Shown: piece by piece, positions 1-64,000 of the stretch | Layout of the letters: each line of letters starts with the position of its first letter | How positions within the stretch are numbered: position 1 is the first letter of the stretch | DNA from: Abditibacteriaceae bacterium | GTDB taxonomy: Bacteria; Armatimonadota; Abditibacteriia; Abditibacteriales; Abditibacteriaceae | Reading direction: 5' to 3' | DNA length: 64,000 nt | Assembly: GCA_019239895.1 (NCBI GenBank) | Contig: JAFAZH010000014.1 | Span: 1-64,000 of the forward strand | Translations under genes and position numbers: made by a program | The notes under the pieces: model-generated | Databases searched by the model: none | What the model was told of the DNA's origin: nothing | What the model saw: the letters and a program-made list of their open reading frames with translations, nothing else

Positions 1-104
1 TCGTGCTTGCGCTGGGGCGCAGCAGGCGTCATCAACGTCAAATAGGGCATGACGAATTCCCATTCCTCATGGCTCACATCGCTCGGATAGTGCTTGCGGT
101 TCAT
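1..104 (-). pseudogene. IS5-family transposase, N-terminal fragment cut by window edge
   Basis: Reading the minus strand from an ATG at 104 gives 34 codons that begin MNRKHYPSDVSHEEWEFVMP, the typical opening (DUF4096-like) of IS5-family transposases, in which a Y-P-S-D-(L/V)-(S/T) motif is followed by E-x-W. The frame is still open at base 1, so the rest of the gene lies outside the window and whether the element is intact cannot be judged. No terminal inverted repeat is recognisable between the start codon and the small gene at 351. Listed as a fragment only because it is truncated by the edge. The family assignment is by motif recognition. Confidence 0.7.
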
Positions 105-164
105 AGCCGCAAAGTTTATATAAGAAGTTCATAACACGCTCTTAGATGTCGGAGTCTCCTCTTT

Positions 165-225
165 GTCGTGATTTTACGACACAAAAATCATAAATTTATG
201 ACAAATAAATTTTCATTTATACGAC
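165..225. promoter_or_regulatory. Tandem 16-bp dyads upstream of the transposase fragment
   Basis: Bases 165-180 read GTCGT-N6-ACGAC and bases 187-202 contain the perfect palindrome TCATAAATTTATGA followed by C. A third half site ends in ATACGAC at 225. The sites repeat every 22-23 bp, about two helical turns, in a very AT-rich stretch. This spacing is what a dimeric or cooperatively binding repressor would use. Which protein would bind is unknown; the small HTH gene at 624 is one candidate. They could also be subterminal transposase binding sites of the adjacent insertion sequence. Confidence 0.35.
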
Positions 226-350
226 AGTAATCCTGGTCCCGGCCACTTATGCTTAATAACAGGGAGGCCCATTGAGTCACCGTAAACGGCACCCCTCACA
301 GATGGCAACTCTCAAGAATTGTATTCTGTAGAAATTTAAGGTAGTGTCAT

Positions 351-533
351 ATGCTCCACAGTTTAAGCCACCCTGTGGTCTTGCTGACCATAGCGCTTTT
401 CGTCATCATCTTGGGGTCGTTACACCACGCTCAGAAGACCCCAAACCCACGTCTTGCCCACATCCTGATGCTCGTAGCCAGCGGTTTGATGTTGCCCTTG
501 TCTCTCGTTGAGTGGTTTTATTTACGTCCTTAA
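351..533 (+). CDS. Small two-helix membrane protein, hypothetical
   Basis: The 60-residue product has two hydrophobic segments, roughly residues 7-23 (PVVLLTIALFVIILG) and 38-55 (HILMLVASGLMLPLSLVE), joined by a basic, proline-containing loop with HHAQKTPNPR. It therefore probably spans the membrane twice with both ends on the same side. The upstream GGTAG is only a weak ribosome binding site. No family is recognised and there is no operon partner, since the next gene is 90 bp away. The composition supports a real short membrane protein, but the evidence is modest. Confidence 0.45.
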   Translation: MLHSLSHPVVLLTIALFVIILGSLHHAQKTPNPRLAHILMLVASGLMLPLSLVEWFYLRP

Positions 534-623
534 AGGCTCTAAATTAATGAGCTTAGATGGCCTATTTAACACTGCTCGAACTTCATTGATTTAGGCACTC
601 TCAGTCTGTGGCTCGTTAGTAAC

Positions 624-845
624 ATGCGACCTAATCAAGCTTACATTGTTACCAGCAAGGGCAGCGGCCCGATCTTTGAATACCGCATCCAGCACAACTT
701 AAGCCAGGAAGCGATGGCCGACCTGTTGGATTGTAGTGTCAATTGTATCCAGCAGTGCGAGCGACATGGACGGTTACCTGGCAAGCCCGTCACCCGCTAC
801 CGCTTCCAACACCTACTCAATACATTAAAACCACTTGAGAGTTGA
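624..845 (+). CDS. Small XRE-like helix-turn-helix protein
   Basis: The 73-residue product contains one helix-turn-helix resembling the lambda-repressor/XRE class: residues 18-45 read FEYRIQHNLSQEAMADLLDC followed by SVNCIQQCERHGRLPG, with the usual L-S-Q-E-x-(F/M)-A-x-L-L pattern of helices 2 and 3. There is no additional effector or toxin domain, so it is either a minimal DNA-binding regulator or a remnant of a mobile element, which would fit the transposase fragment at the window start. The palindromes at 165-225 are a possible operator. No cognate toxin gene is visible beside it. Confidence 0.5.
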   Translation: MRPNQAYIVTSKGSGPIFEYRIQHNLSQEAMADLLDCSVNCIQQCERHGRLPGKPVTRYRFQHLLNTLKPLES

Positions 846-1019
846 TCCTGTTCACTGAGACAGATACCCACCTGAAGCTTACCCCAAGCCCAAATCGCTG
901 TATACAAAATTTCCCACTTAAGTAATGCTGAATAGCGACTTGTAAATTTGTAGAGGCCAAAACAGCACATCAGAAATTCCCATAGCTACACCGGGAGTTT
1001 TCATAAGCGGGCACAACTT

Positions 1020-1106
1020 ATGGATCTCTCGCCACAGCATTGCCACAAATGCAGCAAACGATTTTACCGGATTGGCTGGTTCAACAAAGAAGACCGTCCC
1101 TCCTAA
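1020..1106 (+). CDS. Possible 28-residue Cys-x2-Cys peptide
   Basis: An ATG at 1020 opens a 28-codon frame encoding a basic peptide with the segment QHCHKCSKRFYRIGWF, in which H-C-H-x-C resembles one knuckle of a small zinc ribbon. No strong ribosome binding site precedes it and nothing downstream completes a second Cys pair. It may be the start of a decayed gene. It is included because the Cys/His spacing is unusual for random sequence. Confidence 0.2.
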   Translation: MDLSPQHCHKCSKRFYRIGWFNKEDRPS

Positions 1107-1270
1107 ACCGTTAGATCAATGTGCAGAGGAGTTAACAATCCTACTCGCGCTCCTTGATTAGCGGCTACTATTAGGCAAGAGTCCAGCACAATTTGCATCG
1201 CATGAGAATATCTCAGTGGGTTGCTTAGTCTAATCAGTGAGCTATGCGACGGACACAGCAAGGCTACTGG

Positions 1271-1300
1271 GAGACCTCAATCTGCGTTGAGACCTCAATC
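1271..1300. repeat. 12-bp direct repeat, 6 bp apart
   Basis: The sequence GAGACCTCAATC occurs at 1271-1282 and again at 1289-1300, separated by TGCGTT. It lies about 120 bp upstream of the helicase start. It could be a regulator binding pair or a short duplication. No function can be assigned. Confidence 0.4.
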
Positions 1301-1418
1301 GGAGAAGCATAATGTGGTAGCATCGAAATATACTCTAGGTTAGCTTGGATTAAGCCACATGAAGTCTTCCATATCATCGCTGCTGATGTTTGAAGTGTAG
1401 TGTAGGGTGTTGTGCCGT

Positions 1419-3443
1419 ATGAACGTAAAGACCTTCGTTATCAGATCGGAAGCGCCGTCTGCGGCGCTGGCTTTGGTTAAGCTGTCTCTTGAAAAGTATC
1501 AGCGCGAGTTGAATGCGGCCCAGTTGGAAGCTGTGACGACCACGCAGGGGCCAGTCTTGGTGGTGGCTGGCGCGGGCACTGGTAAAACCAAAACCCTCAC
1601 TTATCGCGCGGCTTACCTCGTGGCAATGGGCGTGCCCGCCTCGGAAATCCTCCTGCTCACCTTCACCCGCCGTGCCGCGCAAGAGATGCTGCGTCGCGCT
1701 GCTACTGTCGGTGATGCCCGCGCCGCCGATATTGCCGGGGGCACTTTTCACGCTTACGCCAACCGCGTGCTTCGTCAACATGGGGCGGCTTTGGGATTAG
1801 GCCCCAACTTCACCGTGCTCGACCAAGCGGATGCCGAAGATACCATTGATTACTGCCGCACCGCCCTTGGCTTGCATGATAAAGGCACGCGCTTCCCTCG
1901 CAAATTTGTGCTTAATGACATGATCAGTGCTGCCGCCAATAAACAACAAAGCATTGAAGAGGTGGTGCTGCAAGGTTATCCCCATTTCGAGCATTGTCTG
2001 GAGGATATTGGAAAGTTAGCGAAGTTTTATAGCCATTATAAGCAGACCAATAATCTCCTCGATTATGATGATCTCTTAACGCAATTGCAGCGACTGTTAT
2101 TAGAGCATCCGGCTATTCATCGGCGTATCGCTGGTGGCTGGCGCTACGTGATGGTGGATGAGTATCAAGATACGAATTTAGTGCAGGCAGAGTTGACGAA
2201 GCTACTCAGCAGCGTGCATGGCAATGTGATGGCAGTGGGTGACGATGCCCAGTCTATCTACGCGTTTCGAGGCGCGAATTATCGCAATATCCTGGATTTT
2301 CCTCAAGCTTACCCCGGTTGTAAAATCATCAAATTAGAAGAAAACTACCGCAGCACGCAACGCATCCTTGATGTCACGAATTTTATTATTAACCAGGCGC
2401 AGGAGAAGTTCTCCAAGCATCTTTATACGCGTCGTGAGCCTGCTGGTGAGTTTCCCGCTTTAGTGACTGCGCCCGATGAAAACATGCAGTCGGCGTTTGT
2501 CGCGCAACGCATTTTAGAACTGCGCGAAGAGGGCGTGCCCCTGCATGAAATCGCCGTCTTAATGCGCAATGGACGCAACTCTTTTGATCTGGAAATTGAG
2601 TTGCAGCGTCGCAAGATTCCCTTTGTTAAATACGGCGGGCAAAAACTGGTGGAAGCGGCCCACATTCGAGATTTTCTGAGCTATCTCAAAGTTCTGCATA
2701 ATCCAAAAGACCTCGTGAGTTGGAACCGTATTCTGCTGTTGCTTGAAGGGGTCGGCCCCAGAACGGCGCGGGGCGTGACAGACTGGATTAAAGATGCGGA
2801 GGAACCTTATAGCCTCGAACGCGCTACGGCCTCGCGTAAATACGTGTTGGCGCTGCGCGAGTTGGGCGAGTTATTAGGGCGTTTAGCCAGACCAGAAATT
2901 TCGCTGTCGAATATCACGGAAGCCGTGTTAGCTTACTACTTGCCACTCTTACGGCGGCATTACTTTGAAGACCATCCGCGCCGCGAGGCTGATCTGGAAA
3001 ACTTTCTAACCATCATCTCAAGCTCGGATAGTGTGGAATCATTACTCTCTGAATTAGCCCTCGATCCCGTTGACCAGGCCGCGACTTATGAACGATTAGA
3101 AAATGATGAAAAGCCGTTAGTGCTGTCTACCATTCATTCCGCCAAAGGATTGGAATGGCATGCTGTCTTTCTGATTAATGCCTTAGATGGCATTATTCCT
3201 TCCAGCTACGCCCTCGGTAATTCGACTGAATTAGATGAAGAGCTACGCTTGTTGTATGTAGCTCTTACCCGCGCCCAAAATCTGCTTTATATGTGCTACC
3301 CCTCGTTGGCTTCACGTCGTGGTTATGATTATTACCTGACCAATCCATCGCGCTTCTTAAAAGAGTTGCCGGGAGAAATTTATGAGCGGCTTTTATTAGT
3401 GGAAGAACCCGCAGTGAACCTGGCGCTTAATGAACCGGCTTAG
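1419..3443 (+). CDS. UvrD/PcrA/Rep-family superfamily I DNA helicase
   Basis: ATP-dependent 3'-5' DNA helicase of superfamily 1A, expected in DNA repair or replication restart. Visible motifs in order: Walker A GAGTGKT (about residues 51-57), motif Ia TFTRRAAQEMLRR, Walker B VDEYQDTN (about residue 245), motif III GDDAQSIYAFRGA, motif IV LEENYRSTQ, motif V STIHSAKGLEWHAVF and motif VI EELRLLYVALTRAQ. At 674 residues it is slightly shorter than E. coli UvrD and lacks a long C-terminal tail. The frame is open from a GTG at 1407, but the ATG at 1419 is the more natural start; neither has a strong ribosome binding site. It stands alone, followed by an inverted-repeat element. It could equally be called PcrA or Rep. 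Confidence 0.95.
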   Translation: MNVKTFVIRSEAPSAALALVKLSLEKYQRELNAAQLEAVTTTQGPVLVVAGAGTGKTKTLTYRAAYLVAMGVPASEILLLTFTRRAAQEMLRRAATVGDARAADIAGGTFHAYANRVLRQHGAALGLGPNFTVLDQADAEDTIDYCRTALGLHDKGTRFPRKFVLNDMISAAANKQQSIEEVVLQGYPHFEHCLEDIGKLAKFYSHYKQTNNLLDYDDLLTQLQRLLLEHPAIHRRIAGGWRYVMVDEYQDTNLVQAELTKLLSSVHGNVMAVGDDAQSIYAFRGANYRNILDFPQAYPGCKIIKLEENYRSTQRILDVTNFIINQAQEKFSKHLYTRREPAGEFPALVTAPDENMQSAFVAQRILELREEGVPLHEIAVLMRNGRNSFDLEIELQRRKIPFVKYGGQKLVEAAHIRDFLSYLKVLHNPKDLVSWNRILLLLEGVGPRTARGVTDWIKDAEEPYSLERATASRKYVLALRELGELLGRLARPEISLSNITEAVLAYYLPLLRRHYFEDHPRREADLENFLTIISSSDSVESLLSELALDPVDQAATYERLENDEKPLVLSTIHSAKGLEWHAVFLINALDGIIPSSYALGNSTELDEELRLLYVALTRAQNLLYMCYPSLASRRGYDYYLTNPSRFLKELPGEIYERLLLVEEPAVNLALNEPA

Positions 3444-3450
3444 TTTCTTT

Positions 3451-3582
3451 TTACCACAAAGACACAAAGGGCACAAAGAAGAAAACAGGAAACAGCATAC
3501 CAGTTCATGCTAACTACTACGTTTCCTGTTTTCTGTATCCTATATTCTCTTTTCTTTGTGCCCTTTGTGTCTTTGTGGTGAA
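3451..3582. repeat. Interrupted palindrome, family A (copy 1)
   Basis: The left arm runs CCACAAAGACACAAAGGGCA and onwards from 3454; the right arm at about 3551-3582 is its reverse complement and ends in TTTGTGGTGAA. The inner sequences AGAAAACAGGAAAC and GTTTCCTGTTTTCT also pair, so transcription would give a long hairpin. Related copies are at 13301, 16753 and, more diverged, 47048. It may serve as a terminator for the helicase gene. Confidence 0.85.
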
Positions 3583-3660
3583 TAAAAAACCAACTAACTT
3601 TCGTATACTGCACAAACGTCGGATTAGCTTTTATTTACTGAGTCGAAGCGAGACTTTATC

Positions 3661-4329
3661 ATGCCGAAGGCTATTGCTATTGTGAGTGGCGGATTGGATT
3701 CCGTGACCTTAGCTTATCTACTCCATTCCGAAAATTATGACCTGCATCTGCTAGCCTTTAATTATGGTCAGCGTCATGCCAAAGAAATAGATTATGCGCG
3801 GCGTTGTGCCCACAGGCTGGATGCCGAGTTTGATATTGTGGATTTAGCGGCCCTGGGGCAACTGCTCAAAGGTTCGGCCTTGACGGATGACATAGCGATT
3901 CCGCATGGGCACTATACAGCGCCTTCAATGGCGGTGACAGTCGTGCCCAATCGTAACGCGATTATGCTATCTATCGCTTATGGTGTTGCCGTGGCCGAGA
4001 ATGCCGAAGTGGTGGCGACCGGAGTCCACGCCGGAGATCATCCGATTTATCCCGACTGCCGCCTGGCCTTCATTGATTCCTTCAACATGATGCAGCGTGT
4101 GGCAGTGGAAGGCTATGGGAATCCGAACTTACGCTTGCACGCGCCCTTTGTGCAAATAGGCAAGCATGACATTGTCGCTATTGGAGCGCGGTTAGGTGTG
4201 CCTTTCGAGGATACCTGGAGTTGCTATGAGGGCGGTGACGTGCATTGTGGGCAGTGTGGCACTTGCGTTGAGCGCAGGGAATCCTTCACCCTGGCAGGTG
4301 TGCCCGATCCCACTGCGTATCAGTCGTAG
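3661..4329 (+). CDS. queC: 7-cyano-7-deazaguanine synthase QueC
   Basis: QueC converts 7-carboxy-7-deazaguanine to preQ0 using ATP and ammonia, in the cytoplasmic pathway to queuosine. The N-terminus carries the PP-loop SGGLDSVTLAYLL (residues 9-21), which binds ATP. The C-terminus has the zinc site with pattern C-x8-C-x2-C-x2-C in CYEGGDVHCGQCGTCVERR. The 222-residue length is normal for the family. The next gene, queE, starts 5 bp after the stop, so the two are co-transcribed and catalyse consecutive steps. No preQ1 riboswitch fold is apparent in the short leader. queD and queF are not in the window. Confidence 0.96.
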   Translation: MPKAIAIVSGGLDSVTLAYLLHSENYDLHLLAFNYGQRHAKEIDYARRCAHRLDAEFDIVDLAALGQLLKGSALTDDIAIPHGHYTAPSMAVTVVPNRNAIMLSIAYGVAVAENAEVVATGVHAGDHPIYPDCRLAFIDSFNMMQRVAVEGYGNPNLRLHAPFVQIGKHDIVAIGARLGVPFEDTWSCYEGGDVHCGQCGTCVERRESFTLAGVPDPTAYQS

Positions 4330-4334
4330 CGATT

Positions 4335-5084
4335 ATGGATAAAAAGATTCTTGTCAATGAAATCTTTGGGCCGACGATTCAAGGTGAAGGCGCACTGATT
4401 GGCAAGCCGACAATTTTTGTGCGCACGGGTAGCTGCGATTATCGCTGTCATTGGTGCGATACGCTCTATGCTGTTTTGCCAGAGTATCGGCACGAATGGA
4501 CGCCCATGACGGCGGAAGCTATTCTGGAAGAAGTTGCACGTTTATCCGCCGGGCACCCTATTCTGATTACAATTTCTGGGGGCAATCCGGCCTTGCAGCC
4601 GTTGGAGCCTTTACTGGATATAGGCCATCAGTGTGGCTTTACTTTCGCCTTAGAAACCCAGGGTTCGGTGGCACGTTCCTGGTTCGCCAAGCTCGACCAT
4701 TTAGTGCTTTCGCCTAAACCACCCAGTTCGGCCATGTCCACTGATTGGGAGAAATTAGCTGCTTGTGTAGCCGCCGCTGGTTCACAGACCCACACAGTTC
4801 TGAAAATTGTCGTTTTTGATGAAGAGGATTACGCCTATGCACGGCGGGTTGGCGCAGCCTTGCCGCATCTGCCGATCTATTTGCAGATTGGTAATCCCAC
4901 TCCGCTGCAAAGTGTTCAGGGCACAGCAGATGAAACTTTCTTCTCTTCTCAGCAACCCAACCTATGCGCTATGGAGCAACACTTATCGTGGCTCTTAGAT
5001 AGGGTCACCGCCGACGGCTGGAATGAAGTCACGGTGCTGCCACAATTGCATGTGCTGCTGTGGGGCAATAAGCGCGGCGTATGA
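4335..5084 (+). CDS. queE: 7-carboxy-7-deazaguanine synthase QueE
   Basis: Radical SAM enzyme that contracts the ring of 6-carboxytetrahydropterin to 7-carboxy-7-deazaguanine. The N-terminus has FGPTIQGEGALIGKPTIFVR, the family signature, followed by the cluster-binding C-x3-C-x2-C in CDYRCHWCDTLY (about residues 34-45). The glycine-rich SAM motif appears as ISGGNPAL; most relatives have GGEP at this position, so the N replacing E is a small variation. The 249 residues are at the long end of the family. It follows queC by 5 bp and must share its transcript. Confidence 0.94.
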   Translation: MDKKILVNEIFGPTIQGEGALIGKPTIFVRTGSCDYRCHWCDTLYAVLPEYRHEWTPMTAEAILEEVARLSAGHPILITISGGNPALQPLEPLLDIGHQCGFTFALETQGSVARSWFAKLDHLVLSPKPPSSAMSTDWEKLAACVAAAGSQTHTVLKIVVFDEEDYAYARRVGAALPHLPIYLQIGNPTPLQSVQGTADETFFSSQQPNLCAMEQHLSWLLDRVTADGWNEVTVLPQLHVLLWGNKRGV

Positions 5085-5209
5085 GCAGAGAGATGCTAAG
5101 CCTTGGGCATGAAGTATGTCACTGCTATTTGATGCCACTATTTATTGTGTTAGAATTTGCATTGCCCTGAACGAGCAAGATGAAATAAGAGAAAAGAGGC
5201 GTATGGCCT

Positions 5210-5986
5210 ATGGTAGACAATCAGCAGAATGGAGTTATTGGAAACGATATTACCTATCGTAGCGGCGATGCGGACATCAAAGCTTACCTGGCCCAGCCCG
5301 ATCCTCAAGGAGCTTGCGACCAGAACGCTGATATGGCAGTGCCTCGACCTGGGCTTATTGTCATTCATGAAATCTGGGGTTTAACGGAGCACATACGCGA
5401 TGTGGCGCGGCGTTTTGCCGGGCGAGGCTATGCTGTGTTAGCGCCTGACCTCTTCACGCGGGAAGGATCGCCGCAAATTGATCCGACTGACCGCGCCTCC
5501 ATAATGAAGTTTATCGGTGCCATCCCTGACCGGCGCGTGGTGGCTGATCTCGAAGCGGGTGTTGATTATCTGCAAGGGCCACCGGTTAAGACGAGTCGAG
5601 TCGGGAGCATCGGTTTCTGTATGGGTGGCCTTTACTCCTATCTGCTGGCAGTGCATAGCACTCAACTGGCGGCAGCAGTAGATTTTTATGGTCGTATTGT
5701 TTACGCTGAGAAAACGGCTAATAAGCCCGCCTCACCGTTGGATTTGGTGGCTCAACTCAAGTGCCCATTATTAGGCAACTTTGGCGAGGCCGACCAGGGT
5801 ATTCCAGTAGCCGATGTAGAACAACTGCGGGAACGATTGCAAACTGTTGCTCAGCCGTCGAAGATTAATGTCTACCCGGGAGCCGGGCACGCTTTCTTCA
5901 ATGATACGCGACCTGCCTATCATAAAGAAGCGGCAGATGCTGCGTGGCGTGAGACATTACAGTTCCTCCAGGCGCACTTAAGTTAA
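5210..5986 (+). CDS. Dienelactone hydrolase family protein
   Basis: Alpha/beta hydrolase of the dienelactone hydrolase family, cytoplasmic, 258 residues. The nucleophile elbow is GFCMGG, with cysteine as in carboxymethylenebutenolidase; the probable acid is in NFGEADQGIP and the histidine in GAGHAFFND, giving a Cys-Asp-His triad. An N-terminal block VIHEIWGLTEHIRDVARRFA forms the family's conserved oxyanion region. A GAGG about 10 bp upstream of the ATG at 5210 supports the start; another ATG at 5203 is out of frame. There are no aromatic-degradation genes beside it, so the substrate is unknown. Confidence 0.9.
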   Translation: MVDNQQNGVIGNDITYRSGDADIKAYLAQPDPQGACDQNADMAVPRPGLIVIHEIWGLTEHIRDVARRFAGRGYAVLAPDLFTREGSPQIDPTDRASIMKFIGAIPDRRVVADLEAGVDYLQGPPVKTSRVGSIGFCMGGLYSYLLAVHSTQLAAAVDFYGRIVYAEKTANKPASPLDLVAQLKCPLLGNFGEADQGIPVADVEQLRERLQTVAQPSKINVYPGAGHAFFNDTRPAYHKEAADAAWRETLQFLQAHLS

Positions 5987-6279
5987 AAGGCCAAAGGTAA
6001 GTGGCAAGCGCATAGCCACTGCCAATGTCTTGCAGCCATAGTGAAATGTCTGGTAAACATAGCCCGTAACCGTGCGCTGACTACCGCGAAAAGCACCTTT
6101 TGGTGCCAGGAGCCTGAGCCGCGAACATCATAGGCGTCACTATCACTGCTGTTAGGGTGAAAGGGGGAATTATAGGCATTGATTTTGCAACCGTAAAGCC
6201 TCACGTAAACGACGTCTCGATTTGTCAAAATTTGCTCCACAAAATTTATTCAGAGAAGTACCAAGGAGGATGTTCGTAA
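5987..6279. other. Intergenic interval, nothing recognised
   Basis: This stretch of about 290 bp lies between the hydrolase and the secreted protein gene. The only open frame across it, on the minus strand, has an atypical Trp/His/Cys-rich composition and no ribosome binding site. A clear AAGGAGG ribosome binding site for the following gene is at about 6263. No hairpin terminator with a T-run is visible after the hydrolase. Confidence 0.4.
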
Positions 6280-7479
6280 ATGGACTGTACAACGAAGAGG
6301 ACAACAGGACGTTTGATGTGTGCCGTGGCCGCTGGTGTAATCGCTATTGCGCCGATGGCTCAGGCGCGGAGGCATCGCAACCGGAACACGACAGATACTG
6401 CCACCACGACGACAACGACCAGCACTGACACTTCGACTACCAGCAGTGGTAGCATGAGTGGCGGTAGCATGGGCAGCGGCACAGGTAGTAGCATGATGAT
6501 GTCATCTACGCCCACCCAGGTCACGGGCCAGGTCTTACGCTACTATGTAGACCGCACTGGCTATGTCACTGCAATGGACATTCAGACAGCTAATGGCACA
6601 GAAATGGTGCGCTTTGCACCCGGTATGGGCCAGCGTATTTTTTCAACCTATCCCGTTGGTGGCCAGGCTTCGGTCTGGGTCATGGGTAGTCCTTATGGCA
6701 CTGGCATGACGCGTTGGGATGTGGTTGGTATGGGCAATACCATGCCCACTGTGATGATGCAGCCCTATACAGTGCGCGACGTGGATTTGTTGCAAGCTGA
6801 GCCTTACATCATGGCGGGTACCAAACTGGTCACCATTGCGGGCAAGCTGCGTCGTTTCGTCGTTGGCCCCACGGGCGAAGTCTTGGGCTTGGTCTTGACC
6901 AACCCTACCATGCCGAGCATGATGAACCGTCACCTCAAGAACTCCGGGGCGAGCATGACGAATGCCTCAATGACTACTGACACCACGAGTGGGAGTATGT
7001 CTGGTGGCATGATGTCCAGCGACATGACTATGATGTCTGGTGATGTGTTAGTGCGAGTCCCCCGTGAAGAGCGCCAGATTGATCCAGGTGCGGCAGGCAC
7101 AGCACGGCTCGCTCCCTTGTTCAAAGGCGCTGATGTTGAAGTCACAGGTTATCCTGAAGCACCGCGTTACGGTGTAATTTCCCTCTATCCCAATCGCATT
7201 GACGCGACAGCCCTTGTGGTCAATGGACGTGCTGTGGGCGCTGTTGGCTTCCCCCGCATGATGCGCCGACGCGGTGAAACACTCTTCGGCTTCGATCTCA
7301 TGGGAACCGATAAGAATAAGCGGACGCCGGAAGAGATGAATGCCGCCCAAATGGGTTACACCATCTATGATCCCTCCGGGATGAGCGTTGGCACTGGCGG
7401 GATGAATGGCACTGGCACCACGCCAGGCACTTCCGGTGGCACCTCCTCATCCAGCACCACGACTGGCACCAGCCAGTAA
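6280..7479 (+). CDS. Secreted Met/Ser/Thr/Gly-rich protein, hypothetical
   Basis: The 399-residue product starts with a Sec-type signal peptide: basic residues (KRTTGR), a hydrophobic stretch MCAVAAGVIAIAPM, then AQA as a likely cleavage site near residue 28. The mature part begins with a Thr/Ser/Met-rich low-complexity stretch (GSMSGGSMGSGTGSSMMMSS), has two similar central segments (residues about 65-115 and 175-215) resembling small beta-barrel repeats with VTGQVLRYYVDRTGYV and VTIAGKLRRFVVGPTGEV, and ends in another Gly/Thr/Ser tail. Methionine clusters could bind copper or other soft metals, but this is inference. A strong AAGGAGG precedes the start and a bidirectional terminator follows. 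No named family is recognised. Confidence 0.75.
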   Translation: MDCTTKRTTGRLMCAVAAGVIAIAPMAQARRHRNRNTTDTATTTTTTSTDTSTTSSGSMSGGSMGSGTGSSMMMSSTPTQVTGQVLRYYVDRTGYVTAMDIQTANGTEMVRFAPGMGQRIFSTYPVGGQASVWVMGSPYGTGMTRWDVVGMGNTMPTVMMQPYTVRDVDLLQAEPYIMAGTKLVTIAGKLRRFVVGPTGEVLGLVLTNPTMPSMMNRHLKNSGASMTNASMTTDTTSGSMSGGMMSSDMTMMSGDVLVRVPREERQIDPGAAGTARLAPLFKGADVEVTGYPEAPRYGVISLYPNRIDATALVVNGRAVGAVGFPRMMRRRGETLFGFDLMGTDKNKRTPEEMNAAQMGYTIYDPSGMSVGTGGMNGTGTTPGTSGGTSSSSTTTGTSQ

Positions 7480-7521
7480 TACCAGTTGTGAAGCAATTCC
7501 CTTAAGGGGTGGCTAAAACCT

Positions 7522-7558
7522 AAAACGAGTTGACACTGCATAAGTGTCAACTCGTTTT
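7522..7558. terminator. Bidirectional intrinsic terminator hairpin
   Basis: A perfect 16-bp stem, AAAACGAGTTGACACT (7522-7537) and its reverse complement (7543-7558), encloses a 5-nt loop. The stem ends in TTTT on either strand, so it can stop transcription in both directions. It closes the gene ending at 7479. Because it lies inside the longest possible frame of the following priA gene, it also argues for the downstream priA start at 7623. Confidence 0.88.
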
Positions 7559-7622
7559 GCTGTTAACTATCTGCTATGTTGCTCCACTGTGTTGCCACTT
7601 CCTTGCTAAAATAGAATGCGAT

Positions 7623-10349
7623 ATGAGAAGCGATACGCAAGACGCTTTAATCGAAGTCGAAACTGAAACTGACTCCTTTAGCGACGATGCCCTGTCGGTG
7701 GTTCCACAAGGGGGTGGACATTACGCTACGGTCATCTTAGATCGCAATCAGTCGCCATTCGATAAAGAACTCACTTACTCTGTGCCGCCCGCATTGCGTT
7801 CCATCCTGCGGCCAGGCTTTGCTGTCTTAGTCCCCATTGGCCGCCAAACTCTGACGGGTTACGTCACGGGTTTTACCGACCAACTCAGCTTTGAACCGAA
7901 GCATTTACGTTCTATTTTGCAGCTTGTGAGTAAAGCGCCAGTCTTCGATGCCAAGGCGCTTAAAGTAGCCCGCTGGATGAGTGCCTATTATCATTGTCCT
8001 CTGGCGGAATGTTTATCGTGTTATGTGCCTAATGGGTGGCAATTGGCGACGGAACGGCATTATACGCTGGGGGAAGAAGACTCTTACCTAGTCTTACGCT
8101 CGGTGGCGCGGGCACCGCGCCAATATCAAGTAGTGCAGGTATTGCGCAAAAGCGGCCAACCCCTGACGCAGCGAGAAATTGAACGGGCTTTAGGGGTAGC
8201 CGGAGTTGACCCCAGAGAAACCCGCCATGTTGGTGAGACGTTGCGTAAGTTGCTGGAACAGGGCATTGTGGTAGCCGAAGATGAGTTGCTTGATCCTACT
8301 GTTAAACCCCGTCGGGTGCAGGCCGTGCGTCTGGTTAATGCTGCACCGTTAGATGATAACGCCTGGGCGAAGCTGAAAAAAGCCGCGCCCAAGCAAGCCG
8401 AAGCATTATGCCATCTCTGGTCTTTTCACTCGCCAACATTGGAGACAGTAGACCCAGCCGCGGCCCAGGATAACCCCTCGACTCGTCCAGCCATGCTACA
8501 TCAACCGCAAGCTCTTGCGCCCGCTCCGGTGGCTGTGCCCACCACCCATCTGGCTCATGACTTCGGTATTGACTTAGCCGCGTTACGAGGATTAGAGAAA
8601 AAGGGCTATATTGAGTTTACCCTGCTCGAACAGCGCCGTGCTCCGGTGCCGCATATGCCCCCCAGCGATACGCGGCACATTCAATTAACCTCAGAGCAAA
8701 AAGCGGCTGTCGCCGCCATTGAAGAATCGCTGCGAGCGGTCAGCAATCAGCGGTCAGCAACTAACACCGAGTCCTCATCACTCAGCACTATCTTGTTGCA
8801 AGGCGTGACCGCAAGCGGCAAAACGGAAGTTTATTTAAATTCCATTGAGCACTGCCTGGCCCTGGGGCGGCGTGCCTTAGTGCTGGTGCCTGAAATCGCA
8901 TTAACGGCTCAGACGGTGGAGATATTCCAACGTCGCTTTCAAGAGCGGGTCGCCATTCTGCATTCGGCAATGAGTGCGGGTGAGCGTTTCGATGAATGGC
9001 GGCGGGTGCGCTCCGGGCGCGCGGATATTATTGTGGGGGCGCGTTCGGCCATCTTTGCTCCCTGTCGGGATGTCGGCCTGATTATCATTGATGAAGAGCA
9101 TGACCATTCCTACAAACAAGATGCAATGCCGCGTTATCATGCGCGGGATGTCGCGCTCAAGCGGGCTGCTCTGGAAAATGCCGTTCTGGTGTTGGGCACC
9201 GCTACGCCCAGCCTGGAAAGTTATCAACACGCCCTCAAGGGTGACTTTAAGCACATCAAAATGACCCAGCGCATTGGCACGCGCCGTTTGCCAGATGTCG
9301 AAATCGTGGACATGACGGAGGAGGCGAAAATGGGCACTTTGCCTGTCCTTAGCCAACGTCTTAAAGATGCGCTTTGTGAAACGGTGGCGCGGGGCGAGCA
9401 GGCGATTGTCTTCCTCAATCGGCGTGGCTTTGCCACCTATGTGCAATGCCTGGGATGTGGCCATGTCGAACGCTGCCCGAACTGTGATGTGACCCTGACC
9501 TACCACCGCCGAGCACAGATGCTGCGCTGCCATCACTGCGATCATGCGGCTCCTGTCTTAGAAGAGTGCCCGCAATGCAAAGGCTGGATGATTGGCTTCA
9601 CCGGCACGGGGACGGAAAAAGTGGAAAGTGAAGTGGCCGCTTTGCTTAAAGAGCGTGGCTTATGTGCCGCAACCGTTTTACGTCTCGACCGCGACACCAC
9701 TTCGCAGAAAGGGGCACATGGCAAAATCTTGGGCGAGTTCCGGCAGGGCAAAGCGCAGGTTCTCATCGGCACTCAGATGGTGACTAAGGGGCTGGATTTC
9801 CCGAAAGTCACATTAGTTGGCGTGATTGCCGCCGATACTGCCCTCAACGTGCCCGATTTCCGTGCTGCCGAGCGCACTTTTCAATTATTGGCCCAGGTCG
9901 CGGGACGTGCCGGGCGCGGTGAACAACCTGGACGAGTTTTGATTCAAACGCTCTGTACCGATCACTATGCTATTGAGTCGGCACGCTCCCAGGACTATGA
10001 AAAGTTCGTGGAGCAGGAAATGGAGTTGCGCAAACTGCCGCCCTATCCACCTTTCTCCTATGTAGTCAACATTATTGCCCAGGATGAAGATGCGGCTGTG
10101 GCACAAAAACGTATTCAAACCTTAGCCCTGCAATTTCAGGGTGCTATTGAGCGCGAAGGTGGCGCGACAGAACTCCTCGGCCCGGTAGATTGCCCACTCT
10201 CTCGCGTTAAAGGTAAATACCGCTTTCATCTCATGTTGCGCGATCGTAGCCGTCCCCGCCTGCACCGAGTCCTGGGCGTTTATGACCGCCTCTCCCGCGA
10301 TGCCCGCGAAGGTATCACCATTGATGTGGATGCGATGACGATTATGTGA
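7623..10349 (+). CDS. priA: Primosomal protein N' (PriA helicase)
   Basis: PriA recognises stalled forks and reloads the replicative helicase. In order: an N-terminal fork-binding region with ATVILDRNQSPFDKELTYSV, a winged-helix linker, the superfamily 2 helicase core with Walker A GVTASGKTEVYL (about residue 405), Walker B IIIDEEHDHSYKQ, and the two-zinc domain with CLGCGHVERCPNC and CHHCDHAAP plus ECPQCKG. The product of 908 residues is longer than E. coli PriA (732) because of an N-terminal tail of about 40 residues and a Pro/Ala-rich insertion before the helicase core. The frame is open from 7530, but that region contains the terminator hairpin, so the ATG at 7623 is chosen. Confidence 0.95.
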   Translation: MRSDTQDALIEVETETDSFSDDALSVVPQGGGHYATVILDRNQSPFDKELTYSVPPALRSILRPGFAVLVPIGRQTLTGYVTGFTDQLSFEPKHLRSILQLVSKAPVFDAKALKVARWMSAYYHCPLAECLSCYVPNGWQLATERHYTLGEEDSYLVLRSVARAPRQYQVVQVLRKSGQPLTQREIERALGVAGVDPRETRHVGETLRKLLEQGIVVAEDELLDPTVKPRRVQAVRLVNAAPLDDNAWAKLKKAAPKQAEALCHLWSFHSPTLETVDPAAAQDNPSTRPAMLHQPQALAPAPVAVPTTHLAHDFGIDLAALRGLEKKGYIEFTLLEQRRAPVPHMPPSDTRHIQLTSEQKAAVAAIEESLRAVSNQRSATNTESSSLSTILLQGVTASGKTEVYLNSIEHCLALGRRALVLVPEIALTAQTVEIFQRRFQERVAILHSAMSAGERFDEWRRVRSGRADIIVGARSAIFAPCRDVGLIIIDEEHDHSYKQDAMPRYHARDVALKRAALENAVLVLGTATPSLESYQHALKGDFKHIKMTQRIGTRRLPDVEIVDMTEEAKMGTLPVLSQRLKDALCETVARGEQAIVFLNRRGFATYVQCLGCGHVERCPNCDVTLTYHRRAQMLRCHHCDHAAPVLEECPQCKGWMIGFTGTGTEKVESEVAALLKERGLCAATVLRLDRDTTSQKGAHGKILGEFRQGKAQVLIGTQMVTKGLDFPKVTLVGVIAADTALNVPDFRAAERTFQLLAQVAGRAGRGEQPGRVLIQTLCTDHYAIESARSQDYEKFVEQEMELRKLPPYPPFSYVVNIIAQDEDAAVAQKRIQTLALQFQGAIEREGGATELLGPVDCPLSRVKGKYRFHLMLRDRSRPRLHRVLGVYDRLSRDAREGITIDVDAMTIM

Positions 10350-10350
10350 G

Positions 10351-10440
10351 GATTGAACCGCCAAGGACGCCAAGAGCGCCAAGGAAGAAGAGGGGGAGAA
10401 GGGGAGAAAAGGAGAGGGGAAAGTGGGGAACAAGGTAGAG
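10351..10440. repeat. Half element of palindrome family B (left arm)
   Basis: Beginning two bases after the priA stop, GATTGAACCGCCAAGGACGC introduces the same left arm as the complete element at 41691, followed by the purine-rich AGGAAGAAGAGGGGGAGAAG tract. No right arm follows directly; a matching right arm lies after the next gene, at about 11505-11567. Immediately after it, at 10449-10464, GTCATGCTGAGCGCAG matches the arm of palindrome family D. Confidence 0.75.
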
Positions 10441-10544
10441 CCAGAGTGTGTCATGCTGAGCGCAGCCCCGCCAGTTCTCTTTAGCGGAGCGATTCTATAC
10501 TGAGCCAGAAGAGTATGCATAACGATCATTAGGGGCAATTATTT

Positions 10545-11411
10545 ATGCCAGCTATGGGGAAATGTACAATCTGTGGCGCGGACAATCCTTATCGGAAATT
10601 GAACTGCGATAGCTGTGGCGCACAACTGCCCTGGGCCACTGCCATCTTGTCTAAAACCAGCCCATTTCCTAATACCCCAAGTCCTACTCAGGCAGTTCCT
10701 ATGCAGTGGGTGCCGACAGTACAGGGATTGGCTCCACATGTGGGGATTGTAGCGGCGTGGTCAGCGTTGGCCTTTATGTTCTGGCTACTAGTTTTGATAG
10801 CAGAAATTCTGGCACTCTTTACTCCAGTTATTTTGTTAGGGAGCGCAATATGGGTCATCTTCGATGCATCTCGCTTAGGTGCTCGGCACGGGCAATTGAG
10901 AGGTTTTTTTGATCTTTCTCCCTGGCAGTGGGGGTTTTGTTGCTTTATGTTTTCACCAGTTTTCTTTCCCGCTTACTGCCTATCCCGGCCTTTGTATCAG
11001 AAGATTGCAACCAACCCACAGCTAGCGGCGTCATCGTTGGGAATTGCACGCCCAAAGGTAAATGCTGTGTGGCTCGTAGTCGGCTTGATTGCATTAGAGG
11101 CTGTGGGGACTATGGTTGTTCTGACCGTCACTGGCGCAGGTATGCATGATGAGCAGGTGGCTCAACAGCAACAAATTCGAGAATCACAGGACAAACGAGC
11201 AAACCTTGAAGAAAATCTTAAGGCAAGTATTAATAGTGACTTACAGAAGAGGGGAGAAACACGAACCTGCACCCGTGTAGTTTTGATCAAAGAGACAGAC
11301 CGTTATTACAAAGGCGTCACTGAGTATTCCGACAATACGCGTGCCAATGTATCGGTTGAATTAGATGAGGATGGCCGAGCCATGTATGAGACAGGGCCGC
11401 TTGGTCAATAG
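10545..11411 (+). CDS. Zinc-ribbon membrane protein, hypothetical
   Basis: The 288-residue product opens with a zinc ribbon, KCTICGADNPYRKLNCDSCG (C-x2-C and C-x2-C, residues 6-25), then a proline-rich linker and four hydrophobic segments, two close together between residues 65 and 105 (ALAFMFWLLVLIAEILALF and the next), one near 125-145 and one near 180-200. The tail is soluble with a coiled-coil-like QQQQIRESQDKRANLEENL. The pattern suggests a cytoplasmic zinc ribbon on a membrane anchor. A short AGGGG precedes the start. The gene is bracketed by inverted arms of repeat family B (10351 and 11567), which may mean it was captured or that the repeat was split by its insertion. No family name is justified. 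Confidence 0.65.
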   Translation: MPAMGKCTICGADNPYRKLNCDSCGAQLPWATAILSKTSPFPNTPSPTQAVPMQWVPTVQGLAPHVGIVAAWSALAFMFWLLVLIAEILALFTPVILLGSAIWVIFDASRLGARHGQLRGFFDLSPWQWGFCCFMFSPVFFPAYCLSRPLYQKIATNPQLAASSLGIARPKVNAVWLVVGLIALEAVGTMVVLTVTGAGMHDEQVAQQQQIRESQDKRANLEENLKASINSDLQKRGETRTCTRVVLIKETDRYYKGVTEYSDNTRANVSVELDEDGRAMYETGPLGQ

Positions 11412-11504
11412 TTATTCCAACTACCTCCTATCAGTGACCTTAAAGTAAGGGAAACTCCATACTTTGTCCTCGGCAGATTTAACCTTTTGCAGCATTGAAC
11501 AGAC

Positions 11505-11567
11505 TATCACTCTTATTCCCTTTCTCCTTCTCTCCTCTTCGTCCTTGGCGCTCTTGGCGGTTCAAAA
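11505..11567. repeat. Half element of palindrome family B (right arm)
   Basis: The pyrimidine-rich CTTATTCCCTTTCTCCTTCT leads into CTTGGCGCTCTTGGCGGTTC, the reverse complement of the left arm found at 10351. The two arms therefore form an inverted pair about 1.2 kb apart with a whole gene between them. Confidence 0.75.
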
Positions 11568-11577
11568 TTAAACAACC

Positions 11578-12264
11578 ATGCTTGAGATTGCCCACGCTGT
11601 AGATAGTTATCATTCCCGCAGTGAGGATCGCGTTGAGATTATTCACCGTGGGCAGTGTGCCGTTATTGTGGTGGCGGATGGGGTTGGGGGCAGAGCGGAA
11701 GCAGCGGAGTTTGTTATCCATGAAGTGAAGGTGGCGCTGGCTAAACTCACTTTGCCCTGTGAGCCAGTAGACTGGTGCAGCCTCCTCTGTGACATTGATG
11801 GTGCCCTGGCTGACGATGCTCAAGCGGGTGAAACGACAATTGTCATTGCTGCTGTTTCTGCAAACGGCATAAATGGAGCCAGCGTTGGGGATTCGGTCGC
11901 GTGGTTGATAACTTCTGGTGGCTACGATGACCTGACTGAAAGACAAGAACGTAAGCCTTTTCTGGGTAGTGGCGCGGCGTGGCCAGTGGCATTTCAAACG
12001 CGCAAACTTGAGGGGACGCTCTTAGTAGCCACCGATGGCTTAACGAAATTTACCTCTCCCGAAAGCATTTGCGCAGTGGCTTGTGAGGCAGAGATTGAAG
12101 CAGCAGTTCATCACCTCATTGAGTTAGTTCGTCCGCCATCGGGCAAGCTACCAGATGATATAGCAGTCGCGCTTTGCCGCCTATCAATCAACCACCAAGA
12201 GAGTCAAGGGGAGCAGAAAGGTTTAGCAAGAGTGAGTAACCTCTTTCGTAAATTTAAACAGTAA
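11578..12264 (+). CDS. PP2C-family protein serine/threonine phosphatase
   Basis: Metal-dependent phosphatase of the PPM/PP2C fold, 228 residues, soluble and probably cytoplasmic. Diagnostic elements: SEDRVEII near the N-terminus (the D-R region), VVADGVGGRAEA (residues about 29-40, metal-binding Asp-Gly), GETTIVIAAV, GASVGDSVAWL, LLVATDGLTKF (second metal Asp) and PDDIAVALCRL at the C-terminus. All expected metal-binding aspartates are present, so it should be active. It probably reverses Ser/Thr phosphorylation, but no partner kinase is in the window. The start codon follows an AAC run with only a weak ribosome binding site. Confidence 0.88.
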   Translation: MLEIAHAVDSYHSRSEDRVEIIHRGQCAVIVVADGVGGRAEAAEFVIHEVKVALAKLTLPCEPVDWCSLLCDIDGALADDAQAGETTIVIAAVSANGINGASVGDSVAWLITSGGYDDLTERQERKPFLGSGAAWPVAFQTRKLEGTLLVATDGLTKFTSPESICAVACEAEIEAAVHHLIELVRPPSGKLPDDIAVALCRLSINHQESQGEQKGLARVSNLFRKFKQ

Positions 12265-12266
12265 AT

Positions 12267-12314
12267 CCTTCTCTCCTCTCCCTTGGTGCTCTTGGTGTCC
12301 TTGGCGGTTGATTC
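12267..12314. repeat. Half element of palindrome family B (right arm, diverged)
   Basis: CTTCTCTCCTCTCCCTTGGT continues into GCTCTTGGTGTCCTTGGCGG and ends with TTGATTC at about 12314. It has the same orientation as the right arm at 11567, so the phosphatase gene is flanked by two like-oriented arms. It lies between the converging stops of the phosphatase and lipA and may act as a shared terminator. Confidence 0.65.
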
Positions 12315-12316
12315 AA

Positions 12317-13267
12317 TCACTGTTGAGCGCGATGAAAGTCTTCGCCTGCATGGTAGGAACTGCGCACGAAGGGGCCGGAGGCGACCATTGCAAAGCCGAG
12401 TCGTTCGCCGATGCTTTTGAGTTCTGCGAATTCGTCAGGGTGATAATATCGCTGCACCGGGAGGTGGCGGGGGCTGGGGCGCAGATATTGGCCGATGGTG
12501 ACGAAGTCCACGTTGTGTGCTTTCAGATCGTGTAGCACCTCGACGATTTCTTCTTTAGTTTCTCCCAAACCAGTCATCAAACCACTCTTGGTTTTAATGG
12601 AAGAGTCGAAGGCTTTAACGTGCTTGAGTAAATCAAGTGAGCGTTGATATTTGGAGCCGGGGCGCACGGTGCGGTAAAGACGTGGCACGGTCTCGATGTT
12701 GTGATTGTAAACATCGGGCCGGGTGGCGGCGACGGCTTCAATATCCCCCGTCACGCCTTTGAAGTCCGGGGTTAAGATTTCGATTTTAGCCTGTGGCAAC
12801 TGGGCACGAACCGCGTGGATGGTAGCTATCCAGTGGGCGGCACCACCGTCGGCAATGTCGTCGCGGTCAACGGAAGTTATAACAACATAACTCAGTCCCA
12901 GGCGTTGGGCAGCCGTGGCGACACGCTCTGGCTCAGTGGGATCAAGCGCGAGAGGACGATGGGTGGTGACGCTACAAAAGCCGCAGTTGCGGGTGCATTT
13001 ATCACCGCCAATCATAAACGTCGCTGTGGCATGGCTCCAACATTCCCCGATGTTAGGGCAACGTGCTTCCTCGCAAACGGTGACAATGCCCAATTCTTTA
13101 AGTTGCTCCCCTGTATGCACAGTCTGGCGGGCTTTCCCGGTTTTGACTTTTAACCATTCGGGTAGACGTGGGTCAGGCTGCGCCGCATAAGCACGCCGCG
13201 AGGTGGCAAGGGATGAGGGAGTTGAAGGAGCTATAGATTCAAGTGGAATAAACTGTGTGTTGACCAT
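12317..13267 (-). CDS. lipA: Lipoyl synthase LipA
   Basis: Radical SAM enzyme that inserts two sulfurs into protein-bound octanoyl groups to make lipoyl cofactor for 2-oxoacid dehydrogenases. The auxiliary cluster motif C-x4-C-x5-C is present as CEEARCPNIGEC (about residues 60-71) and the SAM cluster motif C-x3-C-x2-C as CTRNCGFC (about 92-99). Downstream VITSVDRDDIADGGA and the C-terminal SGPFVRSSYHAGED, with the conserved R-S-S-Y, are typical. At 316 residues the length is normal. No lipB is beside it; a converging phosphatase gene ends 53 bp away. Confidence 0.96.
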   Translation of the reverse strand: MVNTQFIPLESIAPSTPSSLATSRRAYAAQPDPRLPEWLKVKTGKARQTVHTGEQLKELGIVTVCEEARCPNIGECWSHATATFMIGGDKCTRNCGFCSVTTHRPLALDPTEPERVATAAQRLGLSYVVITSVDRDDIADGGAAHWIATIHAVRAQLPQAKIEILTPDFKGVTGDIEAVAATRPDVYNHNIETVPRLYRTVRPGSKYQRSLDLLKHVKAFDSSIKTKSGLMTGLGETKEEIVEVLHDLKAHNVDFVTIGQYLRPSPRHLPVQRYYHPDEFAELKSIGERLGFAMVASGPFVRSSYHAGEDFHRAQQ

Positions 13268-13300
13268 TTTAGTATCCAGTCCGAAATGTTATCCATTTTT

Positions 13301-13433
13301 TACCACAGAGACACCGAGGCACAGAGATTTGAGAGAAGATGGGAAGGGCAAAGCTTACTTGCCTTACAAATTCGTAACCTATGATTTCAACTTCCTTCCT
13401 CTCAAATCTCTGTGCCGCGGTGTCTCTGTGGTG
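13301..13433. repeat. Interrupted palindrome, family A (copy 2)
   Basis: TACCACAGAGACACCGAGGC opens the left arm and the right arm ends in GTGTCTCTGTGGTG. The pairing continues inward with GCACAGAGATTTGAG against CTCAAATCTCTGTGC. This copy differs from the one at 3451 by substitutions that are matched in both arms, so the hairpin has been maintained. It lies between lipA and the lipoprotein gene. Confidence 0.82.
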
Positions 13434-13443
13434 AGTTTCATCT

Positions 13444-14175
13444 TTATTGCTGACGTTGAATGGTAAGGGTGAAGTCCACAATGTCGAGTTGGGCTAAGTT
13501 GATACTGCCCGTAGGATCATCACTGAGCACATCATTCGCCGGTTCTTGCACTGTTTGAGCATTGGTGTAGGTGCGGTTGGCACGAATATCAAAAGTATTA
13601 TAGAAATTGGGAAGTTGTGGCCCAAAAGCATCGTAGGCTTTGCGGGTGAAATCGTTAGGATCGCGGAGAATCGTATTCGTGGTGACGAAGTTCGTATCAA
13701 GATACTGAGTATTCGCCTTAAACAGCCGCGCCCCGCTATCCGTTAGGGCGTCCAGATCAAGGGTGAAACTGAGGGTGTTGCCGCCTCCGGCTGGCGTGGG
13801 GGCTACCACAAAGGCCCGCGAGGCACGATCCAGAGTTTCCGTAGTGGCGCTGGTGGCGGTGCGACGATAAACCGTATATTGGCCGCCCCGATACTGCACT
13901 AGAACTGTAAAAGAGCCACCAACGACGCCATTAGTCAGGTTAGTGAAGCCAACAATCGCGGCGGGGCCGGTGGATGAAATGTTATCGTCGTCAAAAGCGA
14001 AGTCGTAGATATAGGCATCGTTTATCGGTTGCTGGGTAGTCATCGTGACAACGAGGCGATTGTGTGCTGTGGGCACCGTCGGCCCGCCACTGGAAGGGTC
14101 GTGGGCGCAACCCGCTAATGCCAGTAGCACGCTAATGATAATCGCTGTGGCAGTCTGTTGAGGACGAAAGTTCAT
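13444..14175 (-). CDS. Putative lipoprotein, unknown function
   Basis: The 243-residue product has a lipoprotein signal peptide: a hydrophobic core TAIIISVLLA followed by lipobox LAGC with Cys at residue 23, so it should be lipid-anchored after export. The mature part is beta-rich, with VVTMTTQQPINDAYIYDFAF, TVLVQYRGGQYTVYRR and a C-terminal VDFTLTIQR, which suggests a compact beta-sandwich. Asn, Thr and Asp are abundant, as in extracytoplasmic proteins. No family is recognised. It may be co-transcribed with the downstream or upstream minus-strand genes, since the CPBP gene ends only 71 bp before its start. Confidence 0.7.
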   Translation of the reverse strand: MNFRPQQTATAIIISVLLALAGCAHDPSSGGPTVPTAHNRLVVTMTTQQPINDAYIYDFAFDDDNISSTGPAAIVGFTNLTNGVVGGSFTVLVQYRGGQYTVYRRTATSATTETLDRASRAFVVAPTPAGGGNTLSFTLDLDALTDSGARLFKANTQYLDTNFVTTNTILRDPNDFTRKAYDAFGPQLPNFYNTFDIRANRTYTNAQTVQEPANDVLSDDPTGSINLAQLDIVDFTLTIQRQQ

Positions 14176-14246
14176 GTCTTTTAAGCCTTACTACTCTTTT
14201 GAGCCTTACTGCAAATTGTGCAGTTCCTATTAAAACATACCAAAAT

Positions 14247-15332
14247 TCAAAACAATACCAAAATCGCCCAGGCGATATGGACGAAGGCATGAGTGAGGAA
14301 CGCCGGTACAAAAGACTTTTCGCGCCAGGCCACTGTTCCCAATACCAATCCCCCGGCGAATGAACTGACAAACTCCGGCATCGGCTTATGATAGTGGGCG
14401 GCGGCAAAGAGAGTGGCTTGCAGGAGAATCGCCAGGACTGGGCCAAAGCCCTGAGCCATGCCAAATAAGAGGAAACCACGATGGAACCACTCCCAGCACA
14501 GCATGTAGATTGCTAATGAGAGCAATAACCACAGCCACGAACTGGCCCCGGTGATGGGTGGAAAATAGCCATAATGAGTGGCATCCGAGCGGTAGAAGGC
14601 GCGAGTGTTAGGGTCACGGGAGGCGAACCAGAGAAAGGGCAGCATGAAGGCAAACATCACCAAGGCCAACTTGAGATGCCTACGACATTGCTTAAAGTTC
14701 CAGCCATAGTTCCAGGCGTTATATTTTTGATCGCGTAGCCAATCGAGGTGGCCTAATCCCTGCGCGAAGAACATCCAGACAATACCGAGGGGCAATAGGA
14801 AATTAGCTACTACACTCAGACTAATCCAGCGATTCCATTCCTGCCCCGGGTTGATAACCGCCTGATTCTGCGCCCAGGAGAGAAAGCCGCCTGCAAGAAG
14901 GGTAAATAACGCTCGCAGGAAAAGGGTGGTCGGATTCTCATCATCTTCCCACGTCTCAGGCGTGGGTTCATCTAAGGGTGTGTCTGCGGGTGGAAGATCG
15001 GATGGTGGAGCAGAAGGAGCATCAGACAGTGAAGGCTCTAAATGAGCACCATCGGTAGCATTTTGATCTGATAAAGTTGTTTCATCTGGTGCTGCTGAAT
15101 CCAATGGCGATGCCGAAGCTAACTCCTGAGTTGCGGGTTCTGCTAATAGTGGCGGCTCGCTGGCTGGCTCAAGTTTGCTCAAGGCTTCAGAGTCAGCTAA
15201 GGGAACCTCCGTTAGAGCTTGCCGGGACTTAATTGCATCAGGCACCTGACCTGAGTGGTCAGCCAATTCAATCTCTGCTCTATTATCCTCTGGTTTATCT
15301 TCCGACGGATACTGGTGATCAGTCATGCTCAA
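14247..15332 (-). CDS. CPBP-family intramembrane protease homologue, variant motif 1
   Basis: The 361-residue protein has a long acidic, proline/alanine-rich cytoplasmic N-terminus (about residues 1-130) followed by about seven membrane segments. The C-terminal half carries the CPBP/Rce1 (Abi) signature: motif 1 is CWEWFHRGFLLFG where the family has E-E-x3-R, motif 2 is LFAAAHY (F-x3-H) and motif 3 is FLTHAFVHIAW. The second Glu, the Arg and both His are kept, but the first Glu is replaced by Trp, so catalytic competence is uncertain. Members process prenylated or peptide substrates or act as scaffolds. Nothing nearby, such as a bacteriocin gene, suggests its substrate. Confidence 0.85.
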   Translation of the reverse strand: MSMTDHQYPSEDKPEDNRAEIELADHSGQVPDAIKSRQALTEVPLADSEALSKLEPASEPPLLAEPATQELASASPLDSAAPDETTLSDQNATDGAHLEPSLSDAPSAPPSDLPPADTPLDEPTPETWEDDENPTTLFLRALFTLLAGGFLSWAQNQAVINPGQEWNRWISLSVVANFLLPLGIVWMFFAQGLGHLDWLRDQKYNAWNYGWNFKQCRRHLKLALVMFAFMLPFLWFASRDPNTRAFYRSDATHYGYFPPITGASSWLWLLLSLAIYMLCWEWFHRGFLLFGMAQGFGPVLAILLQATLFAAAHYHKPMPEFVSSFAGGLVLGTVAWREKSFVPAFLTHAFVHIAWAILVLF

Positions 15333-15555
15333 TGGTTATTAAATTCCCTTTTGCCAGCGTGCCATCCAATTACGGGCATGAAGACTGCAACAAATCCAGC
15401 TTTAGAGACACGTACTTGCGATTGCGCTGTCATAAAGATTGCGGGTTACCCCCGCACCTTCGGTTCCCTTAGCAGTTTGACACGAGGGCGTGTGCAGAGT
15501 AAGATACGCAAAGTGAGAACGTGCCTAAAATACCAGAGAAAGTGGCTCCTTCCTT

Positions 15556-16746
15556 ATGTTATCCGAACGCATTAATCGCATTCAGCCGTCGCCGACCCTG
15601 ACCATTTCGGCCAAAGCCAAAGCGATGCGCGCTGCTGGTGAAGACGTTATCTCTTTTGATGTAGGAGAACCCGATTTCGATACGCCAGAGCACATTAAAG
15701 AAGCATGTATCAGAGCCTTGCGCGACGGCGACACCAAATATACCGCTGCGGCAGGCACCCCGCAATTGCGTGAAGCCATCTGCCGCAAATTAAAACGCGA
15801 GAACAAGTTGGAATACGCGCCCGACCAAATCGTCGTTTCCTGCGGCGGCAAGCATTCGCTGTACAACATCTTTCAAAGCATCCTCAACCCCGGCGATGAG
15901 GTCATCATTCCCGCGCCTTACTGGGTGAGCTACCCCGACCAGGTGTTGCTCGCCGATGGCGTGCCAGTCTTCATCCAGGCCAGCCAGGAGCAGGGCTTTA
16001 AGATCACGCCCCAGCAATTGGCTGATTGCTTGAAAGCGCACCCACGGGCCAAGGCCATCGTGATTAACAGCCCCTCCAACCCGACAGGTGCCGTGTATCC
16101 GCCTGCGGCGTTGCGCGAGTTATGCCAGGTCTTGGAAAATTATCCCAATGTGCTCATCATCTCCGATGAAGTTTACGAGCATATGGTTTATGCGCCCAAT
16201 CAGCAATGGAGCGTAGCATCCTATAACGAAGAGTTCCAGGCTCGCACGATCCTCGTGCATTCTTTCTCTAAGACCTATTCGATGACGGGCTGGCGCTTAG
16301 GCTGGACGAGTTCCAGCAAGGAACTGGCCTCCGCGATGGCGAAACTGCAAAGCCAGTCCACCTCCAACCCCACCAGTTTTGCCCAGGCGGGTGGGGTGGC
16401 CGCTCTGGATGGCCCGATTAATACCGATATGCTAGGCGAGTTTGAACACCGGGGTAAGGTCATCCGCGAGCTGCTCAAAGATGTGCCTGGCTTCACTTGC
16501 ATCCGGCCCGAAGGCGCATTTTACGCCTTTCCCAAAGTAGACGGCATCTTCGGCGTGATGGTGGATCGAAACACGCAAATCAATTCCGCCAGCGACCTCG
16601 CTGCCTATCTCTTGCGCGCTGCGAAAGTCGCCGTTGTGCCCGGTGAAGGTTTTGGTGCGCCCGCTCACTTGCGCTTCAGTTATGCCACGTCGGAACACCT
16701 GATGAAAGAAGGCATCAACCGCATCCTCCAGGTGCTTCCTGAATAG
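15556..16746 (+). CDS. Pyridoxal-phosphate aspartate aminotransferase (class I)
   Basis: Class I/II aminotransferase of the AspB/thermophilic AspAT subgroup, interconverting aspartate and oxaloacetate with 2-oxoglutarate and glutamate. Sequence marks: FDVGEPDFDTPEHI (substrate Gly and Asp loop, about residue 35), NSPSNPTGAVYPP (about 175-187), SDEVYEHMVY, and the PLP lysine in HSFSKTYSMTGWRLGW (Lys about residue 239). The C-terminal arginine for the substrate carboxylate is in HLRFSYATS. At 396 residues it is full length. The exact substrate specificity among aspartate, prephenate or alanine is not certain. It precedes citrate synthase, separated by a palindromic repeat. Confidence 0.93.
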   Translation: MLSERINRIQPSPTLTISAKAKAMRAAGEDVISFDVGEPDFDTPEHIKEACIRALRDGDTKYTAAAGTPQLREAICRKLKRENKLEYAPDQIVVSCGGKHSLYNIFQSILNPGDEVIIPAPYWVSYPDQVLLADGVPVFIQASQEQGFKITPQQLADCLKAHPRAKAIVINSPSNPTGAVYPPAALRELCQVLENYPNVLIISDEVYEHMVYAPNQQWSVASYNEEFQARTILVHSFSKTYSMTGWRLGWTSSSKELASAMAKLQSQSTSNPTSFAQAGGVAALDGPINTDMLGEFEHRGKVIRELLKDVPGFTCIRPEGAFYAFPKVDGIFGVMVDRNTQINSASDLAAYLLRAAKVAVVPGEGFGAPAHLRFSYATSEHLMKEGINRILQVLPE

Positions 16747-16752
16747 AATTTA

Positions 16753-16902
16753 TTCACCACAAAGACACAAAGAGCACAAAGAGGATAGAAGATGGAGGAT
16801 CGAGGTTAGTAACAATTAACGGTATTACAGCAATTCTCTATTTCTATCCTCTAGTCTCCATCCTCAAAATTTCCTTTGTGCCCTTTGTGTCTTTGTGGTG
16901 AA
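16753..16902. repeat. Interrupted palindrome, family A (copy 3)
   Basis: TTCACCACAAAGACACAAAG starts the left arm at 16753 and the exact reverse complement CTTTGTGTCTTTGTGGTGAA closes the element at 16902. Inside, GAGGATAGAAG and GATGGAGGA pair with matching sequences near the right arm (CTTCTATC-like and TCCATCCTC). It lies between the aminotransferase and citrate synthase genes. Confidence 0.85.
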
Positions 16903-16922
16903 TTAGAAAAGGATAAACATCA

Positions 16923-18128
16923 ATGGCAGATAATCAGGTGGATAAAGACCCTTCCAAACATCATTTGCACTCCGATGTAGCGCCGCCCAAGGTGGCGCGA
17001 GGATTAGAAGGCATTGTGGCCGCCGCGACGCAGATTGCCGAAGTGGATGGCGAACGGGGCAAACTGACCCTGCGTGGTTACGACATCAGCGAGTTATCGG
17101 GGTGCGTTTCTTTTGAAGAGGTTTGTTACCTGCTGTGGCATGGCAAATTGCCTAACCGCGCTGAACTTGACGACCTGCGCCAGCACATGAGCGCGTCGCG
17201 TGAGTTGCCCGCACCCGTCATGGCCGCCCTGCACGAACTTGCCCCCCATGCGGGGGGGATGCACATGGTGCGTATTGGCGCGTCCATGCTTTCGATTGAT
17301 GATCCTGATGTAGACAATCTCGCCCCTGAGTCCTGCCGCAAACGGGCTATTCGGCTGCAATCTCAAATGGCCTCCATCGTGGCGCATTCCTACCGGTTAA
17401 AAACCGGACGCCCCATTGTGCAGCCCAAGCCGGAGCATGGCTTAGCGCAAGGCTTCCTCTATATGCTGGATGGGCAGGAGCCTGACGAAGCCCGCACCCA
17501 GGGCCTCAACTCCTATTTTGTTGCGGTGTGCGAACACGGCTTAAACGCTTCTACTTTTACCGGGCGCGTGGTGATATCCACGAACTCCGATATGGTGTCG
17601 GCGCTAACGGCGGCGGTTTGCTCCCTTAAAGGCCCCCGGCATGGTGGTGTGCCCGGCCCGGTGCTGAAGATGCTGAATGAGATTGGCTCTCCCGAAAAAA
17701 CCGAAGCCTATATCCGCAAAGAAATTAGTGAAGGCCGACGTATTATGGGCTTTGGCCATCGCATCTATAAAGTGCGTGACCCGCGTGGCGCACTGCTCTC
17801 GGACGCTGCCGAAAAGATGGCCGAACTCACCGGCGACCGGCAACTTTTAGACCTGGCTAAATCCGTCGAAGAAACCACAGTGCGCGTGTTAGCCGAAGTC
17901 AAGCCAGGTCGTGACCTGTATGCCAACGTCGAGCTTTTCGCCGCCCTCATTCTACATGCAGTGGATGTGCCCTCGGAACTCTTCACCCCCTGTTTCGCCA
18001 TTGGCCGCACCGCAGGCTGGATCGCCCACATGATTGAGCAATTAGAAGAGACTAAGATTATCCGCCCCGAATCCGTTTATATCGGCCCGCGTGATCTCAA
18101 GTTTACGCCTATAGATGAGCGAGATTGA
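16923..18128 (+). CDS. gltA: Citrate synthase
   Basis: Condenses acetyl-CoA and oxaloacetate to citrate. The 401-residue product has GLEGIVAAATQIAEVDGERG at the N-terminus, LTLRGYDISEL, the catalytic-His region CEHGLNASTFT, GPRHGGVPGPVLKML, and the signature MGFGHRIYKVRDPRGALL containing the second active-site His and Arg, then the catalytic Asp in RDLYANVELFAALIL. The architecture is the shorter Gram-positive/archaeal dimeric type, which also includes 2-methylcitrate synthases, so the substrate call is by context: icd lies 6 kb downstream and no methylcitrate genes are seen. Confidence 0.92.
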   Translation: MADNQVDKDPSKHHLHSDVAPPKVARGLEGIVAAATQIAEVDGERGKLTLRGYDISELSGCVSFEEVCYLLWHGKLPNRAELDDLRQHMSASRELPAPVMAALHELAPHAGGMHMVRIGASMLSIDDPDVDNLAPESCRKRAIRLQSQMASIVAHSYRLKTGRPIVQPKPEHGLAQGFLYMLDGQEPDEARTQGLNSYFVAVCEHGLNASTFTGRVVISTNSDMVSALTAAVCSLKGPRHGGVPGPVLKMLNEIGSPEKTEAYIRKEISEGRRIMGFGHRIYKVRDPRGALLSDAAEKMAELTGDRQLLDLAKSVEETTVRVLAEVKPGRDLYANVELFAALILHAVDVPSELFTPCFAIGRTAGWIAHMIEQLEETKIIRPESVYIGPRDLKFTPIDERD

Positions 18129-18184
18129 CTTCGGGATTAGGGTTTGGGTATAGGGTTTACTAACCCGAGCGGGCTAAGTGGAAA

Positions 18185-18246
18185 AGCCCCCTGAACGGGG
18201 CTGAGGAGCGTTCCTGTGCGCCGGGGTAGCCCCGTTCAGGGGGCTT
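18185..18246. repeat. GC-rich hairpin after citrate synthase
   Basis: AAGCCCCCTGAACGGGGCT at 18184-18202 pairs with AGCCCCGTTCAGGGGGCTT at 18229-18247, with a 26-nt loop. Outer sequences GCGGGCTAAGTGG and CCACTGCTTTAGCGGTGGG are weakly related. There is no clear T-run, but the hairpin may still end the citrate synthase transcript; alternatively it is a further dispersed repeat. Confidence 0.7.
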
Positions 18247-18336
18247 CTCTATTCAGCCCACTGCTTTAGCGGTGGGTCTTGTTATGCCTTGGCACCTAAA
18301 ACCTATACCATAACTTCCTCTGATATAATTCCTTCC

Positions 18337-19875
18337 ATGAAGATTAAGCAAGTCTGCTTGTTCGCCGCTTTGTGTGGACTTTTATGCCTGGTGCCACATT
18401 CTCCGGCGCGTGCTAATGGTGCTTCAACTTTAGGGCAGGCAAATGCCTTAGAAATTCCTGCTGTGCCGCGTGAGTTTCGCGGCGTGTGGGTCGTTTCGGT
18501 GGGGAATGGTAACTGGCCTTCGCGCTGTGACCTCACTGCTGATCAACAGAAAGCGGAATTAATCGCCATTTTAGATCGGGCGGTGCAACTTAAGCTCAAT
18601 GCGATTGTGCTACAAATTCGTCCGGTCTCCGATGCGCTCTATAACTCGCCTAAAGAACCCTGGTCGGCCTTTTTGACAGGGCAATTGGGACAGCCACCCA
18701 ATCCGCTTTATGATCCCCTCGCCTTTGCGGTGGAAGAAGCCCACAAGCGCGGCCTGGAATTACACGCTTGGTATAACCCCTTTCGTGCCACCCTCACTGT
18801 TAAAAATGGGCCAGTTCCGCTCAACCACGTCACGCAGACGCACCCGGAATTGGTGCGGCAATATGGGAAAGACCTATGGCTTGATCCGGGTGAGCCTGGC
18901 TCGACTAATTATGTGCTATCGGTAGTGCAGGACATTGTGCGTCGCTATGACATTGATGGCATTCATATTGATGACTATTTTTATCCTTACGTCATCAAAG
19001 ATGCCAACAAAAATAATGTAGATTTTCCTGACGACGCGACTTACCAGAATTATGTGCAGGGCGGCGGCACGCTCACTCGCCACGACTGGCGGCGCGATAA
19101 CATTAACAACTTCGTGCGGCGTTTTTATGAGATGGTCAAAGCCGAGAAGCCCTGGGTCAAGGTTGGCATCAGCCCTTTTGGTATCTGGCGACCGAAGAAT
19201 CCACCCAGTGTTGAGGGCATGGACGCTTACGAAGAAATCTATGCCGACTCCAAGTTGTGGCTCAACAAGGGTTGGGCGGACTATTTCGCGCCCCAGCTCT
19301 ACTGGGCCATTGCTGCCCCTAAACAAAGCTACCCCGACCTGCTCAAATGGTGGACGGAGCAGAACACGCAGCATCGTAATTTGTGGGTGGGTAATTATAC
19401 AGGCCGTTTATCTTTTACCGACCCCAAGACCAGCTTTAAGCTGGAAGAAATCCCTGCGCAAGTGCAGGCGACCCGCAATCAACCGGGGGCGACTGGCAAT
19501 ATCCACTTCGATATGGACGTATTGATGAAGAACCAGGATTTAGCCAATCTCCTGATGCAAGGGGTCTATGCTCAACCGGCCCTGGTGCCTGCCTCGCCCT
19601 GGTTGGACAGCGTGCCCCCGGCCCAGCCTAAACTCAACTTAACCAAGACGACCAATGGCACGAGCCTAAATTGGCAGGCAGGCAACGAGGAACCCGTCTG
19701 GCAGTGGGTGCTGCAAACCCATCGCAACGGTGCCTGGACTACAGAAATATTACCCACGCAAACACTTAATCGCAGTTGGCCAAGTGATGCCAATAAGTCT
19801 GATATGATCGCTGTATCCGCTGTAGACCGTTGCGGTAATCAAAGCATTCCAGCTATTGTGCGGCTTAATGAGTAG
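18337..19875 (+). CDS. Secreted GHL10-type glycosyl-hydrolase-like protein
   Basis: The 512-residue product has a signal peptide (MKIKQVCLFAALCGLLCLVP, cleavage after ARA near residue 26) and then a GHL10/DUF187 barrel. Family marks are EFRGVWVVSVGNGNWPS, LKLNAIVLQIRPVSDALYNS, GLELHAWYNPFRAT, YDIDGIHIDDYFYPY, VKVGISPFGIWRP and WADYFAPQLYWAI. A short beta-sandwich-like C-terminal domain follows from about residue 415. Members are thought to act on peptidoglycan or other envelope glycans. The ATG at 18337 is preferred over the upstream in-frame start because the signal peptide begins there; TATAAT at 18324 lies very close upstream, so the transcript may have almost no leader. Confidence 0.88.
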   Translation: MKIKQVCLFAALCGLLCLVPHSPARANGASTLGQANALEIPAVPREFRGVWVVSVGNGNWPSRCDLTADQQKAELIAILDRAVQLKLNAIVLQIRPVSDALYNSPKEPWSAFLTGQLGQPPNPLYDPLAFAVEEAHKRGLELHAWYNPFRATLTVKNGPVPLNHVTQTHPELVRQYGKDLWLDPGEPGSTNYVLSVVQDIVRRYDIDGIHIDDYFYPYVIKDANKNNVDFPDDATYQNYVQGGGTLTRHDWRRDNINNFVRRFYEMVKAEKPWVKVGISPFGIWRPKNPPSVEGMDAYEEIYADSKLWLNKGWADYFAPQLYWAIAAPKQSYPDLLKWWTEQNTQHRNLWVGNYTGRLSFTDPKTSFKLEEIPAQVQATRNQPGATGNIHFDMDVLMKNQDLANLLMQGVYAQPALVPASPWLDSVPPAQPKLNLTKTTNGTSLNWQAGNEEPVWQWVLQTHRNGAWTTEILPTQTLNRSWPSDANKSDMIAVSAVDRCGNQSIPAIVRLNE

Positions 19876-20082
19876 TCCAGCGCAGGAATTCATGCAGCGA
19901 GGATAGTGCTTGGTGTCCACTGTACGGGCGCTATATGCATTCTGCGTTAGATAATTTTGCATAGCTCACCTAAGAATCTAACCCCAGAGTTCCCCTTGAC
20001 TGAAAGCTGAGAGTAGAATACGAATTTTGCTTCGGTATATAAAGGGCTTGATTTGGTTTTTAGCATCTAAGGGGGAATGCAC

Positions 20083-23000
20083 ATGGCATTTTGGCGCATC
20101 CATTTAATCAAAGTCGTCCTTGCTGTGTTCATGCCGCTACTATGGGGACGCTTGGGCTGGTCAGCGGAAAACCCTATTGTTCCCCGCGTCATTAAGGGGT
20201 TTGCCACGACGCACAGCGGCACGCCGGTGGCGGGAGTAGTTCTCTACTTGCTCGATTTACCCCCCAGCCAAATCAAGGGCGGGTAGTGACTGATGCCCAA
20301 GGCCGTTTCGTCTGGACAGTGCCGCCGGACGTGGCCTGGAACGTGCCGCAAGATACTTCTCCAGGGAACGAGGCTCTCGCCTGCTATGCGCTGCCTCTTG
20401 GCCCAGGTTGGCAGGCACGAGTGGCGCTGGCCCCACACTATGATGCCATTGGCGGTCCGCGCACCTTGATGGAAAAGGCTACGCGGCGCTGTGCTACACG
20501 TTGGGTGCGCGCTGGAGCGAACTCAGAGTTGGCTGTGGTGCTGCCAGACGCGGGGTGGATCAACGTATTGGTGCGTGCCCCTGACGGGCAAGCCTTATTG
20601 CAGCACGCGGTTCAGGTTGTCGTGCCGGATACCTTCGCAAATTATGCTGGCGCAGTCGTGTATGAAGGGACGACTGATACCACAGGGCACTTGCATTTGC
20701 GATTCTATCCGGGCCTGCGACGGTTCCGTGTATTCGTCCCTGGTGTTGGTTTTGGTTCTACCGGCATGGTGGAAGTTCTGCCAGGACGAGAAGCAACGGC
20801 TCAAATGCCGCCACTGGCACGTTTTGCCCGTGTCTCCGGCACCGTTGCGCCCAGCCTGATACGCGCAGGCGCATACGTCTCTCTGGATGACTCTTTTGCG
20901 GATGAGCATAAATGGTATAACCCGCACGCTGTTGTAGACGAACAGGGTCATTTCATGCTGGATGGCGTCCTGCCCGGCGAGCATCTCCTGACCTTAGTGG
21001 GTAGTCAACAACCTGCGACTGCCATAAGCCTGATGGTGTCGCCTGGTGAGCAGGTCACGGGCCTTGTCTTGTCACCACCCTCCACTGATAACAAGAGCAT
21101 GAGTTTTAATCCGAGGCCATTGCAAACGGCAAACAAGGCTGAAACTGCCAAGCCCTTAGTGCATGGACGGGTGACGGATGTGACAGGTAAACCTATTGCC
21201 GGGGCTGATGTCTACGCAATATGCTCTTATGACGGTGGAATTCGACAATACCAACAAGTAGTAGCTGGTAAAACGGGACAAGATGGCACCTATCGCATCT
21301 CTGATCTGCCCATTGGCATGAGCGGCCCGACTGTTTCCCTTGTGGCTGGCCATGCAGGGTATCCAATTGCTCTAGCCTCCGCCCAGGGTGAGGCTCATGA
21401 GGCGTCTGCTACGGGAGCTATCTCCACCGGTCTTGGTGCAGTTCCTACGACGTTTCATGGCGATCTGGTATTGCCTGTAGGTCATCCCGGACTGGCAGTG
21501 CAGGTGCTGCGGGCAGGCAAACCTCAAACCGGTGTGGCCGTGCGCCTGACGCCACAGTCGGGAACGGGGCTGTTTGATCGTTTTTACGTTGGCTCATCAC
21601 ACGGCCCTGCCAGCCAACGCGTGGAGAACCTCTTAGAACCGTCAGCCACGACCAATGCCAATGGCGAGGCACACTTCACTGATTTAACCCCTGGCTTGTG
21701 GAACATTAGCGCAACAGATGGTCAAGCTAACGCACTAGATTCGATAGGCCGATGGAATGGCGGCACGGCTCCGACCTCGGCCTTCAACATCAGCACGGGT
21801 ATCATTGTCGGGAGTGGCCCAACTCGTCACTTCATACTGAGCATTTATCCTCAACCCAATGAGGTGGCCTTCCAGGTATTAGACCCCAAAGGGCGACCTC
21901 TGGCCAACTCGTCGGTTGCCTTTGAATATGGACTGGCGGTAGTTGCAAATGGTGCCTCTACCAGTGCTAAGGTGGATCAGCAGGGTGTCAGCAAGTATAG
22001 TTTCGAGCAGCCTGGCCTGTGGCGCATTCTGACTCGTTTCCGTGATAGCAAGTTAGAATCCATTCCCGCCTCCGCTGAGCCGTTTTACCAAGGTAGCGCG
22101 GTGTTAGCAGTATCACCTGCACAACCTCATGGGCAACCCGTTGTCATCCACAGCGTCCGACGTGGGCCAGGGCGCATTCGCGTGCGTCTCCTGGACGAAG
22201 CGTGCCGCCCCGCTACTGGCGCGGTCTACATTGGTGATGACTTTGAAAATGCCCGCTATGCCGCTTCCATTAATGCCAAGACACCTGGTGTAGCATCGCC
22301 AAATATGGCATCCACTAACATATCTAGACCTGACGTTTCTGGTGAGATCATCTTTCCCGATATGGCATCGGGGAATTATCAACTGCGGGCGAACTATGCT
22401 GACCAGGCCACTGCGCCTAACCTGGGACGCGATGATGAGCCACTCCCTACTGATGCAGTTCTCACCGCAGTGAAGCTGTTGGCTCCTCAGACAGTTGTTG
22501 TGAAATCGAATGAAACAAGTCTGGTCACGTTCAGCCCGCAGACGCAGGGTTATGTCAAAGGGAAAGTGGCGACCCCCGATGCGCCTAGCAACTATGCGAT
22601 GTATATCCCGTATTACTCGGATATGCACCCAATTGTGCGTTACAACCGGAAAACTGGCGAGTTTGTGGCCGGGCCATTTGCGTCCGGGAAGACCCGGCTC
22701 CATGTCCAGCCCTATAGTTCCACACCGGGTGGCCCGCCAGCAACAGGACAAGATTTTTGGGTGGAAGTAGTGGGTGGGCAAGTGACCCACACTGTACTCA
22801 CGTTCCATCAGGAGCCGACCACTGTCCCTGCTAACAACACTGAGTCCGTACTGACCATGAGCGGGATATTCTCCTCGAACCGCCACAGCCCTCTGGTGGG
22901 CCAGGTGTTGATGCCAGACGGCAAGACTCCGGCTTGGGGTGCGCGAGCGGCTCTCGTGGTGCCGCAGACCTGGCAACCGATACAGATGGCGAGAACCGAT

Positions 23001-23771
23001 GCGCTGGGGCGGCTGAATGTAGCGGATTATTGGTATACAGGCGAGGCACCTGCAACCCCGCCTGCTGGCAGTCCAACTGAGCCAGTCCTGGTGACTTGGC
23101 TGCCCGGCTCCAATGGGGCGACAGTGGTGCCTTATGTCGCTAATCAGCCACCACGCCTGGTGCTACCCGTGCCCATTGCAGTGCGGGGCCATGTTACTGT
23201 AGGTGGTCAACCAGTGACTGGCTTGTCTTCTTCCTTTCGTGTCCTGGCAGCATATCAAGGACGGGGTAAGTTGAACTCGATCTTGAGCGTTATGGTGACA
23301 GCCCAAGCCGATGGTTCATTTGAGTTGGCTGGTCTGACTCCAGGCACTTACGAGGTGCAAGCGTGTCGGGATGGTATCTGGCTGTCGCAAAGCCAATCTA
23401 TGGTTGTGGGGCGCAGTGCGCTAACGCCCTTGACGCTTGACATCGCTCCCCCCGGTGCACCGGTTCTAGTTCACTTAGTGAATACCCAGGGTAAATCGCT
23501 GCTCAATCGCCAATTGAGGGTGTTACGCCCATCAGGGCCACTGACGAGTGCACTGTGGCCGCAGACCCTTACTACTGACTCTACTGATGTGGTGAGGTTA
23601 GAAGGTCTGGAAGTCGGGGTGCATCAACTCGATATTGCTCCTCAGTCTGCTGGAGAGATACGCTCTAATCCAGCAGGAGACCCCGCGCCACAGCACACGG
23701 CACCTATTCGTGTTAAGCCATTCAGAGCTGATATTTCGCCCACATCGGAGACGATAGTTGTACACGATTAA
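20083..23771 (+). CDS. Large secreted protein with carboxypeptidase-regulatory-like domains, frameshifted
   Basis: Two overlapping frames form one gene of about 1,230 codons. The first part (20083-20286) gives a signal peptide (FWRIHLIKVVLAVFMPLLWG) and the start of a CarboxypepD_reg-like domain, TTHSGTPVAGVVLYLLDLPP, then a stop at 20284. The second frame continues the same domain as NQGRVVTDAQGRFVWTVPPD. Adding one C to the C6 run at 20260-20265 joins them seamlessly. The remainder contains repeated beta-sandwich domains with the G-x-V-x-D-x2-G-x-P-(I/L)-x-G-A-x-V pattern, for example GRVTDVTGKPIAGADVYA and QDGTYRISDLPIG. It probably acts in the envelope or outside the cell. A strong AGGGGGA precedes the ATG at 20083. 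Confidence 0.75.
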
Positions 23772-23942
23772 CCTCTCTGATGTTCATATTATTGGATAAC
23801 TTCTCTACGTCAAATTTAGTCACATGCAGCAAAAAATCTCCATTCATTGTAGAATGAAAAGACAGCATAGCTTCCAAGCGTGTCCTGAAATATGGCCAGA
23901 GCAGGCCAACAAAATCTTAAGAGAAGACGAGTAAAGCAAGCG

Positions 23943-25238
23943 ATGACTCCAACTACAGGCGAGAAGATTAGAATTGAAGACAGCAAGCTGATTGTGCCAG
24001 ATAATCCAATCATTCCTTTCGTGCGCGGCGACGGCACGGGGCCGGATATTTGGGCGGCTTCTGAGAAGGTATTTGATGCTGCCGTGCAGAAAGCTTATGG
24101 TGGCTCGCGCAAGATTACCTGGCACGAAGTGTTCGCGGGTGAAACGGCTTTTCAAAAATTTGATAACTGGTTGCCCGATGAAACCGTCGAAGCCTTTCGG
24201 GAATACCTTGTCGGCATCAAAGGCCCGCTCACCACACCCGTGGGCGGCGGCATCCGCAGCTTAAATGTGGCCCTGCGGCAGATGTTGGATTTGTACGTCT
24301 GCTTGCGTCCCGTGCGCTATTTCAAGGGCACGCCCTCGCCGGTCAAAAATCCTGAGAAAGTGAATATGGTGATCTTCCGCGAGAACACCGAAGACATCTA
24401 TGCCGGGTTAGATTACCAGGCAGGCTCGGAAGAGGCGATTAAGCTTTTATTGTTCCTGCGCAACGAAATCCCCGCTGACTTCAAGAAGATCCGCTTTGGC
24501 GAAGCCTCCCCGGAAAGGGTGGGGTTGGGCATCAAACCTGTCAGTCGCCCCGGTACAGATCGTTTGGTGGCAGCGGCAGTACGCTATGCGATTGAGAACA
24601 AGCGCAAAAGCGTGACTTTTGTGCATAAGGGCAACATCATGAAGTACACCGAAGGTGCCTTCCGTGACTGGGGTTACGGCATCGTGCGTAAGGAGTTCGC
24701 TGACCAGACTTATACCTGGGCGCAGTGGGAAGAGACTAAAGCGACAAAAGGTGAGAAGGCCGCTAATGCCGAGCAAAAACGAGAATTGGCTGCTGGTAAG
24801 GTATTGGTCAAAGATGCCATTGCTGACATTACTTTGCAACAGGTGCTAACACGCCCTGATGATTTCGATGTCATTGCCACCTTAAACTTGAATGGTGACT
24901 ATCTTAGCGATGCCCTCGCGGCCCAAGTCGGTGGCATCGGCATTGCGCCAGGGGGCAATATTAATTTCCTGACAGGCCACGCCATCTTCGAGGCCACGCA
25001 TGGCACGGCTCCCAAATATGCGGGGCTCGATAAAGTCAATCCTGGCTCAGTAATTCTATCGGGTGAGATGATGCTCGGTTACTTGGGGTGGCGCGAGGCT
25101 GCTGACCTGATTATTAAAGGTCTAGATGGCGCGATTGCTTCCAAACGTGTGACTTACGACTTTGCCCGCCTCATGCGCGGCGCAACCGAGATTAAATGCT
25201 CTGAGTTTGGCCAGAACATTATTGACCACATGGAGTAA
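23943..25238 (+). CDS. icd: Isocitrate dehydrogenase (NADP-type)
   Basis: Oxidatively decarboxylates isocitrate to 2-oxoglutarate. Marks in the 431-residue product: [14 protein letters not shown] at the N-terminus, [19 protein letters not shown] (phosphorylation-loop region), [59 protein letters not shown] with the metal-binding Asp, and [13 protein letters not shown] for the cofactor. The bulky length and HGTAPK-Y pattern fit E. coli-type NADP enzymes. The frame is open from 23892, but the additional 17 residues are basic and not family-like, so the ATG at 23943 is used. With citrate synthase it indicates an oxidative TCA branch. Confidence 0.94.
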
Positions 25239-25430
25239 AGCCAATTTTAATGGAACGCAAAGCTTCGCTACGCTAATTTCATGCGCTATTTGAACTATAT
25301 TGTTAATTAAATGGTGTGGGCTGGCGTTGCAGAGCATAGCGTAACTTCGTTTTGCGTCCTATTATTTTGAATAGAGTCCCCAAGATGTTGGAGTGACTTC
25401 AAGTGTAAGGGCTTGCAGGTGGCAACTCCT

Positions 25431-28283
25431 ATGCGCAACCCGCGCCCATTAGAATCTCAAGACGTGCATTCGTATAACGCCCTGCTTCGCGTGGGGCGTT
25501 TTCGCTTGTGGCTGTGCGTTCTCATCAGCCTGTGGTTAGGGCTTTTCTGGTCTCTGCCGCCTGCATTAGATCAGGAGCAACCCACCTCGCAGGCGGAATC
25601 GCACACGACACACAGGGCAAAGCGTCGCAAAAGGATTATTGCTGACTCTCCAACGCCCCAAGACACTGCTACTCCAGCAGCCAGTGACACGCCCAACAGT
25701 GATGCTACCCCTAACAGCGATGCCACGCCACAAGCAACGGCAACCAACACTGCAACGCCTGCTGCATCGCCCTCTGCATCCAACTCGGCCACACCTGCAA
25801 CGCCAGTGCCGCTGGTTACGCCCGCTCCTTTCAATGCTATCAGTAGTGAAGTGCCGCGCGGTTTTGGCCGCACCGTGATTGTGGTACTGGGCGGCGTATC
25901 ATGGGGTGAGTGGGCTGGCCTTAGCGCAGGCACCAGCACGCTGACACCTGGATTTAAGCAGATTCTGGAAGAGGGTGCCCTGGCCGCCGCGCGTTTACCG
26001 GGTGAGGCTGCTGAGGGGGCCAGCGTTGATGATTTTGAAAAACCTCAACGCCAATCTCTCCCAATGGAAGCGATTTCGTCAGCCCTCTTACGGGCAGCGG
26101 CGGTGCTTTCCGCAGGCGCCACCAAAAACTTGCCACATTCCATTCCTGCTGTAGCGGCCTTAACCCTGGGGGCGGGAGAACATCTCAATGTGCAGTCGCC
26201 CTCATACGAAGAGGCCCCATCAGAGGTGGTCTATGCGCGGCGCACCGATTTTTCCGCTGCGCCGGAAGCCCTCTTAAACCTGGGTTGGGGTGCCTTGAAT
26301 GCTGCGCCCAATGTGGGGCCGGATGAGTTAGCCCACTCAACTTGTGGCGCTCTGGGCGATGCTGTCCATCAAGCGGGGGGACGCACGGCGGCGCTGGGTT
26401 CAGCCGATACCAGTTATCTGCGCGGGCGTGGCCTGCTGTTGCGTGAATGGGCCTTAGTCGGAGAGAATGGGCAAGGCATCGTGGATGGCGGAGATGTCTC
26501 ACGCCAATTGCTGGCCCGCGATGCCACTGCGCCTTTTGGTCTGCGCACCAATGCCCGCGCGTTACTGGCTGCTTTCGATGCGGCTTTGCAAGATGATAAA
26601 ACGGCTCTTATTACGGTGGAGTGGGGCGACACCCGGCGGGCCGCGCTCTATGCGCCCTGGTGCAGCCCCCAGACAGCGGCCCGCCATCGCCGTGATGCAC
26701 TGTTGCGTGCTGACGCCTGGTTGCGCGCGATGCTGACGCGCTTGACGGACGTGCGCCGTGATCGCCTGGTGGTATTAGCTGTGCCTGACCTTGATACAAC
26801 TCAGCCACAATGGTTGCCGCTCGTTTTGTGGCGTCCCCTGCGCGGTGGGCAGGGGGCATTGCTGCAAATGAATCACGATGGTCAAGGCCCCGGCATTGTT
26901 TCCCTCGAAAATGTCTTCTCCACGCTCTTAGAGCGGCTGAATGTGCCGCCCGCCCCTGGTAGCGCGGGAGTCTTAGTTGAAACCGGCAAACCGGCAGCGG
27001 CTTCTAAACGCCTGGCCCGCCTGCTCGCTCTGCAAGCAGGCGTGGAATGGCTGGATGCCGCGCGTGCTCCCAGTCAAGGTCTCTGGGATTGTTGTTTTGT
27101 GCTAACCATGCTGCTTTCATTGGGCCTGTTAATGCAGCAGGTGAGTGTTGGTCAACTATACACAAATAGCCCGTCTCAAACTGCAACCAACGGTGACGCC
27201 ACCAGGCAGGGCCGACAATGGGCGCATAGCGGCTGGTTTCTGGTGATGCTCTTGCCCCTGCTGGGATGGCTGGTGGGGCCATGCCTGGAAGCCACCTGGC
27301 GTTTCGGCCACTTAACCAGTAATGTTGAAACTTCCAGTAGTCAGGCGGGTGCTGGCACGGATTGGAAGTTGGTGCTTTCTTTATTGGGCGTGGCGCTACT
27401 GATTTTAGGCGTGCTGGCCTTGGCGCGTAAGATGTTTGGCCGCGTACGACTCCGTGCTGTCGGCATTGGTTTGACCTGGATAATTCTGACCCTTATAGGA
27501 CTGCTGCTGGGTGGCTTTGCTTTGCCGTGGAATGCCTTATTAGGGTCTTCACTGCTCAACAATCCTACCACACGCATCGGCGACCTGTGGGCACTCTTGC
27601 TGATCTCCGCCACACTCCTCGGAGTCGCCGGGCTAACCCAACCATCATTCCACGATGTCTTCCCCACAGGTGATAAGACTTCCACCAGAAAGGGCAGCGA
27701 AGTGGCGTTAGAATCGCGCCGTGTCATCAATCTCCGGCCAGCCGCGTTATGGATGATCGTCGTGACTCTCTTGTTGCTATCGGGTGGGTGGGGTGGCTGT
27801 AATCCAGCGGCGGCGGTGGTGGCGGCCCTGGGCTTTAGCGCAATGTGGCTGCGTTTATGGCTGGAGCGTGCCGAACGTGCTCATCGCCTGCGCGTACGTC
27901 GTGCGGCGACCATGACTATTGCCGCCTTAGCTATTTTGCTGCTCTGGCAACGCGGCGGTTGGACACTGGTTGAAACTTCCCTATCAAATTGGTGGCCTGG
28001 CTGGTTAGCGACCTGGCACCTCGTCTGGTGGGACATCGCCTTTGCCACTACTTTATTAGCCACCATTATGTTGCTTATCTGGCTGCGCCCTATTCTGCGC
28101 GTCTATTTGCAATCCCGCTATTCCTTCCGCGCCATGCTGTTAGGCACCAGCATCGCCGCCTTAGCCGCACTACTACTCTTTGGTTCTTATGGTCCGCCAC
28201 TGATTGCACTTTATACTCTTGGGGCTGCTATCTATGAATTAATGGGCATCTCTCCTGCGGGAGTAAAAAATATAACAGCCTGA
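25431..28283 (+). CDS. Large membrane protein with alkaline-phosphatase-like ectodomain, hypothetical
   Basis: The 950-residue product has one N-terminal membrane segment (WLCVLISLWLGLFWSLPP, near residue 27), a low-complexity linker rich in Ala/Thr/Pro/Ser with repeated PNSDAT, then a globular region of about 430 residues. That region begins RTVIVVLGGVSWGEWAGLSA and includes ALITVEWGDTRR and DRLVVLAVPDLDTTQPQW, a layout reminiscent of alkaline-phosphatase/sulfatase folds but without a clear catalytic motif. The C-terminal 340 residues contain about eight membrane helices. AGGTGG 8 bp before the ATG at 25431 supports this start over the TTG at 25413. The function is unknown; an envelope role is likely. 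Confidence 0.65.
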   Translation: MRNPRPLESQDVHSYNALLRVGRFRLWLCVLISLWLGLFWSLPPALDQEQPTSQAESHTTHRAKRRKRIIADSPTPQDTATPAASDTPNSDATPNSDATPQATATNTATPAASPSASNSATPATPVPLVTPAPFNAISSEVPRGFGRTVIVVLGGVSWGEWAGLSAGTSTLTPGFKQILEEGALAAARLPGEAAEGASVDDFEKPQRQSLPMEAISSALLRAAAVLSAGATKNLPHSIPAVAALTLGAGEHLNVQSPSYEEAPSEVVYARRTDFSAAPEALLNLGWGALNAAPNVGPDELAHSTCGALGDAVHQAGGRTAALGSADTSYLRGRGLLLREWALVGENGQGIVDGGDVSRQLLARDATAPFGLRTNARALLAAFDAALQDDKTALITVEWGDTRRAALYAPWCSPQTAARHRRDALLRADAWLRAMLTRLTDVRRDRLVVLAVPDLDTTQPQWLPLVLWRPLRGGQGALLQMNHDGQGPGIVSLENVFSTLLERLNVPPAPGSAGVLVETGKPAAASKRLARLLALQAGVEWLDAARAPSQGLWDCCFVLTMLLSLGLLMQQVSVGQLYTNSPSQTATNGDATRQGRQWAHSGWFLVMLLPLLGWLVGPCLEATWRFGHLTSNVETSSSQAGAGTDWKLVLSLLGVALLILGVLALARKMFGRVRLRAVGIGLTWIILTLIGLLLGGFALPWNALLGSSLLNNPTTRIGDLWALLLISATLLGVAGLTQPSFHDVFPTGDKTSTRKGSEVALESRRVINLRPAALWMIVVTLLLLSGGWGGCNPAAAVVAALGFSAMWLRLWLERAERAHRLRVRRAATMTIAALAILLLWQRGGWTLVETSLSNWWPGWLATWHLVWWDIAFATTLLATIMLLIWLRPILRVYLQSRYSFRAMLLGTSIAALAALLLFGSYGPPLIALYTLGAAIYELMGISPAGVKNITA

Positions 28284-28482
28284 CGAAACGAAACATGGAA
28301 ATGCTAATGCAAGGTGCAACGTCAGTTGTCAAATGCCGTCTATTATAGAGTCGTCCAATATCACAGCCATTGATAAGAAATGTTAATTTGGCATTAAGCA
28401 GCGGGTGGGGTAAAATATCCAACGTTGCAGCCGCTTAAAGATTAAAATAACAGCATGTTAGCCCAGGGGAGGCGCTTCGACG

Positions 28483-30156
28483 ATGCACGACGCTCACCAT
28501 TGGAAACATCCGTTGCCAGCCGCACCGAAACCTGAAACCACACAATCGGAAGTTAATTTTTCCGTGCAAAAATATCAAGACAATTCCTTAGCCGAGTTTC
28601 AAGAGAATGCCGAAGGCCGACCACACGAAGAATGCGGGGTCTTCGGCATTTATGCGCCAGGCGTGGAAGTCGCCCGCCGCGCCTTTTTCGGGATTTTCGC
28701 TCTTCAGCATCGCGGCCAGGAATCGGCTGGTATCGCGGTGACGGATGGCACCGATATTCAATTGCACCGCGCGATGGGGTTGGTAACGCAGGTCTTCGAT
28801 GAAGACATCCTGGCGAACCTGCCCGGCCATATCTCAGTTGCCCACACCCGCTATTCCACCACTGGCTCCTCCAAGGCGTGTAATGCCCAGCCGATTTTAA
28901 CGCAATCGTCTGAGGGGTTAATGGCTCTGGCGCATAATGGCAACCTCGTCAATGCGGTGCTGCTGCGGGCCGAGATGGAGGAAGCCGGTATCCAGTTTGA
29001 GACCACAATGGATACCGAAATCATCGCCAAGACCATCGAATCTCTCAATGACAGGCCCTTAGAAGATGCGCTTCTCGAAACGATGGCGCGCATTCATGGA
29101 GCCTATTCCCTGGTGATGATGACGCATGACACGCTCATCGCCATGCGCGACCCCAACGGTGTGCGCCCGTTGTGTTTGGGCCGCTTGAGCAACAGTGAAG
29201 ATGGCGAAGCCGCCGGTTATGTGGTGGCCAGCGAAACCTGCGCCTTAAACGTGGTGGGCGCGGAATACGTGCGTGAAATCGAGCCGGGCGAAATCGTCTT
29301 TATTAATAATGAAAAGATAGAGTCGGTCTTCTATAAGGGCCTGGTCGAGCACCGCGAAGATCGCCCTGCCCTCTGCATTTTTGAGTTTATTTATTTAGCG
29401 CGTCCCGACTCGCAGATTATGGGGCGCAATATTCACCAGGCGCGGCGCACAATGGGCGAGAAGTTGGCCCAGCAAGACCCGGTGGAGGCGGATGTGGTCA
29501 TTGGTGTGCCCGACTCTGGCACGCCTGCGGCCATTGGTTATGCGGCGGGTTCGGGCATTCCCTACCAGGAAGGTTTGATTAAAAACCGCTATATCCAGCG
29601 CACCTTTATCCAGCCCGATCAAACGCAACGCGAGTTAGGCGTGCGTCTCAAACTGACGCCCTTGCGCGATGTCTTAGAAGGTAAGCGCGTGGTCGTGGTC
29701 GAAGATTCCATTGTGCGCGGCACCACTACCAAACGCATCGTGCAGATGATCCGCGATGCGGGAGCCACCGAAGTGCATCTGCGCATATCCAGCCCCCCTT
29801 ATAAATGGCCTTGCTTCTATGGCATTGATACCGCTGCCCGCAAAGACCTCATTGCCTATCAACGCAGTATTGAAGAAATCCGCCAGTATAATGGGGCCGA
29901 TTCGCTGGCCTATATCAGCATGGATAACTTGATTAATGCTGTCGGTCAGCCTAAAAACCTGTTTTGCCGCGCTTGCTTTGATGGCGAATATCCGATCACC
30001 ATTCCGCATGATGTGAAATTTACCAAACTCGTTTTGGGTGAGGATGGCAACGGGAATGGCAATGGCAGCGCACCCGTTAGCCCCGATGATCCCGGACCGG
30101 AGAGCAGTGACGTGGTCGTGCAAGAGGACGCTGTGCCGACGCCCGTAACGGTTTAG
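28483..30156 (+). CDS. purF: Amidophosphoribosyltransferase PurF
   Basis: Catalyses the first committed step of purine synthesis, making phosphoribosylamine from PRPP and glutamine. The N-terminal nucleophile Cys is at about residue 51 in HEECGVFGIYAPG, so a leader of about 50 residues must be cleaved, which is unusually long but of the Bacillus-type pattern. The PRPP loop is VVVVEDSIVRGTTTKR (about 405-420). Cysteines in WPCFYGID and FCRACFDGEY fit the [4Fe-4S] cluster of the Bacillus class. The C-terminus has a short Gly/Asn-rich tail. GGGGAGG precedes the start. purM follows after a terminator-like hairpin. Confidence 0.95.
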   Translation: MHDAHHWKHPLPAAPKPETTQSEVNFSVQKYQDNSLAEFQENAEGRPHEECGVFGIYAPGVEVARRAFFGIFALQHRGQESAGIAVTDGTDIQLHRAMGLVTQVFDEDILANLPGHISVAHTRYSTTGSSKACNAQPILTQSSEGLMALAHNGNLVNAVLLRAEMEEAGIQFETTMDTEIIAKTIESLNDRPLEDALLETMARIHGAYSLVMMTHDTLIAMRDPNGVRPLCLGRLSNSEDGEAAGYVVASETCALNVVGAEYVREIEPGEIVFINNEKIESVFYKGLVEHREDRPALCIFEFIYLARPDSQIMGRNIHQARRTMGEKLAQQDPVEADVVIGVPDSGTPAAIGYAAGSGIPYQEGLIKNRYIQRTFIQPDQTQRELGVRLKLTPLRDVLEGKRVVVVEDSIVRGTTTKRIVQMIRDAGATEVHLRISSPPYKWPCFYGIDTAARKDLIAYQRSIEEIRQYNGADSLAYISMDNLINAVGQPKNLFCRACFDGEYPITIPHDVKFTKLVLGEDGNGNGNGSAPVSPDDPGPESSDVVVQEDAVPTPVTV

Positions 30157-30205
30157 GTGAGTCCATTACCCTGGCCCCTGATTGAAATTGGCGGCTGCAA
30201 GACCA

Positions 30206-30285
30206 AACCCACCTTCGTGGGTTCCTAATCTGCGTAGGCGGTTTTGTTTGTAGCCTCCGATTTTCAATCGGAGGCTTTTATTTGA
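30206..30285 (+). terminator. Double hairpin and intrinsic terminator after purF
   Basis: AACCCAC-CTTC-GTGGGTT forms a hairpin at 30206-30223, and GCCTCCGATTTTCAATCGGAGGC (30253-30275) forms a second one followed at once by TTTTATTT. The second is a textbook intrinsic terminator, so purF and purM probably have separate transcripts or attenuated read-through. Confidence 0.82.
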
Positions 30286-30302
30286 GTCTGAATTAATACA
30301 TT

Positions 30303-31358
30303 ATGGAATCTAACTCATCCCAAGCAACACCTGTCTCAACCTATGCCTCAGCGGGTGTGAACATTGAAGCTGGCAATGAAACCGTGCGGCGCATTAAGCC
30401 TTATGCCCAGGCGACCTTTATTCCGGGTGTTATCGGTGGCATTGGCGGCTTTGGCGCCCTCTTTCAGCCCGACTTAAGCAGCTACAGCGAACCCATCTTC
30501 GTATCCGGTACCGATAGCGTGGGCACAAAACTCAAAGTGGCTTTTGCCCTCGACAAGCATGATACAATTGGCATAGATTGCGTCGCCATGAATGCCAATG
30601 ATGTCCTCTGCTGTGGTGCGCGTCCGTTGTTCTTTTTGGATTACCTGGGCATTGGCAAGTTAGAGCCGGAAGTCGCTGAGGCGATTATCAAAGGAGTCGC
30701 CGATGGTTGCCAGCAGGCGGGTTGCGCCCTGATTGGTGGCGAGACTGCCGAACTCCCTGGTCTGTATGCACCGGGTGAATATGACCTCGTTGGTTTCTGC
30801 GTGGGCATGGTAGATAAGCCGCGTCTCATTGATGGCTCTAAAATCATTCCTGGTGATGTCATTTTGGGTCTCTCGTCTTCTGGTGTGCATTCCAACGGCT
30901 ACTCTCTGGCTCGTAAAGTCTTAGAGCCGCTGGGCTATGACACCTACCGTGACGATTTGGGCACTACTGTAGGCGAATCCCTCTTAACACCAACGCGCAT
31001 CTATGTGCGCCCGGTGCTATCTGTGTTAGAAACGGTGCCGGTGAAGGGTATTGTGCATATCACGGGTGGCGGTTTCTACGAAAATATTCCGCGCGTGCTG
31101 CCCACTAATATCGTTGCCACGATTGAACGCGGCACCTGGCCCATCCCACCCATCTTTACGCTCATTCAGCAGCAGGCTAATATAGATGAGCGCGAGATGT
31201 ACACCACCTTCAACATGGGCATCGGCATGGTGCTCATTACAGCCGCCGAAGATGCAGCTACGGCACAGGAACACCTCGCGGCTCAAGGCGTGGCGGTGCA
31301 ACCGATTGGAACTATCGGGAGCGCCGCCGGTGCGCCACACGTTGTATTAGAAGGATAA
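30303..31358 (+). CDS. purM: Phosphoribosylformylglycinamidine cyclo-ligase (AIR synthetase) PurM
   Basis: Uses ATP to close the imidazole ring, forming aminoimidazole ribonucleotide in de novo purine synthesis. The product of 351 residues starts with the usual YASAGVNIEAGNETVRRIKP and includes GGFGALFQPDL, SGTDSVGTKLKVAF, DCVAMNANDVLCCGARPLFF, ALIGGETAELPGLY and GLSSSGVHSNGYSLARKVL, the ATP-binding and dimer segments of the PurM fold, and ends with HITGGGFYENIPRVLP. Length is normal. It lies 147 bp after purF, with which it shares the pathway. Confidence 0.96.
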   Translation: MESNSSQATPVSTYASAGVNIEAGNETVRRIKPYAQATFIPGVIGGIGGFGALFQPDLSSYSEPIFVSGTDSVGTKLKVAFALDKHDTIGIDCVAMNANDVLCCGARPLFFLDYLGIGKLEPEVAEAIIKGVADGCQQAGCALIGGETAELPGLYAPGEYDLVGFCVGMVDKPRLIDGSKIIPGDVILGLSSSGVHSNGYSLARKVLEPLGYDTYRDDLGTTVGESLLTPTRIYVRPVLSVLETVPVKGIVHITGGGFYENIPRVLPTNIVATIERGTWPIPPIFTLIQQQANIDEREMYTTFNMGIGMVLITAAEDAATAQEHLAAQGVAVQPIGTIGSAAGAPHVVLEG

Positions 31359-31448
31359 TGATGGAGGTTATGAGTTGCGGTAAATGTAGCGACTGCGTAT
31401 AATGTAATTGGTTTGATTTAGTCGTTGGTGTCGCACTTGCGTGGTTAA

Positions 31449-31822
31449 ATGAAAGTGTGTCGCTATTGTAATATTGAACAACCGGAAGAGAACTTTGAGA
31501 TAGCAGTTGTTGTTAAGGGCAAAACTTACAGGCGTCTCAAATGTAAAGCTTGTAAATGCGCGCGGCAGAAGCAACGAACCCACGAAACTGTCAATTGGGT
31601 GCGGGAATATAAAAAAGGGTTGCGGTGTGAACGGTGTGGATTTTCTGATTATCGAGCGTTAGAGTTCCATCATCGAAATCCGGCAGAAAAAGAGTTTCAC
31701 ATTAGCGATATTGCCATTCATGGCGGATCAATTAAGAGGATAAAAGAGAGATTGAAAAGTGCGTTGTTCTCTGCGCCAACTGCCATAGAATCGAACACTT
31801 CGTCGAAAATAACGGGATGTAG
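31449..31822 (+). pseudogene. HNH endonuclease-like gene, frameshifted near the C-terminus
   Basis: The product starts with a zinc-ribbon MKVCRYCNIEQPEENFE and LKCKACKCARQKQ, followed by LRCERCGFSDYRALEFHHRN, the first half of a compact HNH nuclease (C-x2-C-G-x-S/D and the H-H pair). In the same frame the expected second Cys pair is missing. It appears in another frame at 31760-31822 as CVVLCANCHRIEHF, with stop TAG at 31820. A single-base-type shift near 31735-31755 therefore breaks the gene; as annotated in its first frame it ends at 31835. Its correct end overlaps tRNA-Pro by 10 bp. Freestanding HNH proteins of this type are often mobile. Confidence 0.75.
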
Positions 31823-31886
31823 CTCAGCTTGGTAGAGCGCTTGGTTTGGGACCAAGAAGTCGTCAGTTCGAATCTGGCCATCCCGA
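31813..31886 (+). tRNA. tRNA-Pro (anticodon TGG)
   Basis: A full cloverleaf can be drawn: acceptor CGGGATG (31813-31819) with CATCCCG (31879-31885), D-arm GCTC..GAGC, anticodon stem CTTGG/CCAAG around loop TTTGGGA with anticodon TGG, and T-arm with GTTCGAATC. Discriminator base A at 31886; CCA is not encoded. Confidence 0.95.
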
Positions 31887-31912
31887 TTAGAGAATCAATT
31901 GTGCATAAAATA

Positions 31913-31945
31913 GCTCCTCTGCAATTGCAGAGGAGCCGTTTTGTT
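31913..31945. terminator. Intrinsic terminator after tRNA-Pro
   Basis: The perfect palindrome GCTCCTCT-GCAATTGC-AGAGGAGC (31913-31936) is followed by CGTTTTGTTT on the plus strand. It ends the tRNA transcript and lies 8 bp before the stop of the converging regulator gene, which it may also terminate. Confidence 0.85.
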
Positions 31946-31952
31946 TAGTAGC

Positions 31953-34900
31953 TCACTTTGCTATGAGCAAACATGTTTGCTCTAAATCATAAGTTGCTTC
32001 TAACTGCTCGAAGAGGTCGGTGGCGGCGGTTAAATGAGCGTTGCGTGAAGCGTCGCTGGCATCTAAATGGCGGGCGATTTCATAATGAGCCAAGGCTTGT
32101 TCATAGCGCAGGGACATGCGTTCGGCCAAGTGCAAAGCTCGGTGCCAGGCTTTGCGGGCACGGCCCAGGCGACTCGCCAAGCAGTCGGCTAAGCCCTGGT
32201 AAATGAAGGCGCGGGGTTGGGCTATGGGGAACACTTTGGCGAAGCGATTGAATGCGGCTACGGCTTGCTTGGCTTCCTGGGCACGCTCCTCACTACGGGC
32301 CGACAATTTTTGCACACTGTCTTCCCAGGAGGCGAGGTACACTTCTGTGACTCCTGCGTAACCTTCCAAAACGTAAGGCGTGATCGGTTGAGTCTTGGTA
32401 ATCAGGTGCATTGCCTCATCTGCGGTTTGGCAGGCTAAGTCGGGTTCGTCCTGTCGCCACCGCACTAAAGCTAACAAGCCAGCAATCCAAATGGTCTCCG
32501 CCCCGGTCAACTTGTTGGCGCGCAGGCTGGTGGCAGCGGCTTCCAACAGGGTTTTGGCTTCGACCAGACGCCCCATGCGCAGGGCACACATGGCTTGGCC
32601 GCAAGACCCCCAGATTTCCGCCTGAGCATCGCCCCGGCGTCGCGCCACATTGCGGATTTCCTGGAGCTGGCGACTGGTTAGGGCACAATCCCCGCTGGGA
32701 TAGGTGCTTAAAGCTGAGAGTTGCACAAAGCTTTCTTCCCAACGTCGCCAGTCCCCAAGCTGACGCGAGCAGTCCACGGCTTTTTGCAGGGCAGCACGTC
32801 CCGGTTCGCCTTCGCCCCGGCTCAGACTATAAAGCCCTGTTAGCTGGGAAACTCTGGCGCACAGCGGTGGGTCATCTACACCTTCAATCGCTTTGTAGGC
32901 CAGACGGTGGTAAGTTTCGGCCCAACGGGTCGAGGGCACCGTGCCCGCCGCGACGCAGGCCAAGGCATAAATGCCCCCTAATTGCGGTGTCGGCGTAGCG
33001 ACTTCGGCGAGGTTCAAAGCCCGGAGGCAGGCATCCAGTGCCATGCCGCGTTCTTGCGCATACAAATAAATCTCCGCCAGACGTTCGTAAGCGGTAATGA
33101 TCTCTCGCGGTTCGGCATCCTCGGTTGGGGCACTGCCAATATACTTTGCCGGTTGCAGGCGATGCCGCAGTTGCTCCCAAACTTGTGGCATCAGATAATT
33201 CAGGCTACTCCCGGATGGCACGGGTAGGGGTTGGCCCAGTAAGGTAAGAACTTGCTCGATATGTTCGCGGCTCTTAGCGACCTGGCCGATTTCTAATGCG
33301 GCTTCACCTTTCACCCGCTCGGCTCTAGCCCGTTCTAACAGTGAATTGGTCGCAACTGCCGGACTTGCCCCGTTCTGTTCACCCCAGGTATCCGTTTCCG
33401 CCTCATCGTCGGAGGCTTTCTCGCCCTGCTCGCGGACGACTTCTTCCAGACGTTCGGCCTGACTCAATAGGTCTGTGGCTTTCTCATGCTCTCCGTTAAG
33501 GCGGGCTTGTTCTCCGGCTTTTTTGAGGTAGTCAATGGCCTTAACATTCTCTTCGGCGCGACTCCAGTGATAGGCTAAAGAAGCATAATGGGGCGCTAAA
33601 TCGCGGGCGTAAGTTTTTTCATACCAGCGGGCTACGGCACGGTGTAGTTGCCGACGCTGGGAGAATAGCATCAGGTTATAGACAACTTCTTGCGTAATGG
33701 TGTTTTTAAAAGAGTAGCGCAGTTCCGGGTCGGGCGCATCCAGAGCCGTAAAGTCTAATTCTTCCAGCGTATCAAGATGGTCAGCGAGATTATCCTTCTC
33801 GCCCTCAATCGGATAAATATCGCGCAAGATGCGAAAAGCGAAGACGCGCCCAATAACACTGGCCGCTTTCAGCATCAATTGCTGGGGTGGCTCTAAGCGG
33901 TCAATGCGGCCTGTAATCACGCCCTGGACGTTATCGGGTAGGGTGACGGCTTCTAGGTCTACCCCCGGTGCGATGCGGCACTCGCCATAAGCGACTTCAA
34001 TCAATCCGGCATCGCGCAACGCGTAAGCTAATTCTTCGCTGAAAAGCGGGTTGCCATGCCCTTTTTGCTGAATGAGATTAGCGATCTCCTGAGGAATGAT
34101 GGTAACGCCAAGACGTTGCCGCACCAGGGCCATTGTGTTTTCGGGCGGCAGGACATCTAAGTGCAAGCGCAGCACATCCGGCAGTTGCAGCAGATCACTC
34201 AGGCCATGCGGCGTGGCCTCGGTAAAGGGCCGCATAGCAATCACTAACATTAAGTTAGGAATGCGCTGTGCGGTGAGCAAGGTTAAGAGCCACGAGCGAG
34301 CATCCAACCAATGCGCGTCATCCAGGACAATCAGAGTCGGTGCGCGATTAGCCAGAGTTTGCAAGAGATGAAGCAATAGTTGCTGCCGCTGCTCCGCCCG
34401 ATCTTCCCCGGTCATGCGCTTAATCACGTCGTTTGGCGGGAAATCTAATGACAGGAAGTTGTTTAGTAGGGGCGCCAACGGCACTAATTGGGGATCGTCC
34501 TGGAGTTGGGCAAGGATATGCGCCTGGCTGGCGGTAGGGTCAGGCTGCCACTCTAAATCCAGGAGTTGCTTAAAGACGGGCAGCCAGGCATGATAACCGG
34601 AGGATGAAGCCGACTGCTTGACCGCATCCCCGGTTCCAACAGCCGTCACAACCCCATTCGCCCTGGCCCGGTCTAAAAGATGGTCGCGCAGCCGGGTCTT
34701 GCCAATACCCGCATCGCCTTCAATGATGACCACGCTGCCAGTGCCAGCCACCAAATCTTCGAGTTTCTCGGCTAAAAGAGTGCGTTCATCGCGTCTGCCG
34801 ACGAGGGGACGCTGACTGGCAGTGGTCATCGCCTCGCCACGAGGCCGGAAAACAGCAATCGGATCAGTGCGCCCTTTAACCAGAATGGGCGGTAGCTCAT

Positions 34901-36089
34901 CAAAAGAAAGACGCGCTTTGGCAGCCTGATAAGTTGGGGCATCGCAAAGCACATCATTGGTGGTGGCTTGCATCAAGCGAGCCGCGAGATTAACCGCACC
35001 GCCAATGATGGTATATTCGCGGCGTTGCTCGCCTCCCACTGCGCCACAGAACACCCGGCCTGAAGTAACACCAATCGAACTGTGTATCCGCTGCTCATGC
35101 AGCATGTCATGGATGGCTAAAGCGGTCTGGACGCCGCGAATCGCATCGTCTTCATGGGCTAAGGGAGGCAAGCCGAGGGCGATAATTAAAACCGTGCCTT
35201 TGTCGTCCACCAGAACTTTATTAATGGTGCCTTCATGCCGATCCACTACCACTTGCAAGGTCTGCATCAAACCTTGCATTTGATCTAACATAGCAGGGTC
35301 TTTTGGATCGAGGTCAGGAAGCCGCACAAAAATCGAAGTGACAGGGCGTAATTCTGCGAGAAAACCAGTTTGCCCGGCATCCAGGCGCAAGCGCACTGTG
35401 GTGGGCACGAAAGTGCGTAGCGTGGCCTCTGCATCGCCTGCTATAAGAGGCGCGGGAACATGGCGCATGGTTAATGGCTTGGCGATGGCCTCTAAACGAA
35501 CGCTGCCACTGGGTAGGTTAGCGCCAGTGCAATCCTTATCTACCAAGGCCCATGCCTGACGAGACAATATAATTTCGCCCGGCTCAGCCTCGTGTCCGGT
35601 CAGGCCGACCTGAGAGAGAGGTTCACCCGCTAAGAGAATTTCCCAGTGGCCGAACAAGCCACCCAGATACATAACGGCAGCTTCTCCTGCGCCAATGCCC
35701 ACGCGCATAGAGAGACGCAAGCCATCGCTCACTTCATAATCGTTGAGGGTGGCCTGGATTTCCAACCCGCACTGGGCGGCCCGTTGGGTCGCTGTGGCTA
35801 AGTCTTCGCCTGACTCTTGCGGTGTCCATATGGAAATAACCGCATCCCCGGCCATCTTGATGATGTCCCCGCCATGCCCGGTAATGAGGTCCATCAGCCG
35901 CTCAAAGTAGGTGTTCAGCGCACCTGTCAAGGCTTCGACACCGGCTGGCCCCCGCAGAGCAAGCTGTTCCGTTAGAGCGGTAAAGCCAGAGACATCGGCA
36001 AACATGACTGCCGCCGGAAACTTTTCTAATTCCGGTGCGCTTAACGGTGCCGACGTGGACGCCAGACGCCGCAAGATAAGCTTCGGCAC
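31953..36089 (-). CDS. Adenylate/guanylate cyclase-domain, AAA ATPase, TPR regulator
   Basis: The 1378-residue protein has, in order: a class III cyclase domain (VMFADVSGFTALTEQL and GDIIKMAGDAVISIW hold the two metal aspartates), a second, more degenerate cyclase domain (residues about 245-400, with INKVLVDDKGTVLIIALG), an ATPase with Walker A GDAGIGKTRLRDHLL and Walker B LIVLDDAHWLDARSW, then about 600 residues of TPR-like helices to the C-terminus. The layout is a STAND-type signalling ATPase. The marked start is GTG, but codons just upstream read DSLATYVPKLILRRL, the conserved opening of this family; a strong AGGAG sits 7 nt before an in-frame ATA at 36137, which may be the true start. 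Confidence 0.88.
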   Translation of the reverse strand: MPKLILRRLASTSAPLSAPELEKFPAAVMFADVSGFTALTEQLALRGPAGVEALTGALNTYFERLMDLITGHGGDIIKMAGDAVISIWTPQESGEDLATATQRAAQCGLEIQATLNDYEVSDGLRLSMRVGIGAGEAAVMYLGGLFGHWEILLAGEPLSQVGLTGHEAEPGEIILSRQAWALVDKDCTGANLPSGSVRLEAIAKPLTMRHVPAPLIAGDAEATLRTFVPTTVRLRLDAGQTGFLAELRPVTSIFVRLPDLDPKDPAMLDQMQGLMQTLQVVVDRHEGTINKVLVDDKGTVLIIALGLPPLAHEDDAIRGVQTALAIHDMLHEQRIHSSIGVTSGRVFCGAVGGEQRREYTIIGGAVNLAARLMQATTNDVLCDAPTYQAAKARLSFDELPPILVKGRTDPIAVFRPRGEAMTTASQRPLVGRRDERTLLAEKLEDLVAGTGSVVIIEGDAGIGKTRLRDHLLDRARANGVVTAVGTGDAVKQSASSSGYHAWLPVFKQLLDLEWQPDPTASQAHILAQLQDDPQLVPLAPLLNNFLSLDFPPNDVIKRMTGEDRAEQRQQLLLHLLQTLANRAPTLIVLDDAHWLDARSWLLTLLTAQRIPNLMLVIAMRPFTEATPHGLSDLLQLPDVLRLHLDVLPPENTMALVRQRLGVTIIPQEIANLIQQKGHGNPLFSEELAYALRDAGLIEVAYGECRIAPGVDLEAVTLPDNVQGVITGRIDRLEPPQQLMLKAASVIGRVFAFRILRDIYPIEGEKDNLADHLDTLEELDFTALDAPDPELRYSFKNTITQEVVYNLMLFSQRRQLHRAVARWYEKTYARDLAPHYASLAYHWSRAEENVKAIDYLKKAGEQARLNGEHEKATDLLSQAERLEEVVREQGEKASDDEAETDTWGEQNGASPAVATNSLLERARAERVKGEAALEIGQVAKSREHIEQVLTLLGQPLPVPSGSSLNYLMPQVWEQLRHRLQPAKYIGSAPTEDAEPREIITAYERLAEIYLYAQERGMALDACLRALNLAEVATPTPQLGGIYALACVAAGTVPSTRWAETYHRLAYKAIEGVDDPPLCARVSQLTGLYSLSRGEGEPGRAALQKAVDCSRQLGDWRRWEESFVQLSALSTYPSGDCALTSRQLQEIRNVARRRGDAQAEIWGSCGQAMCALRMGRLVEAKTLLEAAATSLRANKLTGAETIWIAGLLALVRWRQDEPDLACQTADEAMHLITKTQPITPYVLEGYAGVTEVYLASWEDSVQKLSARSEERAQEAKQAVAAFNRFAKVFPIAQPRAFIYQGLADCLASRLGRARKAWHRALHLAERMSLRYEQALAHYEIARHLDASDASRNAHLTAATDLFEQLEATYDLEQTCLLIAK

Positions 36090-36268
36090 ATACGTGGCGA
36101 GGCTATCAAATACAGCGTCTGTGGTAGATGCTACTATGCCAATTCTCCTCTGACCTAATGGGAATATAGTGGTTAATTTATTTTATACCGCAAAAGTGCC
36201 TGTCAGAGTCTCTATAAGAAAGCTGCCATCCTCAACCCTGAGCGTAATCAAGTTATTATTAAGCTTTC

Positions 36269-37405
36269 TCAGGCCGGGTCTGCAACTTCAGGTGTTGGCA
36301 AGTCATTAAGGTAATCAATTAACCTGCGCAACCGAGCAAAATTGCGTTTATTAAAAGCAAAAACCAGGCGTGATAGGTGAGCTAGAACCGGTTCATCGTG
36401 TTCCGCAGGCAACGGGCCGCTCACCTGAAACTCTCCCTCCACGATAATATCGGAGAAATGTGCCGTAATATCTTGTAACTGCGCTACGGTGGGCGGGTGC
36501 TGAAGCCGGAGGGCGAGGTTCTTCCCTATATAGCGCACACTGTGGAAGTTGCTATAGAAGTGAGATATTTCGTGCATGGCTTCAGCCACGCTATCAGTGA
36601 TTTTATAGAGGCGCAGATCATCTGGCCCGATAAAGCCATGCGCCAACAGGTGATTTTTCGTTTGCTCTTCCCAGGTGCGCCAGTAATCGCCGCCGGGGTG
36701 TTCCAGCATCACAATGGGCATCGGCACCGCTTTGCCCGTTTGCACCAGGGTCAAAACCTCATAGCCTTCATCCATCGTGCCAAAGCCGCCGGGGAAAAGC
36801 ACAATGGCATGGCTGGTGCGCAAAAACATCAACTTGCGGGTGAAGAAATACTTAAAATTGATAAGTTTAGGGTCATTGGCGATGTACGGGTTGGTCGTCT
36901 GCTCGAAAGGCAGGCGGATGGCCAGGCCAAAAGAAGCGCCCGCCCCCGCGCCGCCATGCCCCGCTGCCATAATGCCGCCTCCGGCCCCGGTGGTCACCAT
37001 CCACCCGGCGTGGGCCATACCTCTGGCAAAGGCCACCGCTTGCAGGTAATCGGGGTCGTCCGCAGGTGTGCGGGCCGAGCCAAAGATGCTGACCTTGCGC
37101 ACGTTGTGATAAGGAGCGAAGACCTTGAGCGAGTAGCGCAACTCTTTGAGCGCACTATTTATGAGTTTAATGTCGCCCCGGTTCGTCTGATCCCGTAACA
37201 AATTGAGCGCAGTATTGATAATTTGCCCGACTAAATCGCCATCGGGTAGCTGTTCCACCTTCGCCAGCAAACCCACCGCCAGTTGCTGCACCGCTTCCAT
37301 CTCTTGCTGGCTAACAACACTGGGAGCCTGTGTAGATTCTTGCGATTGCTCGGTGCTTTCTATAGCACTAGCGGGCTGGTCTAATAGTTGATCCCGTGGT
37401 TCCAT
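36269..37405 (-). CDS. LOG-family protein (Rossmann-fold nucleotide phosphoribohydrolase-like)
   Basis: The 378-residue product has a helical N-terminal extension of about 80 residues, then the LOG/lysine-decarboxylase-like core: VSIFGSARTPADDPDY, TGAGGGIMAAGHGGAGAG, a catalytic-type Arg in FFTRKLMFLRTSHA and the signature PGGFGTMDEGYEVL (P-G-G-x-G-T-x2-E). Members release cytokinin-like bases from nucleoside monophosphates or act on purine nucleotides such as AMP. It is longer than plant LOG because of the N- and C-terminal extensions. It lies near nucleoside salvage genes, which fits a nucleotide role, though the exact substrate is not known. Confidence 0.88.
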   Translation of the reverse strand: MEPRDQLLDQPASAIESTEQSQESTQAPSVVSQQEMEAVQQLAVGLLAKVEQLPDGDLVGQIINTALNLLRDQTNRGDIKLINSALKELRYSLKVFAPYHNVRKVSIFGSARTPADDPDYLQAVAFARGMAHAGWMVTTGAGGGIMAAGHGGAGAGASFGLAIRLPFEQTTNPYIANDPKLINFKYFFTRKLMFLRTSHAIVLFPGGFGTMDEGYEVLTLVQTGKAVPMPIVMLEHPGGDYWRTWEEQTKNHLLAHGFIGPDDLRLYKITDSVAEAMHEISHFYSNFHSVRYIGKNLALRLQHPPTVAQLQDITAHFSDIIVEGEFQVSGPLPAEHDEPVLAHLSRLVFAFNKRNFARLRRLIDYLNDLPTPEVADPA

Positions 37406-37802
37406 GATGAAAATTTAAGGGTTTGTTTAGTGAAGTAATGGTGATATTGCGTAAAACGTGCCAGTCAGGGCTTAACATACTGATAATAATGGCGCGTTAT
37501 AGTGAGAGTAGTAGCATTCATTTTATCCCCTGTTACCACGCTGCATGACCCCATCTGCCTTGTGGCGCAGGCCCATCCACGGTCAGCGCCACAAAGCAGG
37601 CTCCCCTAAATGTGTGACTTTCCCCACAACCCACAGGTTTATCCCTGGTCTTTACGTGAATTTAATGTGTTAAGAAAGTGTTAGATGATCGCCGTCGTTA
37701 TTCAAGAATAGCAGTGTCGTTTCGAGCGACGCTTTGCTTTGTAAGCAATGACATACTGCTTACTGCGAGATCAATCTATTATGGCAAATGCAGGACAACT
37801 AA
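37406..37802. other. Intergenic interval of about 400 bp with one short hairpin
   Basis: No gene is supported here. TGTGGCGC at 37561-37568 pairs with GCGCCACA at 37586-37593, a short hairpin without a T-run. The rest is AT-rich near 37440-37530 and may hold the promoter of the LOG gene (minus strand). A long plus-strand frame beginning at 37678 is the complement of deoC. Confidence 0.4.
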
Positions 37803-38501
37803 CTATCCTGCATTTAGGTCTGCGGCTAATTCTTGCATGATGGCAAGCGAGGCCGAACAACCAATGCGATTGGCTCCGGCTTCAATCATGGCGCGGGCGG
37901 TCGCCAAATCACGAATGCCACCAGCCGCTTTGACGCCCAGGCGGTCACCCACCGTGCGGCGCATCAAAGTTACATCGGCAACCGTCGCTCCGCCCGAGCT
38001 AAAGCCGGTTGAGGTCTTTACAAAATCGGCCCCGGCTTCAGCAGCCAAGTGGCAAGCGGACACTTTTTCTTCATCCGTGAGCAGTGCCGTTTCTAAAATG
38101 ACTTTAACCACTAAGCCCGGCTTACTGCGCGCACTTTCCACCACTGCGCCAATGTCTTCCAACACCGCGTCGGTATCTTTGCATTTGAGGGTGCCAACGG
38201 GAATCACCATATCCACTTCTTGCGCGCCTCGTTCAATAGCCTGTGTTGTCTCGAAAGCTTTGACATCGGTCAGGGTATTGCCATGTGGGAAACCAACGAC
38301 TGTGGCAACTTTTACCGGGCTGCCAGACAACTGATGCACGGCGAAATCTATCCAGAGGGGAGCCACGCACACGGCCACAAAATTAAACTGTCGCGCCTCT
38401 TCGCAAAGCTGCCTTATTTGTGCTCGTGTCGTTTCTGGTTTGAGGGCGGTATGGTCTATCATGCTGGCCAGTTGCTCTGGCGTTAGAGGGGTCTGGTTCA
38501 T
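37803..38501 (-). CDS. deoC: Deoxyribose-phosphate aldolase DeoC
   Basis: Class I aldolase cleaving 2-deoxyribose-5-phosphate to glyceraldehyde-3-phosphate and acetaldehyde, the last step of deoxynucleoside degradation. The 232-residue barrel carries [16 protein letters not shown] at the N-terminus, [28 protein letters not shown] and the Schiff-base Lys in [17 protein letters not shown], then [22 protein letters not shown]. It is in the same strand as deoB and separated from it by a repeat, and lies near cdd and the pyrimidine phosphorylase, making a coherent salvage pathway. Confidence 0.96.
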
Positions 38502-38580
38502 AATCTCCTGTAATCCTGCTAAATGGTTAATCAGTTTAGGCCGCTAACGAAATGAACGCAGCTTATAGAGTGAGAGTTTG

Positions 38581-38703
38581 TCATGCTGAGCAAAGCGAAG
38601 CATCTACTCTGCGGAGTTAGAGTGTTATCGTTTGACTACTATTCTATAGAACAATCTAACCAGAGAACAATCTAACCAGATGCTTCGCTTTGCTCAGCAT
38701 GAC
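38581..38703. repeat. Interrupted palindrome, family D (complete copy)
   Basis: TCATGCTGAGCAAAGCGAAG (38581 on) and its reverse complement CTTCGCTTTGCTCAGCATGA (ending 38703) are perfect arms around 73 bp. An inner direct repeat, GAACAATCTAACCAGA, occurs twice next to the right arm. Related arms are at 10449 and, nested in another repeat, at 41760-41869. It lies between deoC and deoB. Confidence 0.88.
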
Positions 38704-38733
38704 CTTCTTGCGATTACCGTTTCCTGTTTAGCA

Positions 38734-39876
38734 TCATTGACCGAAATCAAAAATTGGCTCTCCATTGGGCCACGATTCTTTTAGTTTAAAAAACTGGGCC
38801 AGGGAAGCGGCAATATCCGCAAAAGTCTGGCGACAACCTAAATCCTGCTTTCTATCTCCATACTTTACCAAGAGGGGCACGGCTTCGCGGGTATGATCAG
38901 AGCCTTTAAAAGTTGGGTCGTTACCATGATCGGCAGTGATGATGATTAAGTCCTCGGCGTTACAAAACGGCAGAAAACTATGAAGCCACGCATCAAACTG
39001 TTGTAGTGCTTGCGCATAACCAACCACATCGCGCCGGTGTCCATACAGCATATCGAAGTCCACTAAATTGGCAAAAACCAAGCCCTGCTTTGTCGTTCGC
39101 CAAACTTCTTCAAGCTGGCGCATTCCCTCGGCATTCGATGCGGTAGGGTGTGATTCGCTAATGCCCTCGCCCGTAAAAAGGTCAGCCACTTTGCCGATGC
39201 TAATGACGGGGAGGCCCGCTTCCGTTAGAGCCTTTAAGATAGTGCATGGCGGCTGCATCGAAAAGTCATGCCGTCCGGCGGTGCGGGTGAAATATCCTGG
39301 CTTGCCCACAAAAGGCCGGGCAATGACTCGCGCAATGTGATAAGCGTCGCAATGCCGCCGCGCTACGGTGCAGATTTCATAGAGTCGCGTCAAGGGAACA
39401 ACCTCTTCATGAGCGGCAATCTGCAAGACGGAATCGGCGGAAGTATAAAGAATGGGCTGTCCAGTTTGAAGGTGGATGTCTCCTAAGTCTTTTAGAATCT
39501 CTGTCCCGCTGCGCGGGTAGTTGCCAATGAAATGAACCTCACACTCCGCCTCAATACTGCGCACCAGTGCAGGGGGAAACTTTTCAAAGACGGCAAAAGG
39601 TGCTTCGAGAATAACCCCGGCAATTTCCCAATGGCCCGTCGTAGAGTCTTTGCCCTTTGATTGCTCGTGCATTCGGCCATAACTGGCCTGCAATGATTCG
39701 GCAGGGGCTTGTTGCAGCACATGGCCCAAACCCAGTGACCAGAGCGTTGGTAACTGTAAGTGCGGACACTGCTCTAAGATATGCCGCAGCGTATTGACAC
39801 CAGCATCACCATATTGAGCGGCATCCGATGCGCCGCCAATGCCAACACTATCGAGAATCAATAAAAGAGCGCGCAT
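38734..39876 (-). CDS. deoB: Phosphopentomutase DeoB
   Basis: Interconverts (deoxy)ribose 1-phosphate and 5-phosphate, feeding DeoC. It belongs to the alkaline phosphatase superfamily: metal and nucleophile region ILDSVGIGGASDAAQYGD at the N-terminus, GKDSTTGHWEIAG (phosphothreonine site), TADSVLQIAAHE, and the C-terminal metal site IITADHGNDPTFKGSDHTRE. At 380 residues the protein is full length with the usual cap domain. Start at 39876 is the first Met after the promoter region shared with the divergent cdd gene. Confidence 0.96.
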   Translation of the reverse strand: MRALLLILDSVGIGGASDAAQYGDAGVNTLRHILEQCPHLQLPTLWSLGLGHVLQQAPAESLQASYGRMHEQSKGKDSTTGHWEIAGVILEAPFAVFEKFPPALVRSIEAECEVHFIGNYPRSGTEILKDLGDIHLQTGQPILYTSADSVLQIAAHEEVVPLTRLYEICTVARRHCDAYHIARVIARPFVGKPGYFTRTAGRHDFSMQPPCTILKALTEAGLPVISIGKVADLFTGEGISESHPTASNAEGMRQLEEVWRTTKQGLVFANLVDFDMLYGHRRDVVGYAQALQQFDAWLHSFLPFCNAEDLIIITADHGNDPTFKGSDHTREAVPLLVKYGDRKQDLGCRQTFADIAASLAQFFKLKESWPNGEPIFDFGQ

Positions 39877-39935
39877 AATCGAGATGCAGAAGTATCAACA
39901 CAACGGTTGTGAAATAGTTTAAAATGCTTCTCTGT

Positions 39936-40361
39936 ATGAGTTCTACGATTGAGTTAGCCGAACCCCATATTCAGCAGCTTTACCAGTTAGCCTGCGCCGC
40001 CCGCGAGAAAGCCTATTGTCCTTATAGCGGCTATCAGGTGGGTGCTGCCATCCGAATTTCTGATGGTACCATATATACTGGCTGCAACGTGGAAAACTCT
40101 TCTTATGGGGCAACCAATTGCGCCGAGCGGGTCGCCATTCAGAAAGCAGTTAGCGAGCATGGCAAGATACAAATTGCCGATGTGATGGTGGTGACGGATG
40201 CTAACCCCCCGTGGCCGCCCTGCGGTATGTGCCGTCAGGTCATTGCTGAATTTAGCGCCCAAACCGTTATCCATGCCGCTAATCTGCAAGGTGAGATTAT
40301 CACGACCAGTTTTGCTGACCTCTTGCCACAAGCCTTTACTCCTGAACATCTGCATCGTTAG
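39936..40361 (+). CDS. cdd: Cytidine deaminase
   Basis: Deaminates cytidine and deoxycytidine to uridine and deoxyuridine. The zinc site is formed by Cys in TNCAERVAIQKAV (with the proton-shuttling Glu) and the pair in PPCGMCRQVIAEF (P-C-x2-C). AYCPYSGYQVGAAI is the substrate-binding strand. At 141 residues it is the small tetrameric type. A Met at 39924 is also in frame, but the ATG at 39936 fits family length better; neither has a strong ribosome binding site. The pyrimidine phosphorylase gene follows 21 bp later. Confidence 0.95.
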   Translation: MSSTIELAEPHIQQLYQLACAAREKAYCPYSGYQVGAAIRISDGTIYTGCNVENSSYGATNCAERVAIQKAVSEHGKIQIADVMVVTDANPPWPPCGMCRQVIAEFSAQTVIHAANLQGEIITTSFADLLPQAFTPEHLHR

Positions 40362-40382
40362 GCTACTCATAATCATATTAAC

Positions 40383-41690
40383 ATGAATTTCCTTTCGCTC
40401 CTTGAGGCTAAACGTGACGGCCAGAATTTGGGCCAATCACAAATTACGGAGATCGTGCAGGCTTATACCAACGGCGAGATTCCCGATTATCAAATGTCGT
40501 CATTTTTGATGGCAGTTTACTTTCAGGGTATGGCTGCTGGTGAAACCGCCGCCCTGACTTTAGCCGTGCGCGATTCCGGCTCCACGCTACGTTTTCCGAA
40601 TGATCCCCGTCCGATTGCAGATAAACATTCAACGGGCGGGGTAGGCGATAAAGTCTCTCTCCCCTTAGCGCCCTTGCTGGCCTGTCTTGGCTTTCGAGTG
40701 CCGATGATCTCCGGGCGTGGCCTGGGCATTACAGGTGGCACGCTTGATAAGTTGGAATCTATCCCTGGCTTTCGCACAGCGCTGGAACCAGATAAGATTA
40801 TCCAGCAAGTGCAAAGCATAGGGTGCGTGATTTGTGGCCAGACTGCTGACATGGTGCCCGCTGATAAATCCCTCTATGCCTTGCGCGATGTGACGGGCAC
40901 CGTGCCTTCGATTCCATTGATTACGGCTTCCATTCTTTCCAAGAAGTTAGCGGAAAACCCGCAAGCCCTGATTTTAGATGTGAAGTTCGGCACCGCCGCT
41001 TTTATGCAGACGAAGGAGCGGGCGCGTGCTTTAGCGGAAAGCATGGTGACTTTAGGCCATCAGTGCGGTGTCAACACCCGCGCCTTGCTAACGGATATGA
41101 ATGTGCCTTTAGGTCGTGCTGCGGGTAACTGGCTGGAAGTGAAAGAATCGGTTGAATGCCTGGAAAATCGTGGCCCGGCTGATGTGCATGAGTTGGTGAT
41201 TGAATGCGCCGCGCATCTGCTCGTGCAAACTGGCCGCACCTCAGACATCCAGGAAGCACAGACTCAAGCCGAAGCATCTTTACAATCCGGCGAACCGCGC
41301 CGCAAGTGGGATGAGATGTTAAGGGCACAAGGTGCGGATTTAGCCGCATTCCAACAGAAACTAACCCTCGAAGAGACGGCTCCCATTCTGCTGGAATTAT
41401 GCGCTGATAAAGCAGGCTTCGTCTCTCAATGCGACGCCCGGATAATAGGGGAAGTGATTCGTGATTTGGGCGGTGGGCGTCTGACCAAAGAGACCGTTAT
41501 TAATCCCGCAGTAGGAGTAGACCAATTAGCGAAGCCAGGCGAACCTATTCAACCCGGTAATGTGTTGGCCCGTATTCATGCCGCTACTCAGGCTCAAGCC
41601 GAAACTGCACGCGACCGATTGCAAAAAGCTTTTCAAATCACCAACGAGCCACCTTCATTAGCGCCTTTGATACAGGAAGTTATTGAATAA
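40383..41690 (+). CDS. Pyrimidine-nucleoside (thymidine) phosphorylase
   Basis: Phosphorolyses thymidine, deoxyuridine or uridine to base and sugar-1-phosphate. The 435-residue product has MSSFLMAVYFQGM, the phosphate-binding KHSTGGVGDKVSLPLAPLLA, PMISGRGLGITGGTLDKLES, the glycosyltransferase-family signature, and LILDVKFGTAAFMQTKERA. The C-terminal domain with ARIHAATQAQAETARDRL is typical. It could be DeoA or the broader Pdp type; the short K-H-S-T-G-G pattern fits both. It is co-oriented and close to cdd, so deaminated cytidines pass directly to it. Confidence 0.94.
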   Translation: MNFLSLLEAKRDGQNLGQSQITEIVQAYTNGEIPDYQMSSFLMAVYFQGMAAGETAALTLAVRDSGSTLRFPNDPRPIADKHSTGGVGDKVSLPLAPLLACLGFRVPMISGRGLGITGGTLDKLESIPGFRTALEPDKIIQQVQSIGCVICGQTADMVPADKSLYALRDVTGTVPSIPLITASILSKKLAENPQALILDVKFGTAAFMQTKERARALAESMVTLGHQCGVNTRALLTDMNVPLGRAAGNWLEVKESVECLENRGPADVHELVIECAAHLLVQTGRTSDIQEAQTQAEASLQSGEPRRKWDEMLRAQGADLAAFQQKLTLEETAPILLELCADKAGFVSQCDARIIGEVIRDLGGGRLTKETVINPAVGVDQLAKPGEPIQPGNVLARIHAATQAQAETARDRLQKAFQITNEPPSLAPLIQEVIE

Positions 41691-41938
41691 GATTGAACCG
41701 CCAAGGACGCCAAGAGCGCCAAGAAAAGAAGAGGGGGTGAGTGGGGAAAGAGCAGCCAGTGTCATGTTGAGCGCAGCGAAACATCTACTCTGCGGAGATA
41801 TAGAGTTCTGATTTACCTCATTACTTTATGGACACTCATAAAAGATTCTTCGCTGCGCTCAGAATGACAAAGCTATTCTGCTTCCCACTCTCCCCCTCTT
41901 CTTTTCTTGGCGCTCTTGGCGTCCTTGGCGGTTCAATC
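41691..41938. repeat. Nested palindrome: family B with family D inside
   Basis: The outer arms are GATTGAACCGCCAAGGACGC (from 41691) and its complement GCGTCCTTGGCGGTTCAATC (ending 41938), continuing inward through AAAGAAGAGGGGG and CCCCCTCTTCTTTT. Between them, 41760-41869 is a family D palindrome (TGTCATGTTGAGCGCAGCGA against CGCTGCGCTCAGAATGACA). The whole separates the phosphorylase from the converging dGTPase gene. Confidence 0.88.
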
Positions 41939-41946
41939 TTCTGAAT

Positions 41947-43245
41947 TTAAACGCCGCGCCAGCTTGAGGGCATGAAAAGTTGGGTGTAGATTTGGGAAGC
42001 GAAGCGGTCGGTCATACCGGCGATATAATCGCAGACACAGCGGGCCAGGGCGGGTTGAGTCAGGCTGTCCACATCCTGTCCGGCAGGGCATAGGTTGGCA
42101 TATTCACCGCGCATAAGTTGCGGCTTACTCATAAAGTGCTCGAACAAATGGTGAATCACGTTACGCACGCGAGGTGCTTCATCGGCGGTGTTAATGAGAT
42201 AAACATGATCGAACATCCAGTTCTTGAGCGTATCCGTCGCGTGCATGATGTCGTCGCGCATGGCAATGCGGTCGAGCGCCTGACGCAATGGGTCATGTTC
42301 GGTTGCTACGACTTCGCTGCTGGCTTCGATAATAGCATTGACCATTGTGGTAATACGCTGCGCGTGGCGCTGGCCCAAGACTTCCAAACAATCTTTGGGC
42401 AAGTCTTCGTAGTGGATCATGCCGGAGCGAATCGCGTCATCAATATCGTGGTTGACATAAGCCACCCGGTCGCAAATGCGCACAATTTGGCCTTCGAGGG
42501 TGGCAGGTTTGCCACGCTGGAGCCATAAATCCAGCGACTTCCCGGCTTTCAAATCAGACTTGCCTTTGGAGTGGTGCAAAATCCCATCACGCACTTCCCA
42601 GGTGAGGTTCAAGCCTTTACCATTATTTTCCAGGACATCCACAATCCGCAGTGATTGCTCATAGTGACGGAAGCGAGAATCCGGGTCGAAGCGGCGATAG
42701 GCTTCATCGAGAGATTCCTCTCCAATATGGCCGAACGGGGCATGGCCCAGGTCATGGCCCATGCCGATGGCTTCGGTTAAATCTTCATTCAGGCGCAGGG
42801 CACGCGCCACCGTGCGCGCGATTTGTGTTACTTCTAAGGTGTGGGTTAATCGAGTGCGGTAGTGATCTTGCTCTGGTGAGATAAAAACTTGAGTCTTATG
42901 TTTGAGACGACGAAAGGCTTTGGTATGAATAATCCGGTCGCGGTCGCGCTGCCATTCGGTGCGATAAGAGTCCAGTGGCTCCGGGCGTTCGCGGCCTTTG
43001 CTCTGGTCAACCTTGGAGGCCAACGGTGCCAACCACGCGTGTTCACGCGCTTCGAGCGAAAGACGAATATGCCCGTCTTCCAGATCATGATGGGCTGGCC
43101 CCGCTCCATTCATGCCGCCTGCCGCGCCGACCTTAGTGGTACTCTTAGATGTACTCATAGTTACAGTATGTGCCGATAATAGCGAAACTGTGCAACTGTT
43201 GCCTGCACCAGCCTGCCCCTCTTGCTCCTGGTGCAGAATCCACAT
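41947..43245 (-). CDS. dGTP triphosphohydrolase-like HD-domain protein
   Basis: Hydrolyses dNTPs to nucleosides and triphosphate, balancing deoxynucleotide pools. HD-domain marks: FRRLKHKTQVFISPEQDHYR, RLTHTLEVTQIARTVARAL (first His), GMGHDLGHAPFGHIGEE (His-Asp pair) and RICDRVAYVNHDIDDAIR. At 432 residues it resembles the dGTPase-like class 2 family. Among possible starts the ATG at 43245 is chosen because AAGGAG lies 9 nt upstream. The N-terminal 45 residues before GPAHHDLEDG are not conserved-looking. It faces the phosphorylase gene and fits the nucleotide-salvage neighbourhood. Confidence 0.9.
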   Translation of the reverse strand: MWILHQEQEGQAGAGNSCTVSLLSAHTVTMSTSKSTTKVGAAGGMNGAGPAHHDLEDGHIRLSLEAREHAWLAPLASKVDQSKGRERPEPLDSYRTEWQRDRDRIIHTKAFRRLKHKTQVFISPEQDHYRTRLTHTLEVTQIARTVARALRLNEDLTEAIGMGHDLGHAPFGHIGEESLDEAYRRFDPDSRFRHYEQSLRIVDVLENNGKGLNLTWEVRDGILHHSKGKSDLKAGKSLDLWLQRGKPATLEGQIVRICDRVAYVNHDIDDAIRSGMIHYEDLPKDCLEVLGQRHAQRITTMVNAIIEASSEVVATEHDPLRQALDRIAMRDDIMHATDTLKNWMFDHVYLINTADEAPRVRNVIHHLFEHFMSKPQLMRGEYANLCPAGQDVDSLTQPALARCVCDYIAGMTDRFASQIYTQLFMPSSWRGV

Positions 43246-43374
43246 CAATTATCACTCCTTACTTTTGATAATGGTAGTTATTAAGTTATATTTAAACGAA
43301 ACTTAACCCTTGGTTGATATGGATAGAAAGTCATTTATAGAATTTGAATGAGATGCAGGTAGGAGAAATCTTTG

Positions 43375-44295
43375 ATGAATCGCTATCGCCGTCTTTTTTT
43401 GATGGGTTGCACAACAGTTCTAATCGGTTTAAGCGGCTGCTCGAACCAGGGCAGCACCAATGGCACAGCCGCCAGTGGGGGCGGGACGCCGCAACAGTTA
43501 GTCATGGGATTTGTGCCCTCGGAGCAGGCGGATAAACTGGCGGACACGGCCAAGCCTATGGCTGACTTTGTGTCAAAAGAACTCAATATTCCCATTAAGA
43601 CATTTACGGCGACGACCTACGCCGGTTTGGTCGAAGCGATGGGATCGGGCAAAGTGGATATTGGAGCTTTAGCCCCGCTTGCTTATGTTCTGGCCCATGA
43701 CCAGAACGGCGCGAAAGTTCTGCTCAAGTCGTCTCGCCATAATGCGGTTACTTATCATTCTATGTTTGTGGCCCGTGCCGATTCCGGCATCAAGAGTATT
43801 GACCAGGCCAAGGGCAAGAAAATGGCTTTCGTTGATCCGGCTTCGGCCTCTGGCTATTTGTTCCCGGCGGCCTACCTCAAGGGCAAAGGCTATGATCCCG
43901 ATAAGTTCTTCTCGCAAACCATCTTCTCTGGTGGACATGATAAGTCAGTGATCTCAGTCTATAATGGCGACGTGAATGTCGCGGCGGTGTATGACGATGC
44001 GCGTGACCAGGTAGCTAAACAAGACACTTATAAAGACGTTAAAACCAAAGTTGTGAAAATCGGCCAAACGCAGGAAATCCCCAACGACACTATTTCTGTG
44101 CGCAAAGACCTTGACTCGGCATTGGCGGATAAAATCAAAGCCGCTTTCTTGAAATATGCCAAGAGCGCAGATGGTAAGAAAACCCTCATGGATCTCTATG
44201 GCATTGATGGCATGGCCGAGGCCAAAGACAGTGATTATGACATTGTGCGCCAGACCGCGAAAACAATGGGCGTGGAACTCAACTCGTTGAAGTAG
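43375..44295 (+). CDS. phnD: Phosphonate/phosphite ABC transporter substrate-binding lipoprotein
   Basis: Captures phosphonate, phosphite or related oxyanions outside the membrane for PhnCE. The 306-residue product has a lipoprotein signal with lipobox LSGC (Cys 22), followed by a Ser/Gly/Thr linker. PhnD features: QLVMGFVPSEQADKLADTAK, FTATTYAGLVEAMGSGKVDIG, LAPLAYVLAHDQNGAKVLL, MAFVDPASASGYLFPAAYLK and SGGHDKSVISVYNGDVNVAA. AGGAG 9 nt before the ATG at 43375 supports this start. No C-P lyase genes accompany it, so the ligand could be phosphonate, phosphite or hypophosphite. Confidence 0.93.
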   Translation: MNRYRRLFLMGCTTVLIGLSGCSNQGSTNGTAASGGGTPQQLVMGFVPSEQADKLADTAKPMADFVSKELNIPIKTFTATTYAGLVEAMGSGKVDIGALAPLAYVLAHDQNGAKVLLKSSRHNAVTYHSMFVARADSGIKSIDQAKGKKMAFVDPASASGYLFPAAYLKGKGYDPDKFFSQTIFSGGHDKSVISVYNGDVNVAAVYDDARDQVAKQDTYKDVKTKVVKIGQTQEIPNDTISVRKDLDSALADKIKAAFLKYAKSADGKKTLMDLYGIDGMAEAKDSDYDIVRQTAKTMGVELNSLK

Positions 44296-44297
44296 AA

Positions 44298-44529
44298 GAC
44301 CTAACCCCCCGTCCCCCTTCCCGCAACGGGAAGGGGGTGCCAGAGGTCTACTTTAAACTTTGACGAACAGGGGCAATTTCAAAGGGAAAGTTAGAGCTTT
44401 AATCTTAGACCTAAATGCACTTGTTAGTGCTTCATATTTCCTGTTAGTGCTTCATGTTTATAGTTCAACCCAGTAATAATCCTCAGACACCCCCTTCCTG
44501 TGTCGGGAAGGGGGACGGGGGGTTAGGTC
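44298..44529. repeat. Interrupted palindrome, family E, between phnD and phnC
   Basis: GACCTAACCCCCCGTCCCCC (44298 on) is matched by its reverse complement GGGGGACGGGGGGTTAGGTC ending at 44529. Each arm also folds on itself (CCCCCTTCCC..GGGAAGGGGG). Inside is a direct repeat TGTTAGTGCTTCAT at 44422 and 44442. It splits the transporter operon and ends 10 bp before the phnC start. Confidence 0.88.
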
Positions 44530-44539
44530 ATATTGTTTA

Positions 44540-45421
44540 ATGGAACAACCAGCTATTCTTTTTGAAAACGTTACCAAGCAATTCCCCAACGGCCATGTGG
44601 CGTTGAAAAATGTATCGCTGTCGTTTAAGCCTGGCGAATTTGTGGTTGTTGTAGGTCTCTCAGGAGCGGGCAAATCTACGCTCATTCGCTGCGTGAATCG
44701 CTTGGTCACCCCCACTTCAGGGCGCGTGAGTGTGGCCGGGGTTGAGATGACGGGCCTTAATGAAACGGGCTTGCGCGCCGCGCGTGCCCGTATCGGCATG
44801 ATTTTCCAGAACTATAACCTGGTGCGCCGCTCTTCGGTTTTGCGCAATGTTTTAGCGGGGCGACTGGCACATCTACCAAGTTGGCGCACGCTGCTGGGCA
44901 ACTTCCCCCTTGCTGATGTAGAACTGGCCTTGCGGAGTCTGGATCGCGTGGGCATCATGGAAAAAGCCTATCAACGTGCCGATACGCTTTCAGGCGGTCA
45001 ACAGCAGCGCGTGGCGATTGCCCGTGCCCTGGCGCAGCAGCCCACGGTTTTACTGGCTGATGAGCCAGTCGCATCCCTTGACCCTCCCACTGCGCACCAG
45101 GTGATGCGAGACCTAAAGCGGCTGTCACGAGAAGAGAATCTCACCACCTTGGTCAACCTGCACTTCATTGATATGGCGCAGGAATACGCTGACCGCATCG
45201 TCGGCTTGCGGGCTGGTGAAGTCGTCTTCGATGGCCCGGTGGATGGCATGTCGGAAGGGACTTTTGAGGAGATTTACAATCGCCGCATCCGCCCCGATGA
45301 CCTGCGCGGCACTGCCGATCTGCACCTGACGGATAGGGCTGCTGGAAATGGTGTGTTAACCTCTACTGCCCCGGACGCTCTGGAGAATTCAACGCAGGAG
45401 ACGATTTCCGCTGCCCACTGA
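44540..45421 (+). CDS. phnC: Phosphonate ABC transporter ATP-binding protein
   Basis: Energises the importer from the cytoplasmic face. The 293-residue product has Walker A GLSGAGKSTLIR (about residues 39-50), Q-loop MIFQNYNLVRRSSVL, ABC signature LSGGQQQRVAIARAL and Walker B VLLADEPVASLDP, with H-loop NLHFID. GRLAHLPSWRTLLG and the R-R-x-S-x2-N spacing are PhnC-specific. About 45 residues of non-conserved tail follow. The upstream GGTTAGGT is inside repeat E, so the repeat may supply part of the translation start region. Confidence 0.94.
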   Translation: MEQPAILFENVTKQFPNGHVALKNVSLSFKPGEFVVVVGLSGAGKSTLIRCVNRLVTPTSGRVSVAGVEMTGLNETGLRAARARIGMIFQNYNLVRRSSVLRNVLAGRLAHLPSWRTLLGNFPLADVELALRSLDRVGIMEKAYQRADTLSGGQQQRVAIARALAQQPTVLLADEPVASLDPPTAHQVMRDLKRLSREENLTTLVNLHFIDMAQEYADRIVGLRAGEVVFDGPVDGMSEGTFEEIYNRRIRPDDLRGTADLHLTDRAAGNGVLTSTAPDALENSTQETISAAH

Positions 45422-45437
45422 GACTCTCTCTCAATCA

Positions 45438-46217
45438 TTGCCCAAGCCTCCCTTCCCGTGGCGCGGGTGGGTAGCCGCAGGGGTTGTGCTGGCTATCCTG
45501 GTGTGGAGCGCACAGGGCACCGGAGCCAGCCTCAAAGCCTTTGCTGAAGGTGTGCCGCAGATGTTGGCTTACTTTCAGAAGCTCTCTCCCTCACATAAGC
45601 CCTGGCCTTTAGATTATTTGCCGGAAATCAAAGATCGTCTTCTTGAAACCGTCAAAATTTCCTTCGCGGCCACGGTGATTGGCGCGGCTCTGGCGTTACC
45701 TTTTGTCATGGTCGCCACGCGACCTTTAGCGGCCAATGGCTTTGTTTATACCCTGGGGCGTGGCTTTCTCAATCTTATCCGTACTATTCCTGATTTAGTG
45801 CTGGCGAACATTCTAGTGGCTGGATTTGGATTGGGGCCACTGCCTGGCTTGCTGGCGCTGATTATCTTTACTTTTGGTGTGGTGACCAAACTCTTGGCCG
45901 ACACCATCGAAACAGTTGATGCCGGGCCAATGGAAGCCATCGCTGCCGCTGGTGGTACCCGCCTGCAACGCGCTGTCTTTGCCATCTTTCCTCAAATCGC
46001 ACCCGATTACATCGCTTATTCTCTGTACGCCTTGGAGATCAATGTGCGAGTAGCGGCGGTCTTAGGTTTAGTCGGTGCAGGTGGCATCGGCCAAATTCTC
46101 TACCGCGACATCAACTTCTTCATGTATAGCCGGGTGGGAATGATTATCGCCGCCACCTTTGTCGTCGTCTTCCTGATTGACTCCACCTCCTCCTGGTTGC
46201 GCAGCAAGCTCGTATAA
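45438..46217 (+). CDS. phnE: Phosphonate ABC transporter permease, first copy
   Basis: Membrane subunit of the importer, 259 residues, about six membrane helices. The binding-protein-dependent loop EAIAAAGGTRLQRAVFAIFP (E-A-x3-A-G-x9-I-x-L-P type) contacts PhnC. FLNLIRTIPDLVLANIL and VRVAAVLGLVGAGGIGQILY are typical for PhnE. The only usual start is a TTG at 45438, which has no ribosome binding site. AGGAG at 45396-45400 points instead to an unorthodox CTG at 45411 or to coupling with the end of phnC. The second permease gene follows 17 bp after the stop. Confidence 0.9.
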   Translation: MPKPPFPWRGWVAAGVVLAILVWSAQGTGASLKAFAEGVPQMLAYFQKLSPSHKPWPLDYLPEIKDRLLETVKISFAATVIGAALALPFVMVATRPLAANGFVYTLGRGFLNLIRTIPDLVLANILVAGFGLGPLPGLLALIIFTFGVVTKLLADTIETVDAGPMEAIAAAGGTRLQRAVFAIFPQIAPDYIAYSLYALEINVRVAAVLGLVGAGGIGQILYRDINFFMYSRVGMIIAATFVVVFLIDSTSSWLRSKLV

Positions 46218-46234
46218 CGAGACCCATCAACTTT

Positions 46235-47041
46235 ATGAGTGCTATTGAGCAGGCTAACCGCTTCACCAGACCCTCGCGCACCGGGGGTGAGACAGCCCGT
46301 TTGGTCATCTACCTCGTGCTGTCGCTGGCGGTTTTAGCTTGGGCCTTTTCCGGTTTGGAGGTTTCTCGTGAGCGGGTGCTGCGCGGCTTGCCCCAGATGG
46401 CTTCGCTTTTTAAGGAGATGTTCTTCCCGCCGGATTGGTCTTACACCCCCAAAGTGCTGACGGGGCTACGCGAAAGCCTGCAAATTGCGGCGCTGGGAAC
46501 AGCTATCGCCGCTGTCCTGGCCTTGCCGTTTGGAGCCTTAGCCGCCCGCAACCTCATTCCCTTACGCGGCGTGCCATTTGTGGGCAAAACCCTATTGAAC
46601 ATGATTCGCACCTTTCCTGAATTGGTGCTGGCCCTCGTGTTCATAAAAGCCCTGGGGCCAGGGCCATTTGCGGGTGTTTTAGCGGTTGGTTTCCATTCGA
46701 TTGGCATGATCGGCAAACTCTACGCCGAGCGGATTGAAACGGTGGATAAAAACGCCTTAGAAGCCCTCGCCGCTGCGGGTGCCTCGCCGTTAGAAGTTTT
46801 CCGTTACGGTGTAGTGCCGGAAGTCTTGCCCGATTTTCTGTCGTTTGCCCTCTACCGCTTCGACCTTAACGTCCGGGCGGCGACTGTCTTGGGCTTAGTC
46901 GGCGCGGGCGGCATCGGCACGCTGATTCAATTCCAGATCAACAACGACTGGCCCAAGGTCGGCACGATTCTGGTTGGCATTATCATCACGGTTGGATTAG
47001 TAGATTTCATCTCGGCAAAATTTAGGTCACGGTTGGCATGA
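46235..47041 (+). CDS. phnE: Phosphonate ABC transporter permease, second copy
   Basis: A second PhnE-type permease of 268 residues, presumably pairing with the first as a heterodimer. It shares LLNMIRTFPELVLALVFIKA, GKLYAERIETVDKNALEALA, AAGASPLEVFRYGVVPEVLP (the ABC-contact loop) and VRAATVLGLVGAGGIGTLI. About six membrane helices are predicted from hydrophobicity. Tandem phnE genes are common in phnDCEE operons. The transcript probably ends in the family A repeat that begins 7 bp after the stop. Confidence 0.92.
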   Translation: MSAIEQANRFTRPSRTGGETARLVIYLVLSLAVLAWAFSGLEVSRERVLRGLPQMASLFKEMFFPPDWSYTPKVLTGLRESLQIAALGTAIAAVLALPFGALAARNLIPLRGVPFVGKTLLNMIRTFPELVLALVFIKALGPGPFAGVLAVGFHSIGMIGKLYAERIETVDKNALEALAAAGASPLEVFRYGVVPEVLPDFLSFALYRFDLNVRAATVLGLVGAGGIGTLIQFQINNDWPKVGTILVGIIITVGLVDFISAKFRSRLA

Positions 47042-47047
47042 GAACTC

Positions 47048-47195
47048 TTCAACACAAAGCACACCAGGATAGCACAAGGCCACAAAGAGTTAAACCAGAC
47101 AATTAAATTTACAACACTGTTATCATCCTCTTTTGCTTCAAACTCTATCCTCTTTTCTGTGCCCTTTGTGCCTCCTTAGTGTTCTTTGTGTTGAA
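47048..47195. repeat. Interrupted palindrome, family A (diverged copy 4)
   Basis: TTCAACACAAAGCACACCAG at the left and GTGTTCTTTGTGTTGAA at the right (ending 47195) are inverted, with further pairing of CACAAAG and CTTTGTG. It shares the A/C-rich CACAAAG unit with copies 1-3 but is clearly more diverged. It separates the phn operon from tRNA-Gly. Confidence 0.7.
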
Positions 47196-47273
47196 CCCCT
47201 AACGTATAGCCGAGGGTGAGGGCCGTGCTTGACTGGAAGCTTCTAACATCGTATCCTTATATTTTGCAGTTAC

Positions 47274-47344
47274 GCGGGGGTAGCTCAATGGTAGAGCCCC
47301 AGTCTTCCAAACTGGATACGCCGGTTCGATTCCGGTCTCCCGCT
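47274..47344 (+). tRNA. tRNA-Gly (anticodon TCC)
   Basis: The acceptor GCGGGGG (47274-47280) pairs with CTCCCGC (47337-47343) with one G-T pair. The anticodon stem CCAGT/ACTGG holds loop CTTCCAA, giving anticodon TCC, and the T-arm contains CCGGTTCGATTCCGG. CCA is not encoded. Length is 71 nt with discriminator T. Confidence 0.94.
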
Positions 47345-47385
47345 TACTTTCCACCACTGCACACCTGCCAAAGCAAATTGCAACT

Positions 47386-47892
47386 ATGGAACTTGTCGAG
47401 CAGTATTGGCTGGCTGGTATCCTGGAGGGGGAGGGGTCATTCATGGCAGGGCCACCATCCAAACCCAACCTTCCGAGCATCCAGATGACGACGACAGATG
47501 AAGATGTAGCAATAAGAGTAGCTTCTTTATTAGGGGTTAAATCCAGGGCAATTTCTGGAAGACGATTTGCTGAGAATGGTTGGAAACAGGCTTACTTTGT
47601 CGTTCTTAAAGGAGAACGTGCCTACCACTTAATGGCGCAGCTTAAGCCGTTAATGAGTAGACGAAGACAACAACAGATTGATAAGGCAATGGCGTGTTTT
47701 TGTAAGAAGAAGTTAGGGACGGGTCAATTGAAATTGACTGACGATATGATCCGTGAAATCAAAACCAGTGCGGACGAAGCAAAACATTTAGCTCGGAGAT
47801 TTGATGTCCATACGACAACAATCTACCGTATTCGCAATGGCACCAGACACGACATTCCACAAGACAATGTGAGTTTGATGATTGCAGATTAG
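47386..47892 (+). CDS. Freestanding LAGLIDADG homing-endonuclease-like protein with HTH
   Basis: The 168-residue product has one LAGLIDADG helix, YWLAGILEGEGSFMAG (residues 7-22), where the motif reads L-A-G-I-L-E-G-E-G, the common EGEG variant. A single motif means it would act as a homodimer. Basic segments RRFAENGWKQAYFVVLKGER and MSRRRQQQIDKAMACF are consistent with DNA contacts. The C-terminus has a Hin-like helix-turn-helix, EAKHLARRFDVHTTTIYRIR. It sits in the 577-bp space between tRNA-Gly and tRNA-Arg, with no intron visible in either tRNA. This suggests an endonuclease targeting a tRNA-linked site. Confidence 0.85.
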   Translation: MELVEQYWLAGILEGEGSFMAGPPSKPNLPSIQMTTTDEDVAIRVASLLGVKSRAISGRRFAENGWKQAYFVVLKGERAYHLMAQLKPLMSRRRQQQIDKAMACFCKKKLGTGQLKLTDDMIREIKTSADEAKHLARRFDVHTTTIYRIRNGTRHDIPQDNVSLMIAD

Positions 47893-49697
47893 AGGCTCAA
47901 ATCTACAATCCGCAATCGAATGCGCCCGTAGCTTAACGGATAGAGCAAGTGGTTTCTACCCACTAGGTTGGGGGTTCGATTCCCTCCGGGCGTATCGAAA
48001 GACGTTGAAGTTTCGAACCACTCCCCAAGAGGGGCAGGGGACGGCACTGGGGGCGGCAGGCGGTCACTGCCTTTTGGGGTTAATGGGCCTTGTGGCACCA
48101 ACGGCAGGTAAAACTGCGCCCGGTGGCAGCCATCGGGCATCCAGTAGATCTTCCGCACCACCAGCCGCAGCAACCTTTGTATCTCCTCCGGCTGCGCCTC
48201 CGCCGAAATTTCAGCGAAGTTAGCGAACTGGCGGCGGAAACGTGCCGTGTCGAACTGCCTCTCCAATGGGGTCAGTGCCCCTTCGAGGCGGCGCTGTTCC
48301 GAGCGCAACCGTTCGCGTTCCAGGTGAAGCTCCCGCGCCCTCTCGTTGAGGAAGCCCAGCAGGGCCGCGTCCGCCTTACCGGAGCTGATGGTGGAGACGA
48401 GGGCGTCGATCTCATCCTGGCTATCTTGGAGGCAGGCTCTGGTCTGGGTCAAGGCTTCCTGTTCGGGGAGCAGATCCGCCACCGCCTTGGCCTGCGCGGA
48501 TGCGACGGCCCTATTCGCCAGGTCTTCGTCCTGCGCCAAGGCAGCGATCTGCTCCAAAATCCAGGATTCCGGCCAGCGTGCCAGCACATAGTTGCGGTGG
48601 TCGCACCGCTTCCACCCCTTGGCTTGCTGGGCGCAAAGGTAAGAGAAGATGTAAGAGGGCCGCTTGCGCCGCCCCCCTGCCTTGTGATGCACGTAATAAG
48701 GGGTCATGGAATGGCCGCAGATGCCGCAGATCAGGATCTGTTGGAGCGGATAAACGCGCCCGCACTGGTTCTTGGTGTAGCTGTGCGGCTTGCCCACGCG
48801 GTTGGGGGAGGAGAGGGCTTTTTCCTGGCGGACAGCCTGGGCCAGGTCGAACAGGTCCCGTGAAATGACCGAATCGTGGGGCGCCTTGACGATTCTATAG
48901 GCTTCTGCTTCCGGGAGTTCCTGGATGCCCTGGTTGCGCTTGTTGATCTCGATCTCAGCGACATAGCGGCGGTTGCGCAGCATGTTCCTGATCGTGCTGG
49001 GCGACCAGGCCGACTTGCCGTTCAAGGGCGGTATCCGGTGCGCTCTGAGCCAGTCGCGCACCGCGCAGTCGCTCCTGGTATCAACGTAGGTCTGGAACAT
49101 CTGCGTGACGAGGTCGGCCTTGTCCGGGTCGGGATACATGACGTGCGTCTGAGTGTCCAGATAGAAGCCGAAGGGCACGAGACCGCCGTTCCACATGCCT
49201 TTTTCCGCGCGCATCCGCATCTTCGACCTCACCTTCTCCCCGGTTTGCTCTCGCTCATAGGTTTTGGCGGCCACCAGCATGGTTTCCATGAAGCGGCCTG
49301 AAGCCGTCGCGCGGTCAGCGCGGTCATGGAGCGTGACGAATTCGACCTTGTGGTTCTTCATCTCCCGGTCCAGAGTATAGAAGTCGCGGCTGCGGGTGAA
49401 GCGGTCATACCAAGTGCAGACCACCACGTCGATCTGTTCCGTCTCAATGAGCCACCGCAGGCGCGTGAGGCCGGGCCGGTTCAGCGATCCCGCGCTGTAG
49501 CCTTCGTCCGTGATCGGCTCGCACACTTCCCAGCCCTTGGCCCCACAAGCTGCTTCCAGTTCCTCGACTTGGGACTCGCAGCTTGGGTACAGCCCCTTGG
49601 TCTGCTCGTAGGTGCTGACGCGCGCGTAGAGGGCGGCGCGTTTTCGGTTATCGTCTGGCGGTTGCCCGGTTAGTCTGACCACAGGTTTTGAGCGCAT
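47889..49697 (-). CDS. Large serine recombinase (site-specific integrase)
   Basis: Catalyses integration or excision using an active-site serine. The 602-residue product contains the resolvase domain (ALYARVSTYEQTKG, catalytic Ser about 28; WYDRFTRSRDFYTLDREM; GRFMETMLVAAKTYEREQTG), the recombinase domain (GLVPFGFYLD, WSPSTIRNMLRNRRYVAEIE), a zinc ribbon with CGICGHSMTPYYV and later C, and a coiled-coil region rich in Glu/Ala/Leu. The last 45 residues run antisense through tRNA-Arg (NRTPNLVGRNHLLYPLSYGR), a hallmark of an integrase gene fused to its attachment site. AGGAG 12 nt upstream supports the ATG. GC content is visibly higher than the genes to the left. Confidence 0.93.
   Translation of the reverse strand: MRSKPVVRLTGQPPDDNRKRAALYARVSTYEQTKGLYPSCESQVEELEAACGAKGWEVCEPITDEGYSAGSLNRPGLTRLRWLIETEQIDVVVCTWYDRFTRSRDFYTLDREMKNHKVEFVTLHDRADRATASGRFMETMLVAAKTYEREQTGEKVRSKMRMRAEKGMWNGGLVPFGFYLDTQTHVMYPDPDKADLVTQMFQTYVDTRSDCAVRDWLRAHRIPPLNGKSAWSPSTIRNMLRNRRYVAEIEINKRNQGIQELPEAEAYRIVKAPHDSVISRDLFDLAQAVRQEKALSSPNRVGKPHSYTKNQCGRVYPLQQILICGICGHSMTPYYVHHKAGGRRKRPSYIFSYLCAQQAKGWKRCDHRNYVLARWPESWILEQIAALAQDEDLANRAVASAQAKAVADLLPEQEALTQTRACLQDSQDEIDALVSTISSGKADAALLGFLNERARELHLERERLRSEQRRLEGALTPLERQFDTARFRRQFANFAEISAEAQPEEIQRLLRLVVRKIYWMPDGCHRAQFYLPLVPQGPLTPKGSDRLPPPVPSPAPLGEWFETSTSFDTPGGNRTPNLVGRNHLLYPLSYGRIRLRIVDLSL
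47922..47994 (+). tRNA. tRNA-Arg (anticodon TCT)
   Basis: Acceptor GCGCCCG pairs with CGGGCGT (first pair G-T), D-arm GCTT..GAGC, anticodon stem AGTGG/CCACT around loop TTTCTAC with anticodon TCT, and T-arm GGGGTTCGATTCCC. The 3' half overlaps, antisense, the end of the recombinase gene. TCT reads AGA/AGG codons. Confidence 0.92.
47970..47994 (+). other. Candidate attachment site in the tRNA-Arg 3' end
   Basis: The recombinase gene lies immediately beside the 3' end of tRNA-Arg and reads into it, so the crossover site most likely falls within the T-arm or 3' acceptor, around GGTTCGATTCCC TCCGGGCG. A second copy would mark the other end of the element; none is present in this window, so the right end is beyond 64000 or has been lost. 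Confidence 0.45.
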
Positions 49698-49715
49698 AAC
49701 GGAATTTAAGGTCTC

Positions 49716-49880
49716 CTATTTGTCTGGGCGTTTCATGGCTCTGATGGTGAGGGTGGCGAGGATGTCGGCGATAAGGTCAAGTCGCTGCTCCAGCGTCAGA
49801 TAGTCCTCCCACCTTTCGGGATCGGTTGGCAATGGCGCCCCGCTGCTTCCCTTTGAGAACCTGGTAGATTCGTCCTGCAT
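49716..49880 (-). CDS. Small acidic/helical protein upstream of the recombinase
   Basis: From an ATG at 49880 on the minus strand, 54 codons end in a TAG at 49716 that overlaps the recombinase ribosome binding site (TAGGAG). The peptide includes PERWEDYLTLEQRLDLIADI and then LATLTIRAMKRPDK, a good amphipathic helix pattern. Position and overlap suggest co-transcription with the recombinase, like small accessory factors of serine integrases. No family is recognised. Confidence 0.55.
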   Translation of the reverse strand: MQDESTRFSKGSSGAPLPTDPERWEDYLTLEQRLDLIADILATLTIRAMKRPDK

Positions 49881-50046
49881 ATTCGGCTGATTAGTGATTT
49901 CCGTACCGTACTATACTAAATATTTACGGTTGTCAATAGATAAGTACAGTCTGATTTTTGCATCGCCATGTTTGTGTATAATCTGACGAGGGCAACAATG
50001 CGTTGCAGGTGTGAAGGCTTGATTGGAGTCTGCCTGTAATCAGCCT

Positions 50047-50319
50047 ATGGATGACAACCTCTTAACCGTAAGGGATGCGGCCCGGCTGAAGGATATCTCG
50101 CGGACAGCGGTTTATGCCGCCATCGCTCAAGGCCGTCTGCCGCATGTGACGGTTTTAGGGAAGATTGGCTTATTGAAGTCCGATGTGATAGCCTGGACGC
50201 CGCAGGGACATAGGAGTGGTCGCCCTGCTGGAAGACCTATGAGCGCAGAAGCTAAGGCACGGATATCAGAAGCGCAGAAACTCCGATGGGCTAAACGCAA
50301 ATTGGAAAAGAAAGGGTAG
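50047..50319 (+). CDS. Excisionase-like (MerR/AlpA-type HTH) protein
   Basis: The 90-residue product begins MDDNLLTVRDAARLKDISRT, followed by AVYAAIAQGRLPHVTVLGKI, the winged helix-turn-helix of the excisionase/AlpA class (LT-x-R-E-A-A-x-L…S-x2-T-x-Y-x2-I-x2-G-x-(L/I)-P). Residues 56-68 have an AT-hook-like GHRSGRPAGRP, and the tail MSAEAKARISEAQKLRWAKR is basic and helical, similar to DNA-binding NUMOD-type tails. It is divergent from the recombinase cassette, as expected of a recombination directionality or control factor. The ATG at 50047 is preferred to an earlier TTG. Confidence 0.75.
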   Translation: MDDNLLTVRDAARLKDISRTAVYAAIAQGRLPHVTVLGKIGLLKSDVIAWTPQGHRSGRPAGRPMSAEAKARISEAQKLRWAKRKLEKKG

Positions 50320-50325
50320 AGAAAG

Positions 50326-50493
50326 ATGTCAAGGAAGGCATTGCTGCTGCATAAGGGAGTTCTGTTAGATTCTGCTGTTGCGCCCACACTGCCGGGGCGA
50401 GTAATTCAACTCACTGTGCGAGTCTCGCCAACCAAGAAGTCCTGGCTGCTTGTAGAAGAATTAAATAGTGGAACTGCACCACAAGAAATGTAG
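50326..50493 (+). CDS. Small hypothetical protein following the excisionase-like gene
   Basis: An ATG at 50326, 7 bp after the preceding stop and behind a GAGAAAG, opens 55 codons. The product contains ALLLHKGVLLDSAVAPTLPG and then IQLTVRVSPTKKSWLLVEEL. The beta-strand-like alternation and codon pattern are plausible for a real gene co-transcribed with the excisionase-like gene. No family is recognised. Confidence 0.45.
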   Translation: MSRKALLLHKGVLLDSAVAPTLPGRVIQLTVRVSPTKKSWLLVEELNSGTAPQEM

Positions 50494-50568
50494 CGCCAGC
50501 TACGGACGGTTTACGAGAATTTGGGTTTCTTCATGGCTTTGCCTCTGAAGACCAATTCTGAATAACAC

Positions 50569-50596
50569 CTTGCTTGTGCCACATACGTGGGAACGC
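50569..50596 (-). repeat. Degenerate terminal CRISPR repeat at the trailer end
   Basis: One full period (61 bp) before the first intact repeat, CCACATACGTGGGAAC resembles the repeat core CCACCTACGTGGGGAAC with one substitution and one missing G. Its outer part is unrelated. This decay is expected at the oldest, leader-distal end and agrees with the array reading on the minus strand. Confidence 0.75.
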
Positions 50597-50629
50597 GGCG
50601 TTGCGCCCGTGACGCTTCCTTGGCCTTGG

Positions 50630-53600
50630 GGTTCACCCCCACCTACGTGGGGAACACCACTGCCCGCAAATTCGCGGAGTGGTAATGTTCGGTTCACCCC
50701 CACCTACGTGGGGAACACCGGATGCTATCTGTCGTTAATGGCGTGCTGCCCGGTTCACCCCCACCTACGTGGGGAACACCCGTTGTATTGATCCTCATTT
50801 GCTTGGCCCTGCGGTTCACCCCCACCTACGTGGGGAACACCAGAGCGGGTGTAGAGTAAGACTCTCGGCTGACGGTTCACCCCCACCTACGTGGGGAACA
50901 CGCAATGCTTGTCCTCATGCCGTTGTCAATGCGCGGTTCACCCCCACCTACGTGGGGAACACCTTAGCCCAAGCTGTGACCGCTGCGCCGTAAGCGGTTC
51001 ACCCCCACCTACGTGGGGAACACATCCCGTCTCTCTCATCTTCGCCCACCGCCGTCGGTTCACCCCCACCTACGTGGGGAACACGTTACGATGCGTGGCG
51101 GTGTGCAGCCGGAAAGCGGTTCACCCCCACCTACGTGGGGAACACGACCTGAGCATCGGTGCAGTGGGGCCAATCGCCGGTTCACCCCCACCTACGTGGG
51201 GAACACGATAGACTCGCGCCGATCAAGACCCGTTCATCTGGTTCACCCCCACCTACGTGGGGAACACAAATGGCTTTAATTGCGAACAACGGATTCAATC
51301 GGTTCACCCCCACCTACGTGGGGAACACACCCGCACTCCACGCGCCGCCGCCAATCTGTACGGTTCACCCCCACCTACGTGGGGAACACATTTACCATTT
51401 TGTTCTCTCTCCGTGCTTAATCGGTTCACCCCCACCTACGTGGGGAACACGGATGCTTCTTGTGTTGATGCGCTGGCGGGCGCGGTTCACCCCCACCTAC
51501 GTGGGGAACACCGGATTGAGCTTTCTGACCTCGCGCAATAGGGCGGTTCACCCCCACCTACGTGGGGAACACTGCCGATCATGAATTGCATGACCATCCG
51601 TGGGCGGTTCACCCCCACCTACGTGGGGAACACCGCAAAACCCTCCATCCATCTGGCAAAGCTGTCGGTTCACCCCCACCTACGTGGGGAACACCAGATT
51701 GCGCAGAAAACCGTGCTAACGGGAGCCGGTTCACCCCCACCTACGTGGGGAACACAGCATCTTAAAAGCCAGTTTCTTGGAGAATGGCGGTTCACCCCCA
51801 CCTACGTGGGGAACACGTAAGCAGTGGTTATACGTGCTTCGTCTGACTCGGTTCACCCCCACCTACGTGGGGAACACGAACCTGTTCTTAGTGGGGTAGG
51901 GTTTGATACCGGTTCACCCCCACCTACGTGGGGAACACTCGGGTTGCAGGTCAGGGTTAATGCGCTGTGGCGGTTCACCCCCACCTACGTGGGGAACACT
52001 CGAGGAGAACTTTCTGACTGTGGCGGCGCGGCGGTTCACCCCCACCTACGTGGGGAACACTGGCACCATGACTAATGCGACGGTTCCGGCAGCGGTTCAC
52101 CCCCACCTACGTGGGGAACACGTATCGCTCGCGCTGGCCTTGCCACTTCTGCTCGGTTCACCCCCACCTACGTGGGGAACACGTAGCAGGACTCTTGCGG
52201 GTGCCGCGTCCAATCGGTTCACCCCCACCTACGTGGGGAACACTTCTGTGGCAGGAGTGGCAATATTGCCACTCGCGGTTCACCCCCACCTACGTGGGGA
52301 ACACGGCAGCCATAGCTGCGGCTCCTGCGCTGTCGTCGGTTCACCCCCACCTACGTGGGGAACACTTAGGAGCGTGCTGTATATAGCAGTCACCTTGCGG
52401 TTCACCCCCACCTACGTGGGGAACACGTCAGCAATGTTATCACGCACGACAGCACAACCGGTTCACCCCCACCTACGTGGGGAACACGCAATGGCGCTGC
52501 CTCTGGCTTGCCCTTGCCGCGGTTCACCCCCACCTACGTGGGGAACACCTGCGTCATATCCACGATCACTTCAATGACCGCGGTTCACCCCCACCTACGT
52601 GGGGAACACCGCAGTTGATAACGTGGTGAGGTTAGCGGCCACGGTTCACCCCCACCTACGTGGGGAACACTTGACCCCTAAAGAAGATGGCAAGCCCAAA
52701 ATCGGTTCACCCCCACCTACGTGGGGAACACGTAAATAAAAGCCACATTAGGATACTCTAACCCGGTTCACCCCCACCTACGTGGGGAACACATAGGATG
52801 CCGAACCATCGAAATTCACCACGCCGGTTCACCCCCACCTACGTGGGGAACACACCATCAAGCAGACGCTCAACTCGACCCAGTTGGGTTCACCCCCACC
52901 TACGTGGGGAACACGTGGGGCGGCTAAATATGTCCTTTAGCCATACCGGTTCACCCCCACCTACGTGGGGAACACGGTGAACCAGTAGATTTGCTGAATG
53001 AAGCAGGCGGTTCACCCCCACCTACGTGGGGAACACGATGGCCAATATCCTCGAAGCCGGTGCCGTCGCGGTTCACCCCCACCTACGTGGGGAACACGGA
53101 GAGTTTCGAGCTTGGCGTGGCGTGAGAGCCGGTTCACCCCCACCTACGTGGGGAACACAGCGTCCAACTCATCAGCGACCTGCTTTAGCTCGGTTCACCC
53201 CCACCTACGTGGGGAACACGCTGTCAGCGTCGCATTGCGACCACTAATAGTCGGTTCACCCCCACCTACGTGGGGAACACTCATCGCTCTAAGCCTCCTC
53301 CAGACCCTCTTTCGGTTCACCCCCACCTACGTGGGGAACACGTTATCAATATACTTCTGCACGGTGTTCAAATCGGTTCACCCCCACCTACGTGGGGAAC
53401 ACTGGGCCATCATGTCCGCCGTGGCCTGCTGCTGCGGTTCACCCCCACCTACGTGGGGAACACTTCCTTAACCGCCCGGCGCAACGCCGTGCCTGCGGTT
53501 CACCCCCACCTACGTGGGGAACACTGACGCCTAATCCTCAAGACCCCTGCTCCGTGCGGTTCACCCCCACCTACGTGGGGAACACCCCACTTATCAACGG

Positions 53601-53829
53601 GCTTGGTCTTGCGCACTCGGTTCACCCCCACCTACGTGGGGAACACGCCACGCTGATTGCCGCCGCGCAGAATGGTGACGGTTCACCCCCACCTACGTGG
53701 GGAACACCGGCTGCACCTGCTTGTCGGCAAAGAGATAGCCGGTTCACCCCCACCTACGTGGGGAACACGCAACCGGATGCGGTGCAATGCGCGTCTACGA
53801 CGGTTCACCCCCACCTACGTGGGGAACAC
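50630..53829 (-). CRISPR. Type I-E CRISPR array, 53 repeats and 52 spacers
   Basis: A 28-bp repeat starting GGTTCACCCCCACCTACG and ending TGGGGAACAC recurs at exactly 61-bp steps, from 50630 to 53802. I find 53 copies by position and 52 spacers, all 33 bp (or 32 bp with a 29-bp repeat, because 50 of 53 repeats are preceded by C). Read on the minus strand the repeat is GTGTTCCCCACG..GTGAACCG, the classical I-E form with a CCCCAC/GTGGGG stem and an 8-nt crRNA handle GUGAACCG. The leader is therefore at the high-coordinate side, near the cas genes. No internal repeat variation was noticed. cas3 to cas1 follow on the opposite strand. Confidence 0.98.
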
Positions 53830-54041
53830 TCTTCGACCCGGTAGACTAAGCCCACATCCTTCTCCGCTTTGTCCTAATTCTCTTATAGAATTAAGGGATG
53901 TCTCGCACCGGATTCCTGATAGCTTGGATAGGAGATGTCGCCCCGTTACGAACTCGGTTAGTCTAAAGTTTACGCAGACCGATTTACCCCTCCAAGACTA
54001 AGCTCCATATTTTTTCTTAGATTTTTGATGACACAGATCAA
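53830..54041 (-). promoter_or_regulatory. CRISPR leader region
   Basis: The non-coding stretch between the first leader-side repeat and the WYL promoter should contain the array promoter and adaptation signals, read on the minus strand. AGACTAAGC occurs at 53843-53851 and 53995-54003, and the inverted core TTAGTCT at 53958-53964. CCTAATTCTCTTATAGAATTAAGG-type symmetry is present at 53874-53897. The segment 53998-54030 is A/T-rich. No consensus promoter is certain. Confidence 0.6.
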
Positions 54042-54092
54042 AGTGCAGATATAGTGCACTCTGGGTCGGTATAATGATTAGGCATAAGGAGC
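54042..54092 (+). promoter_or_regulatory. WYL gene promoter with dyad and ribosome binding site
   Basis: AGTGCA (54042-54047) and TGCACT (54055-54060) form a 6-bp dyad with 7-bp spacing where a -35 element would be. TATAAT follows at 54070-54075 and AAGGAG at 54087-54092, 4 bp before the ATG. The dyad is a plausible autoregulatory operator of the WYL protein. Confidence 0.6.
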
Positions 54093-54096
54093 CAAT

Positions 54097-55068
54097 ATGT
54101 GTGGGCGAGGACAATTGGAGCGCATCATGAGCATGGATCGCAAGATTCGGGCTGGCGAGTATCCCAACGCCCACAGCATCGCGGAGGAGTTCGACCTCAA
54201 GCCCCGCGTCATTTATGATGATCGTGCCTTTATGAAGAACCGCTTGAGAGCACCTATCGCCTATGACCGTAAGCGACATGGTTGGTATTACACCGATACC
54301 GCTTGGGTCTTGCCGTCAGCATTTGTCACGCAGGGCGAGATGCTGGCTTTTTTTCTGAGTGTCGAGGTGGCCCGCCGTTACCTGGGCACGGCCCTCGAAG
54401 CGCCGCTGAAATCTGCTGTGCAGAAAATCACCCAGGGCTTGGAGAGTCGGGTCGAGGTGGACTTGGACTCACTGCGCCAACATTATACGTTTGCCGCGCC
54501 GCCCTCGCTCAAGGTAGACGAAAGGATTTTGGCGATGCTCGATGGGGCGATTCAAACCCAGCGTCAGGTGCGGATGCGCTATTTCACGGCAGCGCGTGGT
54601 GAGCACACCGAACGCACCGTAGACCCTCACCACTTGAGAAATGTCGGCGGCGACTGGTATCTCCTGGCCTTCGATGATGCCAGCCGCCAGATGCGTACCT
54701 TCCATGTCGGGCGCATTGAGGAGTGGCAGCAACTGGACACAGGCTTTACCTTCCAGCCGGATTTCGATGTCGAAGCGTGGCGGCAAACCGCGTTTCAGGC
54801 CGAGGCGACCGCCGAGCAAACCGATGTCGTGGTGCGCTTCGATGCTTACCAGGCTCGCTACATCCGCGAGCGCCACTGGCACGACAGCCAGCAGATCGAA
54901 GAACTGCCGGATGGCGGCCTCCTCCTGCGCCTGCACACCGGCGGATTAGGCCAGGTGCAACGGTGGGTGATGCAGTATGGCAACCACGCCGAAGTCTTGG
55001 AGCCGCCAGAGTTACGCGCCGCCGTGCAAAACGAAGTGCGCGGGATGAGGGAACGATATGACCAGTAA
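54097..55068 (+). CDS. WYL-domain transcriptional regulator
   Basis: The 323-residue protein has an N-terminal winged HTH (ERIMSMDRKIRAGEYPNAHS then IAEEFDLKPRVIYDDRAFM, DeoR/HTH_11-like), a central WYL domain with MRYFTAARGEHTERTVDPHH and LRNVGGDWYLLAFDDASRQM (the W-Y-L triad), and a C-terminal WCX extension from about residue 235. WYL proteins near CRISPR loci bind nucleic acids or nucleotides and control cas expression or defence. Here the gene lies between the array leader, which fires in the other direction, and the cas operon. A strong AAGGAG and TATAAT support the start. Whether it activates or represses the locus cannot be told. Confidence 0.9.
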   Translation: MCGRGQLERIMSMDRKIRAGEYPNAHSIAEEFDLKPRVIYDDRAFMKNRLRAPIAYDRKRHGWYYTDTAWVLPSAFVTQGEMLAFFLSVEVARRYLGTALEAPLKSAVQKITQGLESRVEVDLDSLRQHYTFAAPPSLKVDERILAMLDGAIQTQRQVRMRYFTAARGEHTERTVDPHHLRNVGGDWYLLAFDDASRQMRTFHVGRIEEWQQLDTGFTFQPDFDVEAWRQTAFQAEATAEQTDVVVRFDAYQARYIRERHWHDSQQIEELPDGGLLLRLHTGGLGQVQRWVMQYGNHAEVLEPPELRAAVQNEVRGMRERYDQ

Positions 55069-55072
55069 GACA

Positions 55073-55162
55073 ATTTGCGCCCCCACTAGTGTAGGGAAGG
55101 TGATCCCGGTATTATCCAGTCTCATCCATAAATCGGTTCACACCCACTTACGTGAGTCTATA
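55073..55162 (-). ncRNA. crRNA-like regulatory RNA (CreA/CreR-like): pseudo-repeat, spacer, pseudo-repeat
   Basis: On the minus strand a degenerate repeat (55162-55134) ends in the intact handle GTGAACCG, then comes a 32-nt spacer-like sequence starting ATTTATGGATGAGACTG, then a second degenerate repeat (55101-55073). The two repeats are exactly 61 bp apart, as in the array, and match it at about 19 and 16 of 28 positions. Each keeps a hairpin with G-T pairs: CTCAC/GTGGG and CCCTAC/GTGGGG. The first repeat has lost its 5' part, where TATATA may be a -10 box; the second has lost its 3' handle. This is what processing by Cas6e into one crRNA requires. The spacer pairs partly with 55252-55283. 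Transcription itself is inferred. Confidence 0.75.
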
Positions 55163-55251
55163 TAGAGTTTACAATTGTTGCGCAGAAAGGTCATTGGGGA
55201 TAGTGGACAAAGTTCAGGATACTCAGGGCCTTGAATCTTTGTAAGCTTTGT

Positions 55252-55286
55252 GTTGAGATGAGAGATCAGTCACATCCTTAAATCTT
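55252..55286 (-). promoter_or_regulatory. Partial protospacer with AAG PAM targeted by the crRNA-like RNA
   Basis: On the minus strand, AAG (55286-55284) is followed by ATTTAAGGATGTGACTG (55283-55267). The spacer of the RNA at 55073-55162 reads ATTTATGGATGAGACTG, identical except at positions 6 and 12, which are flipped out and unread in type I-E Cascade. Beyond position 17 there is no match, so Cascade could bind but Cas3 cleavage should not be licensed. The site abuts the AGGAGG of the gene at 55300; binding would block its transcription and probably that of cas3. A weak promoter (TTGAAT at 55231, TGAGAT at 55254) overlaps it. Confidence 0.75.
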
Positions 55287-55299
55287 AGGAGGATCAGTT

Positions 55300-55488
55300 A
55301 TGACCCGTAATTCCGTTCGCGCAACTGTGTTTGGTTTAATGGCCCAGAGTAGGCACTATGAGTATGACGAGGACAGCTTGATTCGAGATACGCGGCGTGA
55401 GCATCCAAAGGCACTCCAGAGTACAATTCTGCGTTACCGCAACGACTACAAGCAATGCAGGGGTAGCCACAAGCTTATTTGTAGATGA
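55300..55488 (+). CDS. 62-residue protein between the Cascade target site and cas3
   Basis: AGGAGG at 55287-55292 sits 7 bp before the ATG, the strongest ribosome binding site in the locus. The peptide reads MTRNSVRATVFGLMAQSRHY, then EYDEDSLIRDTRREHPKALQ and a tail STILRYRNDYKQCRGSHKLI. It is charged, probably helical, without a signal peptide or membrane helix. It is the first gene after the crRNA-like target, so repression by Cascade would silence it. It may be a small toxin kept silent by CreA-type RNA, a cas-operon leader protein, or an adaptor; no family is recognised. It is 83 bp before cas3 with a hairpin between. Confidence 0.6.
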   Translation: MTRNSVRATVFGLMAQSRHYEYDEDSLIRDTRREHPKALQSTILRYRNDYKQCRGSHKLICR

Positions 55489-55502
55489 ACTCACCGTAGC
55501 TT

Positions 55503-55543
55503 AAGTTGCTACCTACACCAGCCAAAGCGACAGGTAGCAACTT
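55503..55543. terminator. Strong hairpin between the 62-codon gene and cas3
   Basis: AAGTTGCTACCT (55503-55514) and AGGTAGCAACTT (55532-55543) form a perfect 12-bp stem with a 17-nt loop. The following sequence GAGCTGTATTTC has only a weak T content, so it may attenuate, or protect the 5' end of the cas3 message, rather than fully terminate. It lies 29 bp upstream of the cas3 ATG. Confidence 0.6.
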
Positions 55544-55571
55544 GAGCTGTATTTCTCGTGTAAGGATTGAA

Positions 55572-58289
55572 ATGACGAGCATCGCTTATAAATTATGGGC
55601 CAAATCTGATCCTTATCATCCTCTCTGGTGCCACTTATTGGATGTGGCTGCTGTCGCCAAAGCTCTCCTACCACGCTTTGGGCCGCTGGAGGAGATGCCA
55701 ACGGAATGGGCTTGCTACTTATGTGCTTTGCACGATATTGGCAAGGCTGACCCCTGGTTTCAAAACAAAGACGCCACGTTAGCTGAAGCCTTGGCACAGT
55801 TGGGGTTGAAGTTGCCGGAGCGGTTGGATACGACTTCATCGTCCATGCTACGTTTTCGGCATGAGGCGCGTTCGCAGGGGTGGCTGCTGGATTATCTGCC
55901 AGCACAGCACGGTTGGGGCAAGAGTGCCGCGCGCGTCGCGGTTCATGCCATTAACGGGCATCACGGCAACTTTGGGGCCGATTGCTACAAAGAGTCTGAC
56001 TGGCCTGTTCAATACGCCACTTGGAATCCCATGCGGGAACAACTGGCGCAACTGGTCTGGGACGCGCTACAACCACCGCCTTATGCGCCGCAAAAGTTCG
56101 ATCATGCGGGCGCGTTGGGCGTCACGCTGTCCGGGCTAATTATCCTCGCTGATTGGATTGCTTCCAATGACTCGGTTTACCCTTACTCCGACTTGCATGG
56201 GCACGACGATCCCAAAGCCTATTTTGCAGCCGCGCAAGCGCAGGCGCGGGCAGTTGTGCATAAGATGAAGCTGGACACGCCAGCCGCGCGGCAGCTTGCG
56301 CCGCAGCCACGCTTTGGCGATGTGTGGCCCGACTTAGCCGACTCGCCGCGCCCCTCGCAGAGCGCGCTTGAAAGCGAAGTATTGGCGGGGCGCGCAATGC
56401 CCGGCTTAGCTATCATCGAAGCGCAAATGGGGGAAGGCAAAACTGAAGGCGCGATTTACCTAAGCGAGTGCTGGAACGCTCAACGCGGTGTGCAGGGTAT
56501 TTATTTTGGACTGCCAACCCAGGCCACCAGCAACCAGATGCATGGGCGTTATGCCAAGTATTTGCGGGTGCGTCGTCCTGGCGCGTCGCCCCGCCTCGTG
56601 CATGGCATGGCGTGGCTCGTGGACGATGTAGCGCCCGCCACCACAGCGCAAACTTATGGCGATACGGAAGACCGTCTCCTGTCCCGCGAATGGTTTCGCC
56701 CGTTGCGGCGCGCTCTGCTGGCCCCGGATGGCGTGGGCACCATAGACCAGGCGTTGCTGGCCGCGTTGCACGTCAAGTTTGGGACGCTGCGCCTGTTGGG
56801 GTTGCGCGCCAAAGTCTTAGTGATAGATGAGGCGCACGCCTATGACCAATACATGACAACCATTTTGGAACAGCTTTTGAAATGGTGCCGCGCCTTGGAA
56901 ATCCCCGTCATTTTGCTATCCGCCACGCTCTCCGCACAACAGAAGGAAAGACTCGTGGGCGCTTATGGTGGCGATGTTAAAGCTCTCGCCGCCAGCGCCG
57001 AAGCCGACTATCCGCTCTTGACTTTTGTCGCGTTGGACGGCACGCCGCGCACCGTGCCTATCCAGCGCGATCCCAGCCAGGCGCGCGAACTCGGTCTCAA
57101 GCTCCATTACGGCCTATTAGACGATACGGCGCAGATTGCGCGGCAGGCATTAGAGCGTGTTGCGGATGGGGGTTGCGCTTGCCTCTTGATGAACACGGTC
57201 AAGGGCGCACAACAAGTCTATGAGGCTATCGCAGACCTCCTGAAAACTAATGAATTTGCGGCCCCAGATGTGGTGGCCTTGTTGCACGCGCGGTTTCGGG
57301 CGCAACGGCGGCAGGAAATCGAAAAGCGTGTCACCGCCCTCTTCGGCAAAGACGCCACGGTAGACAATGGCCAACGACCCCGCCGCGCTATCCTGGTGGC
57401 CACGCAGGTGGTCGAGCAATCATTGGACGTGGATTTTGACTTTTTCTTGACCCAAATTGCGCCTGTGGATTTGCTATTGCAACGCAGCGGACGCCTCTGG
57501 CGGCACCACAAACACGATGCGGCTCGTCCCGCCTTAGATGCTGGCCCTGTCCTGGAAGTCTTGTTGCCCGCAGCAGCGAGTTTGAAGTTTGGCGTGAGTG
57601 AAAAAATCTATGCGCGTGTGGTGCTGCTCCGCACCCTGGCCGCGCTGCATGGCCGCACTGTACTTCATCTGCCAGATCAATTTCGCCCGCTCATTGAAGC
57701 GGTCTATGGCGAAGCCATACCAGAAAGCGAAATCGTGCCCCGGTCAGAGATCGAAGCCGCCGCCCATGCCTGGCAAACGGAGCAAGCTGCGGCCCGCACC
57801 GCAGCCAATGTGAATCTTTTGCCAGACCCACATCCGCGCGAGTTTCACTTCGTGGGACGCGACAAGGCCGAGGCCGAGGAGGGCGCGGCCAAAGACTATC
57901 TCCGCATCAGCACGCGCCTGGGCGATGACTCGCGCGCCGCGCTTGTCTTGAGCGATAAACGCCTGATCGCCCTGGCGCGCTCGTCAGCGGATGAAAATAA
58001 GGGCCACAAGTTGAAACCACCGCCCCGTCGTCGCTTGCGCCGCCTGTTCAACCACAAGGTCAATCTGCCCAAGTGGTGGCTGCAAGCAGCCGAACCCGCC
58101 ACCGGCTTCGAGCCGTTTTTTGAGGGCCAGAACTGGCTGCGCGGCCATATCATAGTGCCGTTGCGCGGTGGCGAATGGCAGGCCGCCAACGGCGCAGTCA
58201 TCCGTGACGACGCTAAGCTCGGACTGACCTACACCCCTGCTGCCATAGCAGATAAAGGAGAAGAAGCCGATGCCGGAATTATTGGATGA
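55572..58289 (+). CDS. cas3: CRISPR-associated nuclease/helicase Cas3 (type I-E)
   Basis: Cas3 is recruited to Cascade-bound DNA, nicks the displaced strand and degrades it. The 905-residue protein has an N-terminal HD nuclease (PLWCHLLDVAAVAKALL, CALHDIGKADPWFQ, then HGWGK and GHHGNFG), followed by a superfamily 2 helicase: Walker A AQMGEGKTEGAIYL (about residue 285), DEAH box VLVIDEAHAYDQYMT (about 417), LLSATLSAQQKE, and QVVEQSLDVDFDFFLTQIAP with LLQRSGRLWRH. All catalytic motifs are intact. An earlier TTG lies inside the upstream hairpin, so the ATG at 55572 with TAAGGA upstream is used. Its 3' end overlaps cse1 by 20 bp. Confidence 0.96.
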   Translation: MTSIAYKLWAKSDPYHPLWCHLLDVAAVAKALLPRFGPLEEMPTEWACYLCALHDIGKADPWFQNKDATLAEALAQLGLKLPERLDTTSSSMLRFRHEARSQGWLLDYLPAQHGWGKSAARVAVHAINGHHGNFGADCYKESDWPVQYATWNPMREQLAQLVWDALQPPPYAPQKFDHAGALGVTLSGLIILADWIASNDSVYPYSDLHGHDDPKAYFAAAQAQARAVVHKMKLDTPAARQLAPQPRFGDVWPDLADSPRPSQSALESEVLAGRAMPGLAIIEAQMGEGKTEGAIYLSECWNAQRGVQGIYFGLPTQATSNQMHGRYAKYLRVRRPGASPRLVHGMAWLVDDVAPATTAQTYGDTEDRLLSREWFRPLRRALLAPDGVGTIDQALLAALHVKFGTLRLLGLRAKVLVIDEAHAYDQYMTTILEQLLKWCRALEIPVILLSATLSAQQKERLVGAYGGDVKALAASAEADYPLLTFVALDGTPRTVPIQRDPSQARELGLKLHYGLLDDTAQIARQALERVADGGCACLLMNTVKGAQQVYEAIADLLKTNEFAAPDVVALLHARFRAQRRQEIEKRVTALFGKDATVDNGQRPRRAILVATQVVEQSLDVDFDFFLTQIAPVDLLLQRSGRLWRHHKHDAARPALDAGPVLEVLLPAAASLKFGVSEKIYARVVLLRTLAALHGRTVLHLPDQFRPLIEAVYGEAIPESEIVPRSEIEAAAHAWQTEQAAARTAANVNLLPDPHPREFHFVGRDKAEAEEGAAKDYLRISTRLGDDSRAALVLSDKRLIALARSSADENKGHKLKPPPRRRLRRLFNHKVNLPKWWLQAAEPATGFEPFFEGQNWLRGHIIVPLRGGEWQAANGAVIRDDAKLGLTYTPAAIADKGEEADAGIIG

Positions 58290-59907
58290 AGTTGCCACGC
58301 CTGCCATGCCGACTCAACAAGAACCTCGCTTTGATGTCGCTTATGAGCCGTGGCTGCCTCTCGTGCGCGAGAATGGAGATGTGGAGGAAGCCGGGCTTAT
58401 TGAAACCCTCTGCCAAGCGCACGAGATACAAGCGATTCGTGACCCGATGCCGCCCGTCGAGTGTGGTTTAGTGCGCCTGTTGGTTGCCTTTGCCTTAGAT
58501 ATTTTTGAACCGGATGGCGCGGCAGATTGGGAAGAGGTCTGGGAGATGGGCCGCTTTGACGAGGCGCGGGTGCGGGCCTACTTCGACAAGTATGCGGATC
58601 GTTTCAACTTGTTCGACGAGGTGCATCCTTTCTTGCAAGATGCCGCTGCGGGTGGCGATGATAAGCCCCTCGCGGGCTTATTGCCGTCGCAACCAGCGGG
58701 CACTAATGCGGCGCATTTTCAGCATGGGGTCGAGGCGGATTTCGCGGTAGCGCCCGCGCTGGCGGCGCGGCTGCTGGCGACGATTGCCCCCTTTATGACG
58801 GCGGGTGGGGCGGGGCTGTCGCCCTCCATTAACGGCGCACCGCCTTGGTATGTGCTACTGCAAGGCGCTAATTTGTTTGAGACTATCTGGCTCAACTGCC
58901 TGGTGCTGGCCGACCTGCGGCCCAAAGTGCAAGCAGATGTTCCAGCCTGGCGCGATGATCGCCCGCTGCTCAAGACAGATCGCACCGAAGCCGGATTGTT
59001 AGAAGCCTTAACGTGGCGTCCGCGGCGCATTCGCCTCGTGCCGCACTTGGCTCCCCAAGGCAATGGGCGCTGCGCTTTGAGCGGACAGGAAACGCCGGTT
59101 CTGGTGGGGCGCATGAAGTTTGCCGCTGCCTGGAGTACGCGCTTTGAATGGCGCGACCCCAACGTGCCGCGTCGCGTCTCCACTGAAGGCGCGATTGTGT
59201 TGCGCCCCCGTGAAGGACGCGAAGTGTGGCGTGATGTTGGCGCGCTCGCCCTCCTCCGCCATAGCGAGCGCGGGGGCAGTGAGCGGCCCAGCATCGTCTC
59301 GCAATTCGCGTCACTCATTGAGCAGCAATATTTGCCGGAAGATACGCCACTCCGCCTGGCGCTGTATGGGATGCGCACGGACATGAAAATGAAAGTTTTC
59401 GAGTGGCACCGTGAAATGCTCCGATTGCCCGCACCCCTCTTATGGCAACAGCAGTTTCAAAGCCAGGCGACGGATGCCATAAAACTGGCCGACGATGTTG
59501 CTTATGCCCTGGGACGCGCTATCAAACACACTTATCCACGCGACGGCGCGGGCAACGACAAGGCTTTCGAGCCGCTCATCGCGCGGGCGCAAAGCCAGTT
59601 CTGGCGGCGTTTGCGTCCCTACTACACTGATACTCCAGATTCGCTATTATATCGTCTTGCGCCTCTTCATCCAGAGCGTGACGGCGCACAAATTCAGGCC
59701 GCTATTCAAGAGTGGCACAAGGCGATGCGACAAGTGGCGCAACGCGCGTTAGACCAGGCCATTGGTGAACTGGATACTGACGGCGCGGCCATGAAACGCC
59801 AGATGGAAGCACGCAGCCAGTTTGCGGGGCGATTATGGGCACTCTTGAATCCCGAAGCTGCCGCAACCGCCAAAGAAAAGAAGAAAAAGGAGTCCAAGCA
59901 TGAATGA
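58270..59907 (+). CDS. cse1: Type I-E Cascade large subunit Cse1 (Cas8e)
   Basis: Recognises the PAM and recruits Cas3. The 545-residue product begins ATPAMPTQQEPRFDVAYEPW, followed by DVEEAGLIETLCQAHEIQAI and LVRLLVAFALDIFEPDG, then a FNLFDEVHPFLQDAA block typical of Cse1, and ISTNA-like helical C-terminal four-helix bundle (DAIKLADDVAYALGRAIKH). ATG at 58270 follows GGAGAAG and overlaps the cas3 end by 20 bp, so translation is coupled. The length is close to E. coli CasA (502). Confidence 0.95.
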   Translation: MPELLDEVATPAMPTQQEPRFDVAYEPWLPLVRENGDVEEAGLIETLCQAHEIQAIRDPMPPVECGLVRLLVAFALDIFEPDGAADWEEVWEMGRFDEARVRAYFDKYADRFNLFDEVHPFLQDAAAGGDDKPLAGLLPSQPAGTNAAHFQHGVEADFAVAPALAARLLATIAPFMTAGGAGLSPSINGAPPWYVLLQGANLFETIWLNCLVLADLRPKVQADVPAWRDDRPLLKTDRTEAGLLEALTWRPRRIRLVPHLAPQGNGRCALSGQETPVLVGRMKFAAAWSTRFEWRDPNVPRRVSTEGAIVLRPREGREVWRDVGALALLRHSERGGSERPSIVSQFASLIEQQYLPEDTPLRLALYGMRTDMKMKVFEWHREMLRLPAPLLWQQQFQSQATDAIKLADDVAYALGRAIKHTYPRDGAGNDKAFEPLIARAQSQFWRRLRPYYTDTPDSLLYRLAPLHPERDGAQIQAAIQEWHKAMRQVAQRALDQAIGELDTDGAAMKRQMEARSQFAGRLWALLNPEAAATAKEKKKKESKHE

Positions 59908-60631
59908 GGCAACAGTAGCCGCCGTTGCGCCGCAACCGGCAACAGCCGTCATTGAAGATGCCGCTGGCGAGAGTAGAGCCAGCGACAAGTCGCAGCAATT
60001 TCCTAAACACGACACGCTGAAAATTAAAGACTGGTGGGAGGCGTTGGCTCAGGCCCGTCAATTCGTGTGGAAGTTAGAGGATTTGCGCGACCCGAAAGTA
60101 GCAAGTTTGCGTGGCATCAACCGAGGCAAGTTGGCGGCGTTAAGGCGTAACGCCGGGGCCACAACAGGGACATCACGCGGTGTGGCATGGGTTGCGGATT
60201 GGCTGCATGAGGTGCCTGTAGGTCAGCACGAACAATTTTTTCTAATTGCTACTCTTTTCGATCTCAATCGTAAGCCGCCCATTATGAGAGATTTCGGCGA
60301 GACGATGCGGCGCGTCAAGGAGAATGCCAGCGACTCGTTTGAGCGACGCTTCCTCGTGTTGCTCGACGCGCAATTTGACCTTATCTATGATGCGCTCGAC
60401 GGCACGAGGAGCGGGGGTGGTGAACTGACTTATCGCTTAGACCAGATGGTGAAACTGGCCGCGTCCAAAGAAGTCGGCGTCAACTGGCCGGTGCTGTTAG
60501 CCGACCTCTGTTGCTGGGAGTTGCCCGGCAAACCGGTGCAGAAAAAATGGGCGCGCAATTTCTACGCGCCCCGTTTAGCGCCAGATGACGACCTATCTGC
60601 TGTGTCATTGCTTAGTAGCGACCCCGCTTAA
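59900..60631 (+). CDS. cse2: Type I-E Cascade small subunit Cse2 (Cas11e)
   Basis: Two copies form the belly of Cascade and stabilise the R-loop. The 243-residue product has an N-terminal low-complexity Ala-rich extension, then LKIKDWWEALAQARQFVWKL and LRGINRGKLAALRRNAGATT, the basic segment that binds DNA in Cse2, and a helical body including DSFERRFLVLLDAQ. It is longer than E. coli CasB (160) mainly through the N-terminus. It starts 8 bp inside cse1, indicating coupling. An 87-bp gap follows before cas7, the largest in the operon. Confidence 0.92.
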   Translation: MNEATVAAVAPQPATAVIEDAAGESRASDKSQQFPKHDTLKIKDWWEALAQARQFVWKLEDLRDPKVASLRGINRGKLAALRRNAGATTGTSRGVAWVADWLHEVPVGQHEQFFLIATLFDLNRKPPIMRDFGETMRRVKENASDSFERRFLVLLDAQFDLIYDALDGTRSGGGELTYRLDQMVKLAASKEVGVNWPVLLADLCCWELPGKPVQKKWARNFYAPRLAPDDDLSAVSLLSSDPA

Positions 60632-60718
60632 CCCCTAAGTTTTCAGGCTCAACCAGAAAATTGTTCGCAAATTCAACCAGATGCTCTAGTCTGGTCTACA
60701 GAAGAGGAGACTCAGTTT

Positions 60719-61927
60719 ATGTTGATTGAAATTCATGTTTTACAAAACCACGCGCCCAGCAACCTCAACCGCGATGAGTCTGGCAGCCCCAAGGAGTGCA
60801 TGTTTGGTGGCCACAAGCGTGCCCGCATTTCGAGCCAGTGTCTCAAGCGCAGCATCCGCCGTTCCGCTCTGTTTCAGCAGGAATTAGAAGGGCATCTCGC
60901 CACGCGCACGCGCCGCTTGCCTGAGCTGATGCGCGAGCGTTTCCTGGCCGAAGGCTTCGATGCGGAGATGGCCGAAGTCGCCGCGCAAAAGGCCAGTGGC
61001 TTTGGCACCAATGAAGGCAAAGAGCAAAAGCCCAAAGACGGCAAATACCCCACCGCGCAGACCATGTTTCTCACATCCTATGACATTGCAGCGGTTGCCA
61101 CTGTCCTGCTCAATGCGGCGCGTGAAGCAGGCACCGCCAAGAAGTTCGCGGCGCTCAAAGCCGCCGACTTGCAAGCCCTCGCGCAGCAAAAGGGCTTTCG
61201 CCAGACGACCGTAGACATTGCCCTCTTTGGCCGCATGACAACCTCTGCTGCCTTCCGCGATGTGGAAGCTGCCATGCAAGTCGCTCATGCGCTTTCAACC
61301 CACAAAGTGGATCACGAATTTGATTATTTTACCGCCGTGGACGACTTGAAAAACACGGCGGAAGAGGCGGCGGAAGAGGACGCAGGCGCGGATATGTTAG
61401 GTGATGTGGAATACAACTCCGCCTGTTACTACAAGTATTTCTCCCTGGATGTGGATGGCCTCATCGCCAATCTGACAGGGGCTAGCGCGCGGCGCAAAGA
61501 CATCCTTGACTCTGAAAAGCAGGAAGCCCGTGAACTGACGGGGCGCACCGTGGACACCTTTCTGCGCGCCATGACCCTGACCACGCCAACGGGCAAGCAG
61601 AACTCGTTCGCCGCGCACCAGTTACCCGCTGCTATTCTCGTGGAAGTGCGGCCCTATGCGGCTCCCGTATCCTATGCCAATGCCTTTGTTGATCCGGCGC
61701 GGCCTGGACGCGACGGCGACCTCGTGCAAGCCTCCCTCAAAAAACTTGGCACCCACGTCGAGGCGCTTACTACTGGCTTCAATCTGCCCAGTGCTGCGCG
61801 TTTCCTGCTCGCGCCAGAACACAAGGAGTTTCAAATTGATGGTGTGACGCGAGTCGCCAGCCTGAACGAATTATGCCAGCAACTCCACGCGACGGTTGAA
61901 GGAGGCAATGGAGGCGGCAATGGCTAA
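60719..61927 (+). CDS. cas7: Type I-E Cascade backbone subunit Cas7 (Cse4)
   Basis: Six copies wrap the crRNA spacer. The 402-residue product begins IEIHVLQNHAPSNLNRDESG and HKRARISSQCLKRSIRRSAL, the RRM and thumb residues that flip every sixth base of crRNA-DNA pairs, and later has AHALSTHKVDHEFDYFTAVD and TVDTFLRAMTLTTPTGKQNS. It is full length. An AGAGGAGA ribosome binding site precedes it in an 87-bp spacer containing a short AT-rich segment; an internal promoter or processing site is possible. Its stop overlaps cas5. Confidence 0.96.
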   Translation: MLIEIHVLQNHAPSNLNRDESGSPKECMFGGHKRARISSQCLKRSIRRSALFQQELEGHLATRTRRLPELMRERFLAEGFDAEMAEVAAQKASGFGTNEGKEQKPKDGKYPTAQTMFLTSYDIAAVATVLLNAAREAGTAKKFAALKAADLQALAQQKGFRQTTVDIALFGRMTTSAAFRDVEAAMQVAHALSTHKVDHEFDYFTAVDDLKNTAEEAAEEDAGADMLGDVEYNSACYYKYFSLDVDGLIANLTGASARRKDILDSEKQEARELTGRTVDTFLRAMTLTTPTGKQNSFAAHQLPAAILVEVRPYAAPVSYANAFVDPARPGRDGDLVQASLKKLGTHVEALTTGFNLPSAARFLLAPEHKEFQIDGVTRVASLNELCQQLHATVEGGNGGGNG

Positions 61928-62681
61928 ACCCATTCTTCTGCTGCGCCTGGAAGGGCCGTTGCAAGCGTGGGGGGTGCGTTCGCGCTGGGATGTGCGCGAC
62001 ACCGGTACAGAGCCAACCAAATCGGGCATCATCGGCTTGCTCGGTTGCGCCCTCGGCTACCCTATGCACGACCCCCGCCTGGAAAGCGAATTAAACGCGG
62101 GCTTGCGCTTTGGCGTGCGCGTGGAGCATCCCGGCACGGTGACGGTGGACTATCAGACGATCACCGATTACCTGCCCACTGCGGCGGGCCAATATAAGAG
62201 TCGCGGCGGCGTCAAGTCGTGGGACGCGATCCAGCGCGAAGGTGACTTGCCCGCCACAATTATCTCGCCACGCGCCTATCTCGAAGATGCAGCGTTCCTC
62301 GTGGCCTTAGAGGAGCGCCCCGCATTTTATGGATTGGTGGCACGCTGCGCCCAAGCTCTGCAAGCCCCGCAGTGGCCGCTCTTTCTGGGACGTAAAGCCT
62401 GCATTCCGACCCGCCCCATCTTTGAAGGCTGTGTCACCACTTATGATGGGCTGGAAGACGCTCTGGCCCAACACCCGTGGGAATGGCTGGGCGCGTGTCA
62501 CGGGCGACGCAAATATAAACCCGCCGATCTGGTGGCCTATATCGAAGACGAGACGGGCGACCTGCTGCGCCAGGACGCCATCCGCATCAATGCGGCCCGT
62601 ACCTATGATTTTCGACCGGTGCGCCGCGCATCTTTCAAACCTGTGCCGCCGCCCGACCCGGTAGCGCCTGTGGAGGCATAA
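61920..62681 (+). CDS. cas5: Type I-E Cascade subunit Cas5
   Basis: Cas5 holds the crRNA 5' handle. The 253-residue product starts MAKPILLLRLEGPLQAWGVR followed by SRWDVRDTGTEPTKSGIIGL, the RAMP-fold opening of Cas5e, and continues with KSRGGVKSWDAIQREGDL and the C-terminal FDRP-like region RTYDFRPVRRASFKP. Two earlier ATGs are in frame, but the ATG at 61920 gives the conserved N-terminus and has GGAGG upstream. It overlaps cas7 by 8 bp and cas6e by 1 bp. Confidence 0.95.
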   Translation: MAKPILLLRLEGPLQAWGVRSRWDVRDTGTEPTKSGIIGLLGCALGYPMHDPRLESELNAGLRFGVRVEHPGTVTVDYQTITDYLPTAAGQYKSRGGVKSWDAIQREGDLPATIISPRAYLEDAAFLVALEERPAFYGLVARCAQALQAPQWPLFLGRKACIPTRPIFEGCVTTYDGLEDALAQHPWEWLGACHGRRKYKPADLVAYIEDETGDLLRQDAIRINAARTYDFRPVRRASFKPVPPPDPVAPVEA

Positions 62682-63400
62682 TGCTCTATATTTCACAACT
62701 GATTCTCAACCCGCGTTCGCGCCAGGTGCAGGCGGAGTTGCGTGACCCTTATCAGATGCACCGCACGCTCGCCAAGGCGTTTGGTGATGGGCCGGGCGAG
62801 TGGGAGGCGGCGCGGTGCTTGTTTCGGGTGGATCAGCGGCCCATTGCCATTGCCCGCGAGATGGAAGCGCCGCACCTGTTAGTGCAGTCCCTGGCGCTGC
62901 CCCACTGGGAGCGTCTTACCGTAGCGGGGGACTATCTCATTGGCGTGCCGGAAATACGCGAATCGAATCCGCAGTTTCGGGCCGGGCAGCGACTCGCTTT
63001 CCGCTTGCGCTGCAATCCTACCGTCAAGCGCAACGGCAAGCGGGTGGGCCTGTACCAAGAAGAGGAGCGCCGCGCCTGGCTGAATCGCAAGGCGCAGGAG
63101 AATGGCTTTCGCGTGCTTCATGCGGTGCTGCGCGAAGCAGGGCCGCAACCCCTGGGCGAAATCTGGCGCGACCCTGGCCCCACTGCCGATGATAGGGAGC
63201 CGCTTCAATTTCGAGTGCCGCTTAAAGGCGGGGATCGCATTGACTCCACGCGGGTACCCAACCGAGCCGCCTTTAGCGCCGCGCAATTTGATGGCGGCCT
63301 CACGATCCTCGATCCGGCAGTCTTCAAAGACGCACTGTGTGCTGGCATTGGCTCCGGCAAAGCCTTTGGCTTTGGTCTCTTGTCGCTGGCCCGCGCTTAA
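62681..63400 (+). CDS. cas6e: CRISPR repeat endonuclease Cas6e (Cse3)
   Basis: Cleaves the pre-crRNA hairpin and stays bound to the 3' hairpin. The 239-residue product has LYISQLILNPRSRQVQAELR and DPYQMHRTLAKAFGD, with the Tyr and His (about residues 24-27) corresponding to the catalytic pair of Cas6e, and the C-terminal glycine-rich loop GIGSGKAFGFGLLSLA. A basic stretch RCNPTVKRNGKRVGLYQ fits RNA contact. Its start shares the A of the cas5 stop. Cleavage after the stem would produce the 8-nt handle GUGAACCG seen in the array. Confidence 0.95.
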   Translation: MLYISQLILNPRSRQVQAELRDPYQMHRTLAKAFGDGPGEWEAARCLFRVDQRPIAIAREMEAPHLLVQSLALPHWERLTVAGDYLIGVPEIRESNPQFRAGQRLAFRLRCNPTVKRNGKRVGLYQEEERRAWLNRKAQENGFRVLHAVLREAGPQPLGEIWRDPGPTADDREPLQFRVPLKGGDRIDSTRVPNRAAFSAAQFDGGLTILDPAVFKDALCAGIGSGKAFGFGLLSLARA

Positions 63401-63578
63401 CCTAACGCTGGATACAGCGGTCTGCCGTATGGCAGACTCTGTCCCTCAAACACTGGGTTAAGTTCCTCACCCTACCTTATCTTGCTTGCCTCGCTGAGCG
63501 GCGTGCGACGAATCACGCCGCCTGGCCAAACGTGTTCAATTTGTTGTCTCTTAGAGAGAATCACTCACGGAGGTGCTT
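63401..63578. other. Spacer with hairpin between cas6e and cas1
   Basis: GTCTGCC-GTAT-GGCAGAC forms a short stem at 63420-63437, and CTTAACC near 63396 can pair with GGTTAAG near 63456. No T-run follows, so this is a pause or processing site at best. GGAGGTG at 63569-63575 is the cas1 ribosome binding site. The gap of 178 bp suggests that cas1 (and cas2 beyond) may have its own promoter. Confidence 0.5.
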
Positions 63579-64000
63579 ATGGACGATTTACACGCCTTAC
63601 CCAAGTTCCGCGATGCTTTGACTTATCTGTATGTCGAGCACGCCACCATTGACCAGCACGATAAGAGCATCGCCATCCACAATGCCGATGGCAAAACCCC
63701 GGTTCCGGTGGCGTCGTTGGCGGTTCTGATGCTTGGCCCCGGCACGCGCATTACCCACGCCGCGATCCGCACCCTGGCCGATAACAACTGTCTGGTTATC
63801 TGGTGCGGCGAGGAGAACGTGCGCTTCTACGCGATGGGCACAGGCGGCACCCGCAGCGGTGCGCCGCTCATCCACCAGGCGCGGTTAGCCAGTAATGAAG
63901 TGACCCGCCTGGAAGTAGTCAAGCGCATGTATCAGTTGCGCTTCAATGAGGCCGTGGACGATGGCCTCACGGTCGAGCAACTGCGCGGCTTGGAAGGCGT
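63579..64000 (+). CDS. cas1: CRISPR adaptation integrase Cas1 (type I-E), cut by window end
   Basis: Cas1 with Cas2 integrates new spacers next to the leader. The 140 visible codons begin MDDLHALPKFRDALTYLYVE then HATIDQHDKSIAIHNADGKT, the beta-rich N-terminal domain, and pass VASLAVLMLGPGTRITHAAI, CLVIWCGEENVRFYAMG and into the helical part with VVKRMYQLRFNEA. Residues such as Arg and Met here fit Cas1e. The catalytic Glu/His/Asp lie further on and are outside the window, as would be cas2. GGAGGTG supports the start. Confidence 0.95.
   Translation, partial: MDDLHALPKFRDALTYLYVEHATIDQHDKSIAIHNADGKTPVPVASLAVLMLGPGTRITHAAIRTLADNNCLVIWCGEENVRFYAMGTGGTRSGAPLIHQARLASNEVTRLEVVKRMYQLRFNEAVDDGLTVEQLRGLEG

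Follow-up and report, generated by a model that had tools for sequence, protein, structure and literature searches.

The window, i.e., the whole stretch of 64,000 nucleotides that was analysed, holds a complete type I-E effector set (cas3, cse1, cse2, cas7, cas5, and cas6) in which all genes run in one direction (Table 1). A WYL-domain gene, whose product is a putative transcriptional regulator of the CRISPR locus, is placed between the main array and the cas operon, and a mini-CRISPR is found between the WYL gene and the cas operon. A partial match to the spacer of this mini-CRISPR lies directly upstream of the operon, which consists of a 62-codon ORF (ORF62) followed by cas3 and the Cascade genes. 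On either side of the CRISPR-Cas locus there is a large serine recombinase (the two share about 20% identity), one in the window (47889–49697, minus strand) and one in L066 (12719–14458, i.e., contig positions 65718–67457, plus strand), and given these the locus might be, or might once have been, on a mobile element. Outside the window a second short array (L066 11930–12398, about 64.9–65.4 kb on the contig) is located downstream of cas1-like and cas2-like ORFs; its repeat, GTATTCCCCACAGGCGTGGGGGTGAACC, differs from that of the main array.

Table 1. Features of the CRISPR-Cas locus, in window coordinates
Feature	Position	Strand	Remarks
Main I-E array	50629–53829	-	29-nt repeats (53) with 61-nt period; leader side close to 53830
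WYL/WCX-domain protein	54097–55068	+	Pfam WYL and WCX; PADLOC CRISPR-associated WYL models
Degenerate repeat 2	55073–55101	-	16/29 vs. array repeat; stem CCCTAC/GTGGGG intact, handle lost
Spacer (guide) ATTTATGGATGAGACTGGATAATACCGGGATC	55102–55133	-	Exactly 32 nt
Degenerate repeat 1	55134–55162	-	20/29 vs. array repeat GTGTTCCCCACGTAGGTGGGGGTGAACCG
Partial protospacer (target)	55252–55283	-	Matches guide positions 1–5, 7–11, 13–17
PAM AAG	55284–55286	-	AAG beside the target in all four relatives too
Shine-Dalgarno-like AGGAGG of ORF62	55287–55292	+	Adjoins PAM
ORF62	55300–55488	+	62 codons; first gene downstream of target
RNA hairpin	55498–55548	+	17 bp, one U-G pair; between ORF62 and cas3; no T-run; z -5.3
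cas3	55572–58289	+	Type I-E, HD nuclease and helicase; start chosen by reading
cse1/cas8e	58270–59907	+	Overlaps cas3 end
cse2/cas11e	59900–60631	+	
cas7e	60719–61927	+	
cas5e	61896–62681	+	
cas6e	62681–63400	+	Expected processing enzyme for mini-crRNA

The minus strand from 55162 to 55073 reads repeat-spacer-repeat (29, 32, and 29 nt) and shares its 61-nt period with the adjacent I-E array, in keeping with the preliminary description, which placed one spacer between two degenerate repeats here. Repeat 1 has an intact 8-nt I-E 5' handle, GTGAACCG, and keeps a full 6-bp stem (ACTCAC/GTGGGT) despite three changed stem bases, as one change is two-sided and compensatory (C-G to A-U) and another turns a C-G pair into U-G. 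The identity of repeat 2 to the array repeat is on its own not above the window background, a point in favour of a chance resemblance, and its assignment is based on the exact spacing and the intact stem. The guide takes its handle from repeat 1, and repeat 2 should only need to be recognised and cut by Cas6e; a first repeat with handle and stem and a second with stem only thus fit the needs of the guide. Rfam gave no match between 49500 and 56000.

The guide is identical to the minus strand from 55283 to 55267 at all 15 of positions 1–5, 7–11, and 13–17, with mismatches only at positions 6 and 12, and beyond this 3 of 15 positions (18–32) match, i.e., chance level. The earlier claims of a 15/17 match with mismatches exactly at positions 6 and 12, of an AAG PAM and of a similarity ending at position 17 can thus be read directly from the DNA. 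That AAG serves as the PAM is inferred from knowledge of the E. coli I-E system and from the five loci considered here. Next to no weight can be given to the idea that the match arose by chance or as a short-duplication artefact: none of 4000 spacer shuffles reached 14/15 against 55166–55571, and among the 53 array spacers the highest score is 10/15 in the same region and 13/15 across the whole window. The masked 17-mer occurs exactly in the 6.65-Mb genome only at the spacer and at the target; near-matches to it are at the level of control patterns and the four that were inspected are without AAG.

The closest relatives of Cse1 (40–54% identity) are encoded by genomes of the same phylum as the window and by three titled MAG contigs, two of them named Armatimonadetes and one Chloroflexi. 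In four relatives (L033, L035, L037, and L038), which are apparently Armatimonadota, cas3 and cse1 are several hundred bases apart and the interval holds a mini-CRISPR. Their repeats are only 16–17/29 identical and, because of this and of the location between cas3 and cse1, the elements were missed by a plain repeat-identity scan upstream of cas3, which found no element; they were recovered by a handle-plus-stem scan. L032/L036, L034, and L040 are without a comparable element, and the scan candidates in L032 and L034 were by reading dismissed as noise (tandem local repeats; a tRNA-like end). The guides of the relatives are mutually unrelated, and each pairs with its own AAG-flanked site ahead of its own Cascade operon. 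The comparison of related genomes for covariation, proposed in the preliminary description, therefore came out positive: spacer and target both differ, each pair matches beside AAG, and the mismatches are mostly at positions 6 and 12, with others at guide position 1 in L037 and position 9 in L035. In the mini-CRISPR of L035 (9898–9922) the spacer is only some 20 nt long, and the second repeat has 19/29 identity to the array of L035.

Compared with its own array, repeat 1 carries one two-sided compensatory stem change in the window, three in L035 and two in L038, which argues for selection on a Cas6-type substrate; in L037 it has a 6-bp stem and a 3-nt loop. It is therefore highly improbable that the window element is a functionless relic, i.e., a decayed short array with a spacer once taken from the neighbouring promoter. 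Self-derived spacers are known to occur and the repeats have diverged strongly (20/29 and 16/29), but the decay is non-random: the handle has been retained, and so have both stems, with compensatory changes; the read positions between 1 and 17 are intact, divergence is seen at the unread positions 6 and 12 and in the PAM-distal half, and the same pattern is found in five genomes with different sequences.

Chance is also contradicted by two comparative tests. In a target-blind survey of 350 kb, 20 elements were picked on handle and stem only, and for each the best match nearby to the first 12 nt was ranked regardless of PAM or masking. AAG was present at the best local match of five of the 20 elements, which are exactly the five ahead of Cascade operons, and at none of the other 15. 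In a permutation test guides and targets of the same locus agreed at 48 of 50 read positions, more than in any other of the 120 permutations (38 in the next). The earlier view that a plain duplication is less likely is thereby strengthened. Position by position, 1–5, 7–11, and 13 were matched in four or five of the five loci and positions 6 and 12 in one each. The relatives were first spotted in a scan that used a PAM set and the read positions, so that in the relatives the pattern at positions 6 and 12 is consistent with, and no independent proof of, these positions being unread; the window pair was picked in the preliminary description.

Neither strand gave a consensus promoter call around the window target; by reading, TTGAAT-17-TGAGAT (55231–55259) is a weak promoter candidate. 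The L033 protospacer covers the -10 element of a TTGACA-17-TATATT promoter, and the distal end of the L038 protospacer reaches, by reading, a TTGACA just before cse1 that was not called as a promoter. As cas3 and cse1 overlap in the window, bound Cascade would affect all genes of the operon, provided that its parts are not uncoupled by the hairpin after ORF62 or by an internal promoter. This hairpin, which is present in a single copy in the genome, could split ORF62 and cas3 into two transcripts.

It is conceivable that the locus is an addiction or abortive-infection module similar to CreTA or CrePA, where the mini-crRNA silences a toxic small gene or RNA (55300–55488) that is set free when Cascade is lost or inhibited. 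The strong ribosome-binding site directly beside the PAM, the place of ORF62 as the first ORF downstream and the stable hairpin after it are in agreement with this. A small ORF is also found between target and cse1 in L033, L035, and L037, but in L033 it is followed by cse1 within about 15 nt, and in L038 the target precedes cse1 without a comparable small gene, so that the common denominator is the Cascade operon. Furthermore, there was no match to KilA-N or any other toxin family, and the L037 ORF is RHH-like and unrelated. A toxin module is consequently unlikely. By reading, no tRNA-sequestering signature of the kind expected for a CreT-type toxin RNA was recognised. Ahead of the RHH-like ORF an inverted repeat (ACTTCGT...ACGAAGT; L037 9702–9770) surrounds a TATGAT box; by reading, this repeat could be the operator of the RHH-like protein.

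The origin of the small ORFs could be followed in part. ORF62 has no match in Pfam, PHROG, NCBIfam, or PADLOC, and a single-sequence search of 291 genomes of the phylum gave no homologue. The ORFs of L033 and L035 have no match in Pfam or PHROGs. Phage sequences gave weak matches to the L033 ORF and none to ORF62 or the L035 ORF; scanning viral contigs with the L033 ORF yielded no relative, the homologue searches with the small ORFs gave no plasmid match, and a three-row profile recovered well only the sequences it was built from. Small phage proteins form a family to which the L033 and L035 ORFs belong, as a phage-only profile recovered them among 4700 ORFs with E-values of 1.1e-7 and 5.7e-5, respectively, and phrog_24961 is assigned to one phage member of this family. 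With the same profile ORF62 came at rank 7 (E 3.6), i.e., not above noise, which also speaks against the toxin module, and leave-one-out profiles did not recover it, so kinship of ORF62 with the phage family is not claimed; a relation to the L033 and L035 ORFs is possible from a likeness by eye. Structures modelled for ORF62 and the L033 ORF from single sequences were of low confidence. Some of the phage kin adjoin recombination genes; those in the phage records L085, L087, and L086 are next to genes for an ERF single-strand annealing protein, a host-nuclease inhibitor, or a Holliday junction resolvase.

The locus resembles several known systems. CreA, the antitoxin RNA that together with the CreT toxin RNA makes up CreTA (PMC8501985, PMC9458426), also has two degenerate repeats, pairs at positions 1–5 and 7–11 next to a PAM and tolerates changes at positions 6 and 12 (PMC8501985), whereas the unit targeted in the window includes the Cascade genes. 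CrePA, with a CreA antitoxin RNA and the protein toxin CreP (PMC12737573), is similar in having a small protein gene under a putative Cascade-targeted promoter, and in two relatives this gene is phage-related; in contrast, the small gene of the window lacks a KilA-N domain and heads the cas operon. The Racr RNA anti-CRISPRs of phages (PMC10651486) are also repeat-like RNAs outside an array, but they are solitary viral repeats, whereas the window holds a host mini-CRISPR with a matching target upstream of an operon. The locus also shares features with CreR, a crRNA-like RNA from a mini-CRISPR beside the cas genes of an intact Cascade system with a partial PAM-flanked match ahead of the cas operon (PMC13131331, PMC12737573). 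According to reviews, CreRs autorepress type I-B, I-E, and V-A systems (PMC13131331), and competing crRNAs and anti-CRISPRs relieve the repression (PMC12737573). In the window degenerate repeats surround a spacer outside the array and near the cas genes, the cognate effector is present (full cse1-cse2-cas7-cas5-cas6 plus cas3), and pairing is seed-limited (1–5, 7–11) with a PAM and without a full match. It differs from CreR in a match that extends to position 17 and in the small ORF that separates the target from the first cas gene (also found in three relatives).

Taken together, it is very probable that the mini-CRISPR encodes a CreR, i.e., a crRNA-like RNA that would guide nuclease-free Cascade to autorepress the cas operon. 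The covariation in four relatives lends the CreA/CreR-like interpretation of the preliminary description, in which the small gene, the cas operon, or both are repressed, good support at the level of sequence, and as the targets in the relatives precede cse1, either directly or via a small ORF, autorepression of cas is favoured over a stand-alone toxin module. The mini-CRISPR would be transcribed from the minus strand, and cleavage of the transcript by Cas6e beneath the preserved stem would release a crRNA with a normal 5' handle; the predicted small RNA carries 5' GUGAACCGAUUUAUGG. Loaded into Cascade, it would bind the AAG-flanked site at 55283–55252 via positions 1–17 and block ORF62 and then cas3-cse1-cse2-cas7-cas5-cas6. 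Since the match stops at position 17, a full R-loop and cleavage by Cas3 should not follow. The outcome would be negative feedback over the whole cas operon, presumably relieved once ordinary crRNAs or anti-CRISPRs occupy Cascade.

CreR has already been reported in type I-E systems, to which the window locus adds another probable member. What may be new is that an exchangeable and partly phage-related small gene heads a Cascade-autorepressed operon. It is tempting to speculate, if only tentatively, that the protein of this first gene appears only once Cascade has been titrated or disabled and then serves as an autoregulator of a second layer or as an effector that senses anti-CRISPRs; the latter would unite CreR feedback and a CrePA-like alarm in one operon. 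If autorepression by CreR is correct, a self-limiting CRISPR circuit is kept in five genomes, apparently from a lineage that is little studied, each with its own matched guide and target. This would provide natural covariation evidence for type I-E CreR autorepression, consistent with idle guide positions 6 and 12. The first gene, small and co-repressed, would offer a testable link between autorepression and an alarm response to anti-CRISPR proteins.

What the first reader, a model, noticed from the sequence alone, without database searches (positions are those of the whole stretch)
55073..55162. Pseudo-repeats have decayed asymmetrically, keeping only parts needed for crRNA maturation
The first pseudo-repeat keeps the exact 3' handle GTGAACCG and a stem CTCAC/GTGGG but has lost its 5' third. 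The second keeps the stem CCCTAC/GTGGGG but has lost the handle. Substitutions in the stems (C to T) still allow G-T pairs. Neutral decay of an abandoned array would not spare precisely the Cas6e substrate hairpins and the crRNA 5' handle. TATATA at 55164-55159 overlaps the lost part and could be the -10 element.
Basis: partly seen in the sequence, partly recalled or inferred. Interest (0 to 1): 0.8.

Follow-up and report, generated by a model that had tools for sequence, protein, structure and literature searches.

The report
A CRISPR guide that represses CRISPR
Two worn-out CRISPR repeats next to a bacterial CRISPR system flank a guide sequence that matches the control region just upstream of that system's own genes, so this is most likely a built-in guide RNA that lets the defence machinery turn itself down.

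Summary
In detail: minus-strand pseudo-repeats at 55162-55134 and 55101-55073 keep the crRNA 5' handle (first copy only) and both Cas6e hairpins, and flank a 32-nt pseudo-spacer in exact array register. It agrees at 15 of 15 non-flipped positions of the first 17 and differs at 6, 12 and 18. It is the only such site in the 6.65-Mb genome, directly upstream of a 62-aa orphan ORF and the complete type I-E cas operon. Of 50 type I-E pieces, six (this one included) carry a comparable guide-target pair; 0.1 expected by chance. This is a CreR/CreA-type guide: Cascade, guided by it, most likely represses the ORF62-cas transcript. The asymmetric decay is the published signature of such elements (PMC8501985, PMC9458426), and CreR is already reported for type I-E (PMC13131331): a new member of a known kind. 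The TATATA -10 idea fails, because the start it implies would cut off the hairpin arm. Whether ORF62 is a regulator, a toxin or a leader ORF stays open.

The parts
55134..55162 (-). first pseudo-repeat; 5' handle 55141-55134, hairpin arms 55157-55152 and 55147-55142
   Evidence: 20 of 29 matches to the array repeat, handle 8 of 8, 6 of 6 stem pairs with one double (compensatory) change
55102..55133 (-). 32-nt pseudo-spacer = guide
   Evidence: same length as array spacers; 15 of 15 non-flipped positions of its first 17 match the site at 55283-55267
55073..55101 (-). second pseudo-repeat; hairpin kept (3' handle of the mature RNA), crRNA handle lost
   Evidence: 16 of 29 matches, handle 3 of 8, 6 of 6 scored pairs
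55252..55283 (-). protospacer (matched part 55267-55283)
   Evidence: only 2 places in the 6.65-Mb genome fit ATTTANGGATGNGACTG: guide and this site
55284..55286 (-). AAG motif where a type I-E PAM is expected
   Evidence: AAG at 5 of 6 pairs. That AAG is a type I-E PAM is recalled, not tested here
55300..55488 (+). ORF62, 62-aa orphan ORF with AGGAGG at 55287-55292
   Evidence: no hit in Pfam, NCBIfam, PHROGs, PADLOC, PDB, phages, plasmids or the other 290 phylum genomes; codon usage only weakly coding-like
55498..55548 (+). long stem-loop between ORF62 and cas3
   Evidence: 17-bp stem, z -5.0 against shuffles, no T-run terminator found
55572..63400 (+). cas3, cse1, cse2, cas7, cas5, cas6e (cas1 follows at 63573)
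   Evidence: Pfam and NCBIfam hits
54097..55068 (+). WYL/WCX-domain regulator, converging on the guide gene
   Evidence: Pfam WYL and WCX; PADLOC 'WYL' CRISPR-associated models
50629..53829 (-). main CRISPR array, 53 repeats

Best explanation
The element is a CreR-type (crRNA-like, Cas-regulating) guide gene. Its minus-strand transcript is cut by Cas6e at the two preserved hairpins, giving an RNA with the normal 5' handle, a 32-nt guide and a 3' hairpin. Cascade carrying it binds 55283-55252 by the AAG motif and a pairing limited to about the first 17 positions, which is enough to hold the DNA but too short for destruction by Cas3. Bound there, directly upstream of the ribosome-binding site of ORF62 and about 290 bp upstream of cas3, it represses the ORF62-cas transcript, so Cascade limits its own supply and repression lifts when Cascade is titrated by crRNAs or blocked by anti-CRISPRs. 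Shown by sequence: repeats, register, hairpins, guide-target match, flanking motif, uniqueness, recurrence in relatives. Inferred: transcription, processing, binding, repression, and that cas genes rather than ORF62 alone are the purpose.
For: Guide-target match 15 of 15 at non-flipped positions 1-17 with AAG; 0 of 3000 shuffled guides reach 15 in the local region, and 0 of 3000 in the whole window, where the highest value was 14, reached twice. Unique in the genome. No match beyond chance after position 17 (18 of 32 in all). 12 of 12 scored stem pairs kept, one by a double change, P=0.0001. Recurrence: 50 type I-E pieces scanned, 105 hairpin-plus-handle candidates, 6 with a target score of 13 or more (window, G121, G144, G190, G002, G215); 20 shuffles give a mean of 0.1. 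In 4 of the 6 the target lies upstream of the Cascade genes, directly (G190) or with a short ORF first (window, G002, G215). Position 6 is mismatched in 6 of 6 and position 12 in 5 of 6, although the scan ignored both. In G190 the guide has the sense of the target gene, so pairing with its mRNA is excluded there. CreR is reported for types I-B, I-E and V-A by partial promoter complementarity (PMC13131331, passage); seed positions 1-5 and 7-11 suffice in creA (PMC8501985, passages).
Against: No expression, processing or binding data. No good promoter found for either the guide or the target operon. The minimum-energy fold of the 106-nt precursor opens the first hairpin and pairs part of it with the start of the guide. 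ORF62 and a strong stem-loop lie between target and cas3, so an effect on cas genes is not assured. The relative scan required a handle of at least 6 of 8 and at least 5 of 6 pairs, so hairpin and handle retention in the five relatives is partly selected for; only the target match there is independent. 44 of 50 pieces gave no such pair, some being short contigs; G022 has a two-repeat mini-array but only a 10 of 15 target by hand count.
Confidence: 0.72

Rival explanations
1. CreTA/CrePA-type module: the guide is the antitoxin and ORF62 (or its RNA) a toxin, so the cell is addicted to Cascade.
For: ORF62 is an orphan with a strong ribosome-binding site and a downstream stem-loop, like haloarchaeal creT with its SD (H. 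hispanica), mini-ORF and stem-loop (PMC8501985 Discussion). Two relatives (G144, G121) carry a guide behind an HNH or HNH-looking ORF that it targets.
Against: ORF62 has no toxin-family match; the guide gene lies upstream on the opposite strand, not behind the ORF as in G144 and G121; in G215 the short ORF overlaps the cse1 start and in G002 it directly precedes cse1, as expected of an operon member.
Confidence: 0.15
2. Relic of an abandoned mini-array or self-targeting spacer decaying neutrally.
For: Repeats are degenerate; 9 and 13 of 29 positions changed.
Against: Pairs kept beyond random decay (P=0.0001); 15 of 15 target match with mismatches only at 6, 12 and 18 within the first 18; no leader-like sequence upstream (alignment to both array leaders no better than shuffles; the two leaders do not resemble each other either); the pattern recurs with other sequences in relatives. 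By contrast the decaying array end of G002 (L030) keeps its 5' repeat ends and loses stem pairs.
Confidence: 0.05
3. Plain antisense RNA: the guide pairs with the ORF62 mRNA leader next to its ribosome-binding site, without Cascade.
For: The guide is complementary to the ORF62 leader at 55267-55283, three bases from AGGAGG.
Against: Mismatches at 6 and 12 and the AAG motif have no place in this reading; in G190 the guide has the same sense as the gene.
Confidence: 0.05
4. Racr-like decoy repeat from a mobile element that jams Cas6e and Cas7.
For: Repeat mimics are known (PMC10651486, abstract and passages).
Against: Racrs are solitary repeat units in viral genomes not associated with cas genes; here are two repeats, a guide with a target, inside a cas locus; guide absent from viral contigs.
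Confidence: 0.02

Closest known systems
CreR (Cas-regulating RNA), type I and V-A
   Same: Degenerate repeat-guide-repeat beside the cas genes; partial complementarity with a flanking motif upstream of the cas operon; reported for I-B, I-E and V-A (PMC13131331, passage).
   Different: Here a short orphan ORF and a stem-loop stand between target and cas3; hairpin-type Cas6e substrates with a compensatory change; no experiment.
CreTA / creA antitoxin (types I-B, I-F)
   Same: Two divergently degenerated repeats: first keeps the handle, second keeps the upstream part (PMC8501985, PMC9458426); seed match at 1-5 and 7-11 with a PAM.
   Different: No recognisable toxin; guide gene divergent from the target gene; match extends to position 17; hairpins conserved, whereas haloarchaeal repeats show none (PMC9458426).
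CrePA
   Same: crRNA-like guide represses a neighbouring gene through Cascade (PMC12737573, section 3.3).
   Different: CreP typically has a KilA-N domain; ORF62 matches no Pfam family.
Racr
   Same: Repeat mimicry outside arrays (PMC10651486).
   Different: Solitary, mobile-element borne, no target.

Membership tests
CreR | degenerate repeat-guide-repeat unit within a cas locus | tested here: met
CreR | 5' handle kept in first repeat; second repeat keeps its hairpin | tested here: met
   8 of 8 and 6 of 6 pairs
CreR | seed complementarity with flanking PAM | tested here: met
   15 of 15 non-flipped positions, AAG; PAM of this system itself not determined
CreR | target is the promoter of the cas operon | tested here: inconclusive
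   site is upstream of ORF62 and cas3 but no promoter could be placed
CreR | Cas6-processed RNA loaded on Cascade; repression without DNA cleavage | not testable with these tools
   needs RNA sequencing and reporter assays
CreTA / CrePA | target gene is toxic when Cascade is lost | not testable with these tools
   no toxin-family match for ORF62, which does not decide it
CreTA / CrePA | degenerate two-repeat guide matching the gene's upstream region | tested here: met
Racr | solitary repeat unit on a mobile element, no cas genes | tested here: not met
   two repeats in a complete I-E locus
ordinary CRISPR mini-array | near-identical repeats and a leader | tested here: not met
   20 and 16 of 29 matches; upstream region unlike both array leaders

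The most novel reading that the evidence does not exclude
A hybrid of CreR and CreTA: one guide represses a single transcript that starts with a toxic or regulatory short ORF and continues into cas3 and Cascade, so that loss or blocking of Cascade releases both fresh Cascade and the short protein. The recurrence of unrelated-looking short ORFs between guide target and Cascade (window, G002, G215) would then be a family of CRISPR-gated leader genes, with HNH-like forms (G144, G121) as free-standing cousins.
Probability: 0.15. Interest if true: 0.7.

Novelty: new member of a known kind. Interest (0 to 1): 0.48.

Why it matters
It gives a clear guide-target pair for CRISPR self-regulation in a type I-E system of a little-studied phylum (relatives are recorded as Armatimonadota and Abditibacterium), with five further pairs of differing sequence in related loci. 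Since guide and target differ from genome to genome while the match stays, the set lets one test what pairing length separates repression from destruction; three of the six guides are only 20-21 nt long.

Tried and rejected
Small ORFs as one family: ORF62 against the G002 ORF gives a local score reached by 60 of 1000 shuffles, other pairs worse; a search among all ORFs of the pieces finds no significant relative. Resemblance by eye is not evidence.

Fold of ORF62 alone: pLDDT 52, pTM 0.21; not searched further.

Single-sequence scans for relatives of Cas3 (genome contigs) and Cse1 (viral contigs) found nothing; ORF62 and the guide are absent from viral contigs.

Scans with a repeat profile missed pairs with altered stems, and one search also returned array reverse strands; replaced by the structure-based scan. 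In one search the best of three shuffles scored 13.5; one search required a second hairpin as well and used 20 shuffles, made by shuffling adjacent two-letter blocks, not a full dinucleotide shuffle. One shuffled hit in the 20 reached at least 14.

TATATA as -10: rejected, see interpretation. Of 77 loci I scanned 5 (L082, L083, L085, L088, L092), chosen by hand; of the rest, some repeat pieces already held and most are weak matches outside type I-E.

Full report
Check. The window holds a type I-E system: WYL/WCX regulator, then cas3, cse1, cse2, cas7, cas5, cas6e and the start of cas1. A 53-repeat array lies on the minus strand at 50629-53829. Between the regulator and cas3, on the minus strand, stand two pseudo-repeats in the array's 61-nt register with a 32-nt pseudo-spacer. 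The described features are all present. The handle argument is weaker for this locus alone (P=0.03 for the first copy, 0.22 for the second).

What it is. Read as a guide, the pseudo-spacer finds a site 150 bp away on the same strand, 55283-55252, next to AAG. Positions 1-5, 7-11 and 13-17 all agree; 6, 12 and 18 do not; beyond that agreement is at chance level. 0 of 3000 shuffled guides did as well within 55163-55572, nor in the whole window (highest 14, twice). The 17-nt pattern occurs in the genome only at the guide and at this site. Every sixth base of the guide is flipped out in Cascade (recalled), and creA guides of haloarchaea need 1-5 and 7-11 but not 6 or 12 (PMC8501985, passages). The match is therefore of the kind Cascade uses.

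Relatives. 42 of 291 phylum genomes, the own one included, have a Cse1 match. I scanned all of these loci, as 45 pieces, plus 5 loci from a wider search: 50 pieces, 688,879 bases. 105 places had a handle-bearing hairpin followed by a second hairpin at 17-35 nt. Six had a target score of 13 or more within 700 bp: window 15 (AAG), G121 15 (AAG), G144 14 (AAG), G190 14 (AAG), G002 13 (AAG), G215 13 (ATG). Twenty shuffles averaged 0.1 such hits and 0.35 at 12 or more. No other real candidate exceeds 12. The guides differ from one another, so guide and target have changed together, or the pairs arose independently. Position 6 is mismatched in all six and position 12 in five, though the scan did not look at them: this speaks against recently captured self-spacers. 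It does not by itself speak against chance, which the shuffles address.

Two arrangements. In the window, G002 and G215 the guide gene runs opposite to the cas genes and its target lies 150-159 bp upstream of the guide, before a short ORF that leads into cas3 (window) or cse1 (G002, G215; in G215 the ORF stop overlaps the cse1 start, behind a TTGACA-17-TATAAT sequence read by eye). In G190 the guide runs with the genes and its target lies just before the cse1 promoter-like region. In G144 and G121 the guide follows an ORF and targets the region before it; the G144 ORF is HNH (Pfam E=3.4e-6, over the cut-off), the G121 one looks HNH-like by eye only and has no Pfam hit. The G002 system belongs to the same family as the window's genome: there the regulator directly adjoins cas3, and guide and short ORF sit between cas3 and cse1 instead.

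Mechanism. Cas6e cuts both hairpins; Cascade with this guide binds upstream of ORF62 and blocks transcription; pairing that stops near position 17 should not license Cas3. As Cascade is a product of the operon, this is negative feedback that crRNAs and anti-CRISPRs relieve, as described for CreR (PMC12737573, section 3.2 passages). All steps after the sequence match are inferred. Against: no convincing promoter, an alternative fold of the precursor that hides part of the guide, and the unexplained ORF62 and stem-loop between target and cas3. ORF62 shows weak coding signal (codon score above 87 percent of shuffles, GC3 0.55 against 0.61-0.71 in neighbours).

Known or new. The asymmetric decay is in print: PMC8501985 (Discussion read) states that the last 8 nt of the first repeat and the first 22 nt of the second are the parts more like the repeat, and PMC9458426 (two sections read) gives a similar picture for haloarchaea. 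One difference: there the first repeat is the more diverged overall, here the second is (16 against 20 of 29). CreR in type I-E is stated in PMC13131331 (one passage read). The survey of Shmakov et al. 2023 was seen only as a reference in PMC10651486 and was not held; the original CreR paper was not read. I found no report for Armatimonadota in one search listing 8 of 791 papers, so that proves little.

Noticed in passing
L065 17768-18200 (G144) and L066 13232-13640 (G121): CreTA-like modules in type I-E loci: an HNH or HNH-looking short ORF followed by a two-repeat guide with a 20-21 nt guide part that matches the region upstream of the ORF; in G121 it sits next to cas1.
   Followed up: partly
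L056 2900-3380 (G215): Guide gene, promoter-like TTGACA-17-TATAAT, target and a 73-aa ORF overlapping the cse1 start.
   Followed up: partly
L018 12708-12797 minus (G022): Two-repeat mini-array between cas3 and cse1 beside a 70-aa ORF with a weak DUF6364 hit, below its cut-off; best nearby target only 10 of 15 (hand count).
   Followed up: partly
L038 944-1280 (own contig about 64943-65280): Second array downstream of the window with a different repeat loop (GTATTCCCCACAGGCGTGGGGGTGAACCG); the second pseudo-repeat is as close to it (17 of 29) as to the main repeat (16 of 29).
   Followed up: no
55498-55548: 17-bp stem-loop between ORF62 and cas3, z -5.0, without a T-run; possible attenuator or processing site.
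   Followed up: no
50575-50600: Fragment resembling half a repeat (ACATACGTGGGAAC) beyond the far end of the main array.
   Followed up: no
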